From positions 1 to 32,715 of the forward strand of contig JAOUMB010000032.1 in NCBI GenBank assembly GCA_029881725.1: a DNA stretch of 32,715 bases, written 5' to 3'. The translations under genes were made by a program, and so were the position numbers. Source of the stretch: Nitrospirota bacterium (lineage in GTDB: Bacteria; Nitrospirota; JACRHL01). Below the pieces are notes generated by a model that did no database searches, was not told the origin of the DNA, and worked only from the letters and a program-made list of their open reading frames with translations. Below, piece after piece: positions 1 through 32,715 of the stretch; position 1 is the first letter of the stretch; each line of letters starts with the position of its first letter.

Positions 1-383
1 CCGTTAATTTTCACCGTGTTTCATTTAGCAACCACAAACGCGTTTTTTAATTTAAAAACAATCGGTTCTGGACTTTCATCCGATTTTGTGCGAAATAAAT
101 CGGCCGTGCCCACAAACGGCCAAAAATACCATGTTGTCAGATGGTTATGACTCATGGAATACCGTGGCCCACGGTTTAGCTTTGCTGTTTGCGAGGCGAA
201 GTAGCACGATTTCCCCTCGTCCGCGCCCCCAGGTCGCCTCACGCACCACGGGCTTTACGATGGATAACGTGTTTTTTTTACGAAGCGGGGCATCCCCACA
301 TACGCATCAAGCGCCAGCAGCGCCAGATGCGCGCCGCCGGCTCCGCGCCGGTCCGTCATCATGACGCGGGAGTCGCCGTGCCC
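1..383 (+). repeat. Left copy of a long inverted repeat
   Basis: This stretch is repeated in inverted orientation at 32298-32680. By eye, positions 1-340 pair with 32680-32341 without insertion or deletion and with about 28 substitutions; similarity continues more weakly to about 383. The outer half is AT-rich against a GC-rich background. Conserved internal structure includes a hairpin with arms GGCCGT/ACGGCC (about 103-122), a 15-base odd palindrome ACCGTGG-C-CCACGGT (about 161-175) and a GGGG-cat-CCCC hairpin (about 287-297). Short open frames in several phases are conserved only because the DNA is; no frame shows codon-like substitution. The copy runs off the start of the window, so its true end is not visible. 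A dispersed repeat that ended an assembly is the simplest explanation. Confidence 0.9.
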
Positions 384-452
384 CTCGCACACGGATTCCC
401 CCCGGTGCCGTGACGGCCATGGACAGTCGCGAAACGGCACAACGGTGAACAC

Positions 453-482
453 AAAAAAACGGGCCGTCGACTCGACCCGTTT
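453..482 (-). terminator. Intrinsic terminator read leftwards
   Basis: On the minus strand a stem AAACGGG/CCCGTTT (482-476 with 463-457) with a 12-base loop is followed by a run of seven T (459-453). It has the form of a Rho-independent terminator for leftward transcription. No protein gene lies upstream on that strand, so it most likely ends the candidate RNA next to it. On the plus strand only three T follow the stem, so it is probably one-directional. Confidence 0.7.
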
Positions 483-708
483 GCCGTTCGCAGAGGGTTA
501 TTCCCATCGCCCGAGGGGAGCGTAAGGCCTTGCCGCCCGAGGCCCTTCCGGGACCCACACCCCCTCGCATGGGTTCCGCGTAGCGAGTGGCCATCACGGC
601 CGTTGGTCCGGAACGTTTCCCGGACCCGGTATCCGCCCGGTCATCGGGCTCCCCCGGAGTCAAACCGGGAGATTCGCGCCCCCCTCACGGGTCCTTTCGG
701 CCCGCTTC
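453..708 (-). ncRNA. Candidate structured non-coding RNA, about 255 nt
   Basis: The minus strand between a TACTAT hexamer (720-715) and the terminator at 482-453 is very GC-rich and carries a series of hairpins in order. They are 704-688 (GAAA tetraloop, one bulged A), 671-649, 649-635 (GCCCG/CGGGC), 626-605 (perfect 7-bp arms GGTCCGG/CCGGACC), 601-589, 587-564 and 544-526 (GGCCT/AGGCC), then the terminator. No open frame here resembles a protein. I compared it from memory with 6S RNA, tmRNA, SRP RNA, RNase P RNA and common riboswitches and found no convincing match. It could be a divergent member of a known class. GC-rich DNA folds easily, so only comparison with homologues would prove selection on structure. 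Confidence 0.4.
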
Positions 709-714
709 CTACCT

Positions 715-745
715 ATAGTATTCCACCGGAATCGTCTCGCATCAA
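715..745 (-). promoter_or_regulatory. Weak promoter candidate for the minus-strand RNA
   Basis: Reading leftwards there is TTGATG (745-740), a 19-base spacer, then TACTAT (720-715), in a locally AT-richer stretch. The spacer is two bases longer than the sigma-70 optimum, so this is a weak match. It would start a transcript at about 708, just before the hairpin series. Confidence 0.3.
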
Positions 746-1119
746 GAGACATAACCCACTGACAAACATAATGTTTTTCGAATTTATGGTGCACACATCC
801 AGCCCCCCTTCCGGCCCCCCCGGCCATGGGAAGGCAACGCACAAAGGGCCCTTGGCAGCCCTCCTCTCCTCGCCGGGACGCACCCGCCGAACCCGACCCA
901 CCCGCGCCCGCTAGCGCGCCCTTTCCGCCAGATTTGTATGGGGCGATACTGCGCCCTTGCACCCAGGATGCATGATGCCTTATGTCATACCCAGCGCAGA
1001 CACCTGTCATGGGGAGTGGTGGCGCGCGGTGAAGTGCCTAAACCGCTGTTCCGGGTGGATGCGTCACTCCGCAACCGGGTGGCTTGGCATGGGAGGCCGA
1101 ACTGTGCCAAGGTTGCCCC
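746..1119. other. Intergenic region upstream of nnrS
   Basis: No convincing gene is seen. A GC-rich dyad with arms CCTTCC/GGAAGG lies at 807-834. The sequence AGGATGCAT at about 965-973 resembles one half of the binding site of the nitric-oxide sensor NsrR, but the second half is absent. No clear FNR or DNR box was found. Confidence 0.4.
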
Positions 1120-2334
1120 ATGCAGATGCACACCCCACATGGGGCCTCCCATCGACCCTGGCTGCACCTGATGGACGCGCCGTTGCGGCCGCTGTTTTTC
1201 GGCGCCGCCCTGGCCGCCCTGGAAGGCATGGCCATGTGGCTGGCGGAACTGAACGGCATGGCCACGCCGCGTGGCCATCTGGGGCCGTTCTGGCACCTGC
1301 ACGAAATGATGTTCGGGTATGTGGCCGCGGCCATGGGGGGCTTCCTGCTCACCGCCGTGCCCGGCTGGACCGATACCGCACCCCTGTCCGGACGCCCGGT
1401 GGCACTGCTGGCGGGGCTGTGGCTGCTGGGAAGGGTGGCCGTGTGGTTGCCCGGCCTGCCAAGCGGGGTGGTGGCGGCCTGTGACCTGGCGTTTCTGACG
1501 GCGCTCACGGTGGCTCTGGCCATACCGGTGGGCCGCACTGGCGGCCTGCGCAGCAACGTGGTGGTGCCGGTGCTGGCAATCATGGCCGTGGCCAACCTGC
1601 TCTGGCACCTTCAAACCGCCGGGTTCGCCACCGCGCCGGCGGGCATCGCACTGGCCCTGGGCATGACCGTGTTCGCCATGACCTACATCGGCGGGCGCAT
1701 CATCCCCCACTTCACCCATCGGGTGACCATGCGCGAAATTCCCGAGCGCCCGTGGCTGGACGCCGCATGCAACGGGTCGGTGCTGGTGTGGGCAGTACTC
1801 CATACGGCCCTGCCCGGGGGCACATGGTCGGCCACGGCGGCGCTGCTGGCCGCACTGGCAAACGGGATGCGGCTGGCGGGCTGGCTCCATCCCAGAGCGC
1901 TCACCTGCGCCCTCACCTGGGTGCTGCATGCGGCCAGCGTCTGGCTGGTGACGGGGCTGCTGTTAACCGCCGGGGCCGACTTCGGCCTGCTGCCGCCGGG
2001 GGCGGGCATCCACGGGCTAACGGTGGGCGCCATCGGCCTGATGACCCTTGGCGTCATGAGCCGCGCCGCGCTGGGTCACACCGGACGGGTGGTGACCGCG
2101 CCCGCGGGCATGGGCGTGGCGTTTGCGCTGGTGTTCACGGCGGCCCTGGTGAGGGTGGGGCTGCCGCTGGCCGCCGGCCACCTGTATGGGGTCGCGTTGA
2201 ACCTCTCCGGCCTGTTGTGGATGGCCGGATTCGGCATCTATCTGTGGGTATACACGCCGATTCTGCTGGGCCCGGAGCCCCGCGCGGCAGAGGAATCCGC
2301 GCTGCCGCGGGCGGGCGGCAGGGGTCAGGTGTAG
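1120..2334 (+). CDS. nnrS: NnrS family heme/copper membrane protein
   Basis: This 404-residue polytopic inner-membrane protein has about twelve hydrophobic segments. The N-terminal pattern is typical of NnrS: an APLRPLFFG segment, then a WHLHEMMFGY stretch with family-conserved histidines, then GGFLLTAVPGWTDT. Later segments carry THRVTMREIP and LGVMSRAALGHTGR, also family-like. NnrS proteins bind heme and copper and are linked to tolerance of nitrosative stress during denitrification. ATG 1120 is preferred because AAGG lies seven bases upstream; an in-frame TTG at 1084 and ATG at 1126 are alternatives. No denitrification genes are nearby. Its stop overlaps the end of the convergent sulfotransferase gene by ten bases. 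Confidence 0.9.
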   Translation: MQMHTPHGASHRPWLHLMDAPLRPLFFGAALAALEGMAMWLAELNGMATPRGHLGPFWHLHEMMFGYVAAAMGGFLLTAVPGWTDTAPLSGRPVALLAGLWLLGRVAVWLPGLPSGVVAACDLAFLTALTVALAIPVGRTGGLRSNVVVPVLAIMAVANLLWHLQTAGFATAPAGIALALGMTVFAMTYIGGRIIPHFTHRVTMREIPERPWLDAACNGSVLVWAVLHTALPGGTWSATAALLAALANGMRLAGWLHPRALTCALTWVLHAASVWLVTGLLLTAGADFGLLPPGAGIHGLTVGAIGLMTLGVMSRAALGHTGRVVTAPAGMGVAFALVFTAALVRVGLPLAAGHLYGVALNLSGLLWMAGFGIYLWVYTPILLGPEPRAAEESALPRAGGRGQV

Positions 2335-3095
2335 CCCAGAAAATCCAGCATCGGAGCGAAGCGCGCGTTGAACTGCCGCTCAATGTCATCCCCCAGATGG
2401 GCAAGGCTCTGCCCGCTGCCCCCCTGATTGACAAAACGCCCCCCCTTGGCACGGGCGTCCTCATTGATCGCAGACACCTGGCTGTCCGTGTCCATCTCAC
2501 GCTCCAGGTCCTCCATCCTGCGCATACTGTCCATGGACGAGGCCTCCACTGCGCGGGCAATGCGGACCTCGTCCGCCTTCCCACCATCGATCAGCCGGGC
2601 CACGCGCACCATCTGCCCGTGGGGGTCGGCCTTCAGGTCCTCATAGCGCAAGATCACTCCTGGAAAACGGGTGAGTGCGGACAGCCATCCGGCCGTGTTT
2701 CCAGGCCAGGTACCGATGCCGCCGCCAATCCACGACTCGACTCCCATGTGTTGAATGAAATGCTCGGCAAACGCCTGGGCATCGAACTCCCCGGAAGTGG
2801 ACAGCCGCGCATAGTTGAGGTTGCTTAGCAACACGTCCTTCGGGTGGCGAACCACATACACAAAGCCGTGGGTGCGGTCCATGAATGGATGGTTCGGGCC
2901 GGGCATCAGGTGGGTTTTGACAAACATCTGATCCGTCCCCTGGGGAGCGCTCAGGCGGGGGCCGTGGTGTATATCCGGGATTTTATCCCCCACCTGGGCA
3001 CTGGTTTCCGGGGGGCCATACAGATAGCTGTACACCAGAAACCGCAGCCAGGTGTTGCCACTTTCGGGGTAGGAGGCAAGCCACACAATACGCAT
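2325..3095 (-). CDS. Sulfotransferase paralogue lacking the PAPS-loop lysine
   Basis: This 256-residue protein belongs to the PAPS-dependent sulfotransferase family, which moves sulfate from PAPS to an acceptor hydroxyl or amine. Visible motifs are the 5'-phosphosulfate loop (SYPESGNTW, residues 8-16), a KTH motif (60-62), the 3'-phosphate segment VRHPKDVLLSN (R83, S91) and RYEDLK near 150. The loop lysine, conserved and catalytically important in the family, is Glu at residue 11; the upstream paralogue has Lys there. This copy may therefore be impaired or have another role. ATG 3095 has GGAG seven bases upstream and aligns with the paralogue; the TTG at 3110 is less likely. It is the last gene of a four-gene minus-strand run. 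The acceptor is unknown. Confidence 0.85.
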   Translation of the reverse strand: MRIVWLASYPESGNTWLRFLVYSYLYGPPETSAQVGDKIPDIHHGPRLSAPQGTDQMFVKTHLMPGPNHPFMDRTHGFVYVVRHPKDVLLSNLNYARLSTSGEFDAQAFAEHFIQHMGVESWIGGGIGTWPGNTAGWLSALTRFPGVILRYEDLKADPHGQMVRVARLIDGGKADEVRIARAVEASSMDSMRRMEDLEREMDTDSQVSAINEDARAKGGRFVNQGGSGQSLAHLGDDIERQFNARFAPMLDFLGYT

Positions 3096-3110
3096 CGAAA
3101 CACTCCGCAA

Positions 3111-3635
3111 TCAGGATATGGTGTCAGCACCGCGCACGGCGCGCTGATAGCGCCCCAGCAGGCCGGCATCGTCAATCGAGCCATGGTGGTGCACCTGCCG
3201 CCAGCACCGGGTGGTTTCTCCTTCCACCCGGGCAAACACGCGGCTGGTGCGGATGTGCAACGGAATGACGGTCTCCCCCAAAACAAATTCCCCGGTCTCG
3301 CGCCCGGCGAAGGCAATCATATCGCCACCCTCGAAGGCGACGACGTCGGAAAACGCCACCCACACGCGGGCCGGACCGTGAAACACCCTGGCATACAGTT
3401 CGGTGATCGGACCGATCCCGCGCAGGATCCCGCCCAGGGGATTGTTCAGCTGGACCAGCGGCGCGTCCGCCCACACCGCCGCCAGCAGGGTATCGTCGCG
3501 CCGGTTGAAGGCGTGGTAAAAGCTCTCCAGCGCAGCCAGGGCACCGTCCAAGCCGGGAGCGGCGGCATCTTTCAGGCGGTTGGCGGCCTCACGGCCGAAT
3601 TCGCCGGGCACGGGCGTGCCGTGGAGGGAGGTCAT
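3111..3635 (-). CDS. NTF2-like (SnoaL/DUF4440-type) protein
   Basis: This 174-residue soluble protein has the pattern of an NTF2-like fold. A helix reads ALESFYHAFNRRDDTLLAAVWAD, followed by a GI(L/G)P(I/L)T-type helix and beta strands rich in aromatics, including RVWVAFSDVVAFEG and the late strand CWRQVHHHGSID. Such proteins are small enzymes or ligand-binding partners, for example isomerases, cyclases or association domains; the substrate cannot be read from sequence. The ATG overlaps the stop of the upstream sulfotransferase in an ATGA arrangement, so the two are probably translationally coupled. The next sulfotransferase starts 15 bases downstream. Sandwiching between two sulfotransferases suggests a role in the same modification step, which is inference. 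Confidence 0.75.
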   Translation of the reverse strand: MTSLHGTPVPGEFGREAANRLKDAAAPGLDGALAALESFYHAFNRRDDTLLAAVWADAPLVQLNNPLGGILRGIGPITELYARVFHGPARVWVAFSDVVAFEGGDMIAFAGRETGEFVLGETVIPLHIRTSRVFARVEGETTRCWRQVHHHGSIDDAGLLGRYQRAVRGADTIS

Positions 3636-4399
3636 GCGTACCCCAACAGGCCCATGGCCTCACCAAAGCGCTTTTCAAAGGCGTCTTCCACTTCCGCCCC
3701 CAGGTGCGCAAGACTCTGTCCGGACAGGCCCTTGTTGACGAAGCGCTGCTCCGCGCCGCCGGTTTTGGCGTCGATGTGAAATACGACGCTTTCCTCCCCC
3801 TTTTTTCGCTCACGGCGCTCCATCCTGCTCATGCTGGACAGGGAAGAGGCCGCGACCGCCCTGCGCACCCGCTCCGGATCGGCCGTGCCCTCGATGAATT
3901 CGGCCACGCGGGTCATGTGGGTTTCGGGATCGGACTTCAAATCCTCATAGCGCAGCACCAGGCTGGGCATGCGCGGCACCCCGTCCATCCAGGACGCGGC
4001 ATGCTGCACCCAGTTTCCCATGCCCAAGTCGATCCACTGGGGAGCGCCCAGCCGCTCGATATAGGTTCTGGCAAAGGCCACCTCGTCAAATCGCCCTTCT
4101 GCATGCATGCGGTAGAAGTTCAGGTTGCTCAGCAACACGTCCTTCGGGTGGCGCAACACATAGATGAATCCGGCGGTGAACTGCGCAAGCGGGTGCTGAG
4201 GCCCAAGCAGGAAGTGGCTCTTGATGAACACCCGGTTCGCGTTCTCTGGCGGCTGGTAGCCGCCCATGGCGTGAATATCCGGAATAGTTTGGGCCACCTG
4301 ATTACTGCCCTCGGGTTCCCCGTACAGGTAGCTGTAGATCAGAAACCGCAACCAGGTGTTGCCGCTCTTGGGGTACGAGGCGAGCCACACAACGCGCAT
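3632..4399 (-). CDS. PAPS-dependent sulfotransferase, intact motifs
   Basis: This 255-residue protein shows the full sulfotransferase set: the PAPS loop SYPKSGNTW (residues 8-16, K11), KSH (60-62), the 3'-phosphate segment LRHPKDVLLSN (R83, S91), RYEDLK near 150, and a C-terminal FVNKGLSGQSLAHL element in place of the usual RKG-GDW motif. Motif positions coincide exactly with those of the downstream paralogue, so the pair arose by duplication. ATG 4399 is chosen by alignment with that paralogue and an AAGGA about ten bases upstream; a TTG at 4423 is the alternative. It follows the TetR gene by about 57 bases on the same strand and overlaps the NTF2-like gene by four. No PAPS synthesis genes are present. 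The acceptor is unknown. Confidence 0.88.
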   Translation of the reverse strand: MRVVWLASYPKSGNTWLRFLIYSYLYGEPEGSNQVAQTIPDIHAMGGYQPPENANRVFIKSHFLLGPQHPLAQFTAGFIYVLRHPKDVLLSNLNFYRMHAEGRFDEVAFARTYIERLGAPQWIDLGMGNWVQHAASWMDGVPRMPSLVLRYEDLKSDPETHMTRVAEFIEGTADPERVRRAVAASSLSSMSRMERRERKKGEESVVFHIDAKTGGAEQRFVNKGLSGQSLAHLGAEVEDAFEKRFGEAMGLLGYA

Positions 4400-4456
4400 T
4401 TGCTCAAAATCCTTTTCACTCAATCCCGGCGGGTGCCGGTTACGGGCAAATCCCGT

Positions 4457-5140
4457 TCAGCCCTTTTTTCTTTCCGGCGCGGCCAGATCAAACAGCCCCA
4501 GCAGGCCGCGCACGGCGCCATCCAGCGCCGCTCCGTCCCGATGCACACGGGACAGCACGAAGCCGCCCTGCACCACCGCCAGAATGGCCTCGGCCACGGC
4601 CTCCACATCCAGCGCCGCCGGCAGGTCGCCGCCACGACGGGCCTCGGCCAGAGACTCCACCAGAAACCCTTCCACGTAGGCCATGTAAGCGGCCACCGGT
4701 TTGGCCACCGCCGGATGGTCCATGCCCGGATCAAACGCCAGACGCCCCAACCGGCAGCCGTTACGGGCGTGGTCGCGGGGGGCCAAAAGGAAGTCCCGCA
4801 CCCGTTGCATGGGGGGCTTGGCGCGGTCGAACGCCCGATCCACCTCGGCCATCATTTCCGCCGAAACCTCTTCGAGAGCGGCCTCCATAAGGGCCTCCTT
4901 GCTCTCGAAATGGTGATAAAAGCTGCCCTGGCCAATGCCCGCCGCTTCCTGTAACTCCCGCGGGCTGGTGGCGGCGTATCCCTGTTCCCGCAAGAATTTT
5001 CGGGCCGCATCCACCAACCGCTTGCGGGTGTCCACCCCGGGTCCGGTGGGGCCGCGAACCCCCTTTTTTGCACCACCGCCGGAGGATTTGCCCACGGCGC
5101 GTTTGGAAACGGCCTTGCTGGTTTTGGATTTGGTGGTCAC
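4457..5140 (-). CDS. TetR/AcrR family regulator heading the sulfotransferase run
   Basis: This 227-residue protein has a Lys/Ser-rich N-terminal tail of about 38 residues followed by a TetR DNA-binding domain. The helix-turn-helix reads TSPRELQEAAGIGQGSFYHHFESKE in family style, with the usual SFYHHF recognition region. The C-terminal half contains a NGCRLGRLAFD segment, similar to TetR subfamilies with an NGC(L)LG motif, so the cysteine might sense reactive compounds. The start is GTG at 5140, preceded by AGGGGG; longer upstream frames lack support. A good promoter lies at 5213-5185. Three downstream genes on the same strand are the obvious regulatory targets, by inference. Confidence 0.88.
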   Translation of the reverse strand: MTTKSKTSKAVSKRAVGKSSGGGAKKGVRGPTGPGVDTRKRLVDAARKFLREQGYAATSPRELQEAAGIGQGSFYHHFESKEALMEAALEEVSAEMMAEVDRAFDRAKPPMQRVRDFLLAPRDHARNGCRLGRLAFDPGMDHPAVAKPVAAYMAYVEGFLVESLAEARRGGDLPAALDVEAVAEAILAVVQGGFVLSRVHRDGAALDGAVRGLLGLFDLAAPERKKG

Positions 5141-5636
5141 ATTACCCCCTGGATGTCCCCGCGCCCCTTGTGCTCTTGGGTACAAGATTAGATGGTACGG
5201 GTGGTTCTGGCAAGTGTGTGCACCGCATTGCCCTGCACCCTGACCGGGCGCAGGGGACGCTGAAATCTGTCTCTTTTTCGCCCGTGCCCCGGACTCTCCT
5301 CCTGTGGTCGTTAAGCAACCCGACTCCGCAATGTGATGCGCTTCCCGTATGGGAAATTGTTTTCGCACTATTGGCACCCCTGCACCTTTACCGTCCCGGC
5401 AGTAACCCAGGTTGAGGACACACAAAAGAAGCAGACATCCTTTACAACAACCACTTACGCCGACCAGCAACAGCTGCACAGTTTGGTGTGAAAGTTGCAA
5501 ACGATTATGTACAGGAAGGTACGACCGTACTTTCCCCGTATCCGTATTTAGGGAAATTACGGGCGGAAGGATGACGGGGAGAGGGCTCGCCGAGGGGTCG
5601 GTTACCCACTCATAAACCAGGCCGAAGGAATACGCA
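5141..5636. other. Divergent intergenic region with repeated dyads
   Basis: No gene is seen in this roughly 500-base gap between the TetR gene and the secreted-protein gene. It carries a perfect dyad TTCCC-gtat-GGGAA at 5342-5355, and a related longer arrangement at 5531-5562 where TTTCCC pairs with GGGAAA and an inner CCGTA can pair with a following TACGG. Both contain GGGAAATT. They could be regulator sites or leader structures for the downstream gene. I looked for known riboswitch signatures (c-di-GMP, cobalamin, TPP) and did not find them. Confidence 0.45.
5185..5213 (-). promoter_or_regulatory. Promoter of the TetR-sulfotransferase run
   Basis: Reading leftwards there is TTGCCA (5213-5208), a 17-base spacer and TAATCT (5190-5185), a good sigma-70-type match. 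It lies about 45 bases upstream of the GTG start at 5140. Two GGTAC copies flank the -10 (around 5179 and 5194), a possible operator for autoregulation, but this is weak. Confidence 0.6.
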
Positions 5637-7430
5637 ATGGGCATCCACCCCATGCGCACAGCCTGTCTGTTTCTTGTCGTGGCCCTGTGGCTGCCGGGCG
5701 TGGTGCGCGCGGCGGACGTGAATACCGTGAACGACTCCGAAGGCACCGCCGCGCCTGAGTTTTTCAATCGGTTTGAATCGGCCCCCGCCTCCTGTACCGG
5801 GGCCAACACCGCCGCCGAACTCACCGCCCTTGAATCCGACCTGATCGGCATGGGACTCACCCCTTCCGCCACCATCGACATCGCATGCGGCGAGCGGGGT
5901 GCCGCAATTGCCGCAGCCGCCGCTGCGGGAACCCTCTTCGACTCCACCTGGAGCGACCTGCTGCACAATTATCAGGGCATCACCTTTGACCAATTCCGTG
6001 CTGATGGAAAATACATCACCGGCGGTGGCGACGCGTTTATTCCGGCGGGATGCTGGGGACCGGAGTGTGGTCACATGCTCAAGGGCGACAGCCAACAGTG
6101 GGATGTGAACGGGGACGGGGTCAACGACTTCTCCATGAACGACCAGTTCAGTTGGGGAACCACGTCATACATCGTGGACACCCGCTGGAATTCGCTGGTA
6201 TTGGACGCGGGCGGCTCCGGTATCAGCGGTATGGCTCCCGGGGTCACCCGCATGCTGATCCGGCAGGCCCTGGGCTCAGTCTCCTACGTCACCAAGGATT
6301 CCGGATCTCCCGATTCCGATCATTGCAGCGCAATCCTCAAATCCGGCCCGGTGGCCGACGATCCGTGCCGGGACGGCGTGATCGACTCCGTGGCCAACAC
6401 CGGGTCCGTGGACATCAACAGTGCCGACGTCGACCCCGACGTCTATGCCCGTTGCGACCCGGACTATTTCCACCCGGATACCCCGCCCGCCGCGTTCATC
6501 GCCGCGGGCCGCACCGATCCGGGCATTACCACAGTCGAGGAAGGGCAGCGGGCACTTTACAACTGCCTGATGCGCATTGCAGCCACGCCACTCACCGGGC
6601 CCGAGATCAAGGACAGTGGGGGCACCGTCCACTCTCCCCTGGAGGTAGGCGTGGATCTGGTGAACTTCTCCGGGACAGTTTTCGCCCCCAACGCGTACAG
6701 CAACACCAGCTTCGATCCGGGAATCAACGCCCGTGACCAATGGGTGGACCAGGTAGTGATCGGCTACATCGAGGATCAGCGTTGGGTGGACGCCCAGGTG
6801 GGCCTGCCATCCCAGCAGGATTATTCGCAAAAGCTCTATGCGGCAGCCGGGTTCCGGGGCTCCATTGATACCCTGCGCGCCAGCTATGTGAACGATACCC
6901 AGGTATCACAGATGGACCGGGACTGGGATCCCAACAACAACCTGCCCGGAAGCCCTTCCGCGGATACCTACAATTACGCGTTCCGGTTTGCCATCAGCAC
7001 CGCCAGTCCCCAGCGAACCGCTCCGTGTGACCCGGGAGTGGCACCTGACTGCGTGGGGCGCACCAACAACACACTGGACCCGCTTTGGGGCGGTGCCGCC
7101 TACAACGCGGGCACTGGGGAATACGACTTCAATCTCGACCTGGGATTTTTCAACAATCCAGCGACCCCCGGCCAAAGCGGCAACACGGATTTCGGCATCG
7201 GGCAGACCAACGATCTGGCGGAACTGGTGGCCCAGGACGTGGAGGGGTATCTGTTCTCCTGCCTCAACTGCGACACCCCGGAACTGACCGCCTCGGGCGG
7301 ATCCACCTGGTGGCAATCCTATTTCGATGCCAACCGGGCGACCGTGGAAGTGGTCGATTTGCCCACATTCCAGCCATTTATCCTGGATTGGAATACGGTC
7401 CCCAGCATTCTGCACGCGCCGACTCCGTAA
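5637..7430 (+). CDS. Secreted protein of unknown family, 597 aa
   Basis: I do not recognise the family. A signal peptide is clear: a short basic start, a hydrophobic core (LFLVVALWLP) and a cleavage-like VRAAD. The mature part is acidic and rich in Gly, Asn and Asp, with well over ten cysteines, including CWGPEC and CLNC pairs, as expected for a disulfide-bonded exported protein. DVNGDGVND near residue 158 fits a DxNxDGxxD calcium-binding loop like those in dockerins and EF-hands. There is no C-terminal membrane anchor or sorting signal that I can see. ATG 5637 has AAGGA seven bases upstream. The next gene starts 47 bases later and is functionally unrelated. Confidence 0.8.
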   Translation: MGIHPMRTACLFLVVALWLPGVVRAADVNTVNDSEGTAAPEFFNRFESAPASCTGANTAAELTALESDLIGMGLTPSATIDIACGERGAAIAAAAAAGTLFDSTWSDLLHNYQGITFDQFRADGKYITGGGDAFIPAGCWGPECGHMLKGDSQQWDVNGDGVNDFSMNDQFSWGTTSYIVDTRWNSLVLDAGGSGISGMAPGVTRMLIRQALGSVSYVTKDSGSPDSDHCSAILKSGPVADDPCRDGVIDSVANTGSVDINSADVDPDVYARCDPDYFHPDTPPAAFIAAGRTDPGITTVEEGQRALYNCLMRIAATPLTGPEIKDSGGTVHSPLEVGVDLVNFSGTVFAPNAYSNTSFDPGINARDQWVDQVVIGYIEDQRWVDAQVGLPSQQDYSQKLYAAAGFRGSIDTLRASYVNDTQVSQMDRDWDPNNNLPGSPSADTYNYAFRFAISTASPQRTAPCDPGVAPDCVGRTNNTLDPLWGGAAYNAGTGEYDFNLDLGFFNNPATPGQSGNTDFGIGQTNDLAELVAQDVEGYLFSCLNCDTPELTASGGSTWWQSYFDANRATVEVVDLPTFQPFILDWNTVPSILHAPTP

Positions 7431-7464
7431 ACGCCACTTCCACCCCGGAAATGCTCCGGTTTGG

Positions 7465-7470
7465 TAGACT
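7465..7470 (+). promoter_or_regulatory. Extended -10 element just before the nucleotidyltransferase ATG
   Basis: TGG-TAGACT forms an extended -10 (hexamer 7465-7470) seven bases before ATG 7478, with no good -35. If used, transcription would begin at or next to the start codon. Confidence 0.3.
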
Positions 7471-7477
7471 CATCCCC

Positions 7478-8944
7478 ATGCTCCCCCCTTATGTATTCGC
7501 CTATGCCGAAACCCTGCGGGCGGAACCCGCCGTGTTGGAACTGGCGCGGCTGGCCACCCATGCCGGAACCCCCTTGTGGGTGACCGGCGGCACCCTGCGT
7601 GATGCCCTGCTCACCCGCTGGCCGGCCGATCTGGATCTGGCCGTGGATGGCGATACCGCCAGTCTTGGGCAGGCGCTGGCGAAGGCCGGACACGGAACCT
7701 ATGTACCGCTGGACCCGGATACCGGCACCGTGCGCGTGGCGCTCAAAAGCACCCAGGGGATCGACTGGATCGATCTGGTACAGATACGCGGCGACAGCCT
7801 CCAGACAGACCTGGCCCTGCGCGACTTCACCATCAACGCCATCGCCCTGCCACTGGAGGCCCTGATCGGCGACGGCCCGGACACCTTCATCGACCCCACC
7901 GGCGGCCGTCCGGACCTGCACGCCCAAACCGTGCGCATGGTGTCGGAAGCAGTGCTCGATGACGACCCCCTGCGGGTGTTGCGTGCCTACCGGTTCGCCG
8001 CCGTGCTCGGGTTTGAACTGGACGCGGCCACCCGCACCGCCTGCGCCGCCCGCGCCGCATCCCTGTCCCGGGTGGCCATTGAGCGGATACGCCAGGAGTT
8101 CTCCAAACTGATCTGCGCGCCGCGTCCGGCCCCGGTACTGGCCATGATGATGGAAGATGGTTTGCTGGATGTCATCGCTCCGGAACTGACCGCCTGCCGG
8201 AACGTGGATCAAAACCACTTTCACCATCTGAACGTCTGGGAACACTCGCTGGAAACCGTGGAGCAGCTCTCCCGGCTGGTCACCGATCCCGGGGTGCTGT
8301 CGGACACGGACAGCCTGCCTTGGCTGCACCGGCCCGAACTGCGCGAGGCCCTGTTCTGGGCCGCCCTGTTTCACGATGTGGGCAAGCCCGTTTGCCGCAC
8401 CGTGGAGGGGGAACGCGTGCGCTTTTTGGGCCACGACAAAGCCGGAGCGGAGTTATTCGACGCCATTGGCCCGCGCCTGTGCCTTCCGGGCAAGCTCACC
8501 CGCCGGGTGCGCGGGCTGATTCGCCACCACCTGCGTCCGTTGCACCTGATGGCGGAACACCACGCCGGAAACCTCACCCGCCGCGCGGTGGCGCACCTCT
8601 ATCGCGACTTGAAGGGGGACGTGCCGGGGTTGTTCCTGCTTTCCCGCGCCGACCTGGCGGCCACCAGGGGACCGGCTCACCAGCCCGAGTCCGGCTCTTG
8701 GCTGAGGGCACTGCAACAGGAAGTGGAGGCCATCTACCGGGATCAGGTGGCTCCCGCCGAGGCCACCCCGCCGCTGTTTACCGGCAATGACCTGATCAAC
8801 GGATTTGGTGTGCCGGAAGGACCTCGCGTGGGCAAGCTTCTTGGCTCCCTGCGCCGCGCCCAGATAGCGGGGGAGGTAACCTCCCGGGAGCAGGCGGAGG
8901 CGTGGCTCAGGGATCGCCTGGCACAGGGCCATATGAACGCCTGA
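7478..8944 (+). CDS. tRNA nucleotidyltransferase with HD domain, probable CC-adding enzyme
   Basis: This 488-residue protein is a class II CCA-adding/poly(A) polymerase family member. Motifs are GGTLRD (37-42), the metal-binding DLDLAVDGD (51-59) and RDFTINAIAL (115-124). A DPLRVLRAYRFAA helix follows, then a C-terminal HD domain (ALFHDVGKP), usual in bacterial enzymes that trim tRNA ends. Between the IDL strand and RDFT only about 15 residues remain, against about 29 in the paralogue at 21187-23847. Loss of this flexible loop is the known mark of CC-adding enzymes, which add C74 and C75 but not A76. ATG 7478 fits the family start and has an extended -10 just upstream; ATG 7451 is an alternative. 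No Shine-Dalgarno is evident. Confidence 0.88.
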   Translation: MLPPYVFAYAETLRAEPAVLELARLATHAGTPLWVTGGTLRDALLTRWPADLDLAVDGDTASLGQALAKAGHGTYVPLDPDTGTVRVALKSTQGIDWIDLVQIRGDSLQTDLALRDFTINAIALPLEALIGDGPDTFIDPTGGRPDLHAQTVRMVSEAVLDDDPLRVLRAYRFAAVLGFELDAATRTACAARAASLSRVAIERIRQEFSKLICAPRPAPVLAMMMEDGLLDVIAPELTACRNVDQNHFHHLNVWEHSLETVEQLSRLVTDPGVLSDTDSLPWLHRPELREALFWAALFHDVGKPVCRTVEGERVRFLGHDKAGAELFDAIGPRLCLPGKLTRRVRGLIRHHLRPLHLMAEHHAGNLTRRAVAHLYRDLKGDVPGLFLLSRADLAATRGPAHQPESGSWLRALQQEVEAIYRDQVAPAEATPPLFTGNDLINGFGVPEGPRVGKLLGSLRRAQIAGEVTSREQAEAWLRDRLAQGHMNA

Positions 8945-8977
8945 TACAGTGTGGCCGAGCCCTCGGAGTTCCCTTCC

Positions 8978-9006
8978 TTGACAGCCTACCAATCGGTTGG
9001 TAGAGT
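8978..9006 (+). promoter_or_regulatory. Promoter with overlapping TetR-type operator
   Basis: TTGACA (8978-8983), a 17-base spacer and TAGAGT (9001-9006) form a strong promoter. An 18-base inverted repeat with arms CTACCAA/TTGGTAG lies at 8986-9003, between and over the -35 and -10. TACCAA..TTGGTA dyads are common operators of TetR repressors, so autorepression by the gene that begins at 9013 is very likely. Confidence 0.75.
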
Positions 9007-9012
9007 TGGTGC

Positions 9013-9603
9013 ATGAGCATCACCACCCCCACCGCCAACACGCGTTCCCGTCTGATCTCCGAGGCCCAGGTACTGCTTCAAACCCGTGGCTACGATGGCT
9101 TTTCCTATCAGGATCTGGCCGACCGGGTGGGCATCCGCAAGGCCAGCATCTTTCACCACTTTTCCAGCAAGGCCGACCTGGGTGCGGCGGTGCTGGCCCG
9201 CTACCGCGAGGAATTCGCCATCTGGCGCTCGCGGCGAGAAAACCTGCCTCCGGTGGAACGGATAGCTTCCTATTTTCGCCTGTTCGGGCGCTTCGCCGCC
9301 GCCGACAAGGCGTGCCCGGTGGCCATGGCGGAGAGCGACTTTTTCAGCCTGTCCGAACCCATGCGCGAGCAGGCGCTGGAGCTTGCCCGCGCCCATCTGG
9401 AATGGCTGACCGACACCCTGGAAAAGGGTCGCGCCACCGGGGCGTTCCGCTTCGAGGGTGCCCCCCGCCATCAGGCGGAGGTGATCGGCTGCATCATCCA
9501 GGGGGCGCTGTTGTCCTCCCGCCTGTGGGGCACGGGGCAGCTGGACAATGTGTTCCGCCAGACCCTGCGCGGGCTGGGGGTAACCGGGAAGAGCGAATCG
9601 TGA
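9013..9603 (+). CDS. TetR family repressor paired with a DUF4442 gene
   Basis: This 196-residue protein has a TetR N-terminal domain (RSRLISEAQVLLQTRGYDG, then the helix-turn-helix with ADRVGIRKASIFHHF) and an all-helical ligand-binding domain with CPVAMAESDF near residue 102. The length is normal for the family. ATG 9013 sits six bases after the -10 hexamer, so the message may be leaderless; no Shine-Dalgarno is seen. Its stop overlaps the GTG of the next gene by two bases, giving a two-gene operon. The operator in its promoter points to autoregulation released by an unknown ligand, possibly an acyl-CoA or lipid-like compound given the partner's fold (inference). Confidence 0.88.
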   Translation: MSITTPTANTRSRLISEAQVLLQTRGYDGFSYQDLADRVGIRKASIFHHFSSKADLGAAVLARYREEFAIWRSRRENLPPVERIASYFRLFGRFAAADKACPVAMAESDFFSLSEPMREQALELARAHLEWLTDTLEKGRATGAFRFEGAPRHQAEVIGCIIQGALLSSRLWGTGQLDNVFRQTLRGLGVTGKSES

Positions 9604-10079
9604 GCGAAAGCCTGAAATCCCGCATGGAGCGGTGGGTGCTCAATCTGTGGCCCTGTTACCGCGGCTCCGGCGGACGGATATCCTACGTCCGTCACGACTA
9701 CACCCGCGTGCGGGTGCGTATCCCGCTCACCTGGCGCACCCGCAACTACGTGGGTTCCATTTACGGCGGCAGCATGTACGGGGCCATCGACCCCATCTAC
9801 ATGATGATGCTCATCCGCATCCTGGGGCCGGACTATACCGTGCTGGACAAGGCGGCGGACGTCCGCTTTAAAAAGATGGGAAAAACCACCCTGTGGGCCG
9901 ACTTTCACCTGACTGAGGACGAACTGCAAACCATCCGCGACACCCTGCAAACCCAGGAAAAGCTGGACCGCGAATACATGGTGGAACTGAAGGACGCCGA
10001 CGGCGTGGTGCATACGCAGATCAACAAGGTGATCCACATCCGCAAACGCAAACGGAATGGGGCTCCCGCTCCCGGTTGA
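9600..10079 (+). CDS. DUF4442 hotdog-fold protein (putative thioesterase)
   Basis: This 159-residue protein matches the DUF4442 pattern: an N-terminal helix with WPCYRGSGGRISYV, the strand VRVRIPLTWRTRNYVGSIYGGSMYGAIDPIYMMML, then DKAADVRFKKMGKTTL and a late strand VVHTQINKVIHIRKRK. The hotdog fold is shared with acyl-CoA thioesterases, and the GSIYGGSMY-AIDP region corresponds to the usual active-site helix. The substrate is not known for most of the family. The start is GTG 9600, overlapping the TGA of the TetR gene, with a purine-rich GGGAAGAG upstream. It is co-transcribed with and probably controlled by that repressor. Confidence 0.82.
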   Translation: MSESLKSRMERWVLNLWPCYRGSGGRISYVRHDYTRVRVRIPLTWRTRNYVGSIYGGSMYGAIDPIYMMMLIRILGPDYTVLDKAADVRFKKMGKTTLWADFHLTEDELQTIRDTLQTQEKLDREYMVELKDADGVVHTQINKVIHIRKRKRNGAPAPG

Positions 10080-10447
10080 CTATTTTCCCCTCCGGGTCAG
10101 ATTGGCCGCGAACACCTCAGGGTAAGGGGATCCATGCTCACACCACGCATCATGCGGCAAATTTCACACACCCGTTTTCGGCCCCTCTTGGTGGGGTGGG
10201 ATGGCCTTGCTTGCATTGATTCTGGCGCCGGGGACGGCGCGGGCATGCATGTGCAGCGGGACATGGTAATCCCCCCATTTTTAGTGGGAGCCAGAAATAG
10301 AACAGTTGCTCGGCCCGCCGACAGTGACCTTTGACCAGGTCGCGGGGAAAATGGCAACGCCCCCCTGAACATCCCGCCGGGCCCCTCTGCGATCCGCCCC
10401 TTTTCCGCTAAACTAGGGACCATTGTTTCCCCTGGCAGGAGCCCCCC
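10080..10447. other. Intergenic region upstream of manC
   Basis: No gene with convincing coding character is seen in this roughly 370-base gap. A weak -10 candidate TAAACT (10409-10414) lies near the manC end without a good -35. A short CCCGG/CCGGG dyad follows the DUF4442 stop but has no T-run. Confidence 0.4.
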
Positions 10448-11878
10448 GTGTCCCGTCCCATCATTCCCGTCATCCTCGCCGGCGGCGTCGGCTCCCGATT
10501 GTGGCCGCTGTCGCGGGAGATGTATCCCAAGCAACTCATCGCCCTGGTGGGCGACGATACCATGCTGCAGGCCACCCTCAAGCGCCTGAACGGCGTGGAC
10601 GGCATCACCGATCCGATCATCGTGGCCGGGGAGGATCACCGCTTTCTGGTGGCCGAGCAATTGCGCCGCATCGGCGTCACCCCGCGTGCCCTGGTGCTGG
10701 AGCCGGAAGGCAAAAACACCGCCCCCGCCGCAGCGGCCGCAGCCCTCTGCGCCACCACCGATGGCGACGATCCGCTGTTACTGGTACTCCCCGCCGATCA
10801 TGTGATCGGCAACGTGCCGGCTTTCCATTCCGCCATCCGCGCTGCCGCCGCACAGGCCGAAGCGGGAAAACTGGTAACCTTCGGCATCCGCCCGGACCAC
10901 CCGGAAACCGGCTACGGCTACATCAAACAAGGGGATGCAGCGGGAGACGGCGCGTTCGCCGTGGCCGCCTTCGTGGAAAAACCGGATGCGAAAAAGGCGC
11001 AGGAATTTCTGGATGACGGCGGCTACCACTGGAACAGCGGCATGTTCTGCTTTGCCGCTTCCACCTGGCTGAGCGAATTGCAAGCTCACGCCCCGGACAT
11101 GCTGGCCCATGTGACGCAGGCAATGGCCGACGCCGGGCGGGACATGGACTTCACCCGCCTGGAAGCCAACGCCTTTGCCGCCTGTCCATCCGACTCCATC
11201 GACTATGCGGTGATGGAAAAAACCACCTCCGCCGCCGTAGTACCGGTGGACATGGCGTGGAATGACGTGGGATCCTGGGCTGCCCTGTGGCAGGCAAGTG
11301 TTCCGGACGCGCAAGGCAATGTGCTGGTGGGCGACGTGCTCACCCATCAGGTGAAAGACTGCTACATCCGCTCCGAATCAAGGCTGGTGGCGGCGGTTGG
11401 CATAACCGGCCATATTGTGGTGGAAACCCCGGACGGCGTGCTGGTGGCCAGCCGGGAACACGCCCAGCAGGTCAAGGAGATCGTAAATCAACTCAAGGCC
11501 GCCGGGCGCGAGGAAGTGGTGCTGCACCGCACCGCCTACCGCCCATGGGGAAGCTACACGGTACTGGAGATCGCCCCGCGCTATCAGGTGAAACGCATCA
11601 CCGTCAGCCCCGGCGCCGCTCTGTCACTGCAAAGCCATCACCATCGGGCAGAGCACTGGGTGGTGGTTTCGGGTACCGCAAAGGTCACTCGTAATGACGA
11701 CGTATTCCTGGTGCCGGAAAACGAATCCACCTTCATCCCCATCGGCACCCGCCACCGGTTGGAGAATCCGGGCGCCATTCCGCTGGAGATGATCGAGGTG
11801 CAGTCCGGCAGCTACCTGGGGGAGGACGACATCGTGCGTTACGACGATCAGTACGGCAGGCAGGGCACCACCACCTGA
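10448..11878 (+). CDS. manC: Mannose-1-phosphate guanylyltransferase / mannose-6-phosphate isomerase
   Basis: This 476-residue cytoplasmic enzyme makes GDP-mannose from mannose-1-phosphate and GTP. The type II bifunctional form also isomerises fructose-6-phosphate to mannose-6-phosphate. The N-terminal nucleotidyltransferase shows GGVGSRLWPLSR followed by PKQ (residues 11-27), LEPEGKNTAPA, LPADH, and FVEKPD with WNSGMF. The C-terminal cupin isomerase domain has SLQSHHHRAEHWVVVSGTA and GTRHRLENPG with metal-binding histidines. The length is typical of the family. The start is GTG with AGGAG six bases upstream. It feeds polysaccharide, O-antigen or glycoprotein synthesis, but no glycosyltransferase genes adjoin it. 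A strong terminator follows. Confidence 0.95.
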   Translation: MSRPIIPVILAGGVGSRLWPLSREMYPKQLIALVGDDTMLQATLKRLNGVDGITDPIIVAGEDHRFLVAEQLRRIGVTPRALVLEPEGKNTAPAAAAAALCATTDGDDPLLLVLPADHVIGNVPAFHSAIRAAAAQAEAGKLVTFGIRPDHPETGYGYIKQGDAAGDGAFAVAAFVEKPDAKKAQEFLDDGGYHWNSGMFCFAASTWLSELQAHAPDMLAHVTQAMADAGRDMDFTRLEANAFAACPSDSIDYAVMEKTTSAAVVPVDMAWNDVGSWAALWQASVPDAQGNVLVGDVLTHQVKDCYIRSESRLVAAVGITGHIVVETPDGVLVASREHAQQVKEIVNQLKAAGREEVVLHRTAYRPWGSYTVLEIAPRYQVKRITVSPGAALSLQSHHHRAEHWVVVSGTAKVTRNDDVFLVPENESTFIPIGTRHRLENPGAIPLEMIEVQSGSYLGEDDIVRYDDQYGRQGTTT

Positions 11879-11899
11879 CTTCGACGCCTGGATAAACGC

Positions 11900-11939
11900 A
11901 AAAAAGGCCCGCACCCCATCCGGGACGCGGGCCTTTTTT
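11900..11939. terminator. Bidirectional terminator between manC and the CsgG-like gene
   Basis: A perfect 7-bp stem GGCCCGC/GCGGGCC (11906-11912 with 11927-11933) is preceded by six A and followed by six T. It can terminate both the rightward manC transcript and the leftward transcript of the convergent gene. Confidence 0.85.
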
Positions 11940-11953
11940 ATCCAAATCCGAGC

Positions 11954-12994
11954 CTAGGAGCGGATCATCCGGATGTCCACCCGACGGCTGCTTTGCAGGC
12001 CAGTCTGCTCGGCCAAACGCTCGTCGTCCCGCCGGAACTGGGCGATCTTGGCCTGTTCCTGCATGAACACCCGGTCCGGCAAGATTCGAATGGCCACATC
12101 CAGCTCGGCCATGGCGTCCTCGTAGCGACCGCTGTAGCCGTACGCCACCGCCAGATCATAATGGGCACGGGCCAGGGTCTGCGGCTTCAGGCCCGGCATG
12201 CGTTCGGCCTGACGCACCGTATCGGTAAACACGTCGATGGCCGCCTGCCAGTTACCGGCACGGGCCAGGGTGATACCATGCTCCAGACCCGGCAGCGCCT
12301 TGTCCGCAAACAGCGCCACCTGCACCGTTTCGTGGTATGGGGCGATCATGCGCATGAAGCGGCCCACCACCGTATCCACCACCTGGTCAAAAACGTCGTC
12401 CGGGTTCCAGTTCCGAACCGGCGGCTCATCCTTCTGCGCGACGCTGCGGCTGGCCTTCTCGTCGAAGGTGCGCATGGCAATCACCCGCCCGGTGGCGGTG
12501 TCCACCACCCGCAGGGCCACCTCCACATCCCAGGCACCCATCCTCTGGTAGCGGATGCACGGCACCATTTTGTCGACACCGTTGATCTTCACCTCACACA
12601 TGGCGTCGGTTTTGGAGGAACGCTCCTCATAGTCATAACGGTTGACGCTGCCGAACACCAGCGCGGCGCTGCCCAGCATGCGCCCCACCTGCACCGCCTG
12701 GGCCGGGTCGGTATAGTCGGACATGGACAGTTGCTGCTCCTGCAGGATGGCATTCAGGTTCTCCCGGTCCAGTACCTGGAACCGACCGGAGTTGAACAGG
12801 GCCTGCGAGATGCGGTCGGCAACCAGTCCTCCGGATGGGCCACGCATGTCGGAGACTGCAATCTGCTCGAAACCGGAGATGTTTATCTCCGCCGGTTTCA
12901 TGCGGGTCACCTTCAGGGTGGTGGTGCCACAGGCTGAAACCAGCATCGCCATCGCAACGCCCATCGCCGCGCTCCATGTCTTTCCCATCCACAT
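11954..12994 (-). CDS. CsgG-like lipoprotein with C-terminal TPR region
   Basis: This 346-residue lipoprotein has a signal sequence ending in LVSACG, a lipobox with Cys about residue 22. The next 200 residues follow the CsgG family: IAVSDMRGPSG, DRISQALFNSGRFQVLDRENLNAILQEQQLSMSDYTDPAQAVQVGRMLGSAALVFGSV, and an ALRVVDTATGRVI strand. The last 110 residues contain TPR-like helices (GNWQAAIDVFTDTVRQAERM and ALARAHYDLAVAYGYSGRYEDAMAELDVAI in outline). CsgG forms the outer-membrane export pore for curli; many relatives occur without curli genes and have unknown function. No csgA, csgB, csgE or csgF is nearby. ATG 12994 has GGAGG seven bases upstream. Confidence 0.85.
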   Translation of the reverse strand: MWMGKTWSAAMGVAMAMLVSACGTTTLKVTRMKPAEINISGFEQIAVSDMRGPSGGLVADRISQALFNSGRFQVLDRENLNAILQEQQLSMSDYTDPAQAVQVGRMLGSAALVFGSVNRYDYEERSSKTDAMCEVKINGVDKMVPCIRYQRMGAWDVEVALRVVDTATGRVIAMRTFDEKASRSVAQKDEPPVRNWNPDDVFDQVVDTVVGRFMRMIAPYHETVQVALFADKALPGLEHGITLARAGNWQAAIDVFTDTVRQAERMPGLKPQTLARAHYDLAVAYGYSGRYEDAMAELDVAIRILPDRVFMQEQAKIAQFRRDDERLAEQTGLQSSRRVDIRMIRS

Positions 12995-13147
12995 AACAGG
13001 ACCTCCGTTGCAACTAAAATAAGGGTTCCCCTACCCCAAATGCGGCAGGCGGAATAATGGCTTCCCTATCGGCACCCGGGCACAGTGGGTAAAGGGCAGA
13101 TTATCGGGATGGCATGCCGGATGCTCGAGGGATAGCAATTCGGAGGA

Positions 13148-13810
13148 TCAGGTAGAGGCAGAATCCCACTCGGCGCACAGACGGGCGGCCTCCGCGCCGG
13201 GGTCTGCCGCCTTCAGGATGGACGACACCAGCGCGCCGCCAGCGGCCCCCGCCTTCCGTACCGGAGCCAGATGAACGGCCCCGACTCCGCCAATGGCAAA
13301 TACCGGCAGGGCCAATCGCGCGCACACCTCGGTCAGCGCGTCGACCCCTTGCGCGGGGGTCACATCGGTTTTCGTCGTGGTGCCAAAGACGTTGCCAAAG
13401 CCAACATAGTCGGCCCCTCCCTCCTGGGCCGCCTCCGCTTCAGCCAAATCGTGGGTGGACACGCCAATGACCCGCTCCAGCCCCATCAGGGCGCGGGCAT
13501 CCGCCAGCGGTATGTCGTCCTGGCCAACGTGCAGGCCGTCCGCGTCCGTCAGCAACGCCACGTCGGCCCGATCATTGACGATAAACAGGGCACCCCTTTC
13601 CCGCACCGCCAGACACACGGCACGGGCCTGCTCCAAAAGGGGGCCGGTAAGGGGGGACTTGTCACGGTACTGGACCAGACGCACTCCGGCGGCCACCGCC
13701 GCCGCCACCGCCTGAATCAACGGCTGCCCGGCAAGGGTCCCCGCATCGGCGATCAGGTAGATGCCGCCCTCCCGCAACACGGCGCGGCGCTGTTGGGCAC
13801 TGAGGGTCAT
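13148..13810 (-). CDS. thiE: Thiamine phosphate synthase
   Basis: This 220-residue TIM-barrel enzyme joins HMP-pyrophosphate and thiazole phosphate to make thiamine monophosphate. Diagnostic motifs are VQYRDK (46-51), VNDRADVALLTDADGLHVGQDD (78-99), GVSTHDLAEAEAA and YVGFGNVFGTTTK, where the usual GPVFPT is replaced by GFGNVFGTT. The start is ATG 13810 by family length; the Shine-Dalgarno is poor. It lies 46 bases after accC on the same strand and is probably the last gene of the operon. No TPP riboswitch precedes it, and no other thi gene is in the window. Confidence 0.93.
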   Translation of the reverse strand: MTLSAQQRRAVLREGGIYLIADAGTLAGQPLIQAVAAAVAAGVRLVQYRDKSPLTGPLLEQARAVCLAVRERGALFIVNDRADVALLTDADGLHVGQDDIPLADARALMGLERVIGVSTHDLAEAEAAQEGGADYVGFGNVFGTTTKTDVTPAQGVDALTEVCARLALPVFAIGGVGAVHLAPVRKAGAAGGALVSSILKAADPGAEAARLCAEWDSAST

Positions 13811-13856
13811 GGATGATGGAACCCCGGGCGCGATACGCCCGGCCGATGCCACTGTG

Positions 13857-15308
13857 TCAGGAGGCTGCCGCCTTTTTGCGGGAATCGGGACCCTTTTTCC
13901 GAGCCTTGGACGGTGTACCCTTTCCGGCGATATCGCTCTCCATGGCGTGCATTTCCTTCTCGCGCCGGCGAGCAAAGAACTCCTCCAGGTAACGGGTCGT
14001 ATAGTCACCACTCTTGAATACGTCGTCCTTGAGAACGTCCAGGAACAGCGGGATTGTGGTACGGATGCCGTCCAGCACCATCTCCTCCAGCGCCCGGTGC
14101 ATCTTGGCCACCGCCTCCGCCCGGGTGTTGCCGTGCACGATTACCTTGGCCACCATGGAGTCATACTGAGGGGGCACCGCATAATTGGTATAGGCCGCCG
14201 AATCCACGCGCACGCCGGGGCCGCCTGGCGGATGGTACCAGGCGATGATACCGGGGCTGGGCATAAAGGTCTTGGGATCTTCGGCGTTGATCCGGCACTC
14301 GATGGCGTGGCCGTTGTAGGTAATATCCTCCTGGGTGAACGACAGATGCTCACCGTAGGCCACGCGGATCTGCTCCTTGATCAGGTCGATACCGGTGACC
14401 ATTTCGGTAACCGGGTGCTCCACCTGAATGCGGGTGTTCATTTCGATGAAATAGAAGTTGCCTTCCGGGTCCACCAGAAACTCCACCGTGCCGGCGTTCT
14501 TGTAGTTCACGCCACGCGCCGCCTTGAGCGCTGCGTCTCCCATCTTCTGGCGCATCTCCGGGGTGACGATGGGCGACGGGGATTCCTCGATCAGCTTCTG
14601 ATTACGGCGCTGGACCGAACAATCGCGCTCACCCAGATGCACCACATTTCCGTAATGATCGGCGAGGATCTGAATTTCCACGTGGCGGGACAGAGGGAAA
14701 AACCGCTCCATGTACACGCTGCCGTCGCCAAAGGCTCCTTCGGCCTCGCTGCGGGCCGCGTGCACCGAATCGATCAGGCTGTCCGGATCGGTAACCACGC
14801 GCATGCCGCGCCCACCACCTCCGGCGGAAGCCTTGACCATCAACGGGTAACCCACCCGCTCACCGATGCGCACGATCTCATCATCATCATCCGGCAACAA
14901 TCCTTCGGAACCCGGCACCACCGGCACACCGGCTTCAATCATCAATTCCTTGGCGCGCGCCTTGTGGCCCATTTCGGCAATGGTGTGCGCGTCCGGCCCG
15001 ATGAATTTGATGCCGCACGATTCCACGATCTCGGCAAAACGGGGGTTCTCCGCCAGAAAGCCGTAACCAGGGTGGATCGCCTGAGCTCCCGTAACCGACG
15101 CAGCACTCACAATGTTGGGGATGTTGCGGTAGGAGAGTGAATTGTCCGCCGGGCCGATGCATACCCGCTCGTCGGCAAACAGCACATGCAGGGCGTCCTG
15201 GTCAATCTCCGAGCAGACCGCGACGGTCTTGATGCCCAGTTCCTTGCAGGCGCGGATTACCCGAATGGCGATTTCGCCCCGGTTGGCAATGAGGATCTTT
15301 TCGAACAC
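13857..15308 (-). CDS. accC: Acetyl-CoA carboxylase, biotin carboxylase subunit
   Basis: This 483-residue subunit carboxylates biotin on AccB using ATP and bicarbonate, the first step of fatty-acid synthesis. Motifs include [17 protein letters not shown] at the start, [10 protein letters not shown], the glycine-rich ATP-grasp loop [28 protein letters not shown] with the catalytic region, and [13 protein letters not shown]. The core matches the usual length of about 445-450 residues. A Lys/Arg/Ala-rich tail of about 30 residues (from about [11 protein letters not shown]) is extra. The start is GTG 15308 with AGGAA overlapping the accB stop codon, so translation is probably coupled to accB. Confidence 0.96.
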
Positions 15309-15319
15309 GGGGAGGGTTC

Positions 15320-15829
<510 letters not shown>

Positions 15830-15903
15830 CGTTCCCTTCCCGCTTGGCATCCCTGTCCGGGCACCTCTCTCACTTGAAAACTATACCGGGTTTTCCCGGA
15901 AAT

Positions 15904-16470
15904 TTACTTGGCCCGCTCGATATAAGTGCGGGTACGTGTATCCACCCGGATTTTTTCCCCCACCTCGATATACAGCGGCACCTTGACCACCGCACCGGTA
16001 ACCAGGGTGGCTGGCTTGGAACCGCCGGAGGCAGTATCCCCCTTCACACCCGGATCGGTCTCCGCGATCTCCAGTTCCATAAACGTGGGAATCTCCACGT
16101 CTATGGGCGATCCCTGATGGTAGAGCACTTTGACCTCCATGTTTTCCAGCATGAAGTCCAGGGCATCCCCCAACTGGGCGGCGGTCATAGTCACCTGATC
16201 GTAGGTGTTGTTATCCATGAACACATAGTCGTCACCCGCCTGATACAAATACTGCATGGTGGTGTGAACCAGGTCCGGGGTGTCCACCTTTTCGCCGGAG
16301 CGGAAGGTTTTTTCCAGCACCCGCCCGTCCTTGAGGGACTTGAGCTTGGTACGCACGAAGGCGCCTCCCTTGCCGGGTTTAACGTGCTGAAAGTCAACGA
16401 TGTTGAAGGGGACGCCATCCAGTTCAATTTTGGCGCCGTTGCGGAATTCCGCGGTGGACATTGTGCCCAT
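15904..16470 (-). CDS. efp: Translation elongation factor P
   Basis: This 188-residue factor relieves ribosome stalling at polyproline stretches. The KOW-like N-terminal domain carries FQHVKPGKGGAFVRTKLK; with the start at ATG 16470 the loop lysine is Lys34, the residue modified in enterobacteria by EpmA/EpmB, which supports this start over ATG 16461. Two OB-fold domains follow, with YLYQAGDDYVFMDNNTYDQ and ETDPGVKGDTASGGSKPATL, the standard signature. An AGGAGG lies 14 bases upstream of the ATG, farther than usual. No EF-P modification gene is in the window. It sits 23 bases after aroQ in the operon. Confidence 0.96.
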   Translation of the reverse strand: MGTMSTAEFRNGAKIELDGVPFNIVDFQHVKPGKGGAFVRTKLKSLKDGRVLEKTFRSGEKVDTPDLVHTTMQYLYQAGDDYVFMDNNTYDQVTMTAAQLGDALDFMLENMEVKVLYHQGSPIDVEIPTFMELEIAETDPGVKGDTASGGSKPATLVTGAVVKVPLYIEVGEKIRVDTRTRTYIERAK

Positions 16471-16493
16471 GAGGGGTCTGCTAGCCTCCTGTG

Positions 16494-16937
16494 TCAGGAA
16501 TGGTGAATGTGTTCCATCAATGCCGAAAGCCCCAACCGGTAGCTGTCGGGCCCGAATCCGGTAATCTGCCCCACGGCCACCGGCGCCACATAGGAATGGT
16601 GACGGAACGGCTCGCGGGTGTGAATGTTCGAAAGGTGTACCTCCACCACCGGCACCGCCACTGCCAGCAACGCATCCCGCAGGGCCACGCTGGTATGAGT
16701 ATAGGCCGCCGGGTTGATCAGCACCCCCGCCGATGAAGGGCCGTGCTGCTGAATCAGGTCCACCAGTTCCCCCTCGTGGTTGCTCTGGAACGTCTGGATG
16801 CGAAATCCGCCCTTGGCGGCCTGTTCCTCCAGTCCCCGATCGATCTCCGCCAGGGTCATCCGGCCATAGGTATCCGGTTCGCGGCTGCCCAACAAATTGA
16901 GGTTTGGCCCGTGCAGGACCAGAATCTGCTTTTCCAC
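16494..16937 (-). CDS. aroQ: Type II 3-dehydroquinate dehydratase
   Basis: This 147-residue enzyme removes water from 3-dehydroquinate in the shikimate pathway. Motifs are [14 protein letters not shown] (8-21, with Arg19), catalytic Tyr24 in [20 protein letters not shown], and [18 protein letters not shown] with catalytic His101. The length is exactly that of the dodecameric type II enzymes. The start is GTG 16937 just after GGAGGGG. An aroQ-efp-accB-accC order is common in several Gram-negative lineages, which supports a real operon. Confidence 0.96.
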
Positions 16938-16954
16938 TGCCCCTCCGGCCCGGC

Positions 16955-17314
16955 CTAGAACTCGCTGACCAGGCGCTCCGCCTCGTTTTGCAGATAGAAC
17001 AGGGCGCGCCCGGGGTTACCACCCGCGCGCAGTACCAGCAGCAGGAAATATTCCGCACTTATGGTCTGTACCAGCACCAGTGCGTTGTCCATCTTGATCT
17101 GCATCGCCTGCACCGTCCCCAGTTGCGCCGAGGTGGTGGATTCCTGCGTCCCTTTAAGGGAAACGCTCAGTTCGGCACCCAGCATGGACAGGTCCACCAG
17201 GGGATCCTGCCGGATCTCCTCGACCACCAGCCCGTCGATCCCGAACAGCGCGATGCCACGCACGTCATCCAGATGGCTGCACACGCGGCGCAGGGAGTGG
17301 ACCAGTTCAGCCAT
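16955..17314 (-). CDS. Roadblock/LC7 domain protein
   Basis: This 119-residue single-domain protein shows the Roadblock/LC7 pattern: a start helix ([31 protein letters not shown]), a central amphipathic helix, and the strand pair [34 protein letters not shown]. Bacterial members are often MglB-like partners of small Ras-like GTPases or scaffold proteins. No GTPase gene is present here, so a partner cannot be named. Its ATG lies inside the last codons of the upstream gene (8-base overlap), which implies coupled translation. It sits 17 bases before aroQ. Confidence 0.8.
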
Positions 17315-17663
17315 ACCGTTTTTTCACCCTGTCCAGCCACGCATTGAGGCGTGCGATGCGCTCGTCGCGGGTCAGTTTTTCCTGGCGGTCCAATGCCGAA
17401 GCAAAACCGGCCTCGTAACCGCGTTGATATTCGTGGGGGCTGCTCTCGCCACGCATGGTGAGCAGATTGGCCAGCGCCTCGGCATCCACCAGCCGTAGCT
17501 TCAGGTCGGTATCGGCCGGATTGCGTGCGATCAGTTCGCGGTATACCTGGATGCCGCGATCGAACTCACCCTGCCGGATATACAGCGCCGCCAATTCCGG
17601 AGAGGCCAGCGGACGGGCCTCGGATGCGGCTGCAAACTGTGGTTCTCGTTTTTCGACGCTCAA
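17307..17663 (-). CDS. Small helical-repeat (TPR-like) protein
   Basis: This protein of about 118 residues has one clear TPR-like unit (SPELAALYIRQGEFDRGIQVYRELIARNPADTD in outline), then a charged helical C-terminus with [38 protein letters not shown]-like character. Similar short proteins sit next to Roadblock genes in other bacteria to my recollection, but I assign no function. The start is uncertain. TTG 17663 has GGGG five bases upstream and begins at the hydrophilic core; ATG 17708 and GTG 17756 are longer options with little support. It overlaps the Roadblock gene by eight bases and is the first gene of the minus-strand operon. Confidence 0.7.
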   Translation of the reverse strand: MSVEKREPQFAAASEARPLASPELAALYIRQGEFDRGIQVYRELIARNPADTDLKLRLVDAEALANLLTMRGESSPHEYQRGYEAGFASALDRQEKLTRDERIARLNAWLDRVKKRYG

Positions 17664-17812
17664 GGCAACCCCGCCGTGTAGATGCCGTTGGTGGCACGTG
17701 CCCCGCATGGCGCGCAACAACCCGCCACGAGTGCGCCATGATGGTAGCAGACACACGGCCTCGCGGCAAAGCGGAGTTGACGTATGGACGCGGGAAATCT
17801 ACCCTTCCGCCC

Positions 17813-18328
17813 ATGAAGGTCCGCTGGACAGTGGCCTTGGCCGTCCTGGCGGCCCTTTGGCTCGGAGGGTTCGCACCGGGCGCATACGGGCTCGACCCCG
17901 CGTCGGACACGGCCTTGGTGGTGTCCGTGATCGACGGCGACACGGTGCGCCTGGAAGGCGGCAGACTGGTTCGATATATCGGGATCGACGCACCCGAGAC
18001 TCGCCACCGGAAAGGCGACCACTGGGTGTATGACCCACAGCCATTTTCCGAAGCGGCCACGGCGGAAAACCGCCGTCGGGTGGAGGGTCGCACGGTACGC
18101 CTGGAGTTCGATCAACGCCGGGAGGACCGCTTCGGGCGGCTGCTCGCCTACGTGTGGTCAGACGGAGAGATGGTCAACGAGGAACTGGTGCGAGTCGGGC
18201 TGGCACGAGCCAAGTCCTATGCGCCCAATCGGCGATATGACCGGCGCATGAGCACCGCCCAGGAAGCGGCGCGGGCCGCCGGGCTCGGAATCTGGACAAC
18301 GCGGGAATCCCCCGGAGAGGAACACTGA
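17813..18328 (+). CDS. Secreted thermonuclease (SNase) family protein
   Basis: This 171-residue protein has a signal peptide (about 1-26) followed by a staphylococcal-nuclease OB-fold domain. The expected calcium-binding and catalytic residues are present: Asp41 in VIDGDT, Arg54 and Asp59 in RYIGIDAPET, Glu62, and Arg109 in DRFGRLLAYVW. These correspond to D21, R35, D40, E43 and R87 of the staphylococcal enzyme. It should degrade nucleic acid in the periplasm or outside the cell, perhaps as a scavenger. ATG 17813 is chosen because the signal peptide begins there. It is divergent from the TPR-Roadblock operon and is followed after three bases by the DUF4149 gene. Confidence 0.9.
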   Translation: MKVRWTVALAVLAALWLGGFAPGAYGLDPASDTALVVSVIDGDTVRLEGGRLVRYIGIDAPETRHRKGDHWVYDPQPFSEAATAENRRRVEGRTVRLEFDQRREDRFGRLLAYVWSDGEMVNEELVRVGLARAKSYAPNRRYDRRMSTAQEAARAAGLGIWTTRESPGEEH

Positions 18329-18331
18329 GGA

Positions 18332-18772
18332 ATGCCGAATTTTACCTTCATGGCCGTGCAATGGGTCTACCTGCTGGCGCTGGCCGTCTGGGTGGGTGGG
18401 ATGATCGCCTTCATTACCCTGGTCGCTCCGGCACTGGTGGCGGCGCTGGACCGGGAATCGGCGGGACGGGTCGTGGCCGTATTCCTGGGACGATTCCGCG
18501 CGGCGGTCACCGTGGCCATCGCCCTGCTGGCGGCCACCAGCGTGGCCAAATTCCTGCTGTGGGAAACGGTCACCCCATGGCTGCTGGTGCGGTGGGGATG
18601 TCTGGCCGGAATGACCGCCCTGGCCTTGTACGACTTTGGTGTCATCTCCCCCAAACTGGCCGCCGCCAAGGCTGCGGGAGACACCGCCACTTTCGGCCGC
18701 GTGCACCGTGTCGCGGTCGCGTCCATGGGACTCACCGTACTACTCGGTCTGGCGGCCCTGTTCTTTAGTTGA
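18332..18772 (+). CDS. DUF4149-type four-helix membrane protein
   Basis: This 146-residue inner-membrane protein has four hydrophobic segments (about 8-34, 58-78, 86-104 and 126-145). The WVGGMIAFITLVAPALVAAL segment and the SPKLAAAK loop with a conserved basic-acidic mix fit DUF4149, a family distantly like CopD copper-resistance proteins. The function is not established. It starts three bases after the nuclease stop, with GAGGA immediately before the ATG. ATG 18350 is a possible alternative but gives a poorer distance. Confidence 0.78.
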   Translation: MPNFTFMAVQWVYLLALAVWVGGMIAFITLVAPALVAALDRESAGRVVAVFLGRFRAAVTVAIALLAATSVAKFLLWETVTPWLLVRWGCLAGMTALALYDFGVISPKLAAAKAAGDTATFGRVHRVAVASMGLTVLLGLAALFFS

Positions 18773-18798
18773 TCTTTCGTTTTTCCGAAAAGGACGAC

Positions 18799-19473
18799 AT
18801 GACCGGTTTGCACACACGCATGCTGGGCGCCCTTCTGATTGGCGCCACCCTGATTCTCTCCGCCTGTGCCAGCACGGGAGGCGGTCGCCAGTTTGCGGTC
18901 GGCTATACGGAGCGCGGCGACGCCTCGTGGTACGGTCCCGGATTTCATGGCCGCCGTACCGCCAACGGCGAAATCTACGATCAGGAAGCCATGACCGCCG
19001 CCCACCGTTATCTGCCGTTCGGCACGCTGGTGGAGGTCAAGCGGCGCGATACCGGCCAGCGAATTCTGGTACGCATCAACGACCGGGGTCCGTTCGTGAA
19101 CGACCGGATCATCGACCTGTCCCGGGAAGGGGCCCGCCGCCTGGAATCCATCGGCTCCGGAGTGGTGCCGGTACGCCTGCGCATCGTGCGCATGCCCACC
19201 TGGGAGGAGCAGCAGTACAAACGTGCCGCTGGACCCTACACCATTCAACTGGGCGTGTTCCGCACCGCCGACGCGGCGCGCAAACTGGTACGCCAGGTAG
19301 CCGGACACCTGAACGAGGTACGCCTGGTACCCGCCGACCGCTTCGGTTCCACCCGCGTGCTTTACGGCACGTTCGTAAACTACGACGACGCCACGCGGAA
19401 CGCGGAACGCATCCGCGGCTCCGTGGTGCGCGACGCCTTCGTGGTGCCCGACCCCATGTCCACCGCCAACTGA
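18799..19473 (+). CDS. rlpA: RlpA septal-ring lytic transglycosylase lipoprotein
   Basis: This 224-residue outer-membrane lipoprotein has a signal sequence with lipobox LSACAS (Cys23). A double-psi beta-barrel follows (about 36-135) with GDASWYGPGFHGRRTANGE in outline, AAHRYLPFG and the catalytic RINDRGPF (Asp95). A C-terminal SPOR domain begins near GPYTIQLGVF and binds denuded peptidoglycan at division sites. RlpA cleaves naked glycan strands during daughter-cell separation in some bacteria. ATG 18799 has AAGGA four bases upstream. It is the third of three closely spaced plus-strand genes. Confidence 0.93.
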   Translation: MTGLHTRMLGALLIGATLILSACASTGGGRQFAVGYTERGDASWYGPGFHGRRTANGEIYDQEAMTAAHRYLPFGTLVEVKRRDTGQRILVRINDRGPFVNDRIIDLSREGARRLESIGSGVVPVRLRIVRMPTWEEQQYKRAAGPYTIQLGVFRTADAARKLVRQVAGHLNEVRLVPADRFGSTRVLYGTFVNYDDATRNAERIRGSVVRDAFVVPDPMSTAN

Positions 19474-19506
19474 TCCCACCCCCGGTCCGCGCCGCGCCGG
19501 AGCGGC

Positions 19507-19544
19507 CCGCCGGATTGACAATCCGGCGGCGGCTGGCCGATAGT
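19507..19544 (+). promoter_or_regulatory. Palindrome overlapping a promoter upstream of fumarase
   Basis: TTGACA (19515-19520), an 18-base spacer and GATAGT (19539-19544) resemble a promoter about 110 bases before the fumarase ATG. The -35 lies inside a perfect inverted repeat with 10-bp arms (19507-19516 and 19520-19529, around GAC). This could be an operator. As RNA it could also form a hairpin after rlpA, but no T-run follows. Confidence 0.5.
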
Positions 19545-19652
19545 GTTGGCATTCTGAACGGCAAAATCCCCCTGGTAAACACCCGTCCCAACGGCCCGTC
19601 CTCCCGGCGGGATCAGGTGGTGTGCCGCGCTAGCGAAAGGATTCATACCCCC

Positions 19653-20534
19653 ATGTCCCAACTGCGTCACAGTCTGCTGGAACTGGTGCGCCGCACCTCC
19701 ACCACCCTGCCGGACGACGTCACCCGCCTGCTGGAAGCAGGTCGCAAACAAGAGGCCGAGGGCAGCGTGGGCGCCTACGCCATGAACGTCATTCACGAAA
19801 ACATTGGCCTGGCGCAAACCGCCTCCCAGCCCCTGTGTCAGGATACCGGCGCAATTCTGTTTTTCGTGCACGGACCGGTGGGCATGGACCAGATGGCTTT
19901 CCGTCGTGCCGCCGAGGAAGCCGTGGTGGAAGCCACTGAAAAGGGGTGGCTGCGGCAGAACTCTGTGGATTCCATTACCGGCGCCAACTCCGGCACCAAC
20001 CTGGGACCGGGCTCCCCGACCATTCATTTCGAGCAGTGGGACCGGCCCCAGGTGGACGTGCGCCTGATGCTCAAGGGCGGCGGCTGTGAAAACGTGGGCG
20101 GGCAATATTCTCTGCCCGACAACCGCATCGGCGCCGGACGCGACCTGGAGGGGGTACGCAAATGCGTGCTGGACGCCACCCTTCAAGCCCAGGGCAAGGG
20201 GTGCGGCCCCGGGATTCTGGGGGTGTGCATTGGCGGCGACCGGGGTTCCGGCTATGCCGAGTCCAAGCACCAGCTCCTGCGCAAGCTGGACGACACCAAC
20301 CCGAATCCGGAACTGGATAAACTGGAAAAGTCGCTGGTGGAAGAGGCCAACAGCCTGGGCATCGGCCCCATGGGTTTCGGCGGTCGGACCACTCTGCTGG
20401 GAGTCAAGCTGGGCGTACTCAACCGCCTGCCCGCCAGTTTTTTTGTAAGTGTGTCCTACATGTGCTGGGCCTACCGCCGCCAGGGGGTAGTGCTGGATGC
20501 GTCCGACCAGAGCATCGGCGAGTGGCTCTACTAG
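19653..20534 (+). CDS. Class I fumarate hydratase, alpha subunit
   Basis: This 293-residue subunit belongs to the iron-sulfur (class I) fumarase/tartrate dehydratase family in its two-subunit form. It should hydrate fumarate to malate in the TCA cycle. Likely cluster ligands are Cys62 (PLCQDTG), Cys184 (GKGCGPG) and Cys271 (SYMCWAYRR). Other conserved stretches are NSVDSITGANSGTNLGPGSP, LKGGGCENVGG and GPMGFGGRTTLLGVKLG. Tartrate dehydratase (TtdA) is the close alternative, but without tartrate genes fumarase is more likely. ATG 19653 has AAAGG about 12 bases upstream. The beta-subunit gene follows 28 bases later. Confidence 0.92.
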   Translation: MSQLRHSLLELVRRTSTTLPDDVTRLLEAGRKQEAEGSVGAYAMNVIHENIGLAQTASQPLCQDTGAILFFVHGPVGMDQMAFRRAAEEAVVEATEKGWLRQNSVDSITGANSGTNLGPGSPTIHFEQWDRPQVDVRLMLKGGGCENVGGQYSLPDNRIGAGRDLEGVRKCVLDATLQAQGKGCGPGILGVCIGGDRGSGYAESKHQLLRKLDDTNPNPELDKLEKSLVEEANSLGIGPMGFGGRTTLLGVKLGVLNRLPASFFVSVSYMCWAYRRQGVVLDASDQSIGEWLY

Positions 20535-20562
20535 GTTTCAGCGATTACAGGAGATCCCCGCG

Positions 20563-21129
20563 ATGATCGAACTTTCCGCACCGTTTACCGAGGAAAAGAT
20601 CCGCGCCCTGAAGGTGGGTGACATGGTCAACATCACCGGCCGCGTCTACACCGGCCGCGATGCAGTCCATAAATACCTGCACGAGGGCGGCGACTGCCCG
20701 GTGGACCTGACCGATCAGATCATCTACCACTGCGGTCCAGTGGTGGTGAAAGAGAACGGCAAATGGGTGGTCAAGGCCGCCGGCCCCACCACCAGTGCCC
20801 GCGAGGAACCGTATCAGGGTGACATCCTGCGCCGCTTCGGGGTACGCGGGGTGATTGGCAAGGGCGGCATGGGTGAAAAAACCCTGGCCGCGCTCAAGGA
20901 ATGCGGCGCGGTATACATGCATGCCATCGGTGGCGCCGCCCAGGTGCTGGCGCGCTGCGTGACCGAGGTGAAGGGGGTATCCATGCTGGAGGAATTCGGC
21001 AGCCCGGAGGCCATCTGGGAGTTCGAGGTGGTGTCCTTCCCGGTGGTGATTACCATGGACAGCCACGGGGGCAGCCTGCACAAGGAAGTCCTGGCCCATT
21101 CCAGCGAGGCGCTCCAGGGGATTTTGTAA
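20563..21129 (+). CDS. Class I fumarate hydratase, beta subunit
   Basis: This 188-residue partner completes the class I hydro-lyase active site. Conserved features are LKVGDMVNITGRVYTGRDAVHKYL near the start, YHCGPVVVK, AGPTTSAREEPYQ, and GVIGKGGMG with the catalytic-region KGGM. The last part is FPVVITMDSHGGSL. Length and order after the alpha gene match two-subunit enzymes of bacteria and archaea; enterobacterial FumA/FumB fuse the two. ATG 20563 has GGAG nine bases upstream. Expression is probably shared with the alpha gene. Confidence 0.93.
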   Translation: MIELSAPFTEEKIRALKVGDMVNITGRVYTGRDAVHKYLHEGGDCPVDLTDQIIYHCGPVVVKENGKWVVKAAGPTTSAREEPYQGDILRRFGVRGVIGKGGMGEKTLAALKECGAVYMHAIGGAAQVLARCVTEVKGVSMLEEFGSPEAIWEFEVVSFPVVITMDSHGGSLHKEVLAHSSEALQGIL

Positions 21130-21186
21130 TCCCCCGCCCCCCGGTGGCGCTTGACGCCATCCGGTTGATCCCTACACAGTAACCCT

Positions 21187-23847
21187 GTGGACCTGATCAC
21201 CACCCACCCGTCCGCCGACTTTGACGGCGTTGCCAGCATGGTGGCCGCGCGCCACCTGTACCCCGGCGCCGTGCTGGCCTTTTCCGGCTCCGCCGAAGAA
21301 AAGGTGCGCGCTTTTGTGGACGGCGGCCCGGTGTCCATTCTAAATCCCGGCCAGGTGGATATGGACGCGGTAACCCGCGTGATCCTGTGTGATACCCACG
21401 CGCCCGAGCGGGCCGGTCATTTCTCCGAACTGTGCCGCAAGGTGCCGCTGCACGCCTTCGACCACCACCCGGTTGAGGAGGGGGAATTCCAGTTGCAGCA
21501 GGCGGTGATCGAGCCAGCGGGTGCTACCGCCACCCTGATGGCCTATCGGCTGAAGGCGGCGGGAGTCACCCTGTCGCCCTGGGAGGCCACCCTGATGGTG
21601 CTGGGGATCTATGAGGAGACCGGCTGTCTTACGTTTGCCTCCACCACCCCCCGCGACCTGGATGCGGCCCGCCTGTTCCTGGAACAGGGAGCCGATCTGA
21701 CTACGGTGCGCCGCACACTGACCTCGGAACTGTCTCTGGAACAACTGGAACTGCTCGATACCCTGGCGCACCAGGTGGAGGTGCGCTATCTGGACGGCTA
21801 CAAAACCGGGATCGCCACCGCCCACACGGAGCGGTACGTGGCCGATGCAGCGGTGCTGGCCAACCGGCTGCTGGCCATGGAGCCTATGGACGCCCTGGTC
21901 GTTCTCATCGGCATGGAGGAAAAAGTGCTGCTGGTGGCACGCGGAGCACGGCCCGAGATTCCCTTGGGCGAGGTGGCCCGCGTGTTCGGCGGTGGCGGCC
22001 ACCCCACCGCCGCCAGTGCCATGGTGCACGACCAGACCCCTCAGCAATTGGCCGACGCCGTGTGGGCGGAACTCGAACGCCGCATCATTCCACTGGTGCG
22101 GGTATCGGCAATAATGAGCACCCGGCCGGTTACCGTGAATACCGCCCACACCATGAAGGAAGTGGAGGCGGTGCTGACCCGCTACGGCATCAACGCGGTG
22201 CCGGTGATGGAAGGAGAACGGCTGGCCGGGGTGCTTACCCGCGAAACGGTGCAGAAGGCCATCGCCCACCGAATGCGCTCCCTGCCCGCCGGCGAAGTCA
22301 TGGACTCGGAACCGTTTACGGTCACCCCGGATACCCCGCTGCGGGAAGCCCGCGAGCGCATGGTGGAGAGCAATCAGCGCTTTACTCCGGTGCTGGATGG
22401 AAATCGGCTGGTGGGGTGCCTGACGCGCACCGACCTGCTACGCGCCATGCACGACGACCTGCGCCCGGAACCCCGCCCGCTGGGCTCGGCGCCCACCCGC
22501 GCGCGCGGCGTGGATCACCTGATGCGCCGCCACCTTCCCCCGGCGGTATACCAACTGCTGCGCGAGGCGGGAGCCGAGGGTGAGACGGCCGGGATCGGGA
22601 TCTACATGGCGGGCGGCATCGTGCGCGATCTGTTACTGGGGAAGGAGAATCTAGACGTGGATCTGGTGGTGGAAGGGGACGCCATCCCTTTCGCCCGCAA
22701 CTGGGCCACCCGCTGCTCCGGCGCGCGGGTACACACCCATGAGCGGTTTGGAACCGCCACCCTGACGCTGGAGCGGGAAGGGCTTCCGCCACATTTCAAA
22801 ATCGATCTGGCCTCGGCGCGCACGGAATTTTACGATCACCCCTCGGCCCTGCCCCAGGTGGAGCACAGCTCCCTCAAGAAAGACCTGTACCGCCGCGACT
22901 TCACCATCAACGCCCTGGCCGTGGCCCTGAACGGGGGGCCGGAGGGCCTGAACGGCGGCAAGCGTGGGCTGGAGGGGCGTTTCGGAACCCTTATCGACTA
23001 CTTCGGTGGCCAACGCGACCTGAAGGACCGTCGAATCCGCGTTCTGCACACCCTGAGTTTGATCGAGGACCCCACCCGCGCCCTGCGGGCGGTGCGCTTC
23101 GCCACCCGTCTCGGATTTTCCCTTGGCCGCCAGACCGAGCACCTGATTCGCGGCGCCGCCAAACTGGACCTTTACAAAAAACTGTCCGGCAAGCGGGTGC
23201 TCACCGAGTTGCAACTGCTGTTCGCCGACCACAACCCGGTGGCTGCGGTGCTGGAGTTGGAACGGCTTGGTGTGCTACCCGGAATTGATCCGGACCTCGC
23301 GGCAGATTCAGATCTGCGCGAGCGCCTGGAAAGGGCGCGCGACGCCGTCGGATGGTACCGGTTGCAGTTTCCCGGCCGCCCGTTGGCCGCCTGGCAGGTA
23401 TGGCTGTTGGCGCTGGGCGATGCGGCGGAACCGGAACGTCGGGATGCCCTGTGGCAACGGCTGTCGGTGCCGGGACGTTTGCGCGGCCTGTGGCAGCGAT
23501 GGGCCGATCTGCCCCATCTCGCCTGCAAGGCCCTGCCCGGCACGGCGGAGGCCGACCCGCTGGCAGTCTACCGCTGTCTGCATGGCGCGCCGGATGAGGT
23601 ACTGGTACACCTGATGGCCATTGCCCAGAGCAGCGCTGTGGAGGGGGCGGTATCGCTGTACCTGTCACGCCTGAAGGAGATCCGCCCGGTAGTCACCGGA
23701 AGTGACCTGAAGGGGATGGGCATCCCCGAGGGGCCCCTGTACCGGGAGATTCTGGAACAGTTGTTGTGGGCCCGCATCGAGGGACGGGTGGAGGGAAAAT
23801 CCGAGGAACTGGACTGGGTACGCAGGCGGGGCTACGGCTGCGTCTGA
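21187..23847 (+). CDS. DHH-CBS-CBS-nucleotidyltransferase fusion, probable A-adding enzyme
   Basis: This 886-residue protein has several domains. Residues 1-310 form a DHH/DHHA1 phosphoesterase (ADFDG near 10-14, CDTH, DHH near 96, and the GGGGHPTAA motif near 270). A pair of CBS domains (about 311-430) follows. From about 460 there is a class II tRNA nucleotidyltransferase with GGIVRDLLLG, metal-binding DVDLVVEGD, a full-length flexible loop and RDFTINALAV. Large proteins of this layout include the A-adding tRNA enzymes of Aquifex and Geobacter, which add A76 after a separate CC-adding enzyme. The window also encodes a loop-shortened paralogue at 7478-8944. The start is GTG 21187 with no clear Shine-Dalgarno. 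It may be co-transcribed with fumarase. Confidence 0.92.
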   Translation: MDLITTHPSADFDGVASMVAARHLYPGAVLAFSGSAEEKVRAFVDGGPVSILNPGQVDMDAVTRVILCDTHAPERAGHFSELCRKVPLHAFDHHPVEEGEFQLQQAVIEPAGATATLMAYRLKAAGVTLSPWEATLMVLGIYEETGCLTFASTTPRDLDAARLFLEQGADLTTVRRTLTSELSLEQLELLDTLAHQVEVRYLDGYKTGIATAHTERYVADAAVLANRLLAMEPMDALVVLIGMEEKVLLVARGARPEIPLGEVARVFGGGGHPTAASAMVHDQTPQQLADAVWAELERRIIPLVRVSAIMSTRPVTVNTAHTMKEVEAVLTRYGINAVPVMEGERLAGVLTRETVQKAIAHRMRSLPAGEVMDSEPFTVTPDTPLREARERMVESNQRFTPVLDGNRLVGCLTRTDLLRAMHDDLRPEPRPLGSAPTRARGVDHLMRRHLPPAVYQLLREAGAEGETAGIGIYMAGGIVRDLLLGKENLDVDLVVEGDAIPFARNWATRCSGARVHTHERFGTATLTLEREGLPPHFKIDLASARTEFYDHPSALPQVEHSSLKKDLYRRDFTINALAVALNGGPEGLNGGKRGLEGRFGTLIDYFGGQRDLKDRRIRVLHTLSLIEDPTRALRAVRFATRLGFSLGRQTEHLIRGAAKLDLYKKLSGKRVLTELQLLFADHNPVAAVLELERLGVLPGIDPDLAADSDLRERLERARDAVGWYRLQFPGRPLAAWQVWLLALGDAAEPERRDALWQRLSVPGRLRGLWQRWADLPHLACKALPGTAEADPLAVYRCLHGAPDEVLVHLMAIAQSSAVEGAVSLYLSRLKEIRPVVTGSDLKGMGIPEGPLYREILEQLLWARIEGRVEGKSEELDWVRRRGYGCV

Positions 23848-24914
23848 GGCGGATCCGTCGCCGAAGGGGGCGGTGCCTGATTGTCTCCGGTGCCCGTGCT
23901 GCAGGTGCGCCCCTTCAGATCGTACTGCAGGGCCACGTCGGTCATCACATCGTTGACCACGATCTGATCCACCACATCCATACCGGAAATCACCTTTCCA
24001 AACTGGGTATAGGAATCGTCGAACTGGCGCACGAAGTCCTTCATGATGAAAAACTGGCTGTCGCCGCTATCCACATCGGACAATTGCCGGGCCATGCCCA
24101 CCGCGCCCCGAATGAAACGGCTGTTTGCGAACTCTCCCGGAATGGTCTGGCCGGAGCCGCCGGTGCCATTACCAAGGGGATCTCCCCCCTGGATCAACAC
24201 GGGCTCCACCCGGTGAAACACGAGGCCGTTATAAAATCCCTGGCAGACCAGATCGCTGATCCGTTCCACCGTGTTCGGGGCACGATCGGGCATCATTTCG
24301 ATCACGATACTGCCCTTGGGGGTGCGGATCCGGAAGGTGGGTTTGGCAAGCTGCACTGCAATGCGCGTAACCGGTGTTTCCGGAACAATCCGCTCCAGCA
24401 CGTCCATCCCCCCGGTCACCCGCCCGAACACCCGGAACTGATCATCCAAAGCCGGGTCCAGCCGGTCCAGGACAAAAATCAGCCGATGGGTCAGCCGGTC
24501 CGGATCACCCACCCATCCCAAGGCCACCATCCCCCGGTCAAGCGGCTCCCCGGGGCTGCCATCCGGGCGGTCCACCCCGAGAGGGTCTCTCAGCAACGCC
24601 AACTCTCCATCCGGATCGCCAAACTGCAGAAAGGCACCTGGTTCCACCTGAAAAAACTGTTTTCCGTCATAGGTGCCGTCCAGCACCATGCCGGCCACCG
24701 CGGGGGTGGTCTCCGGAGTGGTCTCGATCAGCATTTCGAATTCCACCGGGCCCGCCTCGGTTTCGATTACCACCAGCGGCAGGGTATTGTTCTGGAGATT
24801 CTGATTTTGCGCGCCCCCGCCCCGATCGGACGGGGCACACGCTGCCACCAGGGGCAACGTGGCCACCGCCACGAACAGCAGCGGACGCAGCCAGGCATAT
24901 GCCCGCGGGCGCAT
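23832..24914 (-). CDS. Two-domain cyclophilin lipoprotein, first domain degenerate
   Basis: This 360-residue lipoprotein (lipobox LVAACA) carries two cyclophilin-like domains. The second (about 190-340) looks functional: GFYNGLVFHRVEPVLIQGGDP, GTGGSGQTIPGEF, MARQLSDVDSGDSQFFI and a YTQFGKVISGMDVVD end. The first (about 48-190) keeps the outline, but the catalytic FHR region reads FFQVEPG, so the key Arg is absent. A Pro/Gln/Thr tail ends the protein. It should be a periplasmic prolyl isomerase or folding chaperone. ATG 24914 shares one base with the upstream stop (TGATG), so the two cyclophilins are coupled. It converges on the 886-residue enzyme gene with a 16-base overlap. Confidence 0.87.
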   Translation of the reverse strand: MRPRAYAWLRPLLFVAVATLPLVAACAPSDRGGGAQNQNLQNNTLPLVVIETEAGPVEFEMLIETTPETTPAVAGMVLDGTYDGKQFFQVEPGAFLQFGDPDGELALLRDPLGVDRPDGSPGEPLDRGMVALGWVGDPDRLTHRLIFVLDRLDPALDDQFRVFGRVTGGMDVLERIVPETPVTRIAVQLAKPTFRIRTPKGSIVIEMMPDRAPNTVERISDLVCQGFYNGLVFHRVEPVLIQGGDPLGNGTGGSGQTIPGEFANSRFIRGAVGMARQLSDVDSGDSQFFIMKDFVRQFDDSYTQFGKVISGMDVVDQIVVNDVMTDVALQYDLKGRTCSTGTGDNQAPPPSATDPPQTQP

Positions 24915-25474
24915 CACTCGGAAGCGACCCCCTTGATCACGATCACGTGGATCATGCGGTCACCCGGCTTGATCTTTTTAACCACATCCATGCCTGCCAG
25001 CACCTGGCCGAACACGGTGTAGTTGTTGTCCAGATGTGGGTGGCGGCCCAGCGAGATGTAAAACTGGCTGTCGGCGCTGTTCGGACTCTGGGAACGGGCC
25101 ATGGCCACGGTCCCTTCCACGTGCTGGTGCTGGTTGAATTCGGCCGGCAGGTTCTGACCGGAACCGCTCCGGCCACACTGGTTGATGCGGGCCGGATCCT
25201 TGCAGGTGGGATCGCCGCCCTGCACCACAAAACCGGCTACCACGCGGTGAAAAATCACCCCGTCATAAAACCCGGAGCCGGCCAGTTCCGCGATGCGTGC
25301 CACGGTCTTGGGAGCATCCTCCGGGAAGGTGCCGATGACAACGGTACCGTGTTTGGTCTCAATACTGATTTTCGGTCCTGTACCCGCGGACGGGGCAGCA
25401 TCCTCGGCCCATGCCGGTGCGGAAAGCCCCATTGTAAGCACTCCGACCACCATCAATGTCTTCAACTGGTTCAT
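24914..25474 (-). CDS. Exported cyclophilin-type peptidyl-prolyl isomerase
   Basis: This 186-residue protein has a signal peptide ending at about APAWAE, then one cyclophilin domain. GFYDGVIFHRVVAGFVVQGGDP carries the catalytic Arg; GSGQNLPAEF, VAMARSQSPNSADSQFYI and YTVFGQVLAGMDVV complete the pattern. An inserted loop TCKDPARINQC contains two cysteines that could form a disulfide in the periplasm. ATG 25474 fits the signal peptide and has AGGA close upstream; ATG 25495 would add seven residues. It is the first gene of a two-gene operon with the two-domain cyclophilin. It is divergent from the next membrane-protein gene. Confidence 0.9.
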   Translation of the reverse strand: MNQLKTLMVVGVLTMGLSAPAWAEDAAPSAGTGPKISIETKHGTVVIGTFPEDAPKTVARIAELAGSGFYDGVIFHRVVAGFVVQGGDPTCKDPARINQCGRSGSGQNLPAEFNQHQHVEGTVAMARSQSPNSADSQFYISLGRHPHLDNNYTVFGQVLAGMDVVKKIKPGDRMIHVIVIKGVASE

Positions 25475-25549
25475 CGTTCCTGTTCCCTGCATCATGTCTC
25501 CCCTGATTGCGTTAAGGTGTGAAAAGAAACGCCCTTTGTACATCCCTTG

Positions 25550-26884
25550 ATGGTCGGCAGACAACCCATGCCCGTGAATAGAGCACAAAGCATGCCAACC
25601 GCCCCCCCAAAAAAGGGGGGAAGCACCCTGCTCGCGGCGGTTTGCTGGGGCACATTGCTGTTCGCCCACGCGGGAGCCGTGCTCGGCTGGGAGACCGTCG
25701 GCATCTGGTTTTACCCGCTTGTCTGGTGGCCCTACGTGATATTAATGGATCACCACGGAGCCCGTCTGGGGGTCCAAAAGCCACTACTCTCACCCCCCTC
25801 CCGGCTGCTGGGATTGGGCCTGCTTTCGGTGCCTTTCTGGCTGCTATTTGAATTACTCAACCTGCGCCTGGAGAACTGGTATTACGTCGGCGTGCCGGAA
25901 AACTGGCTACTGCGCAATACCGGTGCGGCGCTCTCTTTTGCCACCGTGCTGCCGCTGATGGCGGTCACCGCGGCCTGGTTGCGGACCGGCCTCCTGGGCG
26001 GTCGGGTGCGGGTGCCCCGGCTGCGCATCACTTCCGGAAGGCTGTTGGGGATGCGTCTGGGTGGCGGGTTGTTTCTGTTACTTCCCATGGTGTGGCCACA
26101 CCTCTTTTTCCCGCTGGTGTGGGGTTTTCTGGTGCTGTTGTTGGAGCCCGCCAATTACCAGGCCGGTCGCCCCTCGCTGCTGGCCGATCTGGAGCGTGGG
26201 GACGGGCGCCGTGTGGCCGCGCTGCTGAGCGCCGGGCTGATCTGCGGCGGACTGTGGGAGGGGTGGAATGTTCTGGCCTCTGCCCACTGGATCTACACGG
26301 TTCCGTGGTTGACCGAAACCAGGTGGTTCGAAATGCCTCCCCTGGGCTTCTTGGGATTTCCCATGCTGGCCCTGGAAGGTTTTGTATGCGTGCAGTGGAT
26401 GGCAGGAAACTGGCGCGAGGCGAGGAAACCGGCGCGGGGGTTCTCCATACTGCTTCTGATTGCCCTGTCCGTCTGCGGCCTGTGGGGGATGGACCGCTAC
26501 ACGGTGGATGCCCATACCCCGTCCATGGACAATGTGCGCCCCCTGAACGGTGAGCAAAGAGCCGCTCTGAAAGCCCACGGGGTGGTCACCGTGCGACAAC
26601 TGGCGGAACTGGACGATACGCATCTGGCGAGTCTGGGCGCTGCCGCCGGCATTGACGCCGGACACCTCACAATGGCCCGCGACTGGGCACGCCTGACCCG
26701 GCACCGGGGCTTGGGCGATATCCGAGCGGCCCGCTTGTGGGATGCGGGAATCACCCGCCAGACGCTGGCAATGTACACGCCGGAGGCCCTTACCCGAATA
26801 CTGGGGGATGCGGCGCCGCCCCGCCAACGGATCCGGGTCTGGCTGCATGCCGCACCCAAGGCGGTTGACCCAGCGGGGGGATGA
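25550..26884 (+). CDS. Multi-pass membrane protein with C-terminal DUF4332-like domain
   Basis: This protein of about 444 residues has roughly eight hydrophobic segments in the first 320 residues, with conserved-looking loops such as WPYVILMDHH, FELLNLRLENWYYVG and GLWEGWNVLASAHWIY. The last 105 residues (from about PLNGEQRAALK) form two helix-hairpin-helix-like units, with LTRHRGLGDIRAARLWDAGI typical of DUF4332, a domain related to DNA-binding HhH folds. I do not know the function. The start is uncertain: ATG 25550, 25568 and 25592 are all in frame and none has a clear Shine-Dalgarno. It ends six bases before the convergent patatin gene. Confidence 0.75.
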   Translation: MVGRQPMPVNRAQSMPTAPPKKGGSTLLAAVCWGTLLFAHAGAVLGWETVGIWFYPLVWWPYVILMDHHGARLGVQKPLLSPPSRLLGLGLLSVPFWLLFELLNLRLENWYYVGVPENWLLRNTGAALSFATVLPLMAVTAAWLRTGLLGGRVRVPRLRITSGRLLGMRLGGGLFLLLPMVWPHLFFPLVWGFLVLLLEPANYQAGRPSLLADLERGDGRRVAALLSAGLICGGLWEGWNVLASAHWIYTVPWLTETRWFEMPPLGFLGFPMLALEGFVCVQWMAGNWREARKPARGFSILLLIALSVCGLWGMDRYTVDAHTPSMDNVRPLNGEQRAALKAHGVVTVRQLAELDDTHLASLGAAAGIDAGHLTMARDWARLTRHRGLGDIRAARLWDAGITRQTLAMYTPEALTRILGDAAPPRQRIRVWLHAAPKAVDPAGG

Positions 26885-26897
26885 TTCCCGTCAACCG
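26862..26897. terminator. Dyad spanning two convergent stop codons
   Basis: An 8-bp perfect stem CGGTTGAC/GTCAACCG (26862-26869 with 26890-26897), with further GGG/CCC pairing inside the loop, spans the ends of the two convergent genes. It may act as a bidirectional terminator, but neither side has a T-run. Confidence 0.35.
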
Positions 26898-28132
26898 GCG
26901 CTGACCGGCAGTCCTCGCCCCACCTTTTCACGCTCGTTGGGACCCAGCACGCGCATGCCGCCGCTCTTGGGGCGCCAACGGAAACGCTCCAGGCCAACGG
27001 TCACCCCGCGTTTGGAAAACAGAGCCTTGTAGCGGTCGAAATTGGCCGCCAGATGCGCCACCGTGGACCGGTATCCATAGCGAAGCACGTCCAGCCGCGT
27101 GTCGTGCCCCATCACGTTCTGGGTAAACATGACGGTATCCTTCGGATCCGGCTCGATGATGGTGATGTCGATGCCGGGGAACATGGCCTCCTGCCGGCTT
27201 TTGGCGTGGCGCAGGCGCATGCTGGTGTTGATGCGCATGGCCTGGTCGGCGACGAACGCCATGCCCTTCTGTTTGATTCCCTTGCACAGGCCGTGACAGA
27301 CCGGAACGCATACGCTCTCCCGGTCGTTTTCCAGATGCACCACCGGATTGATCACCAGCACCAGCCCGGCTCCCTGATCCACAGCCACATTCATGTTGGC
27401 CACCCGGCCGGTGCCCCCGTCAATGTAGTCGGCACCATCGATGGTCACTGGCTGGAACAGCACCGGCACCGCCGACGAGGCCACCACGGCACGGCTGATC
27501 GGCACGTGGTTGGTTCCCTCGCCGCCAAACACCACGTAGCGGCCCGTATCCAGATTCAGGGCGGGCACATAGAGCGGACGCCGCAATTCACGGAAGTCAT
27601 CCGTCATCCCTTCGCCGGTGGCAAACCGGTTGCGCAGGGTGAGTTCCAGCGGTTCCAGGGTAAACAGGCCGGACGGAAGACTCTGCTGCACCGCGGCCAC
27701 CATGTCGAGCAGCGACGGAATCCCTTCCCGCCGCCAGGCACAACGGATCACCTCGCCGCCTGCGTCCCACAGGGAGGCGGCGGCCTTTTTTACCATCGGC
27801 CAGGTCTCCCCGGTACCGAAGGAGTAGATGTCCTTGCGGGTAAAGTTGTAGGGTGAGGCGCCGTCCCCGGCCACCGCATCATAGATCTCGCGCGGGGTGA
27901 CTCCGTTGGCCACCAGGGCGGCCACCGCCGAACCGGCGCTGGTACCCACGTAAAAATCAAATGTGGTGCTGGACAGTCCGGCCTCGAAGAATTCGTCCAG
28001 GGCGGTCAGTACCCCTACTTCGTACATCCAGCCGGGAATGCCGCCTCCGGCCAGTACCAGAGCGATTTGGGCTCCGGGCGCGCGGCGGGGCCGTGCGTTG
28101 GATGTGGGTGGCGGGCCGGGTGTGTCGGGCAT
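26891..28132 (-). CDS. Patatin-like phospholipase
   Basis: This 413-residue protein belongs to the patatin-like acyl hydrolases. The oxyanion loop is AGGGIPG (28-34), the nucleophile is Ser65 in GTSAG, and the catalytic Asp is Asp238 in YIDGG, so the Ser-Asp dyad is complete. A Pro-rich N-terminal stretch of about 20 residues precedes the domain. The C-terminal part (from about 330) contains MFTQNVMGHDTRLDVLRYGYRS and a basic end, without an evident second domain. It should hydrolyse acyl esters of phospholipids or related lipids. ATG 28132 has GGAGG four bases upstream. No signal peptide is seen, so it is probably cytoplasmic or injected by an unknown route. Confidence 0.9.
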   Translation of the reverse strand: MPDTPGPPPTSNARPRRAPGAQIALVLAGGGIPGWMYEVGVLTALDEFFEAGLSSTTFDFYVGTSAGSAVAALVANGVTPREIYDAVAGDGASPYNFTRKDIYSFGTGETWPMVKKAAASLWDAGGEVIRCAWRREGIPSLLDMVAAVQQSLPSGLFTLEPLELTLRNRFATGEGMTDDFRELRRPLYVPALNLDTGRYVVFGGEGTNHVPISRAVVASSAVPVLFQPVTIDGADYIDGGTGRVANMNVAVDQGAGLVLVINPVVHLENDRESVCVPVCHGLCKGIKQKGMAFVADQAMRINTSMRLRHAKSRQEAMFPGIDITIIEPDPKDTVMFTQNVMGHDTRLDVLRYGYRSTVAHLAANFDRYKALFSKRGVTVGLERFRWRPKSGGMRVLGPNEREKVGRGLPVSAG

Positions 28133-28296
28133 GCGTCCTCCAGACGATGGTACGGGCGGCGGACCAGGGGAAGCCGCGATACCCCCAATTCCTATCGGCC
28201 GAAACATACACCATATTGATTCAAATGTGGGCACCTGTTTGGCTGCCGGGGGCGGCTAGGGTATCCTCGCCGCTTACGTTTGGCAAAAGGCGGGAC

Positions 28297-29550
28297 ATGA
28301 AACTGCACAACCAGATTTTTCTGGCCATGGGGCTGGCGGTGGCGGCGGGGTTGCTGCTGCCGGAGGTGGTGACCCACCTGAAGTTCATCGGCGACCTGTT
28401 TCTGGGGGCGCTGAAAATGATCGTGGGGCCGCTGGTGTTCGCCTCGGTGGTGGTGGGCATGCTGTCGCTGGGCGACGTGCGCCACGCCGGGCGCATGGGT
28501 GGAAAAACCGTGGTCTATTTCCTGTCCACCACCTTCATGGCAGTGGGGGTGGGGCTGCTGATGGTCAATCTGATTCAACCCGGCGTGGGGGTGGACCTGT
28601 CCCAACTGGGGGGCGACGTGAAGCAGATTCGGGCCACCGAAATCGGCGTGGGGGCGTTTCTGGTGGAACTGGTCACCGGCATCTTCATGAATCCGTTTGC
28701 GGCACTGGCCCAGGGCAAGGTGCTGTCGATCATCGCATTCGCCCTGCTGCTGGGCGGCGTAATCACCACCCTGGGGGAGCGCGGCGAACCCCTGAGGCGC
28801 TTTTTTGAAAGCCTGAACGACGCCCTGATGGGCATGGTCCACGTGATTCTGTTTTTCACCCCCGCTGGCGTGTTCGCCCTGCTGGGCAACATCGTGGCCA
28901 AGAGTGGGGTGGAAATTTTCGCCGGTCTGGCCAAGTACGCCCTGGCGGTGGTGGCGGGGTTGGCGGTCCACGGCTTTTTGCTGCTGTTTCTGGTGCTGCC
29001 ACTGTTGGGGCGCATCCAGGCCGGGCACGTGGCCAAGGGCATGCGCGCCGCCTGGGCCATGGCGTTTTCCACCGCCAGTTCGTCGGCCACCCTCCCCCTG
29101 ACCATGGAGTGCGCCCGCGACAACGTGGGCGTGCCCGACCGCTCGGTGCGCTTCGTGCTGCCGCTGGGGGCCACCATCAACATGGATGGCACCGCCCTGT
29201 ACGAATCCGTCGCCGCCCTGTTCATCGCCCAGGCCTACGGCATTCACCTGGGGATTGGCGAACAGATGATCGTGTTCCTTACCGCCACCACCGCGGCCAT
29301 CGGCGCGGCGGGCATCCCGGAGGCGGGACTGGTGACCATGAGCCTGGTGCTGTCTTCCGTGGGCCTGCCGCTGGAGGGCATCGCCCTGATCCTGGCGGTT
29401 GACCGCATCCTCGACATGTGCCGCACCTGCGTCAACGTGGTGGGTGACTCCATTGGTTCGGTGGTGGTGGCACGTCTGGAGGGGCTGCCGTTCCACCCGC
29501 CGAAAGGGCAGGGTGGACATCCCGGGGGAAACCGTCCGGCCCCCTCCTGA
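28297..29550 (+). CDS. Dicarboxylate/amino acid:cation symporter (DAACS family)
   Basis: This 417-residue inner-membrane transporter belongs to the family of GltP, DctA and mammalian EAATs. The hallmark parts are present: the serine-rich HP1 tip FSTASSSATLPLT, TM7 GATINMDGTALYE, the HP2 tip AAIGAAGIPEAG, and TM8 DRILDMCRTCVNVVGD. The TM8 Arg (DMCRT) is the residue that contacts the side-chain carboxylate of acidic substrates in GltPh-type carriers, so glutamate, aspartate or a C4-dicarboxylate is more likely than a neutral amino acid. ATG 28297 has AAAGG six bases upstream. It is monocistronic and divergent from the patatin gene. Confidence 0.93.
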   Translation: MKLHNQIFLAMGLAVAAGLLLPEVVTHLKFIGDLFLGALKMIVGPLVFASVVVGMLSLGDVRHAGRMGGKTVVYFLSTTFMAVGVGLLMVNLIQPGVGVDLSQLGGDVKQIRATEIGVGAFLVELVTGIFMNPFAALAQGKVLSIIAFALLLGGVITTLGERGEPLRRFFESLNDALMGMVHVILFFTPAGVFALLGNIVAKSGVEIFAGLAKYALAVVAGLAVHGFLLLFLVLPLLGRIQAGHVAKGMRAAWAMAFSTASSSATLPLTMECARDNVGVPDRSVRFVLPLGATINMDGTALYESVAALFIAQAYGIHLGIGEQMIVFLTATTAAIGAAGIPEAGLVTMSLVLSSVGLPLEGIALILAVDRILDMCRTCVNVVGDSIGSVVVARLEGLPFHPPKGQGGHPGGNRPAPS

Positions 29551-29669
29551 ATCCACCCCATAACCCACCGGTTTTGTGCAGGTTTTCCACACCATTTTGT
29601 CAGATGCCAATCCGCCGGAAACCTGATATGGTGGATGTGGAGATACTAATTTCACATGGAGGGAACGCC

Positions 29670-30104
29670 ATGGCCGTGACGTGGGTTTTGGTAGCGGACA
29701 GCAGCCGAGCACGTATTTTTTCCAAGAACGGCAGCGGGGGATATAGGGAGGTGGCCGGGTTTATTCATCCCGAAAGCCGCATGCACGATCAGCAACTGAC
29801 CAGCGACCTGCCGGGCACCGCCGCCGGGCACGCCGGGTCCGAACGGCACGCGTTGGGCGAGAAAACGCCGCCCAAGCGCCATGAGGCGGTCACCTTTTCC
29901 AAACAGGTAACCAGTCACCTGGAACACGCCCGCACCAGCCGGGCCTTTGACAAACTGGCGGTGATCGCGCCGCCATCCTTTCTGGGCATGTTGCGGGAGC
30001 AGTACTCCCAGCCTCTGGCCGGAATGGTGAAACAGGAGGTCACCAAGAATATTGTCCAACTGGCACCTCGCGAGTTGATGCCGCATCTTCCCTCCCGTCT
30101 GTAG
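29670..30104 (+). CDS. Host attachment family protein (PF10116-like)
   Basis: This 144-residue soluble protein starts WVLVADSSRARIF and contains GHAGSERHALGEKTPPKRHEAVTFSKQV and FDKLAVIAPPSFLGMLRE, the typical features of the family first named in Agrobacterium for attachment to plant cells. Most members are in free-living bacteria and the name is historical; the fold resembles release-factor eRF1 domain 2 or baeRF-type proteins, by recollection. ATG 29670 is firm, with GGAGGG six bases upstream. A possible -10 TACTAA lies at 29644-29649. A strong terminator-like hairpin follows its stop by about 44 bases. Confidence 0.85.
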   Translation: MAVTWVLVADSSRARIFSKNGSGGYREVAGFIHPESRMHDQQLTSDLPGTAAGHAGSERHALGEKTPPKRHEAVTFSKQVTSHLEHARTSRAFDKLAVIAPPSFLGMLREQYSQPLAGMVKQEVTKNIVQLAPRELMPHLPSRL

Positions 30105-30147
30105 GGGGAACTTCGGCTGTCCCGGGGATTGTCCCGGGTGATATCCT

Positions 30148-30196
30148 GTGCGGGACCGGATCGGTAAATTACCGGAACCGGTCCCGCACTTTTTTT
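30148..30196 (+). terminator. Strong intrinsic terminator immediately before the DHOD gene
   Basis: A perfect 12-bp stem (30148-30159 with 30178-30189) is capped by a small inner hairpin CGGT/ACCG and followed by seven T (30190-30196). It ends only 11 bases before ATG 30208. It may simply end the upstream gene, or act as an attenuator in the leader of the next one. Confidence 0.9.
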
Positions 30197-30207
30197 ATGG
30201 CCGCACC

Positions 30208-31284
30208 ATGACCCTTTCCCCCACCTACGACATCACCAAAAGCTACGACGAAAATTACGCCGACGGGCCGTTCTTTTCCGGCGATCTGCCCCCCGCTCCC
30301 AAGGGGGAACCGGGCTACCGGTTTCTGGACTTTCCGGTCCATGCCCCCATCGGCGTGCCCGCCGGTCCCCTGCTGAACGCGAACTACATCGACCTGTACG
30401 CGCGGCTGGGGTTCGATCTGCCGGTTTACAAAACCGTGCGCTCCATCCAGCGGGCCTGTCACCCGGCCCCCAACTGCCTGTATCTGAAGGATGCGGGCAG
30501 CCTGACACCGGAGCGTTTTTCCGAACGGCTGGTGGCCACCGCCAAGGAGCCGGCGCACCCGGCGGACATCTCCATTACCAACTCCTTCGGCATGCCCAGC
30601 AAACAGCCGGACACCTGGATGGAGGACATGGAGAAGGCCCGCAACGGCATGGGTCCGGGACAGGTGTTTATCGCCAGTTGCGTGGGCACCCCGGGGGTGG
30701 CGGGCGGCGACCTGCCCGCCGATTACGCCCGCACCGCCGCCATGGCCCGCGAGGCCGGGGCCCAGGTGGTGGAAATCAACCTGAGCTGCCCCAATGTGAC
30801 CAGCGGCGAGGGCAGCATCTATACGGACAGCGAGTTCACCCAGCGGATCGCGCGCGAAACCGCTCGCGTTCTGGGGCCGGTGCCGCTGATGGTGAAGGTG
30901 GGCTACTACACCGACCCCAACGTGCTGGCCGAAGTGCTGCGGGCGGTGGCGCCGTTCGTGGCGGGCGTGGCGGGCATCAACACCCTGTCGTTCGAAGTGG
31001 TGGACGAGTCCGGCCAGCAGGCATTGCCCGGCGAAGGGCGCCTGCGCTCCGGCATCTGCGGTGCGGCCATCCGCGAATGCGGCCTGACCCAGGCACGCAC
31101 CATGGTGGAGATGAAGGCCGTCGAAAAATACGACTTCGCCATCGTTGGCGTGGGAGGCATCATGACTCCCGCCGACATCGACGCCTATCTGGCCGTGGGG
31201 GTGGATGCGGTGATGAGCGCCACCGGCGCCATGTGGGACCCGTATCTGGCAAAAAACTGGCGCACCACTCACGGTGTGGGCTGA
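30208..31284 (+). CDS. Dihydroorotate dehydrogenase family protein, class 1-like
   Basis: This 358-residue FMN TIM-barrel enzyme should oxidise dihydroorotate to orotate in pyrimidine synthesis. The signature EINLSCPN places Cys194 where class 1 enzymes have their catalytic base; class 2 enzymes have Ser. Other motifs are PIGVPAGPLLNANYI near the N-terminus, VYKTVRS, VPLMVKVGY and the phosphate-binding VGVGGIMTPADIDAYLAVGVDAVMSATGAM. It is longer than typical class 1A/1B enzymes (about 310), with an extra N-terminal 40 residues. A related FMN oxidoreductase of other specificity is possible. No other pyr gene is near. No Shine-Dalgarno precedes ATG 30208, which directly follows a terminator-type hairpin. 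Confidence 0.87.
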   Translation: MTLSPTYDITKSYDENYADGPFFSGDLPPAPKGEPGYRFLDFPVHAPIGVPAGPLLNANYIDLYARLGFDLPVYKTVRSIQRACHPAPNCLYLKDAGSLTPERFSERLVATAKEPAHPADISITNSFGMPSKQPDTWMEDMEKARNGMGPGQVFIASCVGTPGVAGGDLPADYARTAAMAREAGAQVVEINLSCPNVTSGEGSIYTDSEFTQRIARETARVLGPVPLMVKVGYYTDPNVLAEVLRAVAPFVAGVAGINTLSFEVVDESGQQALPGEGRLRSGICGAAIRECGLTQARTMVEMKAVEKYDFAIVGVGGIMTPADIDAYLAVGVDAVMSATGAMWDPYLAKNWRTTHGVG

Positions 31285-31298
31285 TCGGGGCGGAAGGC

Positions 31299-32093
31299 TT
31301 AGCCCAGCCCGAACAACCGGTTGGTATTCTCCGTGGTGGCCGCCACCATCTGTTCCGGCGTCACCTCCTTGATCTCCGCCAGCTTCTGGGCCACCAGGGT
31401 CACGTAGGCCGGTTCGTTGGTCTGGCCGCGAAACGGCACCGGGGCCAGATAGGGGCAGTCGGTTTCCACCAGAATCCGGTCCAGCGGCGCAATGGCCGCC
31501 ACGGCACGCACCTCGTCCGCCTTGTTGAAGGTGACGATGCCCGAAAACGACAGGTAATACCCCAGCGCCAACGCGGTTTTGGCCAGTTCCATGCCGGACG
31601 AATAACAGTGCATCACCCCGATCACATCGGGAAACTCGTTTAGAATTTCCGCCGTATCCTCCTCCGCCTCGCGGGTGTGGATGACCACCGGCAGCGAAAA
31701 CTCCCGCGCCAGTTCCATCTGCCGGCGCAACCAGTACCGCTGCACCTCCCGCGGGGAGTGATCGTAGTGGTAATCCAGGCCGATTTCCCCCACCGCCACG
31801 CAGTTGGCGTCGGCGCACAGGTCGCGCATTTCGGTCAGGTCGTTTTCCGAATGCTCCACCGCATCGTGGGGGTGCACGCCCACGGTGGCAAACACGTTGT
31901 CATACCGGGCGGCAATTTCCAGTGCCCGTTCCGAATCCACCCGCGTGGTGCCAATGGTGATGATCCGTTCCACCCCGTGCGCCCGCGCCCGCTCCAGCAC
32001 GGCGGCAATGTCATCGGCAAGCGGCGTCATGCCCAGGTGCGCGTGGGTGTCGATGATGCCGGGTAGCGTGGGTGCGGTTTTGGTTTTGCTCAT
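31299..32093 (-). CDS. TatD family metal-dependent hydrolase / DNase
   Basis: This 264-residue TIM-barrel protein has the complete TatD metal site: His17 and His19 (DTHAHLG), Glu103 (GEIGLDYH), His139 (VIHTRE), His162 (MHCYSS) and Asp212 (ETDCPYLAP). Members are 3'-5' exonucleases or DNases, some tied to DNA repair; specificity of this one is open. ATG 32093 fits the family. A promoter candidate ends eight bases upstream, so the message may be leaderless; the alternative start at 32120 would lie upstream of that promoter's start site. It converges on the DHOD gene with 14 bases between the stops. Confidence 0.92.
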   Translation of the reverse strand: MSKTKTAPTLPGIIDTHAHLGMTPLADDIAAVLERARAHGVERIITIGTTRVDSERALEIAARYDNVFATVGVHPHDAVEHSENDLTEMRDLCADANCVAVGEIGLDYHYDHSPREVQRYWLRRQMELAREFSLPVVIHTREAEEDTAEILNEFPDVIGVMHCYSSGMELAKTALALGYYLSFSGIVTFNKADEVRAVAAIAPLDRILVETDCPYLAPVPFRGQTNEPAYVTLVAQKLAEIKEVTPEQMVAATTENTNRLFGLG

Positions 32094-32101
32094 AGGGGCC
32101 A

Positions 32102-32131
32102 AGTTTAGGGGCCGCCCCACAGATCGAGCAA
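32102..32131 (-). promoter_or_regulatory. Promoter directly upstream of the TatD gene
   Basis: Reading leftwards there is TTGCTC (32131-32126), an 18-base spacer and TAAACT (32107-32102). Eight bases then separate the -10 from ATG 32093, so transcription would start at or very near the start codon. Confidence 0.5.
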
Positions 32132-32297
32132 GCGCCGCGTTACGATCGGCAACGGGGAGTGCGGTTCCGCACGAAAACCGCCCGCCCCGTTGGTGCCACC
32201 TTTCATCCGCGGCTTCCGGGTGGGGCGGGGTATTTCAAAGAGCTGTTGGCCCCCACCATTCACCGGGATGGCCTGGGGGGTGGCACCTGCGGCCAGG

Positions 32298-32680
32298 CGG
32301 CACGGCGATTCCCGCGTCATGGTGGCCGACTCCTGCGCGTCCGGCGGCGCGCATCTGGCGCTGCTGGCGATTGATGCGGTTGTGGGGATGCCCCGCTTCG
32401 TAAAAACAACCTGTTATCCATCGTGAAGCCCGTGGTGCGTGGGGCATTCTGGGGGCGCGGACGGGGGGAAATCGTGCTACTTCGCTTCGCAAACAGCAAA
32501 GCTAAACCGTGGCCCACGGTAAACCACCGGGCATAACCAACTGACAACGTGGCATTTTTGGCCGTTTGTGGGCACGGCCGATTTATTTCGCACAAAATCG
32601 GATGAAAGCTCATAACAGATTGTTTTTAAATTAAAAATCGCGTTTGTGGTTGCTAAATGAAACACGGTGAAAATTAACGG
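32298..32680 (-). repeat. Right copy of the long inverted repeat
   Basis: This is the inverted partner of 1-383, with 32680-32341 matching 1-340 without gaps. Differences are substitutions scattered over all codon positions of every frame. The hairpins and the 15-base palindrome are kept, the latter with its centre base changed from C to G. Beyond 32680 the sequence continues for 35 bases to the window end, including AACCGGTT, so this copy or its flank is slightly more complete than the left one. No transposase or integrase gene accompanies either copy. Confidence 0.9.
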
Positions 32681-32715
32681 TTTCCGCGCGCAGAACCGGT
32701 TGTTTTTGTGGAATA

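Follow-up and report, generated by a model that had tools for sequence, protein, structure and literature searches.

A candidate standalone structured RNA gene in one family-level lineage of Nitrospirota

Organization of the candidate RNA element and its surroundings

The window analysed here, 32,715 nt long, is a whole contig of a 2.96-Mb draft Nitrospirota genome (G000). Near one end it carries a candidate RNA element of about 256 nt on the minus strand (approximately 708–453), located between the contig edge and the divergent nnrS gene (1084–2334, plus strand; Pfam NnrS, E 3.8e-91 for 1120–2331), for which the TTG start that is listed may be too far upstream. Beyond nnrS, two sulfotransferase-domain genes flank a SnoaL-like gene on the minus strand (2325–4423), the SnoaL-like protein having a relative with 65% identity over 164 residues on the homologous contig of a second genome, G003 (JAOUFN01, Nitrospirota bacterium 4_1_July_SF_Bin45). 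A plus-strand ORF of 597 aa (5637–7430) has a signal-peptide-like start by eye and no Pfam match. Copies of the RNA element were found in G003 and in a third genome, G001 (JACRHL01, Nitrospirae bacterium NC_groundwater_1776_Pr3_B-0.1um_70_102), and the features below are given for the window with reference to these two.

A preliminary description of this stretch had proposed a structured RNA unit of about 255 nt with a weak −35/−10 pair with a 19-base spacer. Such a promoter-like pair, TTGATG and TACTAT separated by 19 nt (745–740 and 720–715, minus strand), was indeed read directly in the sequence, and from it the RNA would be expected to start near position 708. A consensus promoter scan of positions 1–1200, which allowed only spacers of 16–18 nt, reported no promoter. 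The promoter-like upstream motif differs between the three copies, all of which have GGTGG shortly 5′ of the −10-like hexamer; the promoter is the weakest part of the RNA-gene reading.

From the 5′ end, the minus-strand RNA is predicted to begin with hairpin 1 (687–705; GCGGGCC-GAAA-GG-A-CCCGT), the GAAA-capped stem of the preliminary description, in which CC-GAAA-GG lies inside CGGG/CCCG and which was kept in all three copies. It is followed by the 5′ strand of a closing helix, P2 (GAGGGGGGCG, 677–686), which pairs over 10 bp with its 3′ strand (CGCTCCCCTC, 513–522), the latter being followed by GGGCG (GGGYG across the three copies). Within P2 lie P3 (651–671), with CCCGG/CCGGG in the window versus CCCAT/ATGGG in G001; the tentative P4 (635–649; GCCCG/CGGGC); P5 (605–626), the perfect 7-bp stem GGTCCGG/CCGGACC that had been reported, strong in the window; P6 (589–601), with a GTGAT loop and a conserved TCGCTAC after it, in the window and G003 only; P7 (550–577), present in the window, poorly preserved in G003 and absent from G001; and P8 (524–547; AAGGGCCT/AGGCCTT), present in the window and G003 and absent from G001. 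The run of seven hairpins that had been described was thus found again, but not as a simply consecutive series, as P2 (686–677 with 522–513) encloses six of the seven in one multi-branched domain.

The unit ends in an intrinsic terminator (453–482, minus strand) that was detected by a terminator scan, with a 10-pair stem at 482–457 and, as previously noted, seven T (459–453). T-run terminators, each a hairpin followed by T residues, close all three copies (seven T in the window, six in G003 and eight in G001). The scanned 1.2 kb held three terminator-like sites against 1.4 expected in shuffles, the two further ones being at 123–100 on the minus strand and at 161–175 on the plus strand. The contig edge is reached about 450 bases downstream of the terminator of the RNA (region 1–452).

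Homologues, conserved core and folding

A DNA search of 61 genomes returned mostly chance matches and one weak match (E 0.016) in G003, of the same family as the window's genome. This match lies approximately 2–2.2 kb from the G003 nnrS orthologue, the two being oriented to each other as they are in the window, and the alignment of the two copies has a mean column identity of 79% over the element. A covariance model built from the window and G003 (R1), searched with strict filters over 395 genomes of the phylum, matched three of them, the window's own, G003 and G001 (E 1.1e-7), with one match per genome; G003 and G001 each belong to a further genus of the family that includes the window's genome. 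This family has a fourth genus, represented by G002 (540 contigs, completeness 91%), in which neither R1 nor a three-sequence model (R2), run with laxer filters over 40 genomes, found a match. R2 recovered the three known copies and five further matches in four genomes (E 0.19–0.90), and the four of these five alignments that were inspected were attributed to chance, their closing helix being broken or the signature sequence absent. A pattern scan of the genome collection returned nine stretches, two of which were model matches; the other seven, including one in the G003 record but on a different contig, were taken as chance. No match to the element was found in the plasmid collection searched, nor any in the viral contigs searched, and a repeated or mobile element was rejected because the window's own genome contains one full copy. 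As far as searched, the sequences point to an RNA family restricted to one family-level lineage of Nitrospirota.

We evaluated the fold in a three-sequence alignment fitted to R1, with 54 consensus pairs and 139 pair cells, in which the position of the G001 row was set by the very model that this row is used to support. Standard pairs occupied 128 of the 139 cells (92%), as compared with 34–59% in slid controls, while both sides had changed in 13 of the 54 pairs, as compared with one or two when the partners were slid by 1–3 columns. None of 500 shuffles reached any of the five pairing measures observed, a comparison that draws on three sequences only, so that covariation has little power here. 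Hairpin 1, P2 and P3 had the best support. In hairpin 1 all cells were paired and three of the seven pairs had changed on both sides, the stem reading GCGGG/CCCGY in the window and G003 versus GGGAA/UUCCU in G001, with three compensatory changes; its mean pair probability was 0.97 in the window, 0.99 in G003 and 0.61 in G001. P2 was likewise paired in every cell of the three copies, with 8 of its 10 pairs invariant and one changed on both sides, and had mean pair probabilities of 0.95 in the window, 0.42 in G003 and 1.0 in G001; the free fold of G003 was 0.8 kcal/mol better without it. P3 covaried between the window and G001, with two pairs changed on both sides, and in G003 it forms one register shifted.

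The inner branches were less uniform. P4 had three both-side-changed pairs in the model alignment, but in G001 and G003 the unconstrained fold favours different partners for these bases. P5, with a mean pair probability of 1.0 in the window, was not preserved in this form in G003 and left only a short remnant in G001. P6 showed one C-G to T-A change between the window and G003 and was absent from G001, 71% of the P7 cells were paired in G003, and P8 swapped among G-C, G-U and A-U pairs with low mean pair probabilities (0.32 in the window and 0.0 in G003). Since forcing all consensus pairs costs approximately 30 kcal/mol in G003 and 14 kcal/mol in G001, the inner branches are uncertain. Taken together, the comparison suggests that hairpin 1, P2 and P3 form a supported core, while P4–P8 are tentative.

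The minus-strand fold of 720–453 had an energy of −137.8 kcal/mol (z −3.4), a stability reached by none of 200 dinucleotide shuffles, and the copies in G001 and G003 had z values of −4.1 and −2.8, respectively. Once GC content was regressed out, none of the 486 tiles covering the whole window on both strands was more stable than the element, while its plus-strand counterpart was ordinary, being beaten by 100 of the 486. G-U pairs made up 11 of the 139 pair cells, and as the opposite strand would have A-C at these positions, the minus strand is favoured. In the free fold of the window, the 5′ end of the RNA is paired to the 3′ terminator arm.

Catalogued RNAs and alternative readings

No Rfam 15 family exceeded its gathering cut-off in any part of the window. 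When 380–860 was scanned with relaxed settings, three chance-level matches appeared (E 0.34–8.1), all far below the cut-off; the best of them (E 0.34) covered part of an unrelated family and lay on the opposite strand. RNase P RNA (302 bits), 6S RNA (71 bits) and tmRNA (195 bits) were located on other contigs of the window's genome, and ARAGORN found no tRNA or tmRNA in the window. These results agree with the earlier statement that the element does not match the standard RNAs with which it had been compared; together with the homologues, their compensatory changes, the terminators of all three copies and the strand-specific fold, they support the candidate structured RNA with its own terminator that had been proposed, the searches having yielded covariation among homologues and no credible Rfam match. 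Several other readings were considered and set aside: a permuted tmRNA, suggested by the T-arm-like P3, because the genome has its own tmRNA; a retron-like element, since Pfam identified no reverse transcriptase among the nine proteins of the first 9 kb; and a protein-coding stretch, the ORFs at 307–663 and 660–1010 being without a Pfam match. The gaps in the alignment of the window with G003 (1, 1, 25, 2 and 2) are not triplets, which also argues that the element is not coding.

Judged by Rfam 15, the family is new, although RNAs of this general kind are known. We found no paper describing this RNA in the open-licence literature, a search that does not establish its absence from print. Two studies of intergenic RNA discovery (PMC11109978, PMC8632094) do not mention Nitrospirota or FKBP in their main text; the structured orphan RNAs presented there are, like the element, GC-rich, structured, intergenic and without an assigned function.

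Among the better-known classes, the Hfq-associated trans-acting sRNAs of enterobacteria are intergenic and end in an intrinsic terminator with a U tail. The element shares these traits and has a weak promoter-like site, but it exceeds them in size, most of its bases are paired, much of it forms a long multi-branched domain, and it lacks an accessible seed region conserved in all three copies. 6S RNA (RF00013) is a standalone structured RNA closed by a long helix and of similar size; the element, in contrast, is branched, whereas 6S RNA is a single bulged rod, and it does not match the 6S model, the genome having its own 6S RNA elsewhere.

The most probable of the alternatives, though still an unlikely one, is that the element is a cis-acting leader or attenuator, riboswitch-like, of the gene that follows it, its intrinsic terminator acting as the switch. 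The next same-strand gene in both G003 and G001 encodes an FKBP-type peptidyl-prolyl isomerase (L049:3746–4519), so that a structured RNA with a terminator lies upstream of this gene in two of the three carriers, the window contig ending before any downstream gene. In addition, the pairing between the RNA's 5′ end and its terminator in the window's free fold resembles an antiterminator, although by eye it has no counterpart in G001. The FKBP gene of the window's genome, however, is located on another contig with no copy of the RNA upstream. In G003 approximately 465 nt separate the RNA from the FKBP start, and the promoter-like TTGCCA-18-TACAAT read from the sequence between them suggests that the FKBP gene has its own start. 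Moreover, the neighbours differ, nnrS being a neighbour of the RNA in the window and G003 and the FKBP gene in G003 and G001. Because of these differing neighbours and the FKBP gene without an upstream RNA, the element is probably a standalone RNA gene, and we consider a leader unlikely.

Less likely still is a sponge of the CsrB/RsmZ type, in which GGA motifs within the hairpins would titrate CsrA. The CsrB/RsmZ family consists of intergenic hairpin arrays that end in a terminator, as the element does; CsrA is encoded in each of the three genomes examined (G000, G001 and G002), and the loop of hairpin 1 contains AAGGA in the window and G003. This site, however, is lost in G001 (AAGGG), and G002 encodes CsrA, yet no copy of the RNA was found there. 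The element differs from the family in its motif content, with one, two and three ANGGA sites in the window, G003 and G001 versus 1.2, 1.4 and 1.0 in shuffles, the three sites of G001 being equalled in 7.5% of the shuffles. It is this absence of a clear ANGGA enrichment that makes a CsrA sponge improbable.

Hairpins form easily in GC-rich DNA and there are three copies only, so the structure might reflect fortuitous hairpins in GC-rich intergenic DNA together with the terminator of an unrecognised gene; intergenic conservation between genera with compensatory changes, a strand-specific fold and a significant match in a third genus leave this reading very little room. Least credible of all is that the element is one of the universal RNAs (RNase P, tmRNA, 6S or SRP) in diverged form, which its size, multi-branched fold and single copy would suit: RNase P, 6S and tmRNA are all encoded elsewhere in the genome (SRP RNA was not located separately), and the best Rfam match to the element has an E value of 0.34.

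Proposed function of the candidate RNA gene

With a conserved predicted fold, a terminator in all three copies, a single copy per genome and no fixed neighbouring gene, the element is, in our judgement, likely to be a standalone non-coding RNA gene of a previously uncatalogued, lineage-restricted family. We infer that the RNA most likely acts in trans. It would be transcribed from the weak promoter-like site, released at the intrinsic terminator with a U tail, and would then serve as a trans-acting regulator. Hairpin 1 and the nearly invariant P2 could provide a stable scaffold and the site to which a partner binds. The partner might be a protein that contacts the U tail, as Hfq would, or a different RNA-binding protein, and the branches inside P2, which vary, might make lineage-specific contacts, for example by base pairing with mRNAs. 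This division into a core and variable branches, with its presumed partner and target, is offered tentatively as a mode of action. The Hfq gene is present in all three carriers (G000, G001 and G003), and searches of G002 found neither this gene nor the RNA; as G004, a genome without a match to the RNA models, also encodes Hfq, this evidence is permissive only and the link to Hfq is thin.

A more speculative and somewhat doubtful possibility is that Nitrospirota have a new class of structured RNAs, of which these three would be the first representatives. Its core would consist of hairpin 1, including the AAGG loop, the GAGGGGG/CCCCCUC helix, which hardly varies, and GGGYG as a tail. Such a core would be dedicated to binding a protein or sensing a ligand, with inner domains that can be exchanged, and the RNA would not be an ordinary base-pairing sRNA. 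A table in a review (PMC9029176) gives 3 annotated sRNAs for Nitrospirae versus 345 for Proteobacteria, and with so few non-coding RNAs on record for the phylum, a further probable RNA gene is of note. The candidate, defined in its strand and divided into a supported core and a variable domain, is a concrete object in uncultured groundwater bacteria, and a reading of the raw sequence picked up this apparent RNA gene where the family library had missed it.

The G001 copy lacks P6–P8. In the stretch after its P2 (L053:1393–1515) there is a hairpin that, by eye, has both GUGAUG and AUCGC in common with the sequence around P6 in the window and G003, and then approximately 90 nt of other structure ahead of the terminator; the inner domain of this copy has possibly moved outside P2.
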